A stretch of DNA of 43,741 bases from a virus, in the IMG/VR virus record IMGVR_UViG_3300050139_000007, positions 1-43,741 of that record. One strand, written 5' to 3'. Below are positions 1-43,741 of this stretch, piece after piece. The notes beneath the pieces are model-generated. The model saw only the letters and a program-made list of their open reading frames with translations. It was not told the origin of the DNA and made no database searches. The translations under genes and the position numbers were made by a program. How positions within the stretch are numbered: the first letter of the stretch is position 1; each line of letters opens with the position of its first letter.

Positions 1-17
1 AGGAATAAATAATTTAA

Positions 18-60
18 GGAACCTCGAAGAAGGTTCCGCTATTCTGCTACACCTTCTTCT
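18..60 (+). promoter_or_regulatory. Leader RNA element, copy 1 (H-type pseudoknot-like)
   Basis: GGAACC (18-23) can pair with GGTTCC (32-37). The loop bases GAAGAA (26-31) can pair with TTCTTC (54-59), which gives an H-type pseudoknot. Alternatively GAAGAAGG (26-33) pairs with CCTTCTTC (52-59) as one 8-bp stem. The same 43-nt element recurs at 27235-27277 with the middle pair changed from A-T to C-G and all arm spacings kept. It heads the rightward virion operon about 320 nt before the first gene. Structure and duplication are seen directly; function (leader RNA, antitermination or control) is inferred. Confidence 0.75.
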
Positions 61-88
61 CATACAACGAGTTCAAACGAGTTGTATG
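61..88 (+). promoter_or_regulatory. Second hairpin of leader copy 1
   Basis: CATACAAC (61-68) pairs perfectly with GTTGTATG (81-88) around a 12-nt loop. It follows the pseudoknot-like element immediately. The other leader copy also has a second hairpin, of unrelated sequence, just downstream (27292-27307), so the two-hairpin layout is conserved although the sequence is not. Confidence 0.6.
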
Positions 89-262
89 GTTAGTAAATAG
101 ATTTACTTATTTTGGGATATCTATGCCCTTTGGGACATACAGACCCAACCAAATAGACGGCAACTAATACCCTAACCTAAGCGTAATCCTAAACCCCAAG
201 TACCCCTAAGATTTGGTTCCCAAATCCCTAAGACCAACCCCAAGAATCACCGTGGCGGAAGT

Positions 263-279
263 GGAACCCTTAGGGTTCC
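263..279. promoter_or_regulatory. Perfect GGAACCC/GGGTTCC hairpin
   Basis: A 7-bp inverted repeat with a 3-nt TTA loop. Its arms repeat the GGAACC/GGTTCC pair used in the leader elements at 18-37 and 27235-27254. There is no T-tract, so it is not an ordinary terminator; operator or RNA structure is possible. Confidence 0.5.
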
Positions 280-350
280 CAAATAGACAAACCCAACCAA
301 ATCTGGTAGCATTTATACCACCAAAAGGTAGCCTCCATCATCGGCTACCC

Positions 351-359
351 TGTGGATAA
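351..359. promoter_or_regulatory. DnaA box (perfect consensus)
   Basis: TGTGGATAA is the exact complement of the bacterial DnaA box TTATCCACA. A second perfect copy lies at 43134-43142, about 0.83 kb upstream across the circular junction. Both are in non-coding DNA. This suggests an origin fired by host DnaA, but two boxes alone do not prove one. Confidence 0.5.
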
Positions 360-380
360 CTTCAACTTTAGGAGAACCAA

Positions 381-620
381 ATGCGGAACCAAATAGCACC
401 CTGCGGAACCATCGCTGGCTATTCCAGACACGCCAAACGCAACCAGGAAATCTGTGTAGACTGCGCCAGGGCAAGGGCTGAGTATTCCATCGAGTACAAC
501 TTCAATCGAAACCTCAAGAGAGCAAAGTTGGCAGAATATGCCAGACGCGAGAAGGAAGCAACCCTTCACCGTGCAATGTTAGCGATGGAGGTGTTGGCCT
601 CTGGCAGAAAAACCGCCTAA
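381..620 (+). CDS. Small Cys-containing basic protein, first gene of virion operon
   Basis: A 79-aa protein with PCGT near residue 8, an arginine/histidine-rich stretch, then CVDC around residues 25-28, followed by a basic helical tail. Three cysteines and a nearby histidine could hold one zinc. Short proteins of this kind are common in actinophages. It lies just upstream of the large terminase, so it could be a DNA-binding partner such as a small terminase or a regulator, but no family is recognised with certainty. The ATG at 381 has a good AGGAG site about 6 nt upstream and follows the long structured leader. Confidence 0.65.
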   Translation: MRNQIAPCGTIAGYSRHAKRNQEICVDCARARAEYSIEYNFNRNLKRAKLAEYARREKEATLHRAMLAMEVLASGRKTA

Positions 621-645
621 GTTTAGACCTTCCCCAGATGCGAAG

Positions 646-3495
646 TTGACCCCGACTCAAGCCAAGGCCACAATCCTTGACTTACTAGAGAAGGGGTTTA
701 CTATTGCCGATGCCTGTAAGGTATCAGGCAGGTCGGTTAAGTCCTACGAGGGCTACAAGGCAAACGACTCAGACTTTAGAACCAAGATAGAGATTATCCG
801 TGCCACCCAGAATAGGGACGGCAAAGTCCTCCAAGAGGACGCAGACATATCCTTTGAGGATTTCAGGCTCAAGTACCTGAACTCCCAGACCTTCCCCCAT
901 CAGTTGAACATGATTGACCTGCTGGAGGACAGAGACCCCCGCTGGCTCCATGACTCTATGGTTTATGAGCCAGGGGAGAGGCAATACGTCTTAGTTAACG
1001 TACCGCCAGATCATTGTGCGGTAGTTACTACACCAGTCTTTTCCAACCGTGGCTGGATTACGGTAGGAGACGTAGTAGAAGGCGACAGACTTGTAGGCAG
1101 GGATGGAATGTTCTGGCCCGTCTATGAAACCTGGGAACCCGATACTGCAGTAGAGACGTTCACCGTTAAGTTTGATTCAGGTGATAAGATCGTAACCGAT
1201 GCCGCCCATAAGTGGGTGGTTCACGATTACCGTGGTGGTCAGCATATGATGACTACTGCCGAACTAATCGAGAAGCCCAAGATAAACAAGAACCAGAAGT
1301 GGCGCGTCCAGGTTACCCCCTCTGTTTTTATGGAGGAAGCGGAGTTGCCCATTGACCCATACCTCATGGGGTACTGGCTAGGTGATGGCGATAAGAACGC
1401 CCCACGTCTTGCAGTTGGTGATGAAGATACCCAACCATTGCTCGACCAAATAGATTCTATGGGTTATACCTATAACAAGACACGCGACTCCCGCGATGGT
1501 TCCAATGTTGTCTATGTCCACGGAATACGCAAGTTCCTTCCTTTGGGGGACAAGAGGATACCAGATAAATACTTCTTGGGTTCTCGCGATCAACGACTAG
1601 CACTCCTACAGGGGTTGATGGACTCTGACGGAACCATCACCGTTAAAGACGGTAGGGCTAGGTGGGTGCAGAATAACCGCCCAGAACTTGCCACAGATGT
1701 ATATAGACTCATTGCCTCACTCGGCATGAAGCCCCACTACAAGAAGTACAAAGCCTCAAGGGGCACGGGACTTGTCGCCCCTGGCGACTATGGATTTTCT
1801 TATGAGGTTGGATTTAGACCAACCGAGTGTAAGGTTTTCAGATTAGAACGTAAAGCATTACGACAGAAACCTATCGGTCCGCGTTCTAAGACACAGTTTA
1901 GAGTTATCGACTCTATCACCCCAGCGGGTATGAACCACGTAAAGTGTATTACGATGTGCGCCCCTGACGACTTATTCGCGGTAGGTAACGGTCTAATACT
2001 AACCCACAACGCCAAGTCTATGACCGTGAGTATTGACTACGTTACCTATCGTGTATGCCTGGACCCCACCATCCGTGTCAAGATCGTATCCAAGACGCAG
2101 ACGATGGCGGCAGAGTTCCTTTATGCTATCAAGCAAAGACTTTCCTCCCCCATGTGGGCAGACCTGCAAAAGAGGTTCGCACCAGTAGAAGGCTACAAGG
2201 CCACCGCTGACAAGTGGACCTCAACTGAGATTTACCTCCAGCGGGATTCTAGCGAGAAAGATCCCACTATACAAGCCCTTGGTATCCAAGGGCATATTTA
2301 CGGTGCCAGAGCAGACTTGATCGTACTGGACGACTGTGTAACCCTATCCAATGCTGGAGAGTACGAGAAGCAGATTCGTTGGATTCAACAGGACTGCGTA
2401 ACCCGATTGGGGCCATTCTCCAAGTTGCTTGTCGTGGGTACCCGCGTTGACCCTATTGACCTCTACAAGGAATTACGCTCAGACACCAGATACCCAGAAG
2501 GTGTGTCCCCGTGGACTTACCTGGCTATGCCAGCGGTATTGGAATCAGATGAGGACCCTACCAAGTGGGTAACTCTCTGGCCCAAGTCAGACCGCCCGTG
2601 GCTTAAAGACAAGACCGAGCCAGATGAGAACGGACTCTATCCCCGATGGGACGGACCCCACCTTCGCAAGCGTCGTGCAATCTTAGAACCCCGAACCTGG
2701 GCAATGGTTTACCAGCAACAGGACGTATCCTCTGAGGCGATCTTCAATAAGGAGTGCGTACAGGGAACTGTGACTGGTATGCGTCGTTCTGGCCCCTTAG
2801 TCAAAGGCGCACCTGGACACCCAGACACTATAGCCCCACCGTATGTCATCTGCTCTATGGACCCCGCTATGACGGGGGACACGTTCACTATCGCCTATGC
2901 AGGGGATGCCTCAACGGGAAAGCGTTACGTGCTGGAGGCTTCCAAGATGACCTCCCCAACCCCTGAGAAGATCAGGGATATTATTTCCAGTTGGACAATC
3001 AAGTACAACCCGAATGTGTGGGTTATTGAAAAAAACGCTTTTCAGTTGTTCCTCACGATGGACGAGGGAATTAACAAGTTCCTTGCCTCCCGTGGTATTC
3101 GCTTAGTTCAACATTACACGGGCAACAACAAGATGGAGACCGAGTTCGGTGTGGCATCCGTCTCTCCCCTATTTGGTTCTGTGGATGCGATGGGAAAGCA
3201 TAGAGGCGACAACCTCATATTCCTTCCCGCTGCCGATACCGAGGCTATTAAAGCATTGATCGAGCAACTTGTCACCTGGTCACCAGGGACGAAGAACAAG
3301 TCTGACGGCCCGATGGCTTTATGGTTTGCCGAAACGCAGATGAGGCAGTTCATCACCCAGACTGGAATATACCAGAGGACTTCGGTTCCCAACCCTTATA
3401 GGTCAAGGAACGATGATGCAAAACGCAGGGTAGTCAACCTTGACGAGTGGCAAGAGTACCAAGAAGAACTTAGGGCTAGTGGGGGGATGTGGTAA
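646..3495 (+). CDS. terL: Terminase large subunit with in-frame LAGLIDADG intein
   Basis: ATP-driven DNA packaging motor and headful or cos nuclease. An intein of 332 aa (nt 1015-2010, residues 124-455) interrupts the ATPase exactly inside Walker A, between PPDH and AKS. The joined extein reads VPPDHAKSM. Walker B (LIVLDD) lies near residue 560, and nuclease acidic residues appear in SMDPAM (Asp about 739) and VIEKN (Glu about 795). The intein has Cys1, Trp two residues after the block-B His (residue 190), Cys 434 in block F, Thr 453 and terminal His-Asn, a WCT set typical of class 3 inteins. It also has two LAGLIDADG helices (about 239-250 and 320-332). The +1 residue is Ala, which is unusual. 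TTG 646 has no clear ribosome site; CTG 601 may be the real start. Confidence 0.93.
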   Translation: MTPTQAKATILDLLEKGFTIADACKVSGRSVKSYEGYKANDSDFRTKIEIIRATQNRDGKVLQEDADISFEDFRLKYLNSQTFPHQLNMIDLLEDRDPRWLHDSMVYEPGERQYVLVNVPPDHCAVVTTPVFSNRGWITVGDVVEGDRLVGRDGMFWPVYETWEPDTAVETFTVKFDSGDKIVTDAAHKWVVHDYRGGQHMMTTAELIEKPKINKNQKWRVQVTPSVFMEEAELPIDPYLMGYWLGDGDKNAPRLAVGDEDTQPLLDQIDSMGYTYNKTRDSRDGSNVVYVHGIRKFLPLGDKRIPDKYFLGSRDQRLALLQGLMDSDGTITVKDGRARWVQNNRPELATDVYRLIASLGMKPHYKKYKASRGTGLVAPGDYGFSYEVGFRPTECKVFRLERKALRQKPIGPRSKTQFRVIDSITPAGMNHVKCITMCAPDDLFAVGNGLILTHNAKSMTVSIDYVTYRVCLDPTIRVKIVSKTQTMAAEFLYAIKQRLSSPMWADLQKRFAPVEGYKATADKWTSTEIYLQRDSSEKDPTIQALGIQGHIYGARADLIVLDDCVTLSNAGEYEKQIRWIQQDCVTRLGPFSKLLVVGTRVDPIDLYKELRSDTRYPEGVSPWTYLAMPAVLESDEDPTKWVTLWPKSDRPWLKDKTEPDENGLYPRWDGPHLRKRRAILEPRTWAMVYQQQDVSSEAIFNKECVQGTVTGMRRSGPLVKGAPGHPDTIAPPYVICSMDPAMTGDTFTIAYAGDASTGKRYVLEASKMTSPTPEKIRDIISSWTIKYNPNVWVIEKNAFQLFLTMDEGINKFLASRGIRLVQHYTGNNKMETEFGVASVSPLFGSVDAMGKHRGDNLIFLPAADTEAIKALIEQLVTWSPGTKNKSDGPMALWFAETQMRQFITQTGIYQRTSVPNPYRSRNDDAKRRVVNLDEWQEYQEELRASGGMW
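1015..2010 (+). mobile_element. LAGLIDADG intein in terminase Walker A
   Basis: The coding segment for 332 residues runs from Cys1 to the terminal HN. It has splicing blocks (CAVV..T.VF start; AAHKW block B; VKCIT block F; LTHN end) and a two-motif homing endonuclease in the middle. Insertion into a nucleotide-binding P-loop is a classic intein site. WCT residues point to class 3, which uses the block-F Cys as first nucleophile. Alanine follows the last Asn, so the usual C/S/T +1 nucleophile is missing and splicing would need a different second step. Confidence 0.9.
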
Positions 3496-5282
3496 TGGCA
3501 CTTTCTATTGAAGTGGTGAGTGAGAAAGTGCGACGCATTAAAGACGCTTCTACCCAACGCGATAGCCGCTGGGCAGACCTGCTCAAGGTGCGTCAGGGTA
3601 ATATCGAGGAAGTATACCCTGGTATGTTCTCCGCCGACTTCCCCAAGCCTATGGTATCCAACTTCATTGACGTTGCCGCCCGTGATATATCAGAGGTAAT
3701 CGCACCACTTCCAACTTTCTCCTGCATGACAACTGACACACCCAACCCCAAGGCAAGGGAACGCGCAGACAAGCGTTCAATGATTGCCGCTGGCTACCGC
3801 GACTCTTCCAACCTCCAGACCGAGATGTACTCTGGTTCAGACCTGTATGTGACCTTCGGGATGCTCCCCTTCATCGTGGAACCAGACTACGAGAACAACC
3901 GCCCGATGATTCGCATTGAGTCCCCGCTGGGAACCTATGTGGAGTTCGACAGGTTCAAGAGACTCATCTCCTACACTAAGCATTACTACAAGACCGTCCG
4001 CGATCTTATCAATGAGTTCCCCGAGTTCGAGTGGGCCATCCGCAACAAGTACGAGAAACGTGCCTCTGACCGACATATTGATATGTACCGATACCAAGAC
4101 AAAGACCAGACCTACCTTTACCTTCCCTCACGCAATAACTTAGTCCTCGTCCACTCCCTGAATGAGATTGACGAGATTCCAGTCCGTATCGCCATGCGCC
4201 CTGGGGTGGACAACGAAACCCAACGCGGTCAGTTCGATGACATCATGTGGGTGCAGGTCGCCCGTGGACGTATAGCAAGTCTGCAGTTAATGGCAGCCGA
4301 GAAGTCAATCATGGCTCCGATGGTCCTACCCTCTGATGTTACCTCGATAGAACTTGGCCCAGACTCGGTTATCCGTTCCTCCATGCCAGAGAAGATTCGC
4401 CGCGTCCCACTTGAGGTTCCAGCAGGAATCTTCCAAGAGACACAGCAACTAGACCATGAACTACTGGTCGGTTCCCGATACCCGCAGGGCAGACTTGGAC
4501 AGCAATCAGGTTCCATCGTTACGGGTAAGGGTGTTCAGGCCCTCATGGGCGGATTCGACACCCAAGTAAAGACGGCCCAAGCAATTTTTGCAGAGACACT
4601 TCGCCAAGTTATGTTCCTGTGTTTCAAGATGGACGAGAAACTCTGGCCCAATGTCAAGAAGGAAGTGCGCGGCATCAATGCTGGCGCACCCTATGAGATT
4701 ACCTACACCCCCAAGAAGGACATCAACGGGGACTACTACTGCGATGTTACCTATGGTCTCATGGCGGGTCTTGACCCTAACCGCGCATTAGCCTTTGGAC
4801 TTCAAGCCAGAGGTGACGGACTTATCTCCCGCAACTTCCTGCGCTCGCAGATGCCGTGGGATATCAATGTGACGATGGAGGAGCAACAAGTTGAAGTTGA
4901 AAAACTACGGGATGCCATTCTGGGTATGCTCAGCGGGATTGCTGGGGCTTTACCTCAGATGGTCTTGCAGGGACAAGACCCGACTAAGATTCTTACGGGT
5001 ATGGGAGTTGTTATTAAGGGACGGCAAGAAGGAAAGCAACTAGAAGAATTGGTTGAGAGTGCGTTTGCCCCAACGCCCCAGCCAGAAAGTCCCCCTGGTG
5101 TTGAGCAACCCGCTGGACAGGCACCGATGATGGGTGGTCCAGGCGCACAACCTGCTCCACCAGGGGCCACACCTCCTAATGTCAACGCCCAACCACCGAC
5201 AATGGAATCGCTGCTCGCTGGAATGAGCGGTTCGGGTCAACCTCAACTATCATCAAGTGTCAAACGACAAATTAGAGTTTAA
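3495..5282 (+). CDS. Portal protein
   Basis: A 595-aa portal that would form the dodecameric channel at the capsid vertex through which DNA is packed and ejected. The N-terminal region has a conserved-looking stretch (SNFIDVAARDISEV, around residues 55-70) seen in actinophage portals. The C-terminal roughly 90 residues are Pro/Gly/Gln-rich. It follows terL directly, with the terL stop overlapping the start (TAATG). ATG 3495, about 8 nt after a run of six G, is preferred over the in-frame GTG at 3489. Assignment rests on length, position and the N-terminal motif. Confidence 0.85.
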   Translation: MALSIEVVSEKVRRIKDASTQRDSRWADLLKVRQGNIEEVYPGMFSADFPKPMVSNFIDVAARDISEVIAPLPTFSCMTTDTPNPKARERADKRSMIAAGYRDSSNLQTEMYSGSDLYVTFGMLPFIVEPDYENNRPMIRIESPLGTYVEFDRFKRLISYTKHYYKTVRDLINEFPEFEWAIRNKYEKRASDRHIDMYRYQDKDQTYLYLPSRNNLVLVHSLNEIDEIPVRIAMRPGVDNETQRGQFDDIMWVQVARGRIASLQLMAAEKSIMAPMVLPSDVTSIELGPDSVIRSSMPEKIRRVPLEVPAGIFQETQQLDHELLVGSRYPQGRLGQQSGSIVTGKGVQALMGGFDTQVKTAQAIFAETLRQVMFLCFKMDEKLWPNVKKEVRGINAGAPYEITYTPKKDINGDYYCDVTYGLMAGLDPNRALAFGLQARGDGLISRNFLRSQMPWDINVTMEEQQVEVEKLRDAILGMLSGIAGALPQMVLQGQDPTKILTGMGVVIKGRQEGKQLEELVESAFAPTPQPESPPGVEQPAGQAPMMGGPGAQPAPPGATPPNVNAQPPTMESLLAGMSGSGQPQLSSSVKRQIRV

Positions 5283-5299
5283 GTCTGACGAGACTTAAA
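5278..5299. promoter_or_regulatory. 9-bp hairpin at the end of the portal gene
   Basis: TTTAAGTCT (5278-5286) pairs perfectly with AGACTTAAA (5291-5299) around GACG, and the portal stop codon lies in the left arm. There is no T-tract, so it is more likely an RNA-stability or processing element than a terminator. Confidence 0.45.
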
Positions 5300-5328
5300 G
5301 TATCCAACTACCTATATAGGAGACAATA

Positions 5329-5520
5329 ATGGCAACAACGACTAATGTACCAAAGCCAAAGAACCAAGGCAACCATGCTGCTGCACACGTAAAACCTGCC
5401 GATGTTCAGAAGAAGCAACCAGCATCAGGTGCCCCAGGAAAATCAACCATCATATACGGGTATCATGCCGAAGGTCATGGTGGTTCTGGCAAGACGACTA
5501 ATTCTGTCAAAAAGGGCTAA
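5329..5520 (+). CDS. Small hypothetical protein, Lys/Gly/His-rich
   Basis: A 63-aa protein with no recognisable domain. It is rich in Lys, Ala, Gly and His, appears disordered, and ends with a Gly/Ser-rich segment and a basic tail. A clear ribosome site (TAGGAGA, 6 nt spacing) supports translation. It sits between portal and the inserted HNH gene, which suggests a small virion or assembly factor, but the function is unknown. Confidence 0.6.
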   Translation: MATTTNVPKPKNQGNHAAAHVKPADVQKKQPASGAPGKSTIIYGYHAEGHGGSGKTTNSVKKG

Positions 5521-5573
5521 GTAAGTTTCATATCGCTTATCCCCGTAACTCTTAACGAAAGGAAGGTGGGATC

Positions 5574-6071
5574 GTGAATGTTATAGATAATCCCGATTCC
5601 ACCCTTCCTTTAACCAAGATGTGTTCGGGATGTAAGACAATAAAACCTCTTGATGATTACTATACTGATAAAAGTGGGAAATATAACAAGTCCTACGCTT
5701 GTAAATCTTGTGCAAAAAGAAGATCGAAGATATATAAAAATATACCAATAAATCGTGAAAGACAAAATGCGATTAGGGCGGTACGAAGAAAAGATAAAGA
5801 CCCTAAAATAGCAAGGAAGTATGAATTGTTTAGTAAATATGGGATAACATTAAGCCAGTATGATGAAATGTTTAATAAACAAAATGGCCGTTGTGCTATA
5901 TGCGGGTTAACTAGTAAGGCCAATCTGTCAGTAGATCATAACCACAGTACTGGTACCGTACGCGGGTTACTATGTAACAATTGTAACCGAGGAATCGGTT
6001 ATCTTAAGGATTCTATAGAACTTCTTGCTTCTGCCAATTCTTATCTATTGTTCCATGAACGAGGTGTATAA
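5574..6071 (+). CDS. Freestanding HNH endonuclease (endonuclease VII fold)
   Basis: A 165-aa protein in two parts. The N-terminal part holds CSGC..CKSC, a zinc ribbon (about residues 17-43). The C-terminal part holds CAICG, then VDHNHSTG and RGLLCNNCN (about residues 113-140), the catalytic HNH and second zinc knuckle of the recombination endonuclease VII family. Such enzymes in phages are usually selfish homing endonucleases. The gene is visibly richer in A+T than the flanking virion genes, which fits recent insertion. It starts at GTG 5574 behind AAGGAAGG and ends overlapping the next ATG (TAATG). A related enzyme lies at 34372-34911. Confidence 0.88.
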   Translation: MNVIDNPDSTLPLTKMCSGCKTIKPLDDYYTDKSGKYNKSYACKSCAKRRSKIYKNIPINRERQNAIRAVRRKDKDPKIARKYELFSKYGITLSQYDEMFNKQNGRCAICGLTSKANLSVDHNHSTGTVRGLLCNNCNRGIGYLKDSIELLASANSYLLFHERGV

Positions 6072-6529
6072 TGCCAAGTGGCGGTTATAGACTACCAAGT
6101 ACTCCCGCAATGGCATCAGGTCCAGGCGCACTGAGCAAAAGAACTGATGGCGGTCCTGCTTCCAAGCAGGCTGCTCGCTATCTTGCTGGTGGAGACTACG
6201 GGGATGGCGGTCTGATGTCTGTGCAAAACGCTGCACCGATGGCTAAGACCTTGGGTGGTGCAGGATTCAACCCCATGCCTGGTGGTCAAACGCAGCAAAT
6301 GCCCCAACAGGGACCACCAGTTATTCCATTGACTGCTCCTTCTCAACGCCCAGATGAACCAGTAACATCTGGCGCGGCAGCGGGGGCAGGACCAGGGGTA
6401 GAAGCACTTGGGCTTCCACCACAACCACAGCAAGGTGGCACCTCTGCCAAGCAAATCGTGCAGGGTCTTGCCGCGCACCCAGACGCATCTCCTGCACTCA
6501 AGCAACTTGCCGACCTATTAGGGAAGTAG
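6071..6529 (+). CDS. Pro/Gly/Gln-rich probable virion-associated protein
   Basis: A 152-aa protein beginning with a short motif (PSGGYRLPS..GPGALSKRTDGG), followed by a low-complexity, probably disordered middle and a short helical C-terminus (about residues 125-152). Proteins with this opening recur downstream of the portal in actinophages, so a head-assembly or internal virion role is likely; the biochemical function is unknown. Its ATG overlaps the HNH stop, which suggests the homing gene inserted into a pre-existing gene junction. Confidence 0.65.
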   Translation: MPSGGYRLPSTPAMASGPGALSKRTDGGPASKQAARYLAGGDYGDGGLMSVQNAAPMAKTLGGAGFNPMPGGQTQQMPQQGPPVIPLTAPSQRPDEPVTSGAAAGAGPGVEALGLPPQPQQGGTSAKQIVQGLAAHPDASPALKQLADLLGK

Positions 6530-6532
6530 TCT

Positions 6533-9500
6533 ATGAGTAACACGACTCCACAGGCAGATAGTGTGCAGTTTGGGAATACCGTAGTCAACCAATTCCCTAA
6601 AGTGGCACAACAGCAACCAGCAATCGCAAGTGCAGCAATCCAGACAAATGACCCAAATCAGGCAATGGCAATCGGTGCAACTGCAACTGTAGCACCACTT
6701 GTCAATGCTTTGCAGACACATCAGCAAATGTACAACTCCTCTGGCTGGTGGGACACAATTCTCAAGGACACTAAAGATGTTGCTGGTGCGGTAGTTGGCG
6801 CTGTTACCCGCGCACCCATAATTGGAACTGTAGCGCAATGGGCATACAAGCCATTGCAGGAAGTACAGAAAGACTACAAGTTTATCCACTCACTTTATGC
6901 AGACCACGGCGCAGCCGCAGGTATTCTCGGTACTCTTGGTGTTGTTGCTGGTGGTTTAATAGGTTCCGTCTTTGGTCCAGAAGGCACCGTAATCGGTGCG
7001 GGACTCGGTGGGGCATTTGATAGAAACGTATTGGGTAGAGTAATCCCCAACTACAACTCCTCTTTAGTAAAATCCAATGACCCAAACTACTTGGTTTCCT
7101 TTGGGCGTGATCTAGCGCATGGTCTATCTGACGTGCCAGGGTTCGGAACACTCACGGATACCAACCACGGTTTCGGTCAGGTAGTCTCTGGTATTGCAGA
7201 TGCAACCTTCGATTTCACCGCAGACCCGCTTGGCAAGTTCGGCAAGATGTATAGCGAAGTCAAAAAGGGAAACTACATCGCAGAGGCGAAGAACCCAGAT
7301 GGCTCAGTAATGCGTGACGAGTCTGGACTACCAATCATCAAGGCAACCCTTCCTATTGCCTCTCGCGCACCTATGATTGACAACCTTCTTAAAAGCATGG
7401 CACCACAGGTGCAGTCCTCAGATCAGTTACTAGCCGCTTATTCCAATCCGCTTAACTGGCAATTCAGGGGCGCGGTCAAGAACATAGCGGAAGAAACTAA
7501 TCCAGTTTCTATCCAATATCGTTTTCCCCAAGCGGCGCTTACTACCCCTCTTGCCAATGCTCTTGCCAAGGCGACAACCGAAAAACAGGTCTTAGATGTT
7601 TTCGGTCAGTCCATGTATTCAAGAGAGTTCGCACAAGCGATTACACCTACTGGTGCATTGACACTCCCAGTTATGACCTTGGGAAAGATGTTTAGTAATT
7701 CATGGGGCGCAGAGCGTATCCGCATGAGCGCACAGGCGAGCACCATCAACGATGAGAAGAACTTTCTGCTTCCCAAGAAGTCAACTGTCATGGAACCACA
7801 GATGGAACCAGTTAAGGATGCTCAGGGTGCTCCTGTCTTAAACCCTGACGGCACGCCACAGATGCAGCAAACCGTAAATGATTTTGGTATCCCCACTATG
7901 AAGGCCACCTTGGATGCCAATGGCGAGGTAATACAGAGGATAAATGCCCCAGTATGGGCCTCTCGACCAAGCCAGATACCAGCAAACTTTATGAATGCCC
8001 TTGCCGCAAAGGTGAGAACCTTTAGCGGTCAACGTGCTCTTTCTATAAATCAGGATTTACTCAAGCAGTCAAGTGAGAAGATTGACTTCTCCGACCCGCA
8101 AGCGGGCAAGACGGTCTATGACCTAATGTACTACGCAATGCCAGCCAATGTCGCAAGAGAATATGCGGCAAAGGTTATGACCGCAGGTAGCGACAACGAG
8201 CGTCGTGCGCTCCTACGCGCCGCACAGGTAGAAGTTCTAAAGGCGGCGGGACTTCCCGCCGAGTCTGTTCTACTCAATAAGATTTTATCACAAGTTCACC
8301 GTGCAACTTTCGGTGACGAAGTGACCAATGGTGTTTATGGTTTCCTAGATGGTAAGGCATTAGGCAACATGGAAGATGCCAACGGTAGTGCTGTTAATGC
8401 CGCCCTCGACCCAAGCCAGCGTTATCTGGGTTCCATGATGGACTTAAAATCCCTGCATCAGGCGATGCGAGCAACCAAAGCCTATGGCGTTCTCTATAAC
8501 AAGGGCGATGACTTCCTGACCCACTATACTAACAGGATATTCGCTCCACTTACATTGCTCTCTACTGGGTTTGCCTTCCGTGTTGGTGGCGCAGAAGCAC
8601 TCCACCAGATAATCCGTGAAGGATTAGGCGACTACCTTTCCAACGTGGTTGCCACTACCGCATCTAAGTATAGATATCAGAAGTACTCAGCGGCAGAGCA
8701 GGAGAAGGTTACAACTGCTGTCGCACAGGCTCTCACCCCAGAGGATTTGGCTGTTGCCGACAAACCAGGTGCAATGGTTTCCTCCAACGCGATAACCAAG
8801 GATTTAGCAGATCGCGAAAAGGGATACAAGGGACTCGTCCAAGGCGCACTCAAGGCTAGTGGCAGCAAGGCAAGTTACAACTCTGCCATCCAAGATGTGA
8901 TCGACCTGAAAGCACGGGTACACCCTGTCGGTTGGGTAGCAGACAAGTTTGCTAGTTCCAAGGTTAATCCTTATTCTGTCCAACAGAAGATAGAGGACAT
9001 GACCCGCTATCACATGAGCGTTGGTAGCGAGGGACTTCCTGCTGGTATCGCCTCAGACCACGGCGCATCTGCTGACTCTGCCGCACTTGATAACATTGAC
9101 CACCTTACACAGGCTTTCGGACACAGCAAGAAACCAGGCGAGGAACTTGCTGGGCTTACCCAGATGGACCCACACTTCCAAATGTACTGGGCGCAGAACT
9201 TGTCCAAACTCGCCAACTCTCCATTCAGTAAAGATATAGCAGCAGACTACCTCACCATCGCCAAGAAGAATCCTTTGATGGATAAGAGCGCAATCTGGAA
9301 CCAAGTGCAAGCCAAGCATGAGGCTCGGCTGTCGGATGTTAATACATATCCCGAATATCGCGGGAATATGGATGGCCTATCCCGTGCGACTCCTGCATCC
9401 TACGCACGCGAGCAGGTAGCACAGATGCGTGGTCTGGTACAAGGTTCGGATATGACCACTCATACTCAGTTATTAGCCAATGTAGCCAATGGTCAAAAGA

Positions 9501-11344
9501 CTTTCGCAGAATCAATGAAGGATATTCCCAACACCCAATGGCCCACGATGGTTCTAGGTCGCAGACCCACTCCAGGTATGGATAATTCTCTTCACAGGGT
9601 CGAAGAAGTTGGTTATCACACATTCGTTAACCCTCCTATGGATTTCATTTCCCGTTCTCAACTTTTCGGGCATTTCTTCTCTAAAAACATGAGGGATGCT
9701 GATACGATGAAAGCAATGGGACTCATTGGTGAGGACCAAGCGGTACGCCTTGCGGCATTGCGTGGGACTACTGAGATGCTTCCCACTATCCACAATCCTG
9801 CATTACGTTCACAGTTTGCAGTTCTTCATCGTAACTTAATGCCGTTCTACTTCGCACAGGAACAGGCAATGAAGCGCGTTGGCAGATTAGTAATCTCCAA
9901 CCCACAGGCATTTAGAGATTTCCAGATGATTAACCAGGGAATGAATAATCCAGGGTTCGTCCACACGGATTCAAGTGGCAAGAAGTACATCGTCTATCCA
10001 CTTGCGGGTGAGTTTGGTGATGCTGCACTTCGGGCATTTCAGGCTATGGGTATGCAGTCGTTCTCTGGTATGCCAGAGTCAGTCACAGGCAATACCGCCT
10101 CATTGCTGACGGTGCTCCCAGAAGTGAAGATGCCAGGAACGGGCGTACTTGCCAATGTTGCTATCAATCAACTAGCAAACCACTTCCCACTCTTTACAGG
10201 GCTTGCTAATGTGGCAACTGGCGGTTATCCTTCCGCCACCCTAGCCTCCGCACTCCTACCCAACTCAGCAATCAGGGACATCTGGCAGGGTATGTCATTT
10301 GACCAACGCGAGTCGCAAGTCTATAATTCTTTGTTCTCATCTATGGCATCTGCCTACTATTCTGGCGACTTACCGCCAAACTATGCTTCACTTCCCGCCT
10401 TTAAGCAACAAGCAATAATGGATAAGATAGAGAACAACGCTAGGTCTAACCTGTATATCAAGGGATTGTTGGCGTTCTTCCTTCCTTTGGCACCAACTGT
10501 GAGCAACGACCATTACACCAAGGATATGCTCTCCTTCCGTTCTGAGTATATCAATATGCTTAAACCAGTCGCACAGGGCGGTCTGGGACTCAAACTTGCA
10601 GATGCACTTGCTAAGTTTACGACAGAGCACGGTACCAATGCGATGTCCTACACAATAGCACGGTCAGAGCAGGGACTCAACGGCGCGAATATGCCATTAT
10701 CTGACATTACCCTAAAGTGGATTGGCGACAATGCCGACATCATGGACAAGTATGGTAATGGCGCAGCATACCTTACCCCACAGAGTACTACAGGTGGCAA
10801 TATAGGTAAAATTGAGAATCAACTCATGGCGCTGGGGTATCGTGAACGTCGCACCCCACAGGCGTTTATGAACGCCATGTACGTTTCTAAGGGTTGGTCT
10901 GACATATCTGCTGACTATAATGACTATCGTGCCGCGATTACAGCGGCCAAAAAGACGAACAACGTCTACGCTCTCTCTCAAATATCTCAGGCATGGAAAG
11001 GCTTTACGGCCAATTATGGGATGCAGAATCCAATCTGGTATGACGACTACACCAGCAAGTCAAGAGTGGTAAATGCTTATCAGGCAGTTGCCGACCTTAC
11101 CAAGATACAAGATGCTGGCAAGATGCCAACGGATGCACAGGGAACGATAACCAATACCTTGCTAAATGACTATAAGTCACTCAAACCAGCATTAGAGTCC
11201 CAGAAGTTGAACGGCAAGCCGAACTCAACCTATTACAACATACTCGATGCTTGGAATGGTTATCTTGACTCGATTATCGCTAACAATCAAAGTTTCTCCA
11301 ATGTAGTAAATGGTGTATTCAGGAAGGCGGTTGAACAACTCTAA
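6533..11344 (+). CDS. Giant virion protein, candidate internal/ejection protein
   Basis: A 1603-aa protein, by far the longest gene. Near residues 125-160 is a Gly-rich hydrophobic stretch (glycine-zipper style AGGLIGSVFG..IGAGLGGAF) that could insert into a membrane. The rest is mostly helical and Ala/Gln-rich, with no enzyme motif I can name. It lies between portal and scaffold/capsid genes, not after a tail-tube gene, so a tape-measure role is less likely. In podoviruses very long proteins in the head are ejected to form a trans-envelope conduit (T7 gp16-like role). That role is inferred from length, position and the hydrophobic segment. Confidence 0.7.
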   Translation: MSNTTPQADSVQFGNTVVNQFPKVAQQQPAIASAAIQTNDPNQAMAIGATATVAPLVNALQTHQQMYNSSGWWDTILKDTKDVAGAVVGAVTRAPIIGTVAQWAYKPLQEVQKDYKFIHSLYADHGAAAGILGTLGVVAGGLIGSVFGPEGTVIGAGLGGAFDRNVLGRVIPNYNSSLVKSNDPNYLVSFGRDLAHGLSDVPGFGTLTDTNHGFGQVVSGIADATFDFTADPLGKFGKMYSEVKKGNYIAEAKNPDGSVMRDESGLPIIKATLPIASRAPMIDNLLKSMAPQVQSSDQLLAAYSNPLNWQFRGAVKNIAEETNPVSIQYRFPQAALTTPLANALAKATTEKQVLDVFGQSMYSREFAQAITPTGALTLPVMTLGKMFSNSWGAERIRMSAQASTINDEKNFLLPKKSTVMEPQMEPVKDAQGAPVLNPDGTPQMQQTVNDFGIPTMKATLDANGEVIQRINAPVWASRPSQIPANFMNALAAKVRTFSGQRALSINQDLLKQSSEKIDFSDPQAGKTVYDLMYYAMPANVAREYAAKVMTAGSDNERRALLRAAQVEVLKAAGLPAESVLLNKILSQVHRATFGDEVTNGVYGFLDGKALGNMEDANGSAVNAALDPSQRYLGSMMDLKSLHQAMRATKAYGVLYNKGDDFLTHYTNRIFAPLTLLSTGFAFRVGGAEALHQIIREGLGDYLSNVVATTASKYRYQKYSAAEQEKVTTAVAQALTPEDLAVADKPGAMVSSNAITKDLADREKGYKGLVQGALKASGSKASYNSAIQDVIDLKARVHPVGWVADKFASSKVNPYSVQQKIEDMTRYHMSVGSEGLPAGIASDHGASADSAALDNIDHLTQAFGHSKKPGEELAGLTQMDPHFQMYWAQNLSKLANSPFSKDIAADYLTIAKKNPLMDKSAIWNQVQAKHEARLSDVNTYPEYRGNMDGLSRATPASYAREQVAQMRGLVQGSDMTTHTQLLANVANGQKTFAESMKDIPNTQWPTMVLGRRPTPGMDNSLHRVEEVGYHTFVNPPMDFISRSQLFGHFFSKNMRDADTMKAMGLIGEDQAVRLAALRGTTEMLPTIHNPALRSQFAVLHRNLMPFYFAQEQAMKRVGRLVISNPQAFRDFQMINQGMNNPGFVHTDSSGKKYIVYPLAGEFGDAALRAFQAMGMQSFSGMPESVTGNTASLLTVLPEVKMPGTGVLANVAINQLANHFPLFTGLANVATGGYPSATLASALLPNSAIRDIWQGMSFDQRESQVYNSLFSSMASAYYSGDLPPNYASLPAFKQQAIMDKIENNARSNLYIKGLLAFFLPLAPTVSNDHYTKDMLSFRSEYINMLKPVAQGGLGLKLADALAKFTTEHGTNAMSYTIARSEQGLNGANMPLSDITLKWIGDNADIMDKYGNGAAYLTPQSTTGGNIGKIENQLMALGYRERRTPQAFMNAMYVSKGWSDISADYNDYRAAITAAKKTNNVYALSQISQAWKGFTANYGMQNPIWYDDYTSKSRVVNAYQAVADLTKIQDAGKMPTDAQGTITNTLLNDYKSLKPALESQKLNGKPNSTYYNILDAWNGYLDSIIANNQSFSNVVNGVFRKAVEQL

Positions 11345-11853
11345 TGGCGACAAGTACTGGAACTCCAACACCTACGGGCGGAACTGCCACACCAATAACG
11401 ACGAGCAACTTTGCCACCTATCTTGCCACCCTTACGGGGGCTAATTCACAAAATCAGTCCCCGATGTTCAACCCCACCACTACCAACACTACTAATTTAA
11501 CTCAGACTTCACAGCCAGATATAACCTCACTCGTCAATGCGACCATGCAACAGTTGGTTGGACGTTATGCCACTAATGAGGAAATACAAAGGTACGGTTC
11601 AGAACTCCTTGCCGCAGAGCGAGCCAACACGGGAAGTTACTCTGGTACCACTACATATAAGAACACGGGGGCAACACCTAACCGTAGAAACACAGTAACG
11701 GGTGAACAAATAAGCACGGGCATAGACGCACAATCCTTCATCGCCAACCTTATCAACGGTACGGGCGAGGCCAGAGACTACAAAGCAGCAACGGGGTACT
11801 TTGACGCGATGAGACAATCCAACGAGAAGTTTAGGGGTTCCCTTAATGGCTAG
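11344..11853 (+). CDS. Thr/Asn-rich virion-associated protein
   Basis: A 169-aa protein. The first 55 residues are a Thr/Asn/Pro-rich, probably extended segment; the remainder is helical (about residues 58-165). It starts one base after the giant virion gene ends and overlaps the next gene by 8 nt, so all four long genes of this block look co-translated. No domain is recognised. Probable minor internal virion protein by context. Confidence 0.65.
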   Translation: MATSTGTPTPTGGTATPITTSNFATYLATLTGANSQNQSPMFNPTTTNTTNLTQTSQPDITSLVNATMQQLVGRYATNEEIQRYGSELLAAERANTGSYSGTTTYKNTGATPNRRNTVTGEQISTGIDAQSFIANLINGTGEARDYKAATGYFDAMRQSNEKFRGSLNG

Positions 11854-13510
11854 TAATCAGGATGCCTACAATAAACTTCGTACAGAGAAAGACGCGCTTG
11901 CATCAAAACCAGGAATGGTCAACGCTGGCGGTGGATTTACTGACGCATTTAACAAAAGAAGCAAAGAAATAGATGCGGCACTTAAAAAACTTGCACCCGA
12001 GTCCACGGCAAGCGGGATGGATATTTTTCAGGTTCAACAGGCTATAATTGAGCAGGAAACTCTTGCCGCTAATAAGGCGAAATCTGCTAACGATCCCAAC
12101 TTCATAAATGCTATTGCTAAAATCAAGCAAGCGAAAGCGACTATTGACGGATATACCAAGTCTGGTGTCGTCACTAATGACACAATGGAAAAGGGTTATC
12201 AAACTTTAGTAAAACAGCAAAAGGATGCAGCCGATGCTGCAAAGAACGCGGCATCGGATAAGGTTAAGCAAACTGCCACGGATGCTGCTACCGCCAAACA
12301 AGATGTTCTCAATGAGGCTTTGGGCGTTAAACCTAAAGTAACTGGTCCAGTACAAGGTCCAGGGTTGGGTGGTAATGCCGCCAAAGACGCAGCAGCGCAG
12401 AAGGCGGCGCAGAAGAAAGTAGTTCCTCCAGTGGCTCCCTCCACGGGCGGCGGCTCTGGTGGTGGGGCAAAGAATCCACCTCCAGTAAAGGCCATGACAC
12501 AGGCGCAAGCCTTCCAAAACTTCAAAGACACCTACCCTCAAGAGGCGGCGCTTATTGCCTCTAATCCAGATTTGACTCAAAGATTCAATGAGGCTCTCAA
12601 TGCCAAAGGTGGAGCATGGAGTGTACAGAAGTTTCAATCCTCATATGAAACTTCTCCCTACTATCAAAATCATGCCCCCTCGTACAAATCTGCCGAGCAA
12701 GCAAGGTTTGGCGATCATGGTGCGTACCTCAACGCCTACAATAATATGTTTAAGTACGTCACACAATGGGCCAAGGATGCTGGCATCCAACTAGACCCAA
12801 GTGTTCTCGGTGGAGCATTGCCAACAACAGACCTTAAATCTGGCGTTTCTGCCGTGCATCCGTATGACCCGAAAAAACCAACCCTCATTGATGACCTGGT
12901 TCATCAGTATTGGGATACTGGCGCACAGCACCAAGCAGACATCACCCGCTACCTTGCTACCAAGCAGAAGATCAATCCTACTGGTGGGTATCAGGCTATT
13001 GGTGGTCAAGAGTTTGTAGATGCGCAGAATCTTAAACAATACTATGCCTCAATGGGCCAGAACGCGGCAAGCGTAACAGGCAAGAGCGACCCAAATGACC
13101 CAACAGGTGATATTTATTTTGCTAATCTAGCACACAGTATTGCCGCTGGCACCACCAACTCTCAATCAGAGCAATCTAAAGCATTGGAATCTGCCAAGGC
13201 GATGTTCCCTACTTACTCTGGAGCGTTAGATGCTGGACAATCAGTTCAAGGCATAGCCTCTCCCTATATCAACTCCCTTTCAAGTTTGCTAGAGACTTCC
13301 CCTAATGGGGTTGATCTAAGCCAATCCACAGGAGACTCTCAGAAGATTAAGAACGCTATGGGTGCAGGACAAGGGCAGGTACCGATGTCACTTACAGACT
13401 TTGAAACATCCATACGTAAAGACCCACGCTGGATGACTACGCTTAATGCTCAAAATACGGTTGAATCTTACGGTCACAGTATCCTCAAAGACTTCGGATT
13501 GGCTAACTAA
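11846..13510 (+). CDS. Ala/Gln-rich virion protein (candidate internal protein)
   Basis: A 554-aa protein. Residues 1-150 are lysine/alanine-rich helices, probably coiled coil. A Pro/Gly/Ser linker lies near 170-215. The C-terminal part (about 220-550) has aromatic-rich helical repeats. No enzymatic motif is seen. It overlaps its upstream neighbour by 8 nt and its downstream neighbour by one base. Composition and position suggest a structural or ejected core protein; the exact role is unknown. Confidence 0.65.
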   Translation: MASNQDAYNKLRTEKDALASKPGMVNAGGGFTDAFNKRSKEIDAALKKLAPESTASGMDIFQVQQAIIEQETLAANKAKSANDPNFINAIAKIKQAKATIDGYTKSGVVTNDTMEKGYQTLVKQQKDAADAAKNAASDKVKQTATDAATAKQDVLNEALGVKPKVTGPVQGPGLGGNAAKDAAAQKAAQKKVVPPVAPSTGGGSGGGAKNPPPVKAMTQAQAFQNFKDTYPQEAALIASNPDLTQRFNEALNAKGGAWSVQKFQSSYETSPYYQNHAPSYKSAEQARFGDHGAYLNAYNNMFKYVTQWAKDAGIQLDPSVLGGALPTTDLKSGVSAVHPYDPKKPTLIDDLVHQYWDTGAQHQADITRYLATKQKINPTGGYQAIGGQEFVDAQNLKQYYASMGQNAASVTGKSDPNDPTGDIYFANLAHSIAAGTTNSQSEQSKALESAKAMFPTYSGALDAGQSVQGIASPYINSLSSLLETSPNGVDLSQSTGDSQKIKNAMGAGQGQVPMSLTDFETSIRKDPRWMTTLNAQNTVESYGHSILKDFGLAN

Positions 13511-14781
13511 TGACTATTGAGAGTTTATCCGCCAAGCAGCGAGCGACGGCAACCAAGTCAGCCGCCAAGGGCTATGTTGCCCCTAAGCCAGCACCTAAAC
13601 CAGTTAACGACGAGTTTCCCAGGAACGCTGCGGCGAAGTTCACCCCAGGTACCATTACTGGTGACACAACACCAGTCATAGACAAGCCTGTAGTCACAGA
13701 CAAGCCTGTAGTCACAGACAAACCCGTTGTTACCGACAAGCCTGTAGTCACAGACAAACCCGTTGTTACCGACAAGCCTGTAGTAGTGGACCCCACGGTT
13801 ACACCAACCGATAACAAGCCTACCGCAACTGGCAACACCTGGACAGACCCAGTGACGGGTGACCAATACTCGTTAATGAGCGATAACTCTAAAGTGCTTC
13901 TTGCCTCTGACACCTATGGGATACAGCGCAAGAGCGCGTTTGATTTACTCCAACAGCAATTTCAGACCTTCGGCTTAATCAAGCCTGGTGAGAGTACGGG
14001 AACTAATCTCCTTGCCACATTGAAATCTTTGATCTACTCTGGTGCGGGTAACGACACGGTGAGTCTTGCACTCCAACAGTCAGATGCCTACAAGGCACGC
14101 TTCTCGGGCAATACAGCGAGAGTGGCAGCGGGATTGTCCGTCCTGACCCCTGCTGAGTATCTTGCCACAGAGAACTCCTATGACCAAGTATTAAAAGCGG
14201 CTGGGTTTCCTACTGGATACAACACCCAGGCCAAGTTCGCACAGTTTATCGGCAATGATATGTCTCCAACCGAACTCACAGACCGCGTGGCAACAGCGGC
14301 CAAGTCCATTGCCAACAACGACCCATTCTATGCTCAGACGTTGAAGAACTACTATGGTCTTTCCTCTGGGGACATGATTGCCCACGCACTTGACCCACAG
14401 GCGACTCTGCCTCTCTTGCAGAGGCAACAGGCAGCAGCATCCTTCGGCACGGCAGCAGACCGCCAAGGGCTTAATGTGGCATCTAACGTGGCTGAGCAGT
14501 ACGGCGCACTCGGAGTCACTCAGTCCCAAGCAGAGCAGGGATTCCAGAGTATTGGAACACAACTGCCAGAGGACCAGAAGTTAGCCCAGATTTACGGCGG
14601 TCAATTCGGTACCCCTGGCAGCCAGCAATCATTATTACAGGCTGCAACCTTCGGTGGCCCAAATGCCGCACAAGCCCAACTGCAATTAAATAAACTCCAA
14701 CAGCAAGAGACTAATCAATTCTCTGGCTCTGCTGGAGTAGCCAAGGGGTCGCTACAGGGCGACCAAGGTGGAACCTTCTAA
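13510..14781 (+). CDS. Virion protein with DKPVVT hexapeptide repeats
   Basis: A 423-aa protein. Six tandem DKPVVT-type hexapeptides (about residues 58-93) form a Pro/Val-rich spacer between a basic N-terminal segment and a large helical C-terminal domain rich in Ala, Gln and Leu (about 130-423). The spacer resembles stalk-like linkers. The gene closes the four-gene block after the 1603-aa protein, so an internal or minor virion role is likely. There is no known domain. The encoding repeat is unusual at DNA level (see the repeat entry). Confidence 0.65.
   Translation: MTIESLSAKQRATATKSAAKGYVAPKPAPKPVNDEFPRNAAAKFTPGTITGDTTPVIDKPVVTDKPVVTDKPVVTDKPVVTDKPVVTDKPVVVDPTVTPTDNKPTATGNTWTDPVTGDQYSLMSDNSKVLLASDTYGIQRKSAFDLLQQQFQTFGLIKPGESTGTNLLATLKSLIYSGAGNDTVSLALQQSDAYKARFSGNTARVAAGLSVLTPAEYLATENSYDQVLKAAGFPTGYNTQAKFAQFIGNDMSPTELTDRVATAAKSIANNDPFYAQTLKNYYGLSSGDMIAHALDPQATLPLLQRQQAAASFGTAADRQGLNVASNVAEQYGALGVTQSQAEQGFQSIGTQLPEDQKLAQIYGGQFGTPGSQQSLLQAATFGGPNAAQAQLQLNKLQQQETNQFSGSAGVAKGSLQGDQGGTF
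13681..13788 (+). repeat. Six 18-bp tandem repeats, two synonymous unit types
   Basis: Units of 18 bp encode the hexapeptide DKPVVT. Type A (GACAAGCCTGTAGTCACA) and type B (GACAAACCCGTTGTTACC) encode identical residues but use different synonymous codons at five of six positions. The order is A A B A B A-variant. The last unit diverges after GTAGTA. Confidence 0.95.
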
Positions 14782-14914
14782 ACCCACCACACTAGACCTG
14801 CCCAACCGACCAGCGTTGGTGCTATGTAATTCAAGACTGGTAGTAGAAGCAACATATTCGCTCCCCTGCTTATATGTTTGGTCTGCGCTCATTCAATGAT
14901 AAGGGAGTGCTGTA
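14782..14914 (+). other. Intergenic gap before scaffold gene
   Basis: A 133-nt gap, the first real break in the block. No tRNA or clear terminator is visible. It ends with a GGGAG ribosome site before the scaffold ATG. A promoter for the capsid genes could lie here, but I see no convincing -35/-10 pair. Confidence 0.4.
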
Positions 14915-15421
14915 ATGGCAAAGAAAATACTATATGACGCCGAAGGCAACGAAGTTGAGGTTGACTTCCAAGATGAGAACGATAACGGCCCAGCCGAACT
15001 TCGCAAAGCATTGAAGAAGGAAAAGACCGAACGGGAGAATCTCGACAAGGAACTTGCAACCCTTCGAGCAGAATCAAGAGCCAGAAGCGTCAAGGACGTA
15101 TTGGAATCAAAGGGTGTGCCCAACAAGGTGGCGAAGTTTATTCCCGCCGATGTTACCACATCCGAACAGATTGACGCATGGTTGACCGAGAACGCGGAAG
15201 TGTTCAACTTGACCGTAGTTCAATCTGAGGCGAAAACGGAAATAAACCAAGAGAACGTTGATAATTTCAAACGCATCACCAACGCAACCCAGAATGCCAT
15301 TCCCGTAACCAAGGATGCAACCCTTCTGGCAAAACTCCTTAATCCCAATACACCAAGGGAAGAATTAGAGTCAATGCGCGGTGGCGAAGAAACTCAAGGC
15401 GTAGGCCGTATCCGCCGATAA
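14915..15421 (+). CDS. Capsid scaffolding protein
   Basis: A 168-aa, acidic then strongly charged helical protein. Residues 28-60 are an EKTERENLDKEL-type coiled coil, followed by a compact segment with VPNKVAKFIP (about 70-82). This coiled-coil, Lys/Glu-rich build directly upstream of the major capsid gene is typical of tailed-phage scaffolds, which guide procapsid assembly and leave before DNA packaging. Start ATG 14915 follows a GGGAG site. The call rests on composition and position. Confidence 0.75.
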   Translation: MAKKILYDAEGNEVEVDFQDENDNGPAELRKALKKEKTERENLDKELATLRAESRARSVKDVLESKGVPNKVAKFIPADVTTSEQIDAWLTENAEVFNLTVVQSEAKTEINQENVDNFKRITNATQNAIPVTKDATLLAKLLNPNTPREELESMRGGEETQGVGRIRR

Positions 15422-15458
15422 ACCCATTCCTACAACACCCTTTAGAAGGGGGTGACAC

Positions 15459-16514
15459 ATGACTGTTTATTACAACAGTACTACGAATGGACCAACAAGT
15501 TTGGTCCAGACGGCGTATGACCGTTTTATTGAAATGGCTCTACGTGCTCGTCCTCTTGTACGCGACCTCGCAGACAAGAAACCAGTACAACAGGCAATGC
15601 CTGGACAATCCGTAGTATTCTTCATCTACGCAGATATGGCACCATCTATCGCTGTTCTCTCTGAGACAGTAACTCCTGATGCCGTAGCACTCTCGCAGTT
15701 GACCAGCGTTACGGTGACAATGTACGAGCAGGGTAACTCCTCGCTTACGACTCGTAAGTTGGAACTCGTTTCCCTGTCCGATGTCGAGCCAGCACTGGTT
15801 GACATCATCGGCTTCAATATGTACGACTCCCTGGATGTATTGGCACTGAACGAACTCATTGGTGGCACAAATGCTATCGCTGAGGTCGCAGGTTCCATGA
15901 TCTCGACCTACAACGGAACCGCTTACACCAATGGTGTAACACAAGGTACTGTTCTGGCGACAGACTTCATCAAGAGCCGCGACATTCGATTCGCAGTTGC
16001 CAAACTGCGTGCCAACAAGGTAGTTCCTCGCGCAGGCGAATACTACTGGGTCGGCATCCACCCAGAAGTCTCCCATGACCTTCGCGCCGAAACTGGCGAA
16101 CTGGGTTGGCGCAATGACCACCGTTATTCCGAGACTGGGGCTTCCGAGTTCTGGCCTGGAACAATCGGCACCTATGAGGGCGCAATGTTCGTGGAATCCC
16201 CACGTATGTTCAACGCAGCAGACGGCGCAACTGGAACTGGTGGCACTTATGCCAACACTTCCTACACAGGTACATTCGGTACCACTTCCTACGTCTATGG
16301 CACCACAGGTACACGTATCTTCCGTACCCTGGTCGCAGGAAAGCAAGCACTCGCAGAGGCAGTTGGCGAAGAGCCACACGTCATTGCTGGTCCAATTATT
16401 GACCCATTGCTCCGTAGCCGTCCTATCGGTTGGTACGGACTCATTGGCTGGAAGCGATATCGTCCAGAAGCGTTAATTCGTATTGAGACGACTTCATCCA
16501 TACACGTAGCCTAA
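15459..16514 (+). CDS. Major capsid protein (N4-gp56-like, HK97 fold)
   Basis: A 351-aa protein, probably the main shell subunit. The early region has an alpha-helical stretch with RARPLVRDLADKK (about 28-40) and then APGQ/SVVFF-like strand segments, followed by TVTPDAVALSQL, the pattern of the N4-gp56 capsid family. A Gly/Thr/Tyr-rich loop lies at about 248-285. It has the strongest ribosome site of the region (AAGGGGGTGA), follows the scaffold gene and is followed by a stable hairpin, as expected for the most abundant virion protein. Confidence 0.87.
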   Translation: MTVYYNSTTNGPTSLVQTAYDRFIEMALRARPLVRDLADKKPVQQAMPGQSVVFFIYADMAPSIAVLSETVTPDAVALSQLTSVTVTMYEQGNSSLTTRKLELVSLSDVEPALVDIIGFNMYDSLDVLALNELIGGTNAIAEVAGSMISTYNGTAYTNGVTQGTVLATDFIKSRDIRFAVAKLRANKVVPRAGEYYWVGIHPEVSHDLRAETGELGWRNDHRYSETGASEFWPGTIGTYEGAMFVESPRMFNAADGATGTGGTYANTSYTGTFGTTSYVYGTTGTRIFRTLVAGKQALAEAVGEEPHVIAGPIIDPLLRSRPIGWYGLIGWKRYRPEALIRIETTSSIHVA

Positions 16515-16532
16515 TTCATTAGGTAACTAGGG

Positions 16533-16559
16533 GTAGTCCCCGCCTTCGGGCGGGGCTAC
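16533..16559 (+). terminator. UUCG-capped GC hairpin after capsid gene
   Basis: CCCCGCC (16538-16544) and GGCGGGG (16549-16555) close on a TTCG tetraloop, and four further base pairs continue the stem beyond one bulged T. The base is followed by TTCCTACC rather than a T-run. It is therefore a partial terminator or a 3-prime RNA-protecting hairpin that keeps capsid mRNA abundant relative to downstream genes. Confidence 0.8.
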
Positions 16560-16604
16560 TTCCTACCAATACTACGATTTTAACGTAAAGTACGGCGAAC
16601 ACAA

Positions 16605-16637
16605 TAGTATCACCAAAGATACTATCACCAGCGATAC
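16605..16637 (+). repeat. Hairpin plus tandem 15-nt imperfect repeat
   Basis: TAGTATC (16605-16611) pairs with GATACTA (16618-16624). TATCACCAAAGATAC (16608-16622) is followed directly by TATCACCAGCGATAC (16623-16637), a tandem repeat differing at two bases. It lies just upstream of the ribosome site of the next gene, so it may affect translation or mark an operator. Confidence 0.6.
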
Positions 16638-16649
16638 CAAGGAGGCGAC

Positions 16650-16907
16650 ATGACATACACACTAAAGCCACCTACGGTTGAGGAAGGTCCAGCAGGTAAG
16701 CCGCCATTGTTCTACCGCTACAGACTCACTAAAGCAGACTCACTCATTATGACTGCTGGTGTGGTAACACGCCAGAGAACCTTCTCTAACGCCCAGACTA
16801 GCGCGGCAGACTTCGCGTACATCGGTGGGCATGAATACGTGCTCTCCCCAATCGAGTACACACAGTTAGTAGCCGCAGGTTACGGTGCATACATTTCTGC
16901 TTCATAA
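16650..16907 (+). CDS. Small conserved-looking virion accessory protein
   Basis: An 85-aa protein with mixed charged and aromatic residues and no cysteine. It is placed directly behind the major capsid gene, where decoration or head-completion proteins are often found. The strong AAGGAGGCGAC ribosome site argues for high expression. No domain is recognised, so the role is unknown. Confidence 0.65.
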   Translation: MTYTLKPPTVEEGPAGKPPLFYRYRLTKADSLIMTAGVVTRQRTFSNAQTSAADFAYIGGHEYVLSPIEYTQLVAAGYGAYISAS

Positions 16908-16916
16908 GGAGTCAAC

Positions 16917-17051
16917 ATGGTAGCGATAGTTGATATTTGGAAGTACGACCCGTATTCATTTCATATCAATCAAGACCCAGATGACCTCATTGTAATTGCC
17001 ACCCTCTTAAAGGAGCAGGGCCTGGATAATGCACAATACGCGCCAGAGTGA
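16917..17051 (+). CDS. 44-aa hypothetical protein
   Basis: A short acidic protein (starting MVAIVDIWKYDPYSF) with a perfect AAGGAG ribosome site 6 nt before ATG 16917. Its last 23 bases overlap the start of the glycosyltransferase gene, which suggests translational coupling. The DPDDLIVIATLL segment looks like an amphipathic helix. No family is recognised. Confidence 0.6.
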   Translation: MVAIVDIWKYDPYSFHINQDPDDLIVIATLLKEQGLDNAQYAPE

Positions 17052-18129
17052 GAAACCAAAGATAAAGATTGCCACGTACTCAATTGCAAAAGACGAAAGT
17101 AAGCACGTTGCACGTTGGTTAGAAGCAACCAGGGAGTCAGATTATCGAGTGGTATTCGATACTGGTTCCACAGATAATACAGTAGAATTACTCAAAGCAG
17201 CAGGAGTCATCGTAGAGGTGGGCATCATCACCCCTTGGAGATTCGACACCGCTAGAAACAGGGCATTAGACCTAGTTCCACAGGACGCGGATGTGTGCCT
17301 GATCTTGGACATGGACGAGGTTCCAGAGAAGAACTTTTACAGGAAAGTACGAAAGCAATGGGTGCTCGGTGCAGACCGAGGCTGGATAGATATTGACACG
17401 GGTTTCAAGTGGAGGGTTGACAGACTCCACTCGCGCAACAACTGGAAGTGGCAATGGCCTTGCCATGAGGTTGCCATTTGGCAACTAGAGCGCGAGTACG
17501 TGTTCTGCGACACCACGGCGGTCATCAAGCATGAACCAGACTCATCCAAGAGCCGTGGTCAGTATATGACCATGTTACAGGATGCTTGCGCTGGAGAGTT
17601 TTCAGAGGACTCCCGTATGTGGATGTACCTCACCAGAGAGTACTACTTCAACAACGAGTGGGCCAAGGTCATTGAGTGCGCCAATAAGGCACTCACCTTC
17701 GACGGCTGGGACGTTGAACTGGCGGCATTATGCCGTTGGGCAGGAGATGCCTCTAAGAACCTCAAGATGGACGCTACAGACTGGTTTGACCGTGGGGCGA
17801 GTATCTGCCCACAAGAAGGCGAACCGTGGCTAGGAGTGGCAGCAGAAGCCTTTAGAACCCATAAGTGGGAGAAGGCATTAGATGCCGCTATCCGCGTCAT
17901 AGAGACTCCCAAGATGAACCATTATCTACATGAGCCTACCGCATGGAGTTGGAAAGCCTATCGGATTGCGATGGACTGCTCCTACAACCTCGGCTATCTG
18001 GATGAGGCTATTGCCTTCGGCAACGAGGCATCCAAAGCCAAGGGACCAGAGCAAGCAAGTATCGAGCGAAATCTAAAGTTTATGGAAGGGTTGAGGCGTG
18101 GAACACGAGCACAAGCCAAAGGTAACTGA
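17029..18129 (+). CDS. Family 2-type glycosyltransferase with helical repeat C-terminus
   Basis: A 366-aa protein. Residues about 13-180 match a GT-A glycosyltransferase fold: an N-terminal nucleotide-binding strand (IATYSIAKDE), DTGSTDNT (about residues 43-50) and a metal-binding DMDE (about 90-93). The rest (about 200-360) is tryptophan-rich helical hairpins like TPR repeats. It would transfer a sugar from a nucleotide sugar, perhaps to virion proteins, given its place among virion genes; DNA or host-surface targets are also possible. Its start overlaps the preceding small gene and its end overlaps the next. Confidence 0.82.
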   Translation: MHNTRQSEKPKIKIATYSIAKDESKHVARWLEATRESDYRVVFDTGSTDNTVELLKAAGVIVEVGIITPWRFDTARNRALDLVPQDADVCLILDMDEVPEKNFYRKVRKQWVLGADRGWIDIDTGFKWRVDRLHSRNNWKWQWPCHEVAIWQLEREYVFCDTTAVIKHEPDSSKSRGQYMTMLQDACAGEFSEDSRMWMYLTREYYFNNEWAKVIECANKALTFDGWDVELAALCRWAGDASKNLKMDATDWFDRGASICPQEGEPWLGVAAEAFRTHKWEKALDAAIRVIETPKMNHYLHEPTAWSWKAYRIAMDCSYNLGYLDEAIAFGNEASKAKGPEQASIERNLKFMEGLRRGTRAQAKGN

Positions 18130-18532
18130 CTGGGGATTTGATGAGTTTCAGAATTGGATACCTGTTCTCTACGGGTGTATTGACTGTGATGCGACGTTTG
18201 TTCAAATTCCCAAAGAGGAAGAAAAACTCCCACACGATCACCCAGAGTACGTTGACGGGTGCTTTGCTTGCAAGATTGTTACGCTAGAACTTGGCGTGGG
18301 TGATGCCCATAGCGGCAAGACCATGACTGGCAGGAAGTGGGACGGGGAACTGCAAGCCTATCGAGATGCAAGACGGCAGGGAATCCAGCCAGCAGGAACA
18401 TCTGCCAGGTCGGTAGAGGACGCAGTAAGGGCAAGTGACAACCTTGGCTCTGCCTACAACGCAGAGAGCATGGCACCAGCACCAGTATTCACCAAATCGG
18501 CAACGAAAGCAATGGAAAAGGCAGGACTATAA
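18098..18532 (+). CDS. Zinc-knuckle protein in virion operon
   Basis: A 144-aa protein. CIDC (about residues 27-30) and CFAC (about 55-58), with nearby histidines (HDHPE), should form one zinc site. The second half is basic and helical (KWDGELQAYRDARRQG). Similar proteins occur among virion genes of actinophages without assigned function. The GTG start at 18098 overlaps the glycosyltransferase end by 32 nt. Confidence 0.6.
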   Translation: MEHEHKPKVTDWGFDEFQNWIPVLYGCIDCDATFVQIPKEEEKLPHDHPEYVDGCFACKIVTLELGVGDAHSGKTMTGRKWDGELQAYRDARRQGIQPAGTSARSVEDAVRASDNLGSAYNAESMAPAPVFTKSATKAMEKAGL

Positions 18533-18533
18533 C

Positions 18534-18671
18534 ATGGCTAAAACAGAAATGTTCAAATCTAAGATGGCAATGAAGATGCACGAAAAGAAAGAGTCACCAA
18601 AGAAGGTCGCCGTAGAGAAGAAGTCTGGCGAGAAAGACGTAGTTAAGAAACCAGCCAAGAAAGGTAAATAA
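18534..18671 (+). CDS. 45-aa lysine-rich protein
   Basis: Starting at ATG 18534, this gives a Lys/Met/Glu-rich protein (MAKTEMFKSKM.., ending in a run of lysines and one proline). It resembles small basic DNA-condensing or virion peptides but has no recognised family. The frame remains open upstream to 18435, but that extension overlaps the previous gene and has a poor composition. Its stop overlaps the next ATG. Confidence 0.6.
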   Translation: MAKTEMFKSKMAMKMHEKKESPKKVAVEKKSGEKDVVKKPAKKGK

Positions 18672-19201
18672 TGACAACAACCTATCCAGGGACGCTTGAC
18701 GCCTTCACTAACCCAGCAGCCACCGATGTCCTCAAGTCTGCCACAGTCCCTCATGCCGCACAGCATGACAACCTCAACGACGCGGTCAAAGCGGTTGAGA
18801 CAATCCTTGGGGTTAATCCGCAAGGGGCATCTGTTGATGTTGTTACACGGTTAGGGTTGCTTGCCCCTAAGGCTTCTCCAACATTTACTGGCATCATCAC
18901 ATCTGACGGTACAGACACCTCCTCTGGGGCAGCGGTAACATCGCCAGCGGTCACAAGCGGCGTGGCCTTTACTCCCTCTGCAACCCGGAACGCCCAAGTA
19001 ATCTTCCAAATTGCAGGAATTACTGGCTCTTTCTCTATCACCTACGGGCCAAGCACGGGTGCAGAAAATGCTCTTGCTACCGCCGTCCCAACCCTTCTAG
19101 GCGTGGGGGATGTTGTTGATTTCATGGTTCCCAAGGGATGGAAAGTTGTTATCACTCTTACCACCGTTACCCTTTCTGGCACGAAGGTCACCACATTCTA
19201 A
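18671..19201 (+). CDS. Fibre-like virion protein with adhesin N-terminal domain
   Basis: A 176-aa protein. Residues 1-55 carry a YPGTLDAFTNP..HAAQHDNLNDAVKAVE pattern seen at the start of many actinophage tail or head fibre proteins. The rest is Thr/Ser/Gly-rich beta structure. It probably forms a trimeric surface or tail appendage. Its size is small for a complete receptor-binding protein, so it may be a fibre base or head fibre. Confidence 0.65.
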   Translation: MTTTYPGTLDAFTNPAATDVLKSATVPHAAQHDNLNDAVKAVETILGVNPQGASVDVVTRLGLLAPKASPTFTGIITSDGTDTSSGAAVTSPAVTSGVAFTPSATRNAQVIFQIAGITGSFSITYGPSTGAENALATAVPTLLGVGDVVDFMVPKGWKVVITLTTVTLSGTKVTTF

Positions 19202-19222
19202 ATCTCATCGTAAAGGAGTATC

Positions 19223-19555
19223 GTGGCAATCTATAATGACACGTATGAGTACAACGCACCGACGCTTCTTTATGATGGGACTTTCTATCAGAAAGAGGTC
19301 GGTCGAACCCTCACCTACCACCTAAACCGTCTTGCTGGAACCCTTATCGCAGATATCCCTCAGTATGCCGCGATGGGTGCGGCAAACCTCTGGGCTGGAA
19401 CTAATGGACTCGGACTTCCTGGGGCATTGAATACCTTATATGCCTCACGCAACGCTGGAAAGAACTACAAATACGACACACAAGGAGCACTCAATGCGCT
19501 GGCTGGCACATCTGGTCTTGGTCCCGACGAAGCAGCATCGAGGATAGCATCATGA
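19223..19555 (+). CDS. Hypothetical virion-operon protein
   Basis: A 110-aa protein starting at GTG 19223 (AAGGAG site). It contains Tyr-rich N-terminal residues and two similar short Gly/Leu-rich segments (NGLGLPGALN and SGLGPDEAAS). No domain is recognised. It overlaps the connector-like gene by 4 nt (ATGA), so the two products probably act in the same structure. Confidence 0.6.
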   Translation: MAIYNDTYEYNAPTLLYDGTFYQKEVGRTLTYHLNRLAGTLIADIPQYAAMGAANLWAGTNGLGLPGALNTLYASRNAGKNYKYDTQGALNALAGTSGLGPDEAASRIAS

Positions 19556-20448
19556 CATCATTGTTCTCAGACCTTATCAGCGAGACTCACCTAGTCCTCT
19601 CAGGCTACACTCAACGCCAAGACCAAGCAACCTACCTCATTGGTGCTATGCTGATAGGAGATTTGACCTTCACGGTCAATACTGGCACAATCCTCTCCCG
19701 TGGCATGGTGGAGATTGAGGATGAACTCATCTGGGTTGACTCCTTCAATAAATCAACCAACGTCGCAACCATCTCACCCCTTGGACGGGGTTTCAGGGGA
19801 AGCACGGCAGCATCCCACGTAATCAACTCCAGAGTGGTAATTGCACCCTCATTCCCTAGATTTTCTATAGAGCGCAACATCAATGCTGCTATCGGTGCGG
19901 TCTTTCCAGACCTGTACGCCACAGCAACCACCACCTTCACCTTCAACCCAGCAGTAACTACCTATGCCCTACCTGCTGGTGCCTTAGACGTTCTCGGTAT
20001 CTCCTGGCAGAGCATCGGACCCTCGAAAGAGTGGCTACCAGTTAGGCGATACCGAGTAGATAATATGGCAGACCCCACCACATGGACTACGGGCAACACG
20101 GTAAGCATAGCAGAGCCGATTACGCCTGGTAGAACCGTATCTATTCGCTACTCATACATTCCTGCAACCCTTGTCAACCAGAGCGATGTATTCGAGACAG
20201 TCAGCGGATTACCTGCTTCTGCCCGTGAGGTTATTGTCCTCGGTGCGGCATACCGCATGGCGGTCTATCTTGACTTAGGGCGAGTACCCGCGCAGTCAGC
20301 AGAGGCAGATTCTATGAGCGCATCCAACCCTATCGGCACAGCAGTTAACATCTCCCGCGCACTCAAGAATATGTATCAAGACCGCTTGCAGATTGAAGTG
20401 CGTCGTCAGCAAGAGCAGTACCCTCCCCGCGTTCACATCTCAAGGTAA
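19552..20448 (+). CDS. Head-tail connector/adaptor-like protein
   Basis: A 298-aa protein with alternating beta-rich segments (about residues 30-105 and 165-205) and helices (about 108-125, 212-240 and 255-290). Size, composition and position between capsid and tail genes suit an adaptor that joins portal and tail, like the tail tubular protein A group of podoviruses. No diagnostic motif is visible, so this remains a contextual call; a neck protein is the alternative. Confidence 0.55.
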   Translation: MTSLFSDLISETHLVLSGYTQRQDQATYLIGAMLIGDLTFTVNTGTILSRGMVEIEDELIWVDSFNKSTNVATISPLGRGFRGSTAASHVINSRVVIAPSFPRFSIERNINAAIGAVFPDLYATATTTFTFNPAVTTYALPAGALDVLGISWQSIGPSKEWLPVRRYRVDNMADPTTWTTGNTVSIAEPITPGRTVSIRYSYIPATLVNQSDVFETVSGLPASAREVIVLGAAYRMAVYLDLGRVPAQSAEADSMSASNPIGTAVNISRALKNMYQDRLQIEVRRQQEQYPPRVHISR

Positions 20449-20457
20449 GGACCAAAC

Positions 20458-21219
20458 ATGGCTGGAACCCCAAATCGTTATTACTCCGCGATAGCCCAAG
20501 ACACCAACCTATCCACATCAGCCACCAGTGGGGATGTGACCATCACAGTTACCACCACTACTGGTTGGCCTACGCAGTATCCCTTCTGCCTTGCACTTGA
20601 TTTTGGAACATCTCTTGAAGAACTGGTAGATGTCACAAGTCTTATCGGAATTACTGCCACAGTCACAAGAGGAATAGACTCAACCGTTGCGGTAGGACAC
20701 GCCGCTGGTGCGGTTGTGAGACACGTCTTAACCGCCAGAGATATTCGTGAGACAGAACAGCATGTTGCAAACAACACGGGCGTACACGGCGTTACTGGTA
20801 ATGTGGTAGGTACAACTGACACCCAGACGCTTACAAATAAAGACCTCTCCTCTGCCACTAACACCTTCCCTGCAACTCTCGCTATTAAGCCTCCCGCTTC
20901 CATCACAGGAATTGGGGAGTATATAATGGGTGGTGTGTTCTCGCCCACGGTTGCATATTTCTATGGAACCTTGCCCTCTGTAGCAACAGTCAGGCCCACA
21001 GGTATCACCGTGAGCAACGTTTCACACTTCCTCGTCGTGGATAAAGCCGCTACAAACGGAGCACCTATCGCATTGGCGTATGAGTCGGCGGGTCATAACA
21101 CCTTCGCCATTAAGGCCACGATCACAGCGGGAACTCCCACAATGGCAGTCGGCGATGGGGTCGCGCTTCTCTGGAGTAACGCATCTGCTTCCATAGCATT
21201 TACGGGAGGTACGTTCTAA
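20458..21219 (+). CDS. Tail fibre/appendage protein
   Basis: A 253-aa, Thr/Val/Gly-rich, probably all-beta protein. A central GVHGVTGNVVGTTDTQTLTNKDLSS motif (about residues 106-130) is typical of fibre shafts in actinophages and marks the hinge between an N-terminal anchoring domain and a C-terminal beta domain. Likely a trimeric host-contact protein. The start follows a TAAGGA ribosome site. Confidence 0.68.
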   Translation: MAGTPNRYYSAIAQDTNLSTSATSGDVTITVTTTTGWPTQYPFCLALDFGTSLEELVDVTSLIGITATVTRGIDSTVAVGHAAGAVVRHVLTARDIRETEQHVANNTGVHGVTGNVVGTTDTQTLTNKDLSSATNTFPATLAIKPPASITGIGEYIMGGVFSPTVAYFYGTLPSVATVRPTGITVSNVSHFLVVDKAATNGAPIALAYESAGHNTFAIKATITAGTPTMAVGDGVALLWSNASASIAFTGGTF

Positions 21220-21338
21220 TGGAAATCTATCAAACGCGCGAAGGCGTGGATTGCGTATTCATTGAAAACCCTGACGGCTCTCAAACCTCAATGCTCAAAT
21301 CATTCTATGACGCGCAACAGGCGGCATTGCCGAAATGA
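21219..21338 (+). CDS. 39-aa conserved-type small protein
   Basis: Begins MEIYQTREGVDCVFI and continues ENPDGSQTSMLKSFYDAQQA. The NPDGSxTSM..YD pattern resembles tiny proteins that recur among tail genes of phages. It overlaps the preceding stop (TAATG) and the next start (ATGA), so it is embedded in a coupled series. Function unknown. Confidence 0.6.
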   Translation: MEIYQTREGVDCVFIENPDGSQTSMLKSFYDAQQAALPK

Positions 21339-21736
21339 ACCTCTCAATCCTTTCTGAGTCCGACCTGTCTGCCGCTGAACTGCTTACGACGCAGATGGCA
21401 ACGCAAGAGTATGTTGACAAGGACTTGGCAGAGTGGAAGTTTGGAAAGTCCACCGTGACTATCGGCAACCGACAAGCAACGGATGTTCCTATCTACATCA
21501 CCACCCGCAACCGCAAGCCCTTCGCATCTGTCTTCCATGACAAGGACGTTAATGGCGCATTCATCTATTGTCTTCCTGGCTATGCATTCACTCGCGCCTC
21601 ATCGGTGGCTTCCATTACGCAATGGGCTCCAATGCCGCTGCCCAAGCAGGTGGCTGCGGCGCTACATCGATTCCATTTCAGAAAGTACCAACAATTCGCA
21701 GTGAAAGGTCTATGCCATGAATTTTTGCATCATTGA
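21335..21736 (+). pseudogene. Frameshifted paralog of the downstream HExxE-type protein
   Basis: The first roughly 87 residues align closely with the next gene (shared VPIYITTRNRKP and YIYCLPG stretches). After codon 87 the frame-0 sequence looks unnatural and continues to a stop at 21736. The -1 frame over 21590-21720 gives a more natural Gly/Ala-rich end (GGFHYAMGSNAAAQAGG) and stops in an ATGA overlap with the next gene. The gene therefore looks like a tandem duplicate that lost its middle by deletion and is now frameshifted, or a fused form made by -1 frameshifting. The metallopeptidase-like centre is missing. Confidence 0.55.
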
Positions 21737-22370
21737 CGAGTCCAAATTCACCACCAATGAGCTTCTTACGATCAGGCAAGCTGTTGAGGAATTTGCCAAC
21801 AAAGACTTAGCGCTGTGGGGATTTGGGCCACAGACCTGCTCTATCGGTAACATGAAAAAAGGTGATGTTCCCATCTACATCACTACTCGCAATCGCAAAC
21901 CATCTGCCAGCGCCTTCCACGATAAGAACGCTAACGGGCCGTATATCTACTGTCTGCCTGGTCAGGCTTTCAATCGTGATGGTTTCTTTCTTGCCGCCAG
22001 GAAAGCGACATGGATTGGCAAGTACCTCTCTCCAGGGCACAAAGAAACGATTGCCGCTGGAATGTTGACAAATCTTCTGCACGAAGTGGGCGAAGTCCTG
22101 GGTGATCCTCTTCTGCAATCTGAGTCGGCTCCCGATGCACTTTCGCACAACTACCTGCGCGAGATCGCCGATCCCGTCTTTGGCATCAACTACGTCAAGG
22201 TAATCAACAAGGTCAACTGTGTATTTCCTGCCGTCGTGCTGCCGAATTGGTACATCCTCGGTTCAACTGGGCCTTGGGATACCGCGGGTTACTGCACAGC
22301 CCCGTTCCAGAAGTCGCCGCGTGGATACGCGTATTACGTCGGCAAGTTGGGCAAGTTGTTCAAGGTTTGA
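21717..22370 (+). CDS. Putative HExxE zinc-binding protein (phage metallopeptidase-like)
   Basis: A 217-aa protein. LLHEVGEVLGDP (about residues 121-132) followed by LREIADPV (about 148-155), an aromatic-rich stretch and VVLPNWY is the pattern of a phage family with HExxE-like metal ligands. The family's activity is unproven. The N-terminal third is duplicated in the truncated upstream gene. It lies among tail genes, so a virion-linked wall or surface hydrolase is possible. The amber/frameshift-free reading and ATGA start support function. Confidence 0.6.
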   Translation: MNFCIIDESKFTTNELLTIRQAVEEFANKDLALWGFGPQTCSIGNMKKGDVPIYITTRNRKPSASAFHDKNANGPYIYCLPGQAFNRDGFFLAARKATWIGKYLSPGHKETIAAGMLTNLLHEVGEVLGDPLLQSESAPDALSHNYLREIADPVFGINYVKVINKVNCVFPAVVLPNWYILGSTGPWDTAGYCTAPFQKSPRGYAYYVGKLGKLFKV

Positions 22371-22433
22371 CATAACACGCCCTGCTATTTAACACATAAA
22401 AAGCATATTACAATCTGTCAAAAGGAGAACTAA

Positions 22434-24635
22434 GTGGCTGCTGGAATCCATATCGCCGAACACCCAGTAGTCCCTATTGCCCAACCCTCCAATTCTGGTT
22501 CAATGTGGGTCAATACCACGACCAACTACGACTGTGCCATCGGCGGCATCCCATTCTTCTACGGTTCCACCAAGGAGACTCCCTACAAGAGGGAGACCGC
22601 CCAGTATAAGAAACAACAGACCGATATGCAGAAAGAGCCAGGAGAGCAGACCATCACGGGTTGGTGGTTGCGCTCCCAGTCCTCTTTCCATTACGGGGCA
22701 GGGGTTCGCTATCAGGAACCCATCATGGGCGAAACCGTGCAATATCGTTTTCATAAATCAGCAGGGGTTGAGGTATTCAACACGGGTCGAGTGACCCTAC
22801 TACCAAATGTGGCACTATTAAAAGCGACCACTAATTCCCCCATTATTATCGGCGCAGTAGATTCTGGCACCGACATCATCTTCTTCGCAGACGGTGCAAA
22901 CCTCTGGCGGTCTGACGGAACCACCACTACCACAGTCACGTGGGGCGGTGCAGGAAATATCCTAGACTTGGTTCAAGACGGCAAGTATTACTATGCCGCC
23001 AGCACCACCGCAATCTACCGTGGCACCCTCGCAGGTGGCGTAGGTGCATCCATCTTCGCTTATCCTGCAACGGCAGCCGTAGTTAAACTAGGATATGCCA
23101 AACAGCGCATTATCGCAGGAGTGGACAACTCAATCTACGAGGTAGTACCCGTAAGTTCATTTACCGCGACAGCGGCACGGTTAGACGCTTACAATACAGC
23201 CACAATCAAGACCTCCGTGGCACATAACTTCCAAGTGGGCAATCAAGTAACTGTTGCCAGTATTGCAGCACCGTATAACGGCACATGGACAGTAACAGCC
23301 GTCACAACGACAGAGGTAAGCATGGCTATTGTCAATGCCGCAGTCGTGCAGACTACGGGACTTGCTGGCACGATAGTCCTCACCAGCAACACCAACCTTC
23401 CCATTTATACTCATCCTTCTTCCACGTGGATTTGGACTGGGGTGGCAGATGGGCCTAACGCCATCTATGTCTCTGGTTATGCTGGGATTTCCTCGACCAT
23501 CTTTAGACTCGCATTAGACAACACGGGAAGCGTACCGCTTCTCAATCGTGCGTTGACAGCGGCAGAACTTCCCTATGGCGAGCAAGTAACGGCTATAGGC
23601 TCCTACCTTGGCAAGTATCTCATCATTGGAACCAACAAGGGAATCCGAGTGGGTCAGATAGACACCTCTGGCTGGCTCTCTAGCGGTTACATCACCTACG
23701 GCCCACTTACCGTTGTCACCAAGGGATTTGACCCTGTGACAGCCACCACGCTCAACGGCTCCGCCGTGACTGGTATAGCCTTCAAAGACAGGTTTGCTTA
23801 CTGCACGGTGACGAATTACATTGACAATGGGGACGGCACATTCTGCTCTGGGCTTATCAAGATTGACCTTTCCAAGGAAATAGTAGCAGGGCAGAACCAG
23901 TTTGCCTACGCAACCAATTTAAGACTCTCCACATCCACCGCCACCTGTGCCTCCGTCGCAGTCCTCGGTAACTCCAACACTCTAGTATTCGGGCTAAACG
24001 GTGCAGGAGTCTACCAACAGACCACCGTGCTGGTTACCTCTGGATACCTACAAATAGGTCAGATCAGGTATTTCACCCTTGAGAATAAGCATTTTGAACT
24101 TCTCAAACTGCGGATGCTTCCAGGGGCTAAGGGGTCATTGCTTACGTCCCTTGTCAGCGCAAACCAGAGTGTGACCAACATCATTACCACCACTGATGCT
24201 TTTGACTACAATCAGGATATTCAGGCTATTGATAATCTTGATACCGCGCCGCAACAGTCTATCGGTCTGCGCTTCACGATATCATCTAGTTCCAATCAGG
24301 CAGTCAACACCGAGGACGTATTCACGGGATACCAACTCAAGGCAGTCCCAGCCGTAAAACGGCAAAGACTTATCTCCTTGCCGTTGATGAACTTCGATTA
24401 CATCAAAGACCGCTACAACGTGGAGACTGGATACGAGGGGTCGGCAAACATTAATATGCTCGCCCTTGAGGCTGCGGAGTCCGATGGCGATGTTCTATTA
24501 TTTCAAGACTTCACCACAGGCGAGCAAGTGCGTTGCCTTATAGAGACACAAGCCTATACCAGAAACACCCCGCCGAACCATCGTTTCTCAGGTGATGGTG
24601 GGATTTTGTATTGCACGATCCGTACTGTTTCATAA
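22434..24635 (+). CDS. Large beta-rich tail protein (nozzle/tubular B-like)
   Basis: A 733-aa protein starting at GTG 22434 behind AAAAGGAG. Repeated beta segments with alternating Gly/Tyr/Asp motifs (for example DGANLWRSDG, GKYYYAAS, KQRIIAGVDNSIYEV) suggest a beta-propeller core (about residues 120-560). This is the build of the podovirus tail nozzle, tail tubular protein B. Next to the connector-like gene this supports a short-tailed virion. A minor tail or receptor-contact protein is the main alternative. Confidence 0.62.
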   Translation: MAAGIHIAEHPVVPIAQPSNSGSMWVNTTTNYDCAIGGIPFFYGSTKETPYKRETAQYKKQQTDMQKEPGEQTITGWWLRSQSSFHYGAGVRYQEPIMGETVQYRFHKSAGVEVFNTGRVTLLPNVALLKATTNSPIIIGAVDSGTDIIFFADGANLWRSDGTTTTTVTWGGAGNILDLVQDGKYYYAASTTAIYRGTLAGGVGASIFAYPATAAVVKLGYAKQRIIAGVDNSIYEVVPVSSFTATAARLDAYNTATIKTSVAHNFQVGNQVTVASIAAPYNGTWTVTAVTTTEVSMAIVNAAVVQTTGLAGTIVLTSNTNLPIYTHPSSTWIWTGVADGPNAIYVSGYAGISSTIFRLALDNTGSVPLLNRALTAAELPYGEQVTAIGSYLGKYLIIGTNKGIRVGQIDTSGWLSSGYITYGPLTVVTKGFDPVTATTLNGSAVTGIAFKDRFAYCTVTNYIDNGDGTFCSGLIKIDLSKEIVAGQNQFAYATNLRLSTSTATCASVAVLGNSNTLVFGLNGAGVYQQTTVLVTSGYLQIGQIRYFTLENKHFELLKLRMLPGAKGSLLTSLVSANQSVTNIITTTDAFDYNQDIQAIDNLDTAPQQSIGLRFTISSSSNQAVNTEDVFTGYQLKAVPAVKRQRLISLPLMNFDYIKDRYNVETGYEGSANINMLALEAAESDGDVLLFQDFTTGEQVRCLIETQAYTRNTPPNHRFSGDGGILYCTIRTVS

Positions 24636-24664
24636 ACCACTTAAACACATAGGGAGAACCGCCA

Positions 24665-25003
24665 ATGACTGATGCAACCATACGTGAAGCAGAATCGTCA
24701 CAGGTACAGTTAACTCGGATGGAAGGCACCATCAATCTCATTAAGTACCAAGGTGAGGACATGGTTAAACGTGTGACGCATTTGGAAGCATCCAGCGTCA
24801 GGATTGAAGGTAAAGTACAGAAACTAGAATTGGAGGCGGTAGCGCGAGATGCTACTGCCGTTGCCCTTGCTACCGCACTCAAGCAAGCAGATGATAACTA
24901 CAAGGAAAAGACTACTGGCAAATGGACACCCCTTAATAGGGTCTATCTTCTTGCAGGTGTCCTTTATGCGTTAGTTACCCTCTATAAGATGTTCAAACCA
25001 TAA
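24665..25003 (+). CDS. Coiled-coil protein with C-terminal membrane segment
   Basis: A 112-aa protein. Residues 5-75 form a charged amphipathic coiled coil, and residues about 92-108 (VYLLAGVLYALVTLYKM) are one transmembrane helix with a short basic tail. It opens the lysis cassette ahead of the endolysin. Single-pass membrane proteins here can be holins, pinholins or spanin-like helpers; the sequence does not decide which. Confidence 0.65.
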   Translation: MTDATIREAESSQVQLTRMEGTINLIKYQGEDMVKRVTHLEASSVRIEGKVQKLELEAVARDATAVALATALKQADDNYKEKTTGKWTPLNRVYLLAGVLYALVTLYKMFKP

Positions 25004-25011
25004 GGAGATAC

Positions 25012-25491
25012 ATGACACTTTTTAGCCAGAACGGGTGGATAGCAGGAACACGCGCAGAACTGGGCATCCAGAACTACCAAGTTCCAGGCTCTAACCGCTA
25101 TATCTCCTGCAACCCACTGGTGGCACCCATCCTTATTGAGTTCGCCGCATGGTTTCATAAGTACATCGAGAAGATTGATGTTGGTCAATATGACGACTGG
25201 GGCTATGCCACTCCCGTTGTCATTCCTGGTTCCAATGTAATCTCCAATCATGGTTCTGGAACCGCCGAAGATTTGAACTCAACACGCCATCCCTGGAAGT
25301 CTGTCAAGTCTGGTTTCAGCAAGTTGCAGGAAATCCGCATCCGTTGGAAGTGCCGACAACTCGGTATCAGATGGGGTTTTGATTACACGGGTTGGAAAGA
25401 CCCGATGCACTATGAAATTATTGAAACACCAGCACAAGTCAAGGCGAGAATCGCCAAGATGAAGTTACCAATGCCCCAAGTTAGCAAATAG
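25012..25491 (+). CDS. Endolysin, M15-family D-Ala-D-Ala-type peptidase
   Basis: A 159-aa enzyme predicted to cleave the peptide stems of peptidoglycan. SNHGSGTAEDLN (about residues 79-90) holds the first His and Asp zinc ligands (SxHxxGxAxD). DPMHYEI (about 136-142) supplies the second His ligand and a nearby catalytic acid. No signal peptide or separate wall-binding domain is visible, so release would depend on the flanking membrane proteins. The length matches the bare catalytic domain of VanY/L-type phage peptidases. Confidence 0.85.
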   Translation: MTLFSQNGWIAGTRAELGIQNYQVPGSNRYISCNPLVAPILIEFAAWFHKYIEKIDVGQYDDWGYATPVVIPGSNVISNHGSGTAEDLNSTRHPWKSVKSGFSKLQEIRIRWKCRQLGIRWGFDYTGWKDPMHYEIIETPAQVKARIAKMKLPMPQVSK

Positions 25492-25499
25492 GAGAACCA

Positions 25500-25877
25500 A
25501 TGTTACTCAATCTCAATAAAGCCCTATCCAAGTCAGCCCTAAGACATATATTCGTAGGTGTGGGCTTCGTAGTGGTCGCCATGCAGACCTATCTAGCCAA
25601 GGGAAACCATCTTGGCTACAACACCGAGACCTTCGTTGGTATCGGTGCACAGATACTCATAACCCTCCTACCCGTGGTACAACGCTATGTGGACAAGACC
25701 GACCCTGCTCTAGGGGCACCCACCAAGGCAGCCCTCGTGTTGGCAGATGCCAAGTTAGAACCCCTGACGGAGCCAAAACCTGTGGCCTCCACCCTGCTCC
25801 CAAATACCATCCTACCAGTACCCGTTATGGCTCCTGCTGACCCAAGCGTAGAAGTACCACCAATCACCAACCCCTAA
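25500..25877 (+). CDS. Holin-like membrane protein
   Basis: A 125-aa protein with two probable membrane helices (about residues 15-33 and 46-62), a short polar turn between them and a Pro/Ala-rich cytoplasmic tail. It sits directly after the endolysin, as expected for a holin timing membrane permeabilisation. A good ribosome site (AGGAGAA) precedes ATG 25500. It ends the rightward virion-lysis operon. Confidence 0.7.
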   Translation: MLLNLNKALSKSALRHIFVGVGFVVVAMQTYLAKGNHLGYNTETFVGIGAQILITLLPVVQRYVDKTDPALGAPTKAALVLADAKLEPLTEPKPVASTLLPNTILPVPVMAPADPSVEVPPITNP

Positions 25878-25903
25878 TAGCCCGTTTTAGAAATAAATCA
25901 CGC

Positions 25904-26179
25904 TCATTTCGTGGCTCCAAAGACACGAACTCCCATCGGGTGTCTGGTTATATGAACTGCATATCCTCTGGGTACCTTGGTGCGCCTGCGAGCGCAAATA
26001 CGACTCCCGAACTTATTGGTTAAAACCCTGAGGTTCGCCTGCTCTGGAGTTAGACATTTGAAGTCTTTTCTGTGGGCATCTCCTGCGGGGGTGTCTAGAA
26101 AGTTCTAGTGACAGCCAGAGCAGACCTCGATTTCTTGGTCTAGCACCTCACCCGTCCACTTGTTCTTATGTGTAGCCAT
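25904..26179 (-). pseudogene. Leftward zinc-ribbon gene interrupted by an in-frame TAG
   Basis: From ATG at 26179 the frame gives 24 residues ending CSGCH, then a TAG (26105-26107). The same frame stays open for 66 more plausible residues, including KDFKCLTPEQ and a basic RICARRRTK segment, up to TGA at 25904-25906. Cys pair, His and two downstream Cys suggest a zinc ribbon. A strong GGAGGAGA ribosome site precedes the ATG. TAG is used as an ordinary stop elsewhere in this phage, so a point nonsense mutation is the simplest reading. Confidence 0.6.
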
Positions 26180-26190
26180 TTTCTCCTCCC

Positions 26191-26221
26191 AATACCCCCA
26201 CTTAATTGTGGGGGTATTTTT
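26191..26221. terminator. Strong bidirectional terminator
   Basis: AATACCCCCAC (26191-26201) pairs with GTGGGGGTATT (26208-26218) around TTAATT: 11 perfect base pairs followed by T-rich DNA on the plus strand. It ends the rightward virion-lysis transcript. On the minus strand, leftward transcription into the 26179 gene would also have to pass it. Confidence 0.88.
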
Positions 26222-26532
26222 GCTTGTATGCGCACAATAGTATCACAGTTCTTATCAAAACGATGTGTTTGATAATACAGAAGGTCTAAAGAGTCATAAA
26301 AGAGTGCTTAAGCCATATAAAGTATCATATATGCCACCTCACCTGCGGTTTTACCTGCAAACAATATGCGGTTTGTTACCAGAATGTACCCCTAAAGGAG
26401 GTAGGAGCCTTACCAGAATGTACGTTATTTGATTAGATTTCTGCCAAAAATATATGCCCGATTAACATTTTTACCATGTTTTTAATCAATACCACAGTAT
26501 AGCCTGATCTTGGTATAGTCTGCGCTAGGCTA
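26222..26532. other. AT-rich gap with short direct repeats
   Basis: No gene is seen. TTACCAGAATGTAC occurs at 26376-26389 and again at 26410-26423, 34 bp apart start to start. Just before them are two ACCTGC words and two GCGGTTT words. The spacing of about three helical turns suggests binding sites for a regulator. The 76-aa leftward frame over 26433-26663 overlaps the structured RNA region and has no ribosome site. Confidence 0.5.
26376..26423. repeat. Two 14-bp direct repeats
   Basis: TTACCAGAATGTAC at 26376-26389 and 26410-26423, identical. Between them lies CCCTAAAGGAGGTAGGAGCC. They may be operator or iteron-like sites beside the structured RNA region. Confidence 0.7.
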
Positions 26533-26667
26533 ATAAAAATGTCGGTAGGGCTGACATGTCCCCAATGCTCGGACCCCCAGCCGACCCAAGGGAGGCAACC
26601 GTTCCTAGGTTGGTTGCCTAGAGGATGAATATGCCCGAAAGCACAGCGCAAACCCTCTGCCACTCGT

Positions 26668-26738
26668 CCCCATCGGTGGGTCTTGCACCCACATTTACCG
26701 ATTCTATGTCGGCAGACTTGCTATACGTCCACGATAGG
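26668..26738 (-). tRNA. Second tRNA-like cloverleaf, non-standard
   Basis: A 7-bp acceptor (CCTATCG/CGATGGG with one G-U), a 3-bp D stem, a 5-bp anticodon stem with loop CATAGAA (A, not T, at position 33), a 4-nt variable loop and a 5-bp T stem with loop TGCAAGA, where G replaces the usual second T. The geometry is tRNA-like but key bases are wrong for a decoding tRNA, so a tRNA mimic or a domain of the larger RNA is more likely. Confidence 0.4.
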
Positions 26739-26986
26739 GTGTTGCCAGCCACGTAATCCTGGGCGTTACCCTGTGGCAATACTGCTGGCGTCTATAACCT
26801 AGATGCTTGTGGACAAGGACTGTTCGACCAGTTGCCAACGTAACACTGCACCCTTGTTGGGTTCGGTTATAGCCTACCCCTGGTTGGTTGTCGAAACTTC
26901 CCAGGAAATCTAAAGGCAGTTTTACGCAGACATACCCAGGTCCTTTTAGGGATTTGGCCCGCCATAGCGAGTGTTCCCGTCACACG

Positions 26987-27058
26987 CCCGAATGGAGGGA
27001 CTCGAACCCTCTTCGACCCCGCCTTAGCGGGGGTGCTTCACCATTTCGCATCATTCGG
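26987..27058 (-). tRNA. tRNA or tRNA-like cloverleaf, anticodon uncertain
   Basis: A minus-strand fold with a 7-bp acceptor (CCGAATG/CATTCGG), a canonical T arm (GAGGG-TTCGAGT-CCCTC), a D region with the usual GG, and a 5-nt variable loop. The anticodon arm is odd: a standard 7-nt loop would be GCTAAGG with C at position 33 and a C-C clash at the top of the stem, while the best helix leaves a 4-6-nt loop. No CCA is encoded. It may be a degenerate tRNA or part of a larger RNA. Confidence 0.55.
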
Positions 27059-27062
27059 GTCT

Positions 27063-27234
27063 TGCTGGTTGGTACCCCCGTATACACGCTAATCGCTTAA
27101 ACGGAACCAGCAATTCTATTTAGTTGTCAATTCCGTTAAATGGTTGGTTCCGCTGGAAGCGGAAAACGACAGTTTTCAAACTACTCAGTTTTATTAAGTT
27201 TTACTAAACTATACTTAAAATATGTTATAGTAAA
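27063..27234. other. Gene-free AT-rich promoter stretch
   Basis: CGGAACCA (27102-27109) and TGGTTCCG (27145-27152) form a long-range inverted repeat, again using the GGAACC/GGTTCC pair. A perfect minus-strand -35 word (TTGACA at 27130-27125) points toward the structured RNA. On the plus strand TATACT (27210-27215) and TATAGT (27226-27231) are candidate -10 boxes for the leader that starts near 27235; no good -35 accompanies them. Confidence 0.4.
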
Positions 27235-27277
27235 GGAACCGCGAAGCAGGTTCCGCTCTACGGCTACACCTGCTTCT
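27235..27277 (+). promoter_or_regulatory. Leader RNA element, copy 2 (H-type pseudoknot-like)
   Basis: GGAACC (27235-27240) pairs with GGTTCC (27249-27254), and GAAGCA (27243-27248) with TGCTTC (27271-27276). All loop lengths equal those of copy 1. Relative to copy 1 the A-T pair in stem 2 is C-G here, a true compensatory change, while GGTTCCGCT and GCTACACCT are unchanged. It heads the DNA-metabolism operon about 300 nt before its first gene. Confidence 0.75.
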
Positions 27278-27291
27278 TTCTATCGTTATGC

Positions 27292-27307
27292 GGGTCAGGG
27301 TTGACCC
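27292..27307 (+). promoter_or_regulatory. Second hairpin of leader copy 2
   Basis: GGGTCA (27292-27297) pairs with TGACCC (27302-27307) around GGGT. It occupies the same relative place as the 61-88 hairpin in copy 1, although the sequence differs. Confidence 0.5.
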
Positions 27308-27410
27308 TTACAGGAAGGATTAAGATTGAGTTTAATGATTACCAAATATCTTGTCAAGTTGCATACCAAATCTAAATACACACAAATAGGACAAATGGTA
27401 CATAGTAGAA

Positions 27411-27426
27411 TGTGAGATGCGTCACA
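27411..27426. promoter_or_regulatory. CRP/GlxR-type palindrome, copy 2
   Basis: TGTGAGATGCGTCACA is a perfect TGTGA-N6-TCACA, the consensus of CRP-family cAMP receptor proteins, including actinobacterial GlxR and mycobacterial Crp. A sister site differing at two spacer bases lies at 43537-43552. It is about 100 bp upstream of the promoter at 27516 and inside the leader if transcription starts near 27235. Confidence 0.6.
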
Positions 27427-27515
27427 CTTATGAGTTGGCAAAAGCGTACCCAAAATGGTACGGTTGGGACAAATCCTTCACACCCCACCTACCCCTGTAA
27501 AGGATATGACCCAAC

Positions 27516-27553
27516 TTGACAGTTCTATTCTGACCGTGGTATCTTTCTGTCAA
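27516..27553 (+). promoter_or_regulatory. Sigma70-type promoter within an inverted repeat
   Basis: TTGACA (27516-27521), an 18-bp spacer and TATCTT (27540-27545) form a plausible promoter for the nuclease operon. TTGACAG (27516-27522) and CTGTCAA (27547-27553) form a perfect inverted repeat that brackets the promoter, as an operator would. The ATG at 27572 follows a full GGAGG ribosome site. Confidence 0.5.
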
Positions 27554-27571
27554 TCAACCAAAGGAGGATAG

Positions 27572-27760
27572 ATGATTGAAATTGATAACATTGAATTACC
27601 GTCTCACGTAAGTTACAGCGCAATTACCAGTTGGTTGCGTTGCGGTTGGGCTTACTATTTAGGACGGCTTCGTGGCGTTGAAGAAGAACCGAGTGTGTGG
27701 CTTGTAGGCGGTTCGGCGTGGCATGTAGCAACGGAGAATTGGGATAAGGAAAACACATGA
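27572..27760 (+). CDS. Cas4/RecB-like nuclease, N-terminal part
   Basis: A 62-aa protein matching the start of the phage PD-(D/E)XK exonuclease family: SYSAITSWLRCGWAYYL (about residues 15-31) followed by LVGGSAWHVATE (about 44-55). Cys 24 is in the place of the single N-terminal Cys ligand of Cas4-type iron-sulfur nucleases, and His 51 belongs to the conserved active-site helix. It stops in an ATGA overlap with the next ORF, which supplies the rest of the enzyme. Either two co-translated chains assemble, or a -1 shift fuses them. Confidence 0.75.
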   Translation: MIEIDNIELPSHVSYSAITSWLRCGWAYYLGRLRGVEEEPSVWLVGGSAWHVATENWDKENT

Positions 27761-28368
27761 GCACTCCTTTAGAATTATGGGAGGCGGCCTGGAAAGAGTG
27801 CGTGGGAGACAAAGACCTCACCAACGCAAGAGTGGGTGGGCGAGTATCCAAGGACAAACCCAACAAGGAAGATGTAGCCCAATGGCAGAAGCAGGGGCCA
27901 GAGTGGCTGAATAACTACATCGCATGGCGCAAAGGTAATCCTGAGTGGCAGATATGGAAAACTCCGCAGGGTATTCCTGCTATCGAGTTGGGACTCAACC
28001 CTCAAATCGCTGGTATAACGATCAAGATGAGCATTGACCGCGTGTTCCAAGTGGGAGATGAGTTGATTATCGTTGACCTCAAGACCAGCCAGAATGTGCC
28101 ACCGAGCGCGTTGCAGTTGGGGTTCTACAAGTACGGCATGGAGGAGACCTTCCATATCCCAATCAACTTCGGTACGTTCTATATGGCTCGTCAGTCTGGC
28201 ACCTCGGACTTGGTGGACTTGAGTTGGTACACAGCCGAGAAGTTGGAATATCTTGTCTCCATGTTTGACAAAGCCAGGAAAGCGGGTATATTTATACCTA
28301 ATGCAGATAGTTGTTCAATGTGCGGATTTACACAAATCTGCGAGTTTACATCAAAACGAAAGGGTTAA
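27757..28368 (+). CDS. Cas4/RecB-like nuclease, C-terminal catalytic part
   Basis: A 203-aa protein. IDRVF..DELIIVDLKTSQ (about residues 91-113) carries the Asp and DxK catalytic residues of PD-(D/E)XK nucleases, followed by QLGFYKY (about 120-126), the family Q-x3-Y motif. The C-terminus has CSMCGFTQIC (about 188-197), three Cys that with Cys 24 of the upstream ORF would hold a 4Fe-4S cluster. It probably resects DNA ends for recombination or replication. The split at this point is unusual; homologues in other phages are commonly one chain of similar total length. Confidence 0.8.
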   Translation: MSTPLELWEAAWKECVGDKDLTNARVGGRVSKDKPNKEDVAQWQKQGPEWLNNYIAWRKGNPEWQIWKTPQGIPAIELGLNPQIAGITIKMSIDRVFQVGDELIIVDLKTSQNVPPSALQLGFYKYGMEETFHIPINFGTFYMARQSGTSDLVDLSWYTAEKLEYLVSMFDKARKAGIFIPNADSCSMCGFTQICEFTSKRKG

Positions 28369-28370
28369 AT

Positions 28371-28685
28371 ATGAGCAGACGAGAAGAATATGTGGAGTTC
28401 CAGAGACGTGTTAGTGTGCTTGAAACACATAAAGACTCGTTATGGAATATCTCAGATAAACAGTCTAGTAGAATTACTAAATTGGAAACTCAATTAAGTG
28501 CTTTGGAGAAAGTTCTTATTGACTCTGGTATCCTTGTTGTAGTAAAAGAGGAACCCGTCGTAAAAGATTACACCGTTACGACCAATGAGAGGGTAGTTAA
28601 TCCGTTTATTCTTTACGGATATTCAGATGTAAATGTTGTAAAGCATTACAAGATAGCCAAACCAGTAAAGAAAGTAGGAAAATAA
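28371..28685 (+). CDS. Coiled-coil hypothetical protein
   Basis: A 104-aa protein starting at ATG 28371, three bases after the nuclease stop. Residues 5-48 form a predicted coiled coil; the rest is Val-rich strand-like sequence with a basic tail. No family is recognised. Upstream extension of the frame lies inside the nuclease gene and is unlikely to be translated. Confidence 0.6.
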   Translation: MSRREEYVEFQRRVSVLETHKDSLWNISDKQSSRITKLETQLSALEKVLIDSGILVVVKEEPVVKDYTVTTNERVVNPFILYGYSDVNVVKHYKIAKPVKKVGK

Positions 28686-29321
28686 ATGAGTAATGAGTTC
28701 GGACCACAGACATATCAAATCAAGAAAGTAATTGAGAAATTTAAGACGTTAACACCAGCGCAAATTGCCTCTCTGGATGCCTCTCTGGATGCCTCTCGGG
28801 CTGCCTCTCGGGATGCCTCTTGGGCTGCCTCTCGGGGTGCCTCTTGGGCTGCCTCTCGGGCTGCCTCTCGGGATGCCTCTTGGGCTGCCTCTTGGGATGC
28901 CTCTCGGGCTGCCTCTTGGGATGCCTCTTGGGCTATGCGAGACGTGGTAGAAGCCCTACATTCTCGCGACCTGATAGGCAACAAGTTCACCCAAGCACAT
29001 TATGATTATCTCGTTCTTCCTTGGCGACAGATTGTTGGCGAGTTTGAGGAACCACCAACTGTCGAGCCATTGGAGAAGCGGGTTGATAAGTTGGAGAAGC
29101 GGGTTGATAAGTTGGAGAAGGTTATCAACTATGGACTTCCTTGGTACGCAGTGAGTCTACCTACCGCAGATACAATATCAGCCAATGTGGAATATCTATG
29201 TCAATTAGGTGAGCGCAAAAAGAAAGCGCGCGAAGAATTGAAAGAACGATATGAAACCCAGAAAGAAAAACTTTACAAAGGTTATCAAGTAGAGAATGAC
29301 AATATAGAGAGGATGAGATAA
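28686..29321 (+). CDS. Alanine tetrapeptide-repeat protein, paralog 1
   Basis: A 211-aa protein. Residues 28-83 are 14 repeats of Ala-Ser-(Arg/Trp/Leu)-(Asp/Ala), followed by a domain with [22 protein letters not shown] (about 94-117). A heptad coiled coil follows (two copies of LEKRVDK, about 130-145), then a charged helical tail. The post-repeat domain matches that of the leftward gene 39389-40159. Such DAxWxAA-type proteins are widespread in phages without known function; they probably form a long helix or helical stack. Confidence 0.7.
28767..28934 (+). repeat. Fourteen 12-bp tandem repeats
   Basis: Fourteen units of the type GCCTCTYKGGMT run without interruption and in frame, so unit number can vary without breaking the gene. 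Sequence variation between units is concentrated at three positions. Confidence 0.95.
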
Positions 29322-29322
29322 A

Positions 29323-29727
29323 ATGACAGAAGAATGGCGGCTACAAGTTAGTTTCAAGACCCCAGCAGGGACGCTTATCAACGCGAGGGCTGGAACCAGC
29401 GCAGAATTAGCAATTCTGCTTGGCGATATTAGGGAAGCAGAACTGGCTACGCAGATCAGTTCTGTGGAGAGCGAACTGGGGGTGGCTCACACGCTTGCCC
29501 CTTTAGGGACAACGCCTTCCACGCTCGTGCAAACGCCAGCGCAATCCTCGCAAGCGGTGTTGGCACCAGTAGCATCAGTTACACCAGCGGGGCACATGTG
29601 CAAGCACGGGGAACGCAGGTACGTGTCGGGCACAGGGGCGAAGGGTCCGTGGGCGATGTGGGCGTGTCCGACCCCCAAGGGGGCGAGCGACAAGTGCGAC
29701 CCAGACTGGATAAAACTGAGCAGTTAA
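29323..29727 (+). CDS. Zinc-ribbon protein in replication operon
   Basis: A 134-aa protein. The first 50 residues form a small alpha/beta domain (EEWRLQVSFKTPAG..), then a Thr/Ala/Pro linker. The C-terminal MCKHGERRY..W.CPTPKGASDKCDP segment (about residues 92-127) is a recurring zinc-ribbon of actinophage proteins. It lies between the repeat protein and the ATPase, so it may bind DNA, perhaps single-stranded DNA, but this is unproven. Confidence 0.65.
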   Translation: MTEEWRLQVSFKTPAGTLINARAGTSAELAILLGDIREAELATQISSVESELGVAHTLAPLGTTPSTLVQTPAQSSQAVLAPVASVTPAGHMCKHGERRYVSGTGAKGPWAMWACPTPKGASDKCDPDWIKLSS

Positions 29728-29766
29728 CAGACCAACCGTTGTTCTAAACCGAAGGGAGGGGTTTCA

Positions 29767-30552
29767 ATGAGAACGTTAGCGCGTACTGTCGGACGTGCCA
29801 GTATGGGCGGGGAACCTCTCCCAACGGTGTATCGGTCATTTGAAACCAATCAGATCATCATTAGACGCGCCGAAGTAGCACTCATCGCTGGCGCACCAGG
29901 GGCGGGAAAATCAATGCTTGCGTTGTCCCTGGCACTCAAGACGAACGTTCCGACCCTCTATATCTCTGCCGACACCAATGCACACACAATGGCTATGCGA
30001 CTGGCATCTATGGTCTCGGGTAAGAGTCAGGGGGACTCGGAAAGACTGCTGGTGGAGGACTCGGGTTGGACAAGAGCGATACTGTCCAAAGGCGGTCATA
30101 TTGTCTGGTCGTTCGAGTCCTCTCCCACGCTTGAGGACATATCCGAGGAGGTCAAGGCTTTCGAGGAACTATGGGGTCATCCCCCTGTAATGATTATCGT
30201 GGACAACCTCATGGATATTGCCACGGATGGCGGTGAGGAGTTTGCCTCCATGAGGGCAATTATGAAGGAGTTGAAATACCTCGCCAGGGCTACCAATGCA
30301 GCCCTGGTTGTACTCCACCACACCTCTGAGGCGGTGCAGGGGACGCCAACGCAACCCCGTAGTGCCATACAGGGCAAGGTGAGCCAACTGCCAGCACTTA
30401 TCCTTACCCTTGGCACAATGGGTACATCCTTGGCTGTGGCGGTTGTCAAGAACAGGTACGGACGGGCGGATGCAGGTGGGGAAATTGTGAAAGCGTGGCT
30501 TTCATGGTCGCCTGAGTTCTGCTTCATAGCCGACCTACCCGAGAATCAGTAG
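29767..30552 (+). CDS. RecA/DnaB-like ATPase (replicative helicase candidate)
   Basis: A 261-aa protein with one RecA-fold ATPase domain. GAPGAGKS (about residues 42-49) is Walker A, VMIIVDNL (about 140-147) Walker B, and ALVVLHHTSE (about 176-185) the sensor strand. SRYGRAD-like NRYGRAD near 225-231 may supply an arginine finger. The DnaB N-terminal domain is absent, so this is a minimal helicase or a KaiC/RAD55-like recombination ATPase. It lies in the same operon as primase. Confidence 0.8.
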   Translation: MRTLARTVGRASMGGEPLPTVYRSFETNQIIIRRAEVALIAGAPGAGKSMLALSLALKTNVPTLYISADTNAHTMAMRLASMVSGKSQGDSERLLVEDSGWTRAILSKGGHIVWSFESSPTLEDISEEVKAFEELWGHPPVMIIVDNLMDIATDGGEEFASMRAIMKELKYLARATNAALVVLHHTSEAVQGTPTQPRSAIQGKVSQLPALILTLGTMGTSLAVAVVKNRYGRADAGGEIVKAWLSWSPEFCFIADLPENQ

Positions 30553-30562
30553 AGGAGGAATT

Positions 30563-30943
30563 ATGAGTGAAATAGGAATAGTCCGTGAGTACGGCAATAG
30601 CACTATGGCAAGTGCCGATATAACGCTAGACTCCCCAGTAGTCAAGGATTTACTGGACAAAGATATGGGGAAGTTACAGAAACTACTTGACTATCTGAAA
30701 ACGGTTGAGTATGTGGAACCATTCCACCATATCGAGGGTCCAATAGTAGATAAGTTACAACGCAACAAGCACTTTGGTTGGTACGGTAGAGTTGCCGCAC
30801 CAGGACTTGACGCATTTGCAGAGCATTTCAGGTGTCACGAAGAACATCTACCAAGCGAGATAACTTTCAAGTTTATGTGGAGACTAACGAAGCGTTGGTG
30901 GTTAGAACATCACCAGCCAGAAGAAGAAAATAGGTGGACATAA
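30563..30943 (+). CDS. Hypothetical protein of replication operon
   Basis: A 126-aa mostly helical protein with many aromatic and His residues toward the end (FRCHEEH, KRWWLEHHQ). No domain is recognised. A GAGGAGG ribosome site precedes ATG 30563, and its stop overlaps the next ATG (TAATG). Confidence 0.6.
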   Translation: MSEIGIVREYGNSTMASADITLDSPVVKDLLDKDMGKLQKLLDYLKTVEYVEPFHHIEGPIVDKLQRNKHFGWYGRVAAPGLDAFAEHFRCHEEHLPSEITFKFMWRLTKRWWLEHHQPEEENRWT

Positions 30944-31548
30944 TGGGCGCATATCTTCTGGGCGTTATTCAGGTCTGCTCGGTTGCAGACAAGAAGTTTA
31001 TTGAAGAATTGGAAACTGGTTATGGGGACATAAAACTACCAGGACATGACTATTTCCACCCCTATCGGTTGGATGATGATTTATTCCAGCGACCTTACTT
31101 TGGCTTTACGGTCAAGTATGGCAGTATGTCTAAGATCAAAGGATGGCTTATTGAATTGAGTAATCGCCATAATCAACCGATTATGGTCACAATGGACTAT
31201 GACTCACAATTCTATGATGCTTTTACAAATATCCCTGGGATAATACCACTTAGTAAACAGGGTTGGGGTTGGGACGGTCCGTTTGACAGAGAAACAGATG
31301 AATGGGAGGAAAGAATGACCAAGAATAAAGAAGTAGTAGAACTGCCGACTAAGCCAGATATTGTTGATTTCGAGGCTTTCAACACGGCATTTATGGAGTA
31401 TCAAGCATCAATGCGTCAGGAGTTGCGTAGGCTAATCCTTGAAAATATAACTACTGCGGATTTCAAGGACATCTCTGGTCTACGCGTAGCGGCAAACATC
31501 GTGTGGAACGAGGAAGAAGCAGAAGAAGTTGTGGATGGGCGCGGGTAG
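30943..31548 (+). CDS. Hypothetical protein of replication operon
   Basis: A 201-aa protein. It opens with a hydrophobic strand (AYLLGVIQVCSVAD), has an aromatic-rich middle (about residues 30-110) and an acidic helical end. No motif identifies it. ATG 30943 overlaps the upstream stop; an in-frame GTG at 30934 is less likely. Its TAG overlaps the GTG of the nuclease that follows, so they are probably co-expressed. Confidence 0.6.
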   Translation: MGAYLLGVIQVCSVADKKFIEELETGYGDIKLPGHDYFHPYRLDDDLFQRPYFGFTVKYGSMSKIKGWLIELSNRHNQPIMVTMDYDSQFYDAFTNIPGIIPLSKQGWGWDGPFDRETDEWEERMTKNKEVVELPTKPDIVDFEAFNTAFMEYQASMRQELRRLILENITTADFKDISGLRVAANIVWNEEEAEEVVDGRG

Positions 31549-31892
31549 TGCCTAGTCAGCACCGTAAGCATCGAGGCTATCGCAGTCAAAAGGTGGTGGC
31601 ACTCTATCTAGCAGATAACGGCTTTCCATTCGCTGAGAGTACGGGTGCGGGTAGATCGGGAACTGACGTAACGGGAGTGGTGGGTGTGGATATCGAGGTT
31701 AAGGCGAGGGCTGGTTTCGAGCCATTGGCAGCATTAAAGCAACTTAAGGAACGCTCTAAAGTTGGTTTATTGGGCTTGTTCGTAATGAGGCTCAATGGTC
31801 AGGGTGAGGAGAATGTGAAGGACTGGTTGGTAGGAATAAGATTAGAGGATGCGGTTAATCTATTGAGAGGAAATGGTTATGGGGACAGATAA
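31548..31892 (+). CDS. PD-(D/E)XK endonuclease, Holliday-resolvase-like
   Basis: A 114-aa protein starting at GTG 31548. RKHRGYRSQKVVALYLADNG leads into GRSGTDVTGVVGVDIEVKAR (about residues 33-52). Asp and ExK here form the catalytic core of archaeal-type Holliday junction resolvase or VRR-NUC-like nucleases. It would resolve recombination or replication branches before packaging. The size suits a homodimer. The start overlaps the preceding stop (TAGTG). Confidence 0.75.
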   Translation: MPSQHRKHRGYRSQKVVALYLADNGFPFAESTGAGRSGTDVTGVVGVDIEVKARAGFEPLAALKQLKERSKVGLLGLFVMRLNGQGEENVKDWLVGIRLEDAVNLLRGNGYGDR

Positions 31893-32223
31893 GTACAATT
31901 TGAATTGTAGGAATTGCTTTAAGTTGGGCATGGCATGTTACCACCATCGTAGTACCAATCTTGAAAAGTTCGTGGTGGACGGGGTTCACATCTCCTATTG
32001 GGTGGACATGATGGCTAAATGGTTAGCAACCAAGGACAACGAAGCCGACTTTAGATATACTTGCCGACTCCTTACTGGCGCAAGGTTTGAGGAGATGACT
32101 TTGGCTGAGAATCAGTTGAGACTGGGTGGGTTAAGGGCAAAGCCCGATCTTGAGCAAGATAGGGACACTTGGAAGGGTTTGGCACTAGCGATGTCGAAAT
32201 TGATATTAGAAAATGTCAAATGA
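31873..32223 (+). CDS. Hypothetical protein with N-terminal Cys/His cluster
   Basis: A 116-aa protein. C-x2-C and C-x2-H (NCRNCFKLG..CYHH, about residues 11-25) could bind zinc; the remainder is helical. Two starts are possible, ATG 31873 and ATG 31879; the second is better spaced from GAGAGG. It overlaps the resolvase upstream and the primase zinc-finger ORF downstream, so it is part of one coupled run. Confidence 0.6.
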   Translation: MVMGTDKYNLNCRNCFKLGMACYHHRSTNLEKFVVDGVHISYWVDMMAKWLATKDNEADFRYTCRLLTGARFEEMTLAENQLRLGGLRAKPDLEQDRDTWKGLALAMSKLILENVK

Positions 32224-32581
32224 CTTACCGAACATTGGAAGAATCCTTGAGCATTACGGTGCAACTCTCCTACGACAATCTGGAAACGGTCCTGTCAGAT
32301 GTCCGTTCCACAATGATAAGCATGCTTCGGCAGGAGTTGACTTCGGTAAAAATCTCTTTAATTGCTTTACCTGCGGAGTAAAGGGAAACTCATTACAGAT
32401 TATCGCACAACGGGAGGGGGTGAACATTGGCAAAGCAGCACTTATCGCAGAAGGAATTACTGGAGAAAGCCACGTTAAACTACGCGGGGAGTATCAATCT
32501 GGCTCACGACTACCTAGCAAAAAGAGGCATAACGCCTCAGATAGCACGGCAGGTTCGATTAGGCGTAGTCGAGCATCCTGA
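32213..32581 (+). CDS. Primase zinc-finger ORF (CHC2-type)
   Basis: A 122-aa ORF. Residues 1-75 match the zinc-binding domain of DnaG-type primases: CPFHNDKHAS (about 30-39), then FNCFTCG (about 49-55). After about residue 80, where it overlaps the TOPRIM ORF by 155 nt, the sequence looks like an out-of-frame shadow. The functional module is thus the first 80 residues. The zinc domain would recognise template DNA and act with the TOPRIM chain. Confidence 0.75.
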   Translation: MSNDLPNIGRILEHYGATLLRQSGNGPVRCPFHNDKHASAGVDFGKNLFNCFTCGVKGNSLQIIAQREGVNIGKAALIAEGITGESHVKLRGEYQSGSRLPSKKRHNASDSTAGSIRRSRAS

Positions 32582-33056
32582 GGTCGGACATGAACTGTTC
32601 GCAGGAAGGCTGGTCATACCCTACATAACCAAGACGGGTGTGGTAGACTTGCGCTTTAGAAGTTTAGACCCAGCCGTTGAGCCGAAGTATCTGGGTATGG
32701 ACGGGGCAAAGACCAAGTTGTACAACGTCAAGGACGTTGAGAAGGCTGAGAACTGGATTGGAGTATGCGAAGGTGAACTTGATACCATTACTCTTAGTTA
32801 CTGCGTTGGAATCCCTTGCGTTGGTGTTCCTGGGGCCAATAGTTGGAAGCCGCATTACACGCGGGTATTATCGGATTTCGAGAGGGTGTATGTGTTCGCC
32901 GACGGCGACCAAGCGGGAACCGAGTTCGCACGAAGTCTTGCCAGGGAGTTGCCCGTGACTATTGTTCAACTTCCCGAGGGGCAGGATGTCAATTCGGCAT
33001 ATTGCGCTTACGGCAAGGGGTATTTACTAGAGAAAGCGGGATTAAATGATGAGTAA
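32427..33056 (+). CDS. Primase TOPRIM catalytic ORF
   Basis: A 209-aa protein starting at TTG 32427, behind GGGAGGGGG. It contains an RNA-polymerase-like basic N-terminal part and a TOPRIM domain: VCEGELDTITL (about residues 113-123) with the catalytic Glu and VYVFADGDQAG (about 153-163) with the DxD metal site. It makes RNA primers for replication with the separate zinc-finger ORF and the ATPase upstream. The size equals the catalytic core only; there is no helicase-binding C-terminus. Confidence 0.82.
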   Translation: MAKQHLSQKELLEKATLNYAGSINLAHDYLAKRGITPQIARQVRLGVVEHPEVGHELFAGRLVIPYITKTGVVDLRFRSLDPAVEPKYLGMDGAKTKLYNVKDVEKAENWIGVCEGELDTITLSYCVGIPCVGVPGANSWKPHYTRVLSDFERVYVFADGDQAGTEFARSLARELPVTIVQLPEGQDVNSAYCAYGKGYLLEKAGLNDE

Positions 33057-33459
33057 AAAGGAGGGGTTAAGACAGAGCGAGTTTGGTCCATGCCCCAACT
33101 GCAAGAATAATTACGGTTTCGATATGTTTCACGACGACTGTTCTGAACAAGCGGGGGCTAAACCAAGATACTGTCCAACGTGCAAGATGGAGTTTAAGAA
33201 CATCTTTGAGGCTACCGACCATGAGTTGCTGGAGGGTGAGAGGGTCTTTAACCCCTCACTCATTATGTCGGAAATAATGTCTCTAGAGATAGGGTCGTTG
33301 TTGCGGATAATCCACTCCTGCGCCGATGATCCAGGGGCGGTACGCGCCCATTGTGAGGCCGCCTATGGTATGCTATATGTGGCAGAGACCTATCCCGATC
33401 AGTTCGAGAGGGTACTAATCGAGCATGATAAGAGAACGGGGAAGGTTAAAGATGAGTGA
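33046..33459 (+). CDS. Zinc-ribbon hypothetical protein
   Basis: A 137-aa protein. CPNC (about residues 16-19) and YCPTC (about 42-46) form a probable zinc ribbon, followed by an all-helical domain. It overlaps the primase end by 11 nt. Two start codons in tandem (ATGATG) are available. Function unknown; nucleic-acid binding is possible. Confidence 0.62.
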   Translation: MMSKKEGLRQSEFGPCPNCKNNYGFDMFHDDCSEQAGAKPRYCPTCKMEFKNIFEATDHELLEGERVFNPSLIMSEIMSLEIGSLLRIIHSCADDPGAVRAHCEAAYGMLYVAETYPDQFERVLIEHDKRTGKVKDE

Positions 33460-33736
33460 GACTTTCGAGCAGGATGTCCATTCGGTTTTCTTGGAGTTAG
33501 AAGCGTTATTGTTGAGCAAACACCTTCGATATGGACCAAAGAACATCTCACAGGCCCCAGGAGGGCCACAGAACGGCTTGAAAGTGCGCATGTGGGATAA
33601 GTTGGCAAGACTCAATAACTTGCTTGAGAACCCCACAGTAGACCCAGGAGATGAGTCATTGACTGATACCTTGAAGGATATGGCGAACTATTCGGTGATA
33701 TTCATGCTCGTACAGAGAGGATTGTGGCCCGAATGA
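33452..33736 (+). CDS. DUF1599/Nmad1-like protein
   Basis: A 94-aa protein from ATG 33452. KHLRYGPKNIS (about residues 22-32), then VRMWDKLARLNNLL (about 45-58) and DESLTDTLKDMANYSVIF (about 67-84) match the pattern of the DUF1599 (nucleotide-modification-associated domain 1) family, whose members occur near base-modification genes. No hydroxymethylase, kinase or other modifying partner is visible here, so its role is uncertain. Confidence 0.65.
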   Translation: MSETFEQDVHSVFLELEALLLSKHLRYGPKNISQAPGGPQNGLKVRMWDKLARLNNLLENPTVDPGDESLTDTLKDMANYSVIFMLVQRGLWPE

Positions 33737-33903
33737 GAAAGAACTACGACTTCGGGAGGTTTCACATCTCCCACTATGACATCCAAAAGAAGGATAAACT
33801 CTGGAAAATACAGCGTTGGCACGTCAAAGGCCACCATTGCCTAGACCTGTTCTGCGGGTTGCACCTATACGCTTTATGGTTTGGGAAGGGTAAGGAGAAA
33901 TGA
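33733..33903 (+). CDS. 56-aa His/Trp-rich protein
   Basis: A short basic protein linked to its neighbours by ATGA overlaps on both sides (33733 and 33900). It contains several histidines, one CLDLFC segment and tryptophans. No family is recognised. The double overlap is the main support for translation. Confidence 0.55.
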   Translation: MRKNYDFGRFHISHYDIQKKDKLWKIQRWHVKGHHCLDLFCGLHLYALWFGKGKEK

Positions 33904-34055
33904 CAAGAACCGAACGGATATTAAAGTCCCTGGGTATAAGCAAGAAGTTCTATTGTTTCTCTTGCGATACCGTTTATAGGGTTTGGGGAGCCAAAAGACG
34001 TATAAATTATTTTTGCCAAGATTGTCCCTCTGAGTTACTAAGGGATAAGAAATGA
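33900..34055 (+). CDS. 51-aa zinc-ribbon protein
   Basis: YCFSCD (about residues 18-23) and FCQDCP (about 38-43) give two CxxC knuckles spaced for a zinc ribbon. Both ends overlap neighbours by ATGA. Likely a small nucleic-acid- or protein-binding accessory; function unknown. Confidence 0.6.
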   Translation: MTRTERILKSLGISKKFYCFSCDTVYRVWGAKRRINYFCQDCPSELLRDKK

Positions 34056-34375
34056 GCAGACCTACGCTGGTGAAAATCTTAGGACAAAAGTACAAGATCA
34101 AGTACGACCTGCCCATTGGTGAGGGTGATGATACTCTGGGCGAGACTTTGCAATCCACCAGCACTATCAGGATTCAACCCCATTTACAGGAAGATAAGAT
34201 GGCTGGTGTCCTTCTTCATGAGATAACTCACGCGGTTATTGACGAGTCGGTGATGAGCGAGCGGAAACGCTTTGGCGTTGAGGAGGTCTGCGACATCGTG
34301 GGCTATCACATCCTGAGTGTGCTGAAAGACAACCCTACCGTGCTGGAATGGCTGATAAAGGAGATTGAAGAATGA
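34052..34375 (+). CDS. HExxH metalloprotein (SprT/ImmA-like)
   Basis: A 107-aa protein. VLLHEITHAVID (about residues 53-64) is a zinc-protease HExxH helix, with Glu and Asp residues downstream (EEVCDIV, about 77-83) that could supply the third ligand. Small phage proteins of this type are usually annotated as SprT-like or ImmA/IrrE-like. It might cleave a host regulator or clear DNA-protein adducts. ATGA overlaps join it to both neighbours. Confidence 0.7.
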   Translation: MSRPTLVKILGQKYKIKYDLPIGEGDDTLGETLQSTSTIRIQPHLQEDKMAGVLLHEITHAVIDESVMSERKRFGVEEVCDIVGYHILSVLKDNPTVLEWLIKEIEE

Positions 34376-34911
34376 AACAGATTGGGGACCAGCCCCTGAC
34401 CCAAAAAGAGAAACGGGTAAGATATAATGAACGCCACCCAGGCAGGACGAAAGAGCAGCAAACTTTATATTCTAAGGAACACCCAGATCAGGTAAAAGAA
34501 ACACAGAAAAGGTACAGAGATAAGAATAAGGAAAAATTAGCCAGGGTTGCCAAAGAGAAGTACGACGCTGACCCTGAAAAATTTAATGCCAGAACTGCCG
34601 CCTGGAGACTTAAACCTGGCAGTTTAGAGAAAGAAAGAAATAAGCATTATAAGAGGAAATTTGGCATTACGGTAGAAATTTATAAAGAAATGTATGACAA
34701 ACAAAATGGACTCTGTGCCATTTGTTGTAAACCAGAAACCATACACTCTAAGGGCGGTGATTCGCCAATGTGGTTGTCTGTTGACCACAATCATACAACC
34801 AAAAAGGTGCGGGGTTTGCTATGTTTTAAGTGTAATACAACCCTTAGTTACTTTGAAAAGCACGGCGAGTCTATGATTACCATTGCTTCCTATCTAAAGG
34901 AGAACAAATAA
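34372..34911 (+). CDS. HNH endonuclease (endonuclease VII fold), second copy
   Basis: A 179-aa protein. The N-terminal 100 residues are Lys/Arg/Glu-rich helices, likely DNA-binding. The C-terminal part has CAICCK, VDHNHTTKKVRGLLCFKCN (about residues 142-160), the endonuclease VII HNH site. It shares this architecture and the KYGIT/KFGIT..Y.EM..KQNG lead-in with the enzyme at 5574-6071, so both may derive from one homing endonuclease lineage. It is more A+T-rich than its neighbours. Confidence 0.87.
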   Translation: MKQIGDQPLTQKEKRVRYNERHPGRTKEQQTLYSKEHPDQVKETQKRYRDKNKEKLARVAKEKYDADPEKFNARTAAWRLKPGSLEKERNKHYKRKFGITVEIYKEMYDKQNGLCAICCKPETIHSKGGDSPMWLSVDHNHTTKKVRGLLCFKCNTTLSYFEKHGESMITIASYLKENK

Positions 34912-35654
34912 TGAAGGTGCATTTGTATATCAGCGACCTCCAGGTCCCATTTCAGGATAAGCGAGCAGTAAAGAATATCGCCACATTTATTAAGAAGTTC
35001 AAGCCAACATCTGTCTCTACGGTGGGTGATGAAATCGACCTCCAAACTATAAGTAGGTGGTCGCGTGGTACCGAGTTGGAGTTCGAGCGCTCTATCGGCA
35101 AGAACAGGGATGAGACTTGCCGTATCCTTGAAGAACTTAATGTTTCACATATTCCGCGCTCCAACCATACCGATAGGCTGTTTAACACTATCTCGTTACG
35201 TGTTCCAGGGTTGCTGGGATTGCCAGAGGTAACACTTGAGTCCTTCCTGCGGTTGGATGAGTTGGGCATCACCTACCATGAAGAACCGTTTGAGACTGCC
35301 CCTGGTTGGCTACTCATGCACGGGGACGAGGGCTCACAGTCGGGTAATGCTGGCACTACGGCGTTAAACCTTGCTAAACGTACCAATATGAGCGTGATTT
35401 GCGGTCATACGCACCGTCAGGGGCTTGTCCCGTTTACCCAAGCCTATACGGGTGCAGATGCAAAGACTATCTACGGCTTTGAGACTGGCAACCTAATGAA
35501 CTACCCTGACGCTAAATACATCAAGGGTGGTATGACCAACTGGCAACATGGTTTTGGTATCCTCTATGTGGACGGCAAGACCGTAACTCCAATGCCAATT
35601 CCAATTCAGAATGACGGGTCATTTATAGCAGACGGGTTCGTATGGGGTAAGTAA
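34911..35654 (+). CDS. Calcineurin-like metallophosphoesterase
   Basis: A 247-aa protein. The conserved metal and catalytic motifs appear in order: SDLQVPF (residues 8-14), VGDEID (about 38-43), RSNHTDR (about 84-90, the GNHE-equivalent), MHGDEGS and CGHTHRQ (about 163-169). It would hydrolyse a phosphoester such as a nucleotide, DNA end or cyclic nucleotide; the substrate is not evident. Start and stop overlap the neighbours (TAATG at both ends). Confidence 0.82.
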   Translation: MKVHLYISDLQVPFQDKRAVKNIATFIKKFKPTSVSTVGDEIDLQTISRWSRGTELEFERSIGKNRDETCRILEELNVSHIPRSNHTDRLFNTISLRVPGLLGLPEVTLESFLRLDELGITYHEEPFETAPGWLLMHGDEGSQSGNAGTTALNLAKRTNMSVICGHTHRQGLVPFTQAYTGADAKTIYGFETGNLMNYPDAKYIKGGMTNWQHGFGILYVDGKTVTPMPIPIQNDGSFIADGFVWGK

Positions 35655-36043
35655 TGAATATCGAGAAGGCGGAAGCCTACTTTAAGGATATTTACGAGAA
35701 GCATTATCCAGAAAAATACATAAGACCAGATGGAACCTTTTATTGGAGTCAATGTCGTGGCGATCACGGGGTATCTGGTTGGGAGTTCGATATTGACATG
35801 GACGAGGACGATCTGTGCTATGAGTACAAGATAGCGGCAGATATTTTAGGATTACCAATAGTTCCGCTTGAGAAGTCACCACCACAAAAGCCCAAGCCAG
35901 AGTCAGAAAAGACGTTTATGGATAAAGCGTGGGACAGAATGGTGGTACAAGCGTTAGAATCTTTTATTCATACCCAAGCGTTATCATCCATGAAAGTTAC
36001 AGACCGTCCTTCTATAATTTTTCAGAAAGAAGCAAAGGAATAA
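35654..36043 (+). CDS. Hypothetical acidic protein
   Basis: A 129-aa protein. An aromatic/acidic N-terminal half (FYWSQCRGDHGVSGWEFDIDMDEDD) is followed by a Pro/Lys linker (about residues 73-85) and a short helix. No family is recognised. It is coupled by TAATG overlaps to the phosphoesterase and the sigma-like gene. Confidence 0.6.
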   Translation: MNIEKAEAYFKDIYEKHYPEKYIRPDGTFYWSQCRGDHGVSGWEFDIDMDEDDLCYEYKIAADILGLPIVPLEKSPPQKPKPESEKTFMDKAWDRMVVQALESFIHTQALSSMKVTDRPSIIFQKEAKE

Positions 36044-36729
36044 TGGATTACGAAACCCGTATCAAGCCGTGGGAGTACGTTATAGCCTCCGTAGCCAGGG
36101 AGTACCACCGCAAGTTCGATATGTGCGATATGGTAGACATCAAACAATCCCTCTATGAGTGGTTCCTTGAGCATCCTAACAAGTTGGCAAGTTGGGAGAT
36201 ACTATCCAAGAAGGAGACAAAGAACCTTATCTACCGTAGCCTTCGCAATCAGGCGTTCGACTACTGCCAGTCTTGGAAGGCTAAGACGCTAGGATATGAG
36301 AAGGATGACCTGTTCTATTACACCCCAGAGATGGTGGAGAACCTGCTTCCCACCATGCTACGGGATGAGGAGATAGATCGTATGCCTGTGTTGAACTTGG
36401 GTAAGACTGGTGGGGGACACGGCACTCCTGCCGAGAGTGGCAACATGGATACCATGATTGCCGATGTATCAAGAGGATATGGAAGGTTGAACAATGAAGA
36501 TAAAAAGGCTGTATTTATGCGTTTTGCACTCTCCTTTGGATTTGCTGAAATTGCTGCCAGAATGGATTTGGCGACCGAGGATGCTGCCAGAATGAGAGTT
36601 AAGAGGGCGGTTAAGCATATTGTGGTGAAGATTGGGGCCTTCAAACCACGTATTGAACCTGACGATTTACCACAAGACAATACCTCCGACGCTGCGGATG
36701 CGCCAGAGGTATATGCCGAACTTAATTAA
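36043..36729 (+). CDS. Sigma-factor-like protein
   Basis: A 228-aa protein from ATG 36043. The N-terminal half is helical and aromatic-rich like sigma region 2 (YVIASVAREYHRK, NLIYRSLRNQAFDYC). The end holds a helix-turn-helix resembling sigma region 4 (FAEIAARMDLATEDAARMRVKRAVKHI, in part residues 165-190). It could redirect host RNA polymerase to late genes, but sequence similarity is weak and a general HTH regulator is possible. It ends the rightward operon, with its stop overlapping that of the leftward operon. Confidence 0.65.
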   Translation: MDYETRIKPWEYVIASVAREYHRKFDMCDMVDIKQSLYEWFLEHPNKLASWEILSKKETKNLIYRSLRNQAFDYCQSWKAKTLGYEKDDLFYYTPEMVENLLPTMLRDEEIDRMPVLNLGKTGGGHGTPAESGNMDTMIADVSRGYGRLNNEDKKAVFMRFALSFGFAEIAARMDLATEDAARMRVKRAVKHIVVKIGAFKPRIEPDDLPQDNTSDAADAPEVYAELN

Positions 36730-36917
36730 ACTAAATCAGTTTGTTCGCCTTTGACAATAAAGTGTTCTCCGCAGGAGGTGCACACTACATTGAATGACCC
36801 CTTAGTTGTGGGCCACGGTGTAGTAGTGTTAATGGTAGTAGTAAAGTCCCCGCTTGGGTGTTCGTGCCATTGACAGTCTAATTGTGGTTCTTTCATCTTA
36901 CGCTTGAAGAAACTCAT
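36726..36917 (-). CDS. 63-aa zinc-ribbon protein, last leftward gene
   Basis: Starts at 36917 behind GAGAGGGA. It has a basic N-terminus (MSFFKRKMKEP), a Cys/His pair (DCQWHEHP) and VCTSCGEHF, so one zinc site is possible. A Thr/Pro-rich middle is probably disordered. Its TAA shares bases with the TAA of the converging sigma-like gene. Confidence 0.6.
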   Translation of the reverse strand: MSFFKRKMKEPQLDCQWHEHPSGDFTTTINTTTPWPTTKGSFNVVCTSCGEHFIVKGEQTDLV

Positions 36918-37041
36918 CTAAATCCCTCTCTGCTGGGTCAACCCATAAATCCTCTGCTATAGACTCCAAGAAATAATCTATCTTTCGTGCTTCTGCTTCA
37001 TCTAAGTAATACTGCTCCTGCTCTGCGTTGGTAGCAATCAT
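36898..37041 (-). CDS. 47-aa acidic hypothetical protein
   Basis: MIATNAEQEQYYLDEAEAR followed by an acidic amphipathic helix. A strong GGGAGGGAG ribosome site precedes it, and it overlaps both neighbours (20 nt downstream, 4 nt upstream). Small acidic proteins in early phage operons often bind or inhibit host proteins; nothing specific is visible. Confidence 0.6.
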   Translation of the reverse strand: MIATNAEQEQYYLDEAEARKIDYFLESIAEDLWVDPAERDLDEFLQA

Positions 37042-37208
37042 TTCCACTCCCTCCCATTTGGCCCAAAGTCATCCATGAGATTAAAGGGTGCTTTAATTCC
37101 ATGTGCATTTTCTTTGTGCATCACCTTATTATCTCTTTGAACAACACACGCACATTCCTTACATCTAATAAAGTTTTTTTGAAACCAACGCTTAATTAAC
37201 CAATTCAT
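37038..37208 (-). CDS. 56-aa protein with Cys2/His2 cluster
   Basis: From ATG 37208 (behind GGAGG): a basic N-terminal segment (MNWLIKRWFQKNF), then IRCKECACVV and HKENAH, a possible zinc finger of C-x2-C-x12-H-x3-H form. The frame is open upstream to 37247, but the inner start has the ribosome site. ATGA overlap with the next gene. Confidence 0.6.
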   Translation of the reverse strand: MNWLIKRWFQKNFIRCKECACVVQRDNKVMHKENAHGIKAPFNLMDDFGPNGREWK

Positions 37209-37209
37209 T

Positions 37210-37395
37210 TTAACCTCCATTGTCCGTCTTATAGAACCCTTGGGCATTAAATTGTACTGCTGGTACCGAATATATACGATACATCGGACTTCCGCAATAG
37301 ATACACGTTGGGGCTGGTATCTTGTCGAAAATGGATGCCTCTACGTCCTTCTGTGTATGGCACCCTACGCACTCAAACTCGTAAACAGGACTCAT
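37210..37395 (-). CDS. FmdB-family zinc-ribbon protein
   Basis: A 61-aa protein matching the small FmdB/CxxC-CxxC ribbon family: MSPVYEFECVGC at the start, CIYCGSPMYR in the middle, and AVQFNAQGFYKTD at the end, a distinctive family ending. The family is common in actinobacteria and their phages and is thought to be regulatory. It overlaps the WhiB gene by ATGA, so the two are probably co-expressed. Confidence 0.85.
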   Translation of the reverse strand: MSPVYEFECVGCHTQKDVEASIFDKIPAPTCIYCGSPMYRIYSVPAVQFNAQGFYKTDNGG

Positions 37396-37745
37396 GCGCT
37401 TCTCCTCGGTTTGAGGTAGGGCTTAATCGCATAGAGTAGGTTGTAGGCTTCCCCCATCTCCTGCGTGTTGCGCTCTCGGTTGGGGTTATCAGGTGGTGGG
37501 ACGTGTATGCCAACCATGAGCAGCCTCTCTCCAGCCAGCAACCCTCCCCAGATACCGTGGTATAGGTTTTCCTCTTTCATGCCCTCTGTACGGCATTGTG
37601 TGGCTACGGGGCATGACTCACAGATGCGTATAGCATCTTTGGTGTCCCTAATAACCCTCTCCTTGGTTTCCCTGGAAGCAGATTGGGGTACACTCCTGAA
37701 CCATTGGTCGGGATTGTCATGGCACGGGGTGTTATGTTTGGTCAA
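37392..37745 (-). CDS. WhiB-family iron-sulfur transcription regulator
   Basis: A 117-aa protein with the WhiB signature: an upstream Cys (residue 8), then CESCPVATQC (about residues 42-51) that with it would hold a 4Fe-4S cluster, and GIWGG (about 64-68), the turn that contacts region 4 of the host sigma factor. WhiB proteins are confined to actinobacteria and their phages. The phage copy may redirect host RNA polymerase. It starts at TTG 37745, one base from the preceding stop, with AAGGAG upstream. Confidence 0.92.
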   Translation of the reverse strand: MTKHNTPCHDNPDQWFRSVPQSASRETKERVIRDTKDAIRICESCPVATQCRTEGMKEENLYHGIWGGLLAGERLLMVGIHVPPPDNPNRERNTQEMGEAYNLLYAIKPYLKPRRSA

Positions 37746-37904
37746 TTATTTCTCCTTCTCTATAGTTCCTAGCCAAAACCCTAAAGCCAGTATGACTAGG
37801 GCGCTACTTACCATTAAGATGACTTCCCATATATTATTAGAGTATGCTGAAAGTACCCGTGTCCAGCACTCCTGCGCTGCACCCACATAACATTGACCGC
37901 TCAT
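37746..37904 (-). CDS. 52-aa single-pass membrane protein
   Basis: Starts at ATG 37904 (GGGGAGGAG site). Residues about 26-46 (WEVILMVSSALVILALGFWLG) form one membrane helix, followed by a short charged tail. Two Cys lie before it. Possibly a superinfection-exclusion or host-membrane factor; no family recognised. Confidence 0.62.
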   Translation of the reverse strand: MSGQCYVGAAQECWTRVLSAYSNNIWEVILMVSSALVILALGFWLGTIEKEK

Positions 37905-38632
37905 CACTCCTCCCCTTCTGTGAGTAGTGCGAGGACATATTTAAGAACGTCAATCTTGCAATCTTGAACAATCGTGTCGTTCCCTAGGCGTTGTCGGTTA
38001 CGTCTTGTTGTTTCCATATCATCTTCCGCTTGTGCTGAGAACTCGGCGTAACAGGCATCGAAGTCGTTGTCACTATCTGCTTCGTCATAATCTTCTCGGT
38101 CTTTCAACTCCGAGATCATCTTGCCAACGTGTTCTTGGATGTACGTCCAATCGTGTTCGCCGATTTCTGGATAGTCCTCCCAAGCCTCGCCTATGTATCC
38201 CTCAACGGCGTTTTCAATAATGTGGATGCCTATGACCCCCGCTGCATACAGACGGCGGCCATTACTCATTTCGGTTGTCATACTTCCTCCTCTATGGCGC
38301 GGAGTGAGTTGGGCAAAGAGTTTTTTGCCAGTTTCTTCCGCTTCTTTAATTCCACGCATGGTCGGATATGGATATTTCCCAACCGCTACACAAATGAAAT
38401 GCTCATATTCCCCTGCCGTCACTCCCTCAATCACCACCGCATCCATATCCACCACACGGACGGGGCGGAGGTCGGGGTGAGCATAGCTGTTAAAGTGGTA
38501 AGCAGAATCATCTTTGCCAACTCTTACGAGACATTCACTGTCTGCGTATTTGAGTTCCCTCTTATCGCAATCAACTTTTCTAAGCAGGGTTTCAGTTCCG
38601 TGAATCGTCGCCCTGAACAGTTGCTCGGTCAT
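37904..38632 (-). CDS. Hypothetical acidic protein, 242 aa
   Basis: An acidic protein with a beta-rich N-terminal part (about residues 1-95, including DAVVIEG and FICVAVGKYPYPTM), a mixed middle and a strongly acidic C-terminus (DREDYDEADSDNDFDA). No domain is recognised. Its first codon lies in an ATGA overlap with the upstream small gene. One of the longer genes of the leftward operon. Confidence 0.6.
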   Translation of the reverse strand: MTEQLFRATIHGTETLLRKVDCDKRELKYADSECLVRVGKDDSAYHFNSYAHPDLRPVRVVDMDAVVIEGVTAGEYEHFICVAVGKYPYPTMRGIKEAEETGKKLFAQLTPRHRGGSMTTEMSNGRRLYAAGVIGIHIIENAVEGYIGEAWEDYPEIGEHDWTYIQEHVGKMISELKDREDYDEADSDNDFDACYAEFSAQAEDDMETTRRNRQRLGNDTIVQDCKIDVLKYVLALLTEGEE

Positions 38633-38730
38633 TCTTTTGCCTCCTTTGGTAAGTTGCTAGTCAAACTTTCGATAATTGCATCATACTGCGCCTTGAGAAC
38701 ACGCAATCTCATCATTGTTGCCTTATTCAT
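38629..38730 (-). CDS. 33-aa helical peptide
   Basis: MNKATMMRLRVLKAQYD and a short acidic end: an amphipathic helix. It overlaps the upstream gene by 8 nt and the downstream gene by ATGA. Translation is inferred from this coupling; function unknown. Confidence 0.5.
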   Translation of the reverse strand: MNKATMMRLRVLKAQYDAIIESLTSNLPKEAKE

Positions 38731-38953
38731 GGAAAGCCTCGCATTCTGTCGGGTGGTGCAATGGTAATTCTTTGCACCAGTAGAGCATTCTTTCTTCTTC
38801 GGTATGGCACTTTGGGCATTCTTTAATAAACTCGCCCATAAATCGGTTATAGGGCATATCTTCCTCGTCTAAATTGATGTACTCATGGTCGCATTGAGGG
38901 CAATAGCCCAAGCCGTCTGCTTGGGCTTGTGAATCTTTTAATAAGTTTGTCAT
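38723..38953 (-). CDS. 76-aa double zinc-ribbon protein
   Basis: From ATG 38953 (AAGGGA site): GYCPQCDHEY (about residues 16-25) and KECPKCHTEEE (about 44-54), then a Cys/His-rich end (WCKELPLHHPTEC). Likely one or two structural zinc sites; function unknown. The upstream extension in the same frame runs into the neighbouring gene and is unlikely. Confidence 0.62.
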   Translation of the reverse strand: MTNLLKDSQAQADGLGYCPQCDHEYINLDEEDMPYNRFMGEFIKECPKCHTEEERMLYWCKELPLHHPTECEAFHE

Positions 38954-38966
38954 AATTGATTCCCTT

Positions 38967-39389
38967 CTAATACCACGAATGGCGCTGGAAGTGCGCCCAT
39001 GCTTTACAAGGAGTGTAGTACCGATATGCGATATAAGCAAGACCTCTTTCAATCTGCAAGGTCGGCGGGGTTAATGGACTCATATTTAGAATCTGTGGAA
39101 TGCCACCAGCGTTCTTGCCCATGACTTTCACGGGATTGACCGCTTTCGGGTTCCATGCGCTCTCCTTGCCCCATAGGTTTGATAGGCACACAAATTGAGC
39201 CTCGGCGTCCTTGATTACTGCGTCGTGAGCGTAAGCGAGTGAGTCCGTCTTGGTCCAAGTGTGCACTAATGGTCTGGTATATGGCGCACTAATGGTAGTG
39301 TCGGTTGGTCGGGTGTGGTCAAACGTATCCACTACTCCAATAATTGAGAAGGCTAAGATTGCGCCAAGGATTGCTTCAGTTATAACCAT
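38967..39389 (-). CDS. Membrane-anchored lytic-transglycosylase-like protein
   Basis: A 140-aa protein. Residues 1-23 are a membrane or signal anchor (VITEAILGAILAFSIIGVV). The rest matches a small SLT/Rpf-like lysozyme fold: WGKESAWNPKAVN (catalytic Glu at about residue 75), GGIPQIL and GLAYIAYRYYTPCKAWAHFQ near the end. It would cleave glycan strands of the wall. It lies in the leftward operon, far from the lysis cassette, so an entry-independent role such as wall remodelling or lysis aid is possible. Confidence 0.75.
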   Translation of the reverse strand: MVITEAILGAILAFSIIGVVDTFDHTRPTDTTISAPYTRPLVHTWTKTDSLAYAHDAVIKDAEAQFVCLSNLWGKESAWNPKAVNPVKVMGKNAGGIPQILNMSPLTPPTLQIERGLAYIAYRYYTPCKAWAHFQRHSWY

Positions 39390-40159
39390 TATTTGCCTCC
39401 CTTTATTGCCGTCTTTGGGTTGTCCAGGGCTGATTGAACTTCTTTGATTTCCTTGTCGAAGTTCGGTTTCTGCAAATCCTCATCGTCTGGATGAATCTTG
39501 CCTATTGCTTGTCTCCAAGGGATTGTGAGAGCATCGTAATGTTCTTGGGTGAACCTTCCTTTGCCGATGAGATCACGGGAAATAAGTGTCCTTGCGGCGT
39601 CCCCTGCGGCGTACCCTGCGGTGCACCATGGTACGCACCATGCGGCGTACCATGCGGCGTCTCCTGCGGCGTCCCATGCGGCGCACCATGGGGCGTCCCT
39701 TGCGGCGTACCATGCGGCGTCTCCTGCGGCGTCCCTTGCGGCGTCCCTTGCGGCGTCCCCTGCGGCGTACCCTGCGGTGCACCATGCGGCGCGGAGTTTC
39801 TCAATATCATTTTTGTCTAGTTTCTTGGCTCGCTCAATAAGTGCGACCACTTCCTTGCCTTGAGGCCCAAAGAACTTCCATGACTCAATTTCGCGGGTCA
39901 CAAATGCTTTACTTGCTCCGATTTTATGCGGGTGAGAGCCGTCCATGTAGATTATCGCGTCACTTGCTGGCTCAATCTCAAAGAGTCGGCAAGGCCATGA
40001 TGCCCCTACACACTCGGATGGAACTGTTGCTAGGTGCAACCAACCAGAGCCAGGAAACTCGCCCTTACCCGACATTTCAGGCAGGGGTACGCGGGTGTAG
40101 TCGATCTTGCCAGTATGGAAATCTGTACCGTCCATCTTTGTTGCCTTGTAATATGTCAT
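39389..40159 (-). CDS. Alanine tetrapeptide-repeat protein, paralog 2
   Basis: A 256-aa protein. The N-terminal 120 residues form an alpha/beta domain; then 17 repeats of Ala-Ala-x-(Asp/Tyr/Cys) type (about residues 123-190). Next comes a domain with SRDLIG..FTQEHYDALTIPWRQAIG (about 193-220), shared with paralog 1 at 28686-29321, and a charged tail. The repeats are encoded by 12-bp units unrelated in sequence to those of paralog 1. Function unknown. ATG 40159 follows AAAGGAG. Confidence 0.7.
   Translation of the reverse strand: MTYYKATKMDGTDFHTGKIDYTRVPLPEMSGKGEFPGSGWLHLATVPSECVGASWPCRLFEIEPASDAIIYMDGSHPHKIGASKAFVTREIESWKFFGPQGKEVVALIERAKKLDKNDIEKLRAAWCTAGYAAGDAARDAARDAAGDAAWYAARDAPWCAAWDAAGDAAWYAAWCVPWCTAGYAAGDAARTLISRDLIGKGRFTQEHYDALTIPWRQAIGKIHPDDEDLQKPNFDKEIKEVQSALDNPKTAIKGGK
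39589..39792 (-). repeat. Seventeen 12-bp tandem repeats
   Basis: Seventeen GC-rich units, for example CCCTGCGGCGTA on the plus strand, run in frame within the leftward repeat protein. Several neighbouring units are identical, which suggests recent expansion by slippage or unequal crossover. Confidence 0.92.
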
Positions 40160-40203
40160 AATTCAGTCTCCTTTGCTAGGTCGTCAAACAATATGCTTAT
40201 GCG

Positions 40204-40542
40204 TCATGCTTTGTCAAGTTTTTTAATGCAATCCGAACACCAAGCGTAGCCAAATTCACCGCGATACCTGCCTGTCTTGCTGGCATAGGTGAAGTCCTCG
40301 CCCTCGACCTCCTCTAGTTCTAGTTGCCCCGCAAGTTTGCGGTGCCTTGTGGCATCCATTCTATACTGTCCAGCAAGTCCACGCAAGCCAAACGAGTCCT
40401 TTTCTACTGCTAATTTCTCCAGCAAGTCAGCCCTAACGCTGTGATATAATCGCCTGCCTGGGCCACTAATCTCTGCCTCTGTCGTAGGGGGCGCAACAGA
40501 GTGCGCGGTAGGTCTGTCATGTAGTGATTTAATCGCTTTCAT
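40204..40542 (-). CDS. Hypothetical protein with C-terminal CxxC
   Basis: A 112-aa basic protein. RRLYHSVRADLLEKL (about residues 30-44) and an Arg/Leu-rich middle are helical, and the end has AWCSDCIKK. AAAGGAGG precedes ATG 40542. No family is recognised; the basic helix suggests nucleic-acid binding. Confidence 0.62.
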   Translation of the reverse strand: MKAIKSLHDRPTAHSVAPPTTEAEISGPGRRLYHSVRADLLEKLAVEKDSFGLRGLAGQYRMDATRHRKLAGQLELEEVEGEDFTYASKTGRYRGEFGYAWCSDCIKKLDKA

Positions 40543-40567
40543 GGTTTCCTCCTTTACTTAGTCGTAA

Positions 40568-40663
40568 AACCTCACAACGAAACGGCAACATCTTGCCGAT
40601 TAGTGTCCAGATAGTGAGATTTTGAGTACAAACCTCACTATAACGGCAGTAACCTGCCTATTA
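40568..40663. repeat. Duplicated 33-nt unit, each with a hairpin
   Basis: AACCTCAC followed by a GGCA..TGCC hairpin and ATTA occurs at 40568-40600 and again at 40631-40663. The first hairpin is CGGCA-ACATCT-TGCCG, the second GGCAG-TAAC-CTGCC. The left arms differ but the structure is kept. It lies between the end of one small gene and the start of the next in the leftward operon. Confidence 0.6.
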
Positions 40664-40771
40664 CGCGCAATTCTGGCAGTAGGCGTACCTTCTCCCTCCG
40701 TCGTTGCGTGGCTTGTTAAGGAATACTAGGGCGGACTCGGGGAAGTCTAGGTGGCACTTAAAGCAGGTCAT
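40661..40771 (-). CDS. 36-aa zinc-ribbon peptide
   Basis: MTCFKCHLDFP at the start and YCQNCA at the end give two CxxC pairs of a minimal zinc ribbon. It begins in an ATGA overlap with the preceding gene. Probably a regulatory or structural mini-protein; function unknown. Confidence 0.6.
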   Translation of the reverse strand: MTCFKCHLDFPESALVFLNKPRNDGGRRYAYCQNCA

Positions 40772-40944
40772 TCTTCTATGTGCCAACCACCTAGTGGCAT
40801 GAGTTCGCCGTTCATTTCAACGGTCCAACCTGTATGAATAATCACTTCACCGTCTAGTAGGTGAAGGCTTGAACCTAGGATGTTATCGCCTAACCAACGG
40901 GCCAGGTCGTTATATGTCTCACACTCTTGGATGTTGGTGGTCAT
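40768..40944 (-). CDS. 58-aa hypothetical protein after sliding clamp
   Basis: An acidic, mixed alpha/beta protein (MTTNIQECETYNDLARWL..). It starts in an ATGA overlap with the sliding clamp stop and ends in an ATGA overlap with the next gene, so it is translated together with the clamp. No family recognised; a clamp-associated factor is possible by position only. Confidence 0.6.
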   Translation of the reverse strand: MTTNIQECETYNDLARWLGDNILGSSLHLLDGEVIIHTGWTVEMNGELMPLGGWHIEE

Positions 40945-41603
40945 TTAGTAAATCGCATAGGCATAATGCCACCGCGCCACGCAATCGAAGGGTGCGCCAC
41001 CGTAAGGGTGACTAGTTTATTATCGCCGTGAAATGTAAACTTAACAGGTTTAACGTAGTTTCGCCTGCTTGAGCGTGTCGGTATCTTGGCAAAGTCTCCT
41101 AGAAATGAGCAGTTAAAGGCCATTTTGCCACTATCGGCGTTATCCATAGCCAATAAATGCTCATAAGGTGGGAAGGTCCCGTCTAATAGTCTAAAATTGA
41201 AAGTCTGCATTGGCAGCGAGAAGGTAATCGTGCCCTCACTTAAAACGTGTACCACTACGCGAGGGGTGAAAGCACCCTTTACGGCCACTTTCAACGCCCT
41301 AATTACCTGCTCCGCGTCTTTATTAAGCAGTAATGCGGTGAAGTCGCCGTTACTCACGTTATTCTCTGTCGGATCTAGCGTCACCTTGCCAGTTATCAAT
41401 CGGTAGCGGTCAGTGGCAGTTGCGGTGAGTGAGTTAGACTCGGATACCAGCGAGATACCCGTGAGAGTAGGCAGGGAACTATCCCTGCCCGTTGCGATAA
41501 TTGCCCCGCTTAGCAGGTCTAGAAGGTCACTTGCCCCTATCTCTAACCTACCGCTTGAGTGTTCCACCCTTCCATCCTTTGCTATTGGTTCCGTTATGGT
41601 CAT
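40941..41603 (-). CDS. dnaN: DNA polymerase sliding clamp (beta/DnaN-like)
   Basis: A 220-aa protein. TATATDRYRLITG (about residues 57-69) matches the ATDxYRL motif of bacterial beta clamps. LLNKDAEQVIRAL, FNFRLLDGTFPPYEHLL and a closing ..PMRF segment also fit the repeated clamp domains. It is shorter than host DnaN (about 370-400 aa), so it has two rather than three domains, and more subunits may be needed for a ring. It could recruit host polymerase to phage DNA, since no phage polymerase is present. Confidence 0.82.
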   Translation of the reverse strand: MTITEPIAKDGRVEHSSGRLEIGASDLLDLLSGAIIATGRDSSLPTLTGISLVSESNSLTATATDRYRLITGKVTLDPTENNVSNGDFTALLLNKDAEQVIRALKVAVKGAFTPRVVVHVLSEGTITFSLPMQTFNFRLLDGTFPPYEHLLAMDNADSGKMAFNCSFLGDFAKIPTRSSRRNYVKPVKFTFHGDNKLVTLTVAHPSIAWRGGIMPMRFTK

Positions 41604-41622
41604 GTTATGTGCCTCTCTTTAT

Positions 41623-41643
41623 TAGATTAGCCAATCTAATCTA
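41623..41643. promoter_or_regulatory. Palindrome upstream of the sliding clamp
   Basis: TAGATTAG (41623-41630) and CTAATCTA (41636-41643) form a perfect 8-bp inverted repeat with a 5-bp spacer, 20 bp upstream of the clamp start in the leftward direction. Operator or leader hairpin. Confidence 0.5.
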
Positions 41644-41694
41644 GCCCCCTAGTTGCGATTGAACGCCACGCCTTACGCGCTAGGGGTACCTGCT

Positions 41695-41802
41695 TTAGTT
41701 CCATCCCTCCAGTTGGTCAATTATCCATTGACGGTGCTTAGGGTTGAGGGTGCAGTTTTTTAGCATCCACTCATAATGAGCGCGCTTATCGGTGGTTAGC
41801 AT
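41695..41802 (-). CDS. 35-aa hypothetical peptide
   Basis: MLTTDKRAHYEWMLKNC followed by a short Trp-containing helix. It overlaps the preceding gene by 17 nt and ends about 90 bp before the sliding clamp. The sequence looks like a small helix-turn protein; function unknown. Confidence 0.5.
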   Translation of the reverse strand: MLTTDKRAHYEWMLKNCTLNPKHRQWIIDQLEGWN

Positions 41803-41932
41803 TGTATTTTCTCACTCTCTCCATGCCATTGTGGTGAAATTGTGCCACTGCCTGACTTGCAAGCCATAGGGCAAAGTAAAGTGTAAAGATGATGATTAGG
41901 CTTGCTGTGGCCGATAGGAGGTAAATTAGCAT
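41786..41932 (-). CDS. 48-aa membrane peptide
   Basis: One strong membrane helix (about residues 3-28, LLSATASLIIIFTLYFALWL) with a basic tail. It overlaps its neighbours on both sides. Possibly a host-membrane modifier in the early operon; no family recognised. Confidence 0.58.
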   Translation of the reverse strand: MLIYLLSATASLIIIFTLYFALWLASQAVAQFHHNGMERVRKYNANHR

Positions 41933-42078
41933 GATACTGCCCTGACGTTGGCGTGAAGGGTTGCACGGTATCGCTTTACTAGCGTCCGCACCCGTGAAGG
42001 TGAGCAGACTAGGGAGGTCAATTTCTGCTTACCTGACATAATGACGTAATGGCGTTGCTCGCGCGTGTTGTGGGTCAT
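41926..42078 (-). CDS. 50-aa basic peptide
   Basis: MTHNTREQRHYVIMSGKQ and an Arg/Val-rich end. It starts in an ATGA overlap with the preceding gene and ends overlapping the membrane peptide. The basic, beta-like composition suggests nucleic-acid or protein binding; function unknown. Confidence 0.52.
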   Translation of the reverse strand: MTHNTREQRHYVIMSGKQKLTSLVCSPSRVRTLVKRYRATLHANVRAVSC

Positions 42079-42437
42079 GAGTTCAAGCCTTCGATCACGC
42101 TTACCGCGTAGTCGTAAAGTGGTGAGTCAATCGTTACCACCCGTGTGGCAGTATCGAACCAATCGGAATAACGGTAAGTAATGCCGATTATGTCTCTCTC
42201 TTGGTGCTTGACTTCCAAGTAATCAGCGGGTCCACCCCATGAGAGGGTAATCGTGGTCACTTGCTTAGTGTCCACCGATAGGGGTAATTGGTCTAGTTCT
42301 GTCTGCGCTTCTTCCTGCTCATCTGCCCCGCTGTCACCATCGCATAGGGTGAGAAGTCGCCCTATTTCCTCCTCACGGCTTGCCATCTGATAGGCAATAC
42401 GCTCTTTACAGGTTTCCTGCTTAGTGTCTGTACTCAC
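42075..42437 (-). CDS. Hypothetical acidic protein, 120 aa
   Basis: From GTG 42437 (AAGGAG site). The first 50 residues are an acidic helix with KERIAYQMASREEEIGRLL; the remainder is beta-rich (TTITLSWGGPADYLEV, IIGITYRYSDWFD, RVVTIDSPLYDY). No domain is recognised. It resembles small immunity or anti-host proteins only in size and acidity. Confidence 0.62.
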   Translation of the reverse strand: MSTDTKQETCKERIAYQMASREEEIGRLLTLCDGDSGADEQEEAQTELDQLPLSVDTKQVTTITLSWGGPADYLEVKHQERDIIGITYRYSDWFDTATRVVTIDSPLYDYAVSVIEGLNS

Positions 42438-42483
42438 GTTCTTCTCCTTGTCTAAGTATATCTAGGCTAAGCGCCTACCGCAA

Positions 42484-42503
42484 CGCTCACGGTTAGGTGA
42501 GCG
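42484..42503. promoter_or_regulatory. CGCTCAC/GTGAGCG hairpin
   Basis: A perfect 7-bp inverted repeat with a 6-nt loop between two leftward genes. There is no T-tract; likely an RNA-processing or attenuating hairpin. Confidence 0.45.
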
Positions 42504-42516
42504 CCACAGTAAAGGC

Positions 42517-42651
42517 TTAGGAGGCTGCTAGTGCTTCCAGTTGGAATTGCATCTCAGCGCATACTGGAGCATATTTACCTTGAAATGCAATTAGTCCACC
42601 TTGGTTATTGTAAATCCAGATATTACCTTCACTGTCTGCTCTGTTATACAT
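42517..42651 (-). CDS. 44-aa hypothetical peptide
   Basis: MYNRADSEGNIWIYNNQGG and a short hydrophobic helical end. A strong CAGGAGG ribosome site supports it. It sits near the head of the leftward operon, where host-takeover peptides are common; function unknown. Confidence 0.58.
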   Translation of the reverse strand: MYNRADSEGNIWIYNNQGGLIAFQGKYAPVCAEMQFQLEALAAS

Positions 42652-42693
42652 GATAATTTCCTCCTGTTTAGGTGTTCGGTTAGTTGGATTTGG

Positions 42694-42852
42694 TTACTTA
42701 CGGGCTGTCTTTACTTCCATTGAACCTATTACTAATTCCGCGTTTAATGCTGGCAATACCGACACGTTCAGCAAGTCTTTCAAGAAGTATTCGAAGTTGA
42801 TATGTTCCTCAGTTGTAACTTGGAATCTAATAGTTAACTTTTTTACGCTCAT
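42694..42852 (-). CDS. 52-aa hypothetical protein, first leftward gene
   Basis: From ATG 42852: MSVKKLTIRFQVTTEEH, then a short helix and a beta-like end (AELVIGSMEVKTARK), a ferredoxin-like or ribbon-type mini-fold. It is the first gene after the control region, with a weak ribosome site. Upstream in-frame codons exist to 42903, but the inner start fits better. Confidence 0.58.
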   Translation of the reverse strand: MSVKKLTIRFQVTTEEHINFEYFLKDLLNVSVLPALNAELVIGSMEVKTARK

Positions 42853-42936
42853 TTTATGCTCTTTTCTGTGGGTCCCTCCCACTGAGACAATTGGAACACA
42901 CATTGAGAGGTTTTAACCCATTGAAACTCAATATAT

Positions 42937-42956
42937 TTATAACGCTTTCGTTATAA
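42937..42956. promoter_or_regulatory. ATAACG palindrome 1
   Basis: TTATAACG-CTTT-CGTTATAA, a perfect 8-bp inverted repeat 85 bp upstream of the first leftward gene. Its right arm in the leftward sense contains TATAAA, which could be a -10 box, so a bound repressor would block the leftward promoter. Confidence 0.6.
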
Positions 42957-43085
42957 TTGGTCTAGGCAATATGTCCGTTATATCCCTATTTTAGGGTGAG
43001 GCAATCATAAGGGGGCAATCAATCTATGGTCTTAGAAGGGCACTGGTGACCTCTCTTTGGTAGCGTTTAGGTCATTACCCGTCGC

Positions 43086-43104
43086 GATAACGCTTCTCGT
43101 TATC
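43086..43104. promoter_or_regulatory. ATAACG palindrome 2
   Basis: GATAACG-CTTCT-CGTTATC, a perfect 7-bp inverted repeat sharing the ATAACGCTT..CGTTAT core with palindrome 1. The two sites are 130 bp apart beside the DnaA box, as expected for paired operators or looping sites of one phage regulator. Confidence 0.6.
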
Positions 43105-43133
43105 ACTTGGTCATTGGCTAACGCCTTATGACT

Positions 43134-43142
43134 TGTGGATAA
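43134..43142. promoter_or_regulatory. DnaA box (perfect consensus), second copy
   Basis: TGTGGATAA, the complement of TTATCCACA. Together with the copy at 351-359 and the nearby TA-rich stretch it makes this region the best origin candidate in the genome. Confidence 0.5.
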
Positions 43143-43288
43143 CTATTCTTTCAGTTGGTTGGTTAGGTGGTTGGATGTTCAATGAGTTATGCCATATCGG
43201 GGCAAGTGTGCATACCCTAGGGGGGCATAAGACTACTGCGCTTTGGATGCTATGTTACTTGGGTTGATAGTAAAGTAACTTAGACTAT

Positions 43289-43304
43289 TCGAACATCTGT
43301 TCTA
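43289..43304. promoter_or_regulatory. LexA/SOS-box-like palindrome
   Basis: TCGAACATCTGTTCTA differs at one base from the actinobacterial LexA consensus TCGAAC-N4-GTTCGA. If bound, host LexA would link phage transcription to DNA damage. A single site found by eye; binding is inferred. Confidence 0.45.
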
Positions 43305-43536
43305 ATCATGTATGTATTACATTTATGTATAACAAAACAACTAACCTCCTCCTAAAGCGTGTCAGTCTGGTTGCAAAACATAGCCAATAATTAGGTCGTA
43401 GAGGATGTAAAGACTTCCTATCTGGGAACTTCCTGAGTATGACCTAGGGGTTTTAACTAGTACTATACTATATATATAACTATCCCCCCAAATATTTTTC
43501 CTAAGAAAGACTCACGCTCAAATAGCCTTAATATCA

Positions 43537-43552
43537 TGTGAGTTACGTCACA
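43537..43552. promoter_or_regulatory. CRP/GlxR-type palindrome, copy 1
   Basis: TGTGAGTTACGTCACA is a perfect TGTGA-N6-TCACA and matches 14 of 16 bases of the site at 27411-27426. Its centre is about 80 bp upstream of the likely transcription start of the virion leader (candidate -10 TATAGG at 43612-43617), a usual activator distance. Confidence 0.6.
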
Positions 43553-43614
43553 TTCTAAAGATATATTGAAAAAAGTGTCGCTTGCCACCCTTTGAACAGG
43601 GTCTTCTAGGGTAT

Positions 43615-43741
43615 AGGAATAAATAATTTAAGGAACCTCGAAGAAGGTTCCGCTATTCTGCTACACCTTCTTCTCATACAACGAGTTCAAACGAGTTGTA
43701 TGGTTAGTAAATAGATTTACTTATTTTGGGATATCTATGCC
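43615..43741. repeat. Right copy of 127-bp terminal direct repeat
   Basis: Exact copy of bases 1-127. Joining the ends places the control region (42.9-43.6 kb) directly upstream of the leader at 1-380, so the two should be read as one region of about 1.1 kb. Confidence 0.95.

Follow-up and report, generated by a model that had tools for sequence, protein, structure and literature searches.

In phage lambda, the nut site consists of boxA followed by boxB and works with the N protein. The put sites of phage HK022 are about 70 nt long and comprise two stem-loops, with putL lying just downstream of its promoter and putR about 270 nt down (PMC9378689). An initial annotation of a 43,741-nt viral sequence (IMG/VR record IMGVR_UViG_3300050139_000007, hereafter the window) likened to put a short element present in two copies, which it drew as an H-type pseudoknot, and named a sensor or translation-control RNA as other options. 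The comparisons reported here make it very probable that the element is a structured RNA family in phages of freshwater Actinobacteria. No family in Rfam 15 reaches its gathering threshold for the element in the window and eight relatives, and we found no description of it in the open-access papers of PubMed Central. We file it as a putative new family of phage cis-acting leader RNA and not as a member of put. A fluoride riboswitch match elsewhere in the window, at 17194-17241 (- strand), was set aside as sub-threshold (24.9 bits against a gathering score of 34).

Repeat, homologues and fold

The annotated 43-nt element, at 18-60 and 27235-27277, has the sequences and coordinates it was given, and the shared block extends to 45 nt (16-60 and 27233-27277). 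The two aligned copies are identical at 39 of 45 positions, and their similarity breaks off sharply at either edge of the block. The element is seen again at 43632-43674 (+), which is the same locus as copy 1, since positions 1-127 equal 43615-43741, a 127-nt terminal redundancy of the circular contig.

Both copies lie on the + strand and share one layout. In copy 1 (18-60), a 9-bp stem that we call S2 pairs 26-34 with 51-59 and is followed inwards by an internal loop (35-37, UCC, and 48-50, UAC) and a mini-stem, GC(U), of 38-40 with 45-47. The matching parts of copy 2 (27235-27277) are 27243-27251 with 27268-27276, the loop strands 27252-27254 (UCC) and 27265-27267 (UAC), and 27255-27257 with 27262-27264. 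An alternative stem, S1, joins 18-23 to 32-37 in copy 1 and 27235-27240 to 27249-27254 in copy 2. The copies differ at positions 24, 30, 41, 43, 45 and 55, of which 30 and 55 are pairing partners, and the compensatory change that had been claimed for the second stem is indeed present, A30-T55 of copy 1 being C27247-G27272 in copy 2. When six random substitutions were simulated, 1.3% of trials left every S2 pair intact while including one double change or more, and 1.8% left both S1 and S2 intact. The evidence for structure from the two window copies alone is modest.

An exact-sequence search of IMG/VR returned chance matches only, without the stem. The window's gene for the large terminase subunit (TerL) was then used as a query and gave 80 relatives in IMG/VR; a strict sequence scan of these failed to pick up homologues because the stems change. 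Read directly, the upstream regions of the closest TerL relatives (76-80% identity) contain the same structure written in other stem letters, for example GCAAAGCGT-TCCGTTTGAACTTC-ACGCTTTGC. A pattern derived from the loop matched 23 IMG/VR stretches. With a single exception these stand in the family's promoter-and-leader context, and those that could be read through to a gene lie upstream of TerL. They include L162 (GAAGCGTGT-TCCGCTTAAGGCTAC-ACACGCTTC) and a more distant group (L147, L150, L151 and others). The exception, L156, scores 23.5 bits, lacks that context and was rejected as a chance locus. A protein search of GenBank phages identified the cultured 'Ca. Planktophila' phages E7 and F5 (OX376640, OX376641; PMC10202952) as the closest named relatives, and these carry GGATTAACC-TCCGTTTGCTCTAC-GGTTAATCC immediately 5' of TerL. 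Homologous elements thus do stand upstream of an operon in related phages: the element is found 5' of the TerL gene in about ten sequence-distinct phage lineages, E7 and F5 among them, always in sense orientation and between the late promoter region and TerL.

A descriptor of structure only (no stem sequence, at least 7 bp, TYC...TWC) matched one element each in E7, F5, G001 and G003 and both window copies, all with 9 bp; all remaining matches had stems of 7-8 bp, and no match came from 652 kb of shuffled sequence. The element of G002, whose stem has just 6 bp, escapes the descriptor yet is detected by covariance model. That model (R1), built from the first 13 sequences, gives family members 41-52 bits, window copies 1 and 2 scoring 41.6 and 44.9, and non-members among the TerL relatives at most 14 bits. 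In 85,000 bacterial and archaeal genomes the core pattern had 11 matches at 17-28 bits, which we counted as chance; one that was checked in context, L175, appears to sit within a coding region.

The best-supported fold is a hairpin and not the pseudoknot originally drawn: S2, then a 3x3 internal loop (5' UYC, 3' UWC), then a short GYU/RRC mini-stem. S2 is universal within the family, with 6-9 bp across relatives (9 bp in the window, L162, L039 and E7; 6-7 bp in the others). The 6 bp first assigned to this stem in the window are in fact 9, and relatives covary through the GG and T that had been given to stem 1. In a 14-sequence alignment (A2), each of the nine S2 pairs shows at least one double substitution and 91.5% of cells are able to pair. 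S2 scores 0.705 for covariation, a value reached by 0 of 500 shuffles (mean 0.249, sd 0.034), and the score falls to at most 0.158 when the partners are slid. Mean pairwise identity between lineages is 43% in the stem and 87% in the loop core. RNAfold likewise favours S2 in the window (-15.1 and -17.2 kcal/mol for the two copies). The claim that structure is under selection is therefore strongly supported by homologues with covarying stems.

S1 has a narrower distribution. It measures 6-8 bp in w1, w2, L162, L038, L039, L042 and L090, where the counterparts of the annotated GGAACC/GGTTCC are GAACACG/CGTGTTC (L162), GAAGCA/TGCTTC (L038), GAACGC/GCGTTC (L039, L042) and GGAGTACC/GGTGCTCC (L090); by inspection E7 has a 5-bp version, AACGG/CCGTT. 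Over 12 rows these helices sum to 63 bp; 2000 shuffles of the flanking sequence average 42 and never exceed 56, which indicates that S1 is real in the window's closest relatives. It is absent from four relatives or groups (L040, L041, L123 and the L147 group). With S2 at its full 9 bp, S1 shares the three nucleotides 32-34 with it in copy 1, and S1 and upper S2 must be alternatives or merely a partial pseudoknot, because both use the same strand. The pseudoknot thus survives in part, through the universal S2 and an S1 kept in the closest relatives, and the element is better described as a hairpin, S2, against which a 5' stem competes, than as a fixed H-type pseudoknot. We discounted an AT-rich outer helix that encloses the element in L040-L042, since its 5' strand overlaps the -10 region.

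By the covariance model, the element is missing from relatives whose TerL is about 68-70% identical. Their predicted transcript often begins with a perfect hairpin of freely changing sequence (GGGGATTA..TAATCCCC, GGGACTTC..GAAGTCCC or GGGTTTT..AAAACCC, for example), and many then carry a different conserved leader RNA, GTTCGGCTC...GAGCCTCAMAGCGA...GACGAAC. This second RNA lies upstream of TerL in L043-L117 (L101 and L115 are examples), could form a GGCA/TGCC pseudoknot, has no Rfam match at the loci scanned and is apparently unrelated to the window element. Structured late leaders are thus common in the group, and the window element is one solution.

Operon and promoter context

As the initial annotation had it, each copy heads one of two rightward operons, the only ones in the window, which fits the layout of open reading frames. 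Copy 1 precedes genes for a WhiB-like regulator (381-620, +; PHROG 12112, E 1.4e-5) and for TerL (646-3495, +), the anchor gene of the family, and the main operon behind it, for capsid and packaging, runs for roughly 25 kb. The TerL gene is interrupted by an insert that exceeds 300 aa (residues 122-454 approximately, bounded by 'PPDH|C' and 'THN|AKSMT') and contains a LAGLIDADG domain. The insert resembles an intein placed in the ATPase motif, but its final Asn is followed by Ala, which is unusual for splicing. Copy 2 precedes the exonuclease/helicase/primase/sigma operon, whose first genes are two exonuclease ORFs (27572-28368, +). The exonuclease is split at an ATGA overlap (27757-27760), as it also is in the ten relatives with a match; a protein search of IMG/VR with it gave no relatives, and the family search with phrog_1870 in known records did find some. 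Two oppositely oriented genes, 28686-29321 (+) and 39389-40159 (-), each match PHROG 8332 and contain an array of 12-nt tandem repeats (28766-28945 and 39590-39800, respectively).

The window contains exactly two CRP/GlxR-type palindromes (TGTGA-N6-TCACA), one upstream of copy 1 (43537-43552) and one between copy 2 and the exonuclease promoter (27411-27426). Sites of this type, with at most one mismatch, occur in 68 of 71 TerL upstream regions and in 2 of 71 shuffled ones, and the palindrome kept upstream of TerL suggests that late transcription reads a host CRP/GlxR-like regulator. A probable -10 of the late promoter (TATAGG, 43612-43617, +) was matched by eye to the relatives' conserved promoter block ACAGGTTATCTTATATGTATA, and the copy 1 transcript is predicted to start at about 43624, some 8 nt before S1. 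This promoter may be read by the phage's sigma-factor-like protein (35929-36729; PHROG sigma-K factor, E 3.6e-15), which is 48-61% identical in phages with the window's late promoter type and 27-30% in others. Further upstream, a DNA block at about 43445-43510, GACC..GGGGTTTTAA ... TATC..CCAAAATATTTTT.CTAA, is conserved by eye in the window and relatives.

Window-type relatives share one order: palindrome, promoter block, element just 3' of it, a leader of 89-213 nt, TerL. In the L147 group the element lies about 75 nt further down, and overall it is 89-319 nt from the first start codon, a placing that would tie it loosely to the promoter rather than to a ribosome site. Direct control of ribosome binding is disfavoured by this varying distance, which makes the local translation control once considered unlikely.

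No element precedes the exonuclease operon of the relatives, which is served by a TTGACA-type promoter near the start codon. The window retains such a sigma-70-type promoter (TTGACA-18-TATCTT, 27516-27545, +), and copy 2 and its CRP-type site precede it. This arrangement suggests that copy 2 was added in the window's lineage. The two-operon pattern from which the parallel with put was drawn is peculiar to the window phage, the only one with two copies; every relative genome with the element has one, before TerL. In the non-coding stretch upstream of copy 2 there is also a tRNA-like gene with an unclear anticodon (26986-27058, -). A TTGACA-type promoter of the - strand (27357-27329) is directed towards it across copy 2.

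Candidate functions

An invariant loop among changing stems points to recognition by something and not to mere bulk structure. The loop persists while TerL (49% in E7/F5) and the early module (in G013, 27% for the sigma factor and 40% for the primase) diverge; that it outlasts a change of early module speaks for a partner supplied by the host, RNA polymerase for instance. The promoter-proximal place before an operon of about 25 kb suggests an effect on the elongation complex or on the life of the message. We tentatively favour a put/nut-like element that acts on the nascent transcript through RNA polymerase or an elongation factor. The S2 hairpin would form on the nascent transcript, often after a first-forming S1 hairpin whose strand it takes over; a factor shared by every host of these phages, either RNA polymerase or an elongation factor, would recognise the constant loop; and the elongation complex on the long operon would become more processive, resisting pausing or Rho, as with HK022 put or lambda nut. 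A stricter version, in which a protein-independent antitermination RNA is read by host RNA polymerase through its UYC/UWC loop and drives the late operon, is doubtful; under it, the RNA would have been copied in one phage to drive the replication operon too.

Several observations weigh on antitermination. A scan for terminator patterns gave nothing convincing of the intrinsic kind within either operon, where terminator-like hairpins are no more frequent than expected by chance, and the first convincing one on the + strand, at 26191-26218, is the operon end; with few intrinsic terminators to overcome, the reading is weakened. A C-rich, Rho-like leader is present in many relatives and absent from L038, L162, E7 and L151, and an argument from Rho sites fails since the leader is not universal. 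The element's architecture also differs from that of put, and the other-type TerL relatives appear to manage without it. A partner protein was sought by presence and absence and none was named, because the promoter type tracks the early module with its sigma factor and the RNA core crosses that boundary (G013).

Ranking close behind this put/nut-like reading, and possible though less probable, is stabilisation of the message: a structure near the 5' end would block 5'-dependent decay (RNase J/E, pyrophosphohydrolase) and prolong the life of long operon transcripts. The hairpin starts roughly 8-15 nt past the predicted start in the window and its closest relatives, its predicted fold is stable (-15 to -17 kcal/mol), and the other-type relatives also open their predicted transcripts with a perfect free-sequence hairpin. 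A passive block, however, would need no invariant UYC/UWC loop, and in the L147 group a separate hairpin occupies the predicted 5' end while the element lies about 75 nt inside. That same invariant loop would suit recognition by an RNA-binding protein of phage or host, or the RNA may be a two-state switch between S1 and S2, in either case timing the operons; S1 pairs with the upper S2 strand and covaries, as in a 1:2 versus 2:3 arrangement, and the window has copy 2 and a CRP-type site before its replication operon, where relatives have no copy. We hold this to be unlikely, given that S1 is missing in L040, L041, L123 and the L147 group, that no riboswitch family matches, and that no terminator-like hairpin or start codon lies near S1/S2 to be switched. 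For an attenuator, no competing terminator hairpin with a U-tract occurs in the copy 1 leader (+ strand) or between copy 2 and its first gene, and the sensor RNA once suggested is left without support.

Inverted repeats can also serve proteins on DNA, and pac or cos sites are often near TerL, which the element adjoins. A DNA-level inverted repeat for packaging, replication or a regulator is nevertheless very improbable: the whole stem changes freely in a compensated way around an invariant, asymmetric loop, as is typical of RNA, the orientation is always sense just 3' of the promoter, and a second copy lies 27 kb away. To a chance repeat without function we give practically no credence. The window by itself offers a single compensated pair in support of structure, but chance is already refuted by the recurrence of that structure, with strong covariation, ahead of TerL in about ten lineages of distinct sequence.

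The element adds to the phages of very abundant freshwater bacteria a structured RNA family that is outside Rfam and well supported by covariation, and its occurrence in the cultured phages E7 and F5 makes its function testable. Action on RNA polymerase would make it a case of RNA-based antitermination beyond the enterobacterial phages, and mRNA stabilisation would reveal how very long transcripts are preserved in these phages. The second copy in a single lineage would be a natural case of an RNA module moved to another operon.

Comparison with known leader RNAs

By eye, the element resembles the preQ1-I riboswitch in its GGUUC...GCUACACC around the hairpin loop. It lacks, however, the A-rich 3' tail that forms the second stem, its gene context is unrelated, and there is no Rfam match at E up to 5 for the window or up to 1 for the eight relatives. 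Like the 5'-terminal stabilising stem-loops of bacterial and phage mRNAs, it is a hairpin close to a predicted 5' end, but its loop is invariant and in one group (L147) it is internal. With lambda nut it shares a leader hairpin that could load elongation factors; unlike nut it shows by eye no boxA-boxB arrangement in nut order, and no N-like protein was identified. HK022 put has two stem-loops in about 70 nt where the element has one hairpin with an overlapping S1 in about 45 nt, and put serves early operons where the element precedes the late operon and, in this phage only, the early one. Put brings about terminator read-through that depends on the RNAP beta' zinc-binding domain, whereas antitermination by the element is a candidate function. 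Both are small, structured RNAs close to where a phage operon begins, and possibly both need host RNA polymerase only.

Follow-up and report, generated by a model that had tools for sequence, protein, structure and literature searches.

The large terminase (TerL) gene of the phage analysed here is split by a class-3-derived intein that is followed by Ala, and its sequence suggests that the insert probably rejoins the two halves of the terminase by a reaction other than the usual transfer to the +1 residue. We analysed the whole 43,741-nucleotide stretch of the IMG/VR virus record IMGVR_UViG_3300050139_000007 (hereafter the window), which carries the same 127-base direct terminal repeat at positions 1–127 and 43615–43741 and which, because of these identical ends, we take as a complete phage genome. 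The terminase precursor is encoded on the plus strand by an ORF of 949 amino acids (646–3495, TTG being its first candidate start) that matches phrog_38 with an E value of 2.9e-55; its match to the NCBIfam model termin_lrg_T7 (4.7e-17) lies under the curated cut-off of that model. The N-extein (646–1014, plus strand) ends in PPDH (1003–1014), the first half of Walker A. It is followed by an intein of 332 amino acids with a LAGLIDADG homing endonuclease (1015–2010, plus strand) and by the C-extein (2011–3495, plus strand), which, as aligned to intein-free relatives, contains AKS (the rest of Walker A), the Walker B motif LDD and the nuclease domain. The borders read VPPDH, CAVVTTP...LILTHN and AKSM, with the junctions after VPPDH and after LILTHN.

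We compared the split gene with 83 intein-free terminase relatives, taken from three phage records and from the best 80 matches in IMG/VR, the latter with a C-extein identity of 68–80%. All 83 read PP[DE]HAK[ST] at the junction. The matches to the N- and C-exteins adjoin with a gap of 0 in 82 of them, and L024, whose contig ends inside the motif, still reads PPEHAKS. The junction is therefore exact, and residue +1 (2011–2013, plus strand) is truly Ala, the side chain of which is non-nucleophilic. An earlier note on this DNA had proposed an intein that splits Walker A between PPDH and AKS and leaves no nucleophile at +1, and had allowed that intein-free relatives might move the junction; the exact empty sites in this conserved protein bear out the in-frame insertion, and the junction stays where it was placed. 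No shifted cut of 332 residues yields PPDHAKS, which, together with the empty sites, rules out an alternative junction. An RNA intron was rejected as well, since the insert reads through as a single open frame and encodes recognisable intein motifs; no Rfam match was found in the window at gathering thresholds. As Ala+1 is a native residue of the terminase loop, PPDH–AKS must be restored by splicing.

The protein that hosts the insert is intact. By alignment, the terminases of the window and of three further loci described below (L106, L108 and L269) retain both Walker motifs, the nuclease residues and the coupling motif. The C-extein of the window shares ~49% identity with its counterparts in Streptomyces phages, for example ZooBear (Immanueltrevirus). 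The window has a single phrog_38 gene and hence one terminase, which rules out a second, spare copy. In G001, too, a spare terminase was rejected, as both of its matches come from the exteins of a single 991-residue frame.

We analysed how often Ala is found at +1 among related inteins. Relatives were gathered through their similarity with the window intein and through patterns for the endonuclease motifs, so that mini-inteins and distant forms are under-sampled. Of the 227 rows (226 loci and the window), we merged 13 as duplicates and dropped two, L212 (298 amino acids) and L263 (one stop), both with Ser at +1; L105, with no block F Cys and with Thr at +1, had been removed before this count. 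Among the matches listed, the resulting 212 non-redundant class-3-like inteins have Ser (118), Thr (85), Cys (5) or Ala (4) at +1. The four with Ala are those of the window, L106, L108 and L269, the remaining 208 of 208 having Ser, Thr or Cys, and all four lie in one terminase site, with PPDH or PPFH before the intein and AKS after it. Since Ser, Thr or Cys is found in 208 of the 212 matches listed and the four exceptions share a site, Ala at +1 is more than chance variation. By source, the phage records and the first IMG/VR scan (21 loci) always had Ser, Thr or Cys; the 81 loci of the second IMG/VR set among the matches listed had Thr in 46, Ser in 29, Cys in 4 and Ala in 2; and the 125 loci from genome contigs and the third IMG/VR scan, again among the matches listed, had Ser in 88, Thr in 34, Ala in 2 and Cys in 1, with no Ala+1 member among the 80 loci of the genome contigs scan. 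Pattern scans returned L106 and one false match (L107) for THNAKSMT, and the contigs of L106 and L108 plus two false matches for PPxHCAxVxTP. The scan for ACNCACAACGCNAAGTCN gave 86 stretches, including the L106 contig; among frames longer than 200 amino acids in L313–L393 it gave one intein only, that of the L108 contig (L313). In the phages collection, none of the best 60 of 751 matching records exceeded 35% identity.

The site of insertion is displaced relative to other class 3 inteins. Among the matches listed, the usual site reads [GA][KR], junction, [ST] in 153 of the 208 other inteins, and PP...K loops (for example PPGSAK, junction, ST) host 8 of the 208. The window site, with PPxH before and AKS after the intein, is two residues ahead of the usual class 3 Lys/Ser-Thr site. 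A mobile class-3-derived intein probably inserted itself two residues ahead of the customary position in the P-loop. Its first C-extein residue is thereby the native Ala, and the Ala clade lacks a +1 nucleophile because of where it is inserted.

As the earlier note had read from W190, C434 and T453 of the ORF, the insert contains the class 3 triplet Trp B:12, Cys F:4 and Thr G:5, together with Cys1. In intein numbering these are Trp67 (1213–1215), Cys311 (1945–1947), Thr330 and Cys1 (1015–1017), and N455 is Asn332; block B His is His65 (1207–1209), and Thr330-His331-Asn332 (2002–2010) forms the block G end, all on the plus strand. Among the matches listed, His65 is found in 4/4 Ala+1 members and 206/208 others, Trp67 in 4/4 and 202/208, and Cys311 in 4/4 and 207/208, with Thr330 and Asn332 in 212/212; these five residues are thus retained in every Ala+1 member. 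Cys311 is the proposed thioester branch point, and Asn332 would be the residue that cyclises. Cys1 is unusual for class 3, and block F:13, where His is usual, is Asp319 (1969–1971, plus strand). The homing endonuclease region (1336–1914, plus strand, limits approximate) has both LAGLIDADG-type motifs, LMGYWLGDG and LLQGLMDSDG (Pfam LAGLIDADG_3, E 4e-7), and is intact.

The best solved sequence matches of the window intein are the class 3 DnaB inteins 6rix, 6bs8 and 6riy. AlphaFold, given the intein flanked by 10 residues at either end, predicted a HINT fold (mean pLDDT 92.3, pTM 0.91) that many solved inteins match. Although full-length endonuclease inteins had the top Z in structural alignment (1jva, Z 27.1), class 3 mini-inteins fitted the predicted fold more closely and with higher identity: 6riy with Z 19.8, rmsd 1.9 and 32% identity over model residues 11 (Cys1) to 343, and 6bs8 with Z 19.6, rmsd 1.5 and 30% identity over model residues 11–342 (Asn332).

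The nearest sequence matches among the matches listed are class 3, which supports common descent with class 3 inteins. Type A bacterial intein-like (BIL) domains form a family with no WCT set, with variable secreted hosts and with no homing endonuclease; the window insert has the WCT set, a terminase P-loop host and a LAGLIDADG endonuclease, although its end (THN, then Ala) is, as in type A BILs, a His-Asn end with no +1 nucleophile. Class 1 does not accommodate it either, as Cys1 is present and the +1 nucleophile absent, and Ala departs from the general intein rule of Ser, Thr or Cys at +1. For a set of 1701 class 3 inteins, the absence of Cys at position 1 was used as a criterion (PMC7891396); Cys1 is present in the window, L106 and L108, and Pro1 in L269. 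The +1 acceptor of class 3 is replaced by Ala in 4/4 members, compared with Ser, Thr or Cys in 208/208 others among the matches listed. Because it departs from class 3 in these two features, the insert is, as judged from its sequence, a class-3-derived variant and not a strict class 3 member.

The class 3 inteins compared (MP-Be DnaB, M. smegmatis DnaBi1/M. chimaera DnaB1 and mycobacteriophage TerL inteins such as LittleE gp9) have in common with the window the WCT triplet, block B His, the His-Asn end and a P-loop ATPase host, and class 3 inteins often contain a LAGLIDADG endonuclease, as the window intein does. Unlike them, the window has Cys1 and Ala+1, which makes a second branched intermediate impossible. 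Cys1 is reportedly carried also by the Snf2 intein of Deinococcus radiodurans. A title cited in PMC4031507 places that intein in class 3, with a branched intermediate at block F. When put into a reporter, TerL inteins of mycobacteriophages splice, and the commonest TerL1 insertions are those in the P-loop (PMC5050341). Type A BILs resemble the window in the missing +1 nucleophile, the His-Asn end and the proposed aminolysis of a thioester (PMC4031507), and differ from it in that the window has an essential, conserved ATPase as host, a homing endonuclease and, most likely, the block F Cys as carrier; BIL domains are described as mainly cleaving. A search of the main texts of open-licence papers turned up no class 3 intein that lacks a +1 nucleophile.

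Class 3 splicing loads the N-extein onto the block F Cys, from which it moves to the side chain at +1. The window clade cannot take this second step, since Ala+1 offers no acceptor side chain. A change of +1 Ser or Cys to Ala in three class 3 mini-inteins left precursor only (PMC5222942), and in the AceL NrdHF intein S+1A stopped splicing, with partial N- and C-cleavage (PMC7891396); splicing of the Ala form would therefore need compensating changes. In MchDnaB1 with Ala+1, the C-beta of the Ala is 4.7–5.0 Å from the sulphur of the block F Cys, a gap that rotation of the Cys would shorten (PMC7664689). For type A BILs, ligation has been proposed to occur through Asn cyclisation and attack of the amine on an N-terminal thioester (PMC4031507). 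The THN ending that is common in class 3 gave fast and efficient C-cleavage with varied +1 residues in gp41-1 (PMC12245125). Taken together, the BIL proposal, the MchDnaB1 distances and the THN end favour a thioester on Cys311, followed by cyclisation of Asn332 and direct attack by the Ala amine. We consider it fairly likely that this class-3-derived intein has one branched intermediate and that the block F thioester undergoes aminolysis by the amine of Ala.

The splicing steps that we infer would be as follows. Cys311, activated by His65 and Thr330, would attack the His–Cys1 bond and so come to hold the N-extein in thioester linkage. In members that have it, Cys1 may accept the N-extein first and then pass it to Cys311, or may serve as a second carrier. 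There would be no transfer onto the +1 side chain; instead, cyclisation of Asn332 would free the alpha-amine of Ala+1, which, already beside Cys311, would attack the thioester and form the native His–Ala bond in one step, giving terminase with the sequence VPPDHAKSM. In effect, the intein would be an intramolecular transpeptidase that passes through a single branched intermediate where other inteins of its kind need two. Free amines attack thioesters more slowly than thiols do, and hydrolysis competes; these two points, the mostly cleaving behaviour of BILs, the Pro1 and TRN of L269 and the failure of the +1 Ala forms of other class 3 inteins to splice count against block F aminolysis. The earlier note had named this same step, and in our analysis it appears to be the best-supported second step, though not quite as proposed for BILs: the published BIL model puts the thioester on the N-terminal residue (PMC4031507), so block F aminolysis is an extension of the BIL idea.

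A reaction closer to the published BIL scheme (PMC4031507), in which Cys1 would form the thioester by an N–S acyl shift, Asn332 would cyclise and the Ala amine would attack, with Cys311 assisting only, is doubtful. It is favoured by Cys1 itself, found among the matches listed in three of the four Ala+1 members, which are one clade, versus 4 of the 208 others (L124, its near copy L129, L156 and L103); the Fisher value for this enrichment among the matches listed, 8.8e-5, is overstated because the Ala+1 clade is one event. This reaction, however, needs none of Cys311, Trp67 and Thr330, all of which are kept in 4/4 members, and L269 has Pro1 yet keeps Cys311. Since L269 starts with Pro1, Cys1 is neither the companion that defines Ala+1 nor a fixed part of the variant. 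It is most improbable that another side chain acts as second nucleophile, or that the thioester shuttles among Cys1, Cys311 and Cys315 before aminolysis. AKS does supply a Ser at +3 in 4/4 members, but attack from there requires a long-range acyl shift, for which we know of no precedent; and Cys315, four residues past Cys311 in the window, is not conserved, the three remaining members having Ser, Thr or Leu (Asp is found there in 148/208 others among the matches listed).

We analysed the relationships of the Ala+1 inteins in a tree built from 73 of the 212 inteins; as all of these are class-3-like, it tests grouping inside the class-3-like inteins and not their outer limit. The structure alignment of inteins comprised 60 sequences. 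The four Ala+1 inteins lie on one side of a single branch (SH-aLRT 99, stem of 0.92 changes per column), and with this single origin their 4/4 counts are not four independent trials. Members are 46–58% identical in the intein and 40–50% in the extein, the intein being the more similar in 6/6 pairs. Third codon positions are the most variable in 12/12 comparisons of intein and C-extein, and synonymous sites are apparently saturated. The intein of L269 (1568–2539 of that locus) has Ala+1 and the shared terminase site, with Pro1 and with TRN in place of THN; it may be a decaying copy or a further variant.

It is less likely that ligation has been lost, so that the protein is cleaved or stays as precursor and the phage either has no terminase or obtains it in trans from an intein-free co-resident phage. 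With Ala at +1, four class 3 inteins lost the ability to ligate in published experiments (PMC5222942, PMC7891396), a decayed class 3 intein is on record (PMC3196547), and L269 has its first and penultimate residues changed. In that known class 3 pseudogene, however, the exteins have decayed too (PMC3196547), whereas here four lineages, 46–58% identical, retain the catalytic residues and a whole terminase, and the window, taken as a complete genome, encodes a single terminase. A dead insert kept in an essential motor in four lineages is thus unlikely, although the terminase might be rescued in trans, and loss of ligation as a whole is unlikely too. The earlier note's choice between another second step and a cleaved or dead protein was well framed, and these diverged lineages with intact terminases speak against its second branch.

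Block F aminolysis, like any route that cyclises before ligation, would need a re-tuned C-terminal region. The region that controls the C-terminal step does look re-tuned in the Ala+1 clade. Block F:13 is Asp, Asp, Asn and Asn in the four members; in the 208 others among the matches listed it is mostly His (114), Gly (42), Ser (24) or Arg (12). The F:13 residue and the penultimate His have been named as helpers of Asn cyclisation (PMC7891396). Further residues specific to the clade are Ala2, where 168 of the 208 others among the matches listed have Leu, and Val17 and Thr61.

To our knowledge, all accepted classes of intein share a final transfer onto a Ser, Thr or Cys at +1. We see an even chance that the Ala+1 clade represents a distinct splicing class that dispenses with the +1 nucleophile by efficient direct aminolysis at block F, as a single-turnover cysteine transpeptidase. 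If the clade keeps the packaging motor alive without a +1 nucleophile, one thioester and Asn cyclisation would be enough for productive splicing, and inteins could occupy sites with any +1 residue. Such inteins would form a bridge between inteins, BIL domains and cysteine transpeptidases, and could lead to ligation tools whose joins are free of Cys, Ser and Thr. The Ala+1 clade is a conserved natural set in which to study ligation without a nucleophilic side chain.

Elsewhere in the window, a glycosyltransferase-like gene (17029–18129; phrog_13126, E 3e-66) lies downstream of the major head protein gene. ARAGORN calls a tRNA with no clear anticodon on the minus strand at 26986–27058, where there is no Rfam match at the gathering threshold. 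Two arrays of tandem 12-base units were found within ORFs: TGCCTCTCGGGA at 28766–28932 (13.9 copies, 88% matches), in ORF 28686–29321, and TGCGGCGTCCCA at 39593–39791 (16.6 copies, 80% matches, with a 60-base super-period), in the minus-strand ORF 39389–40159.
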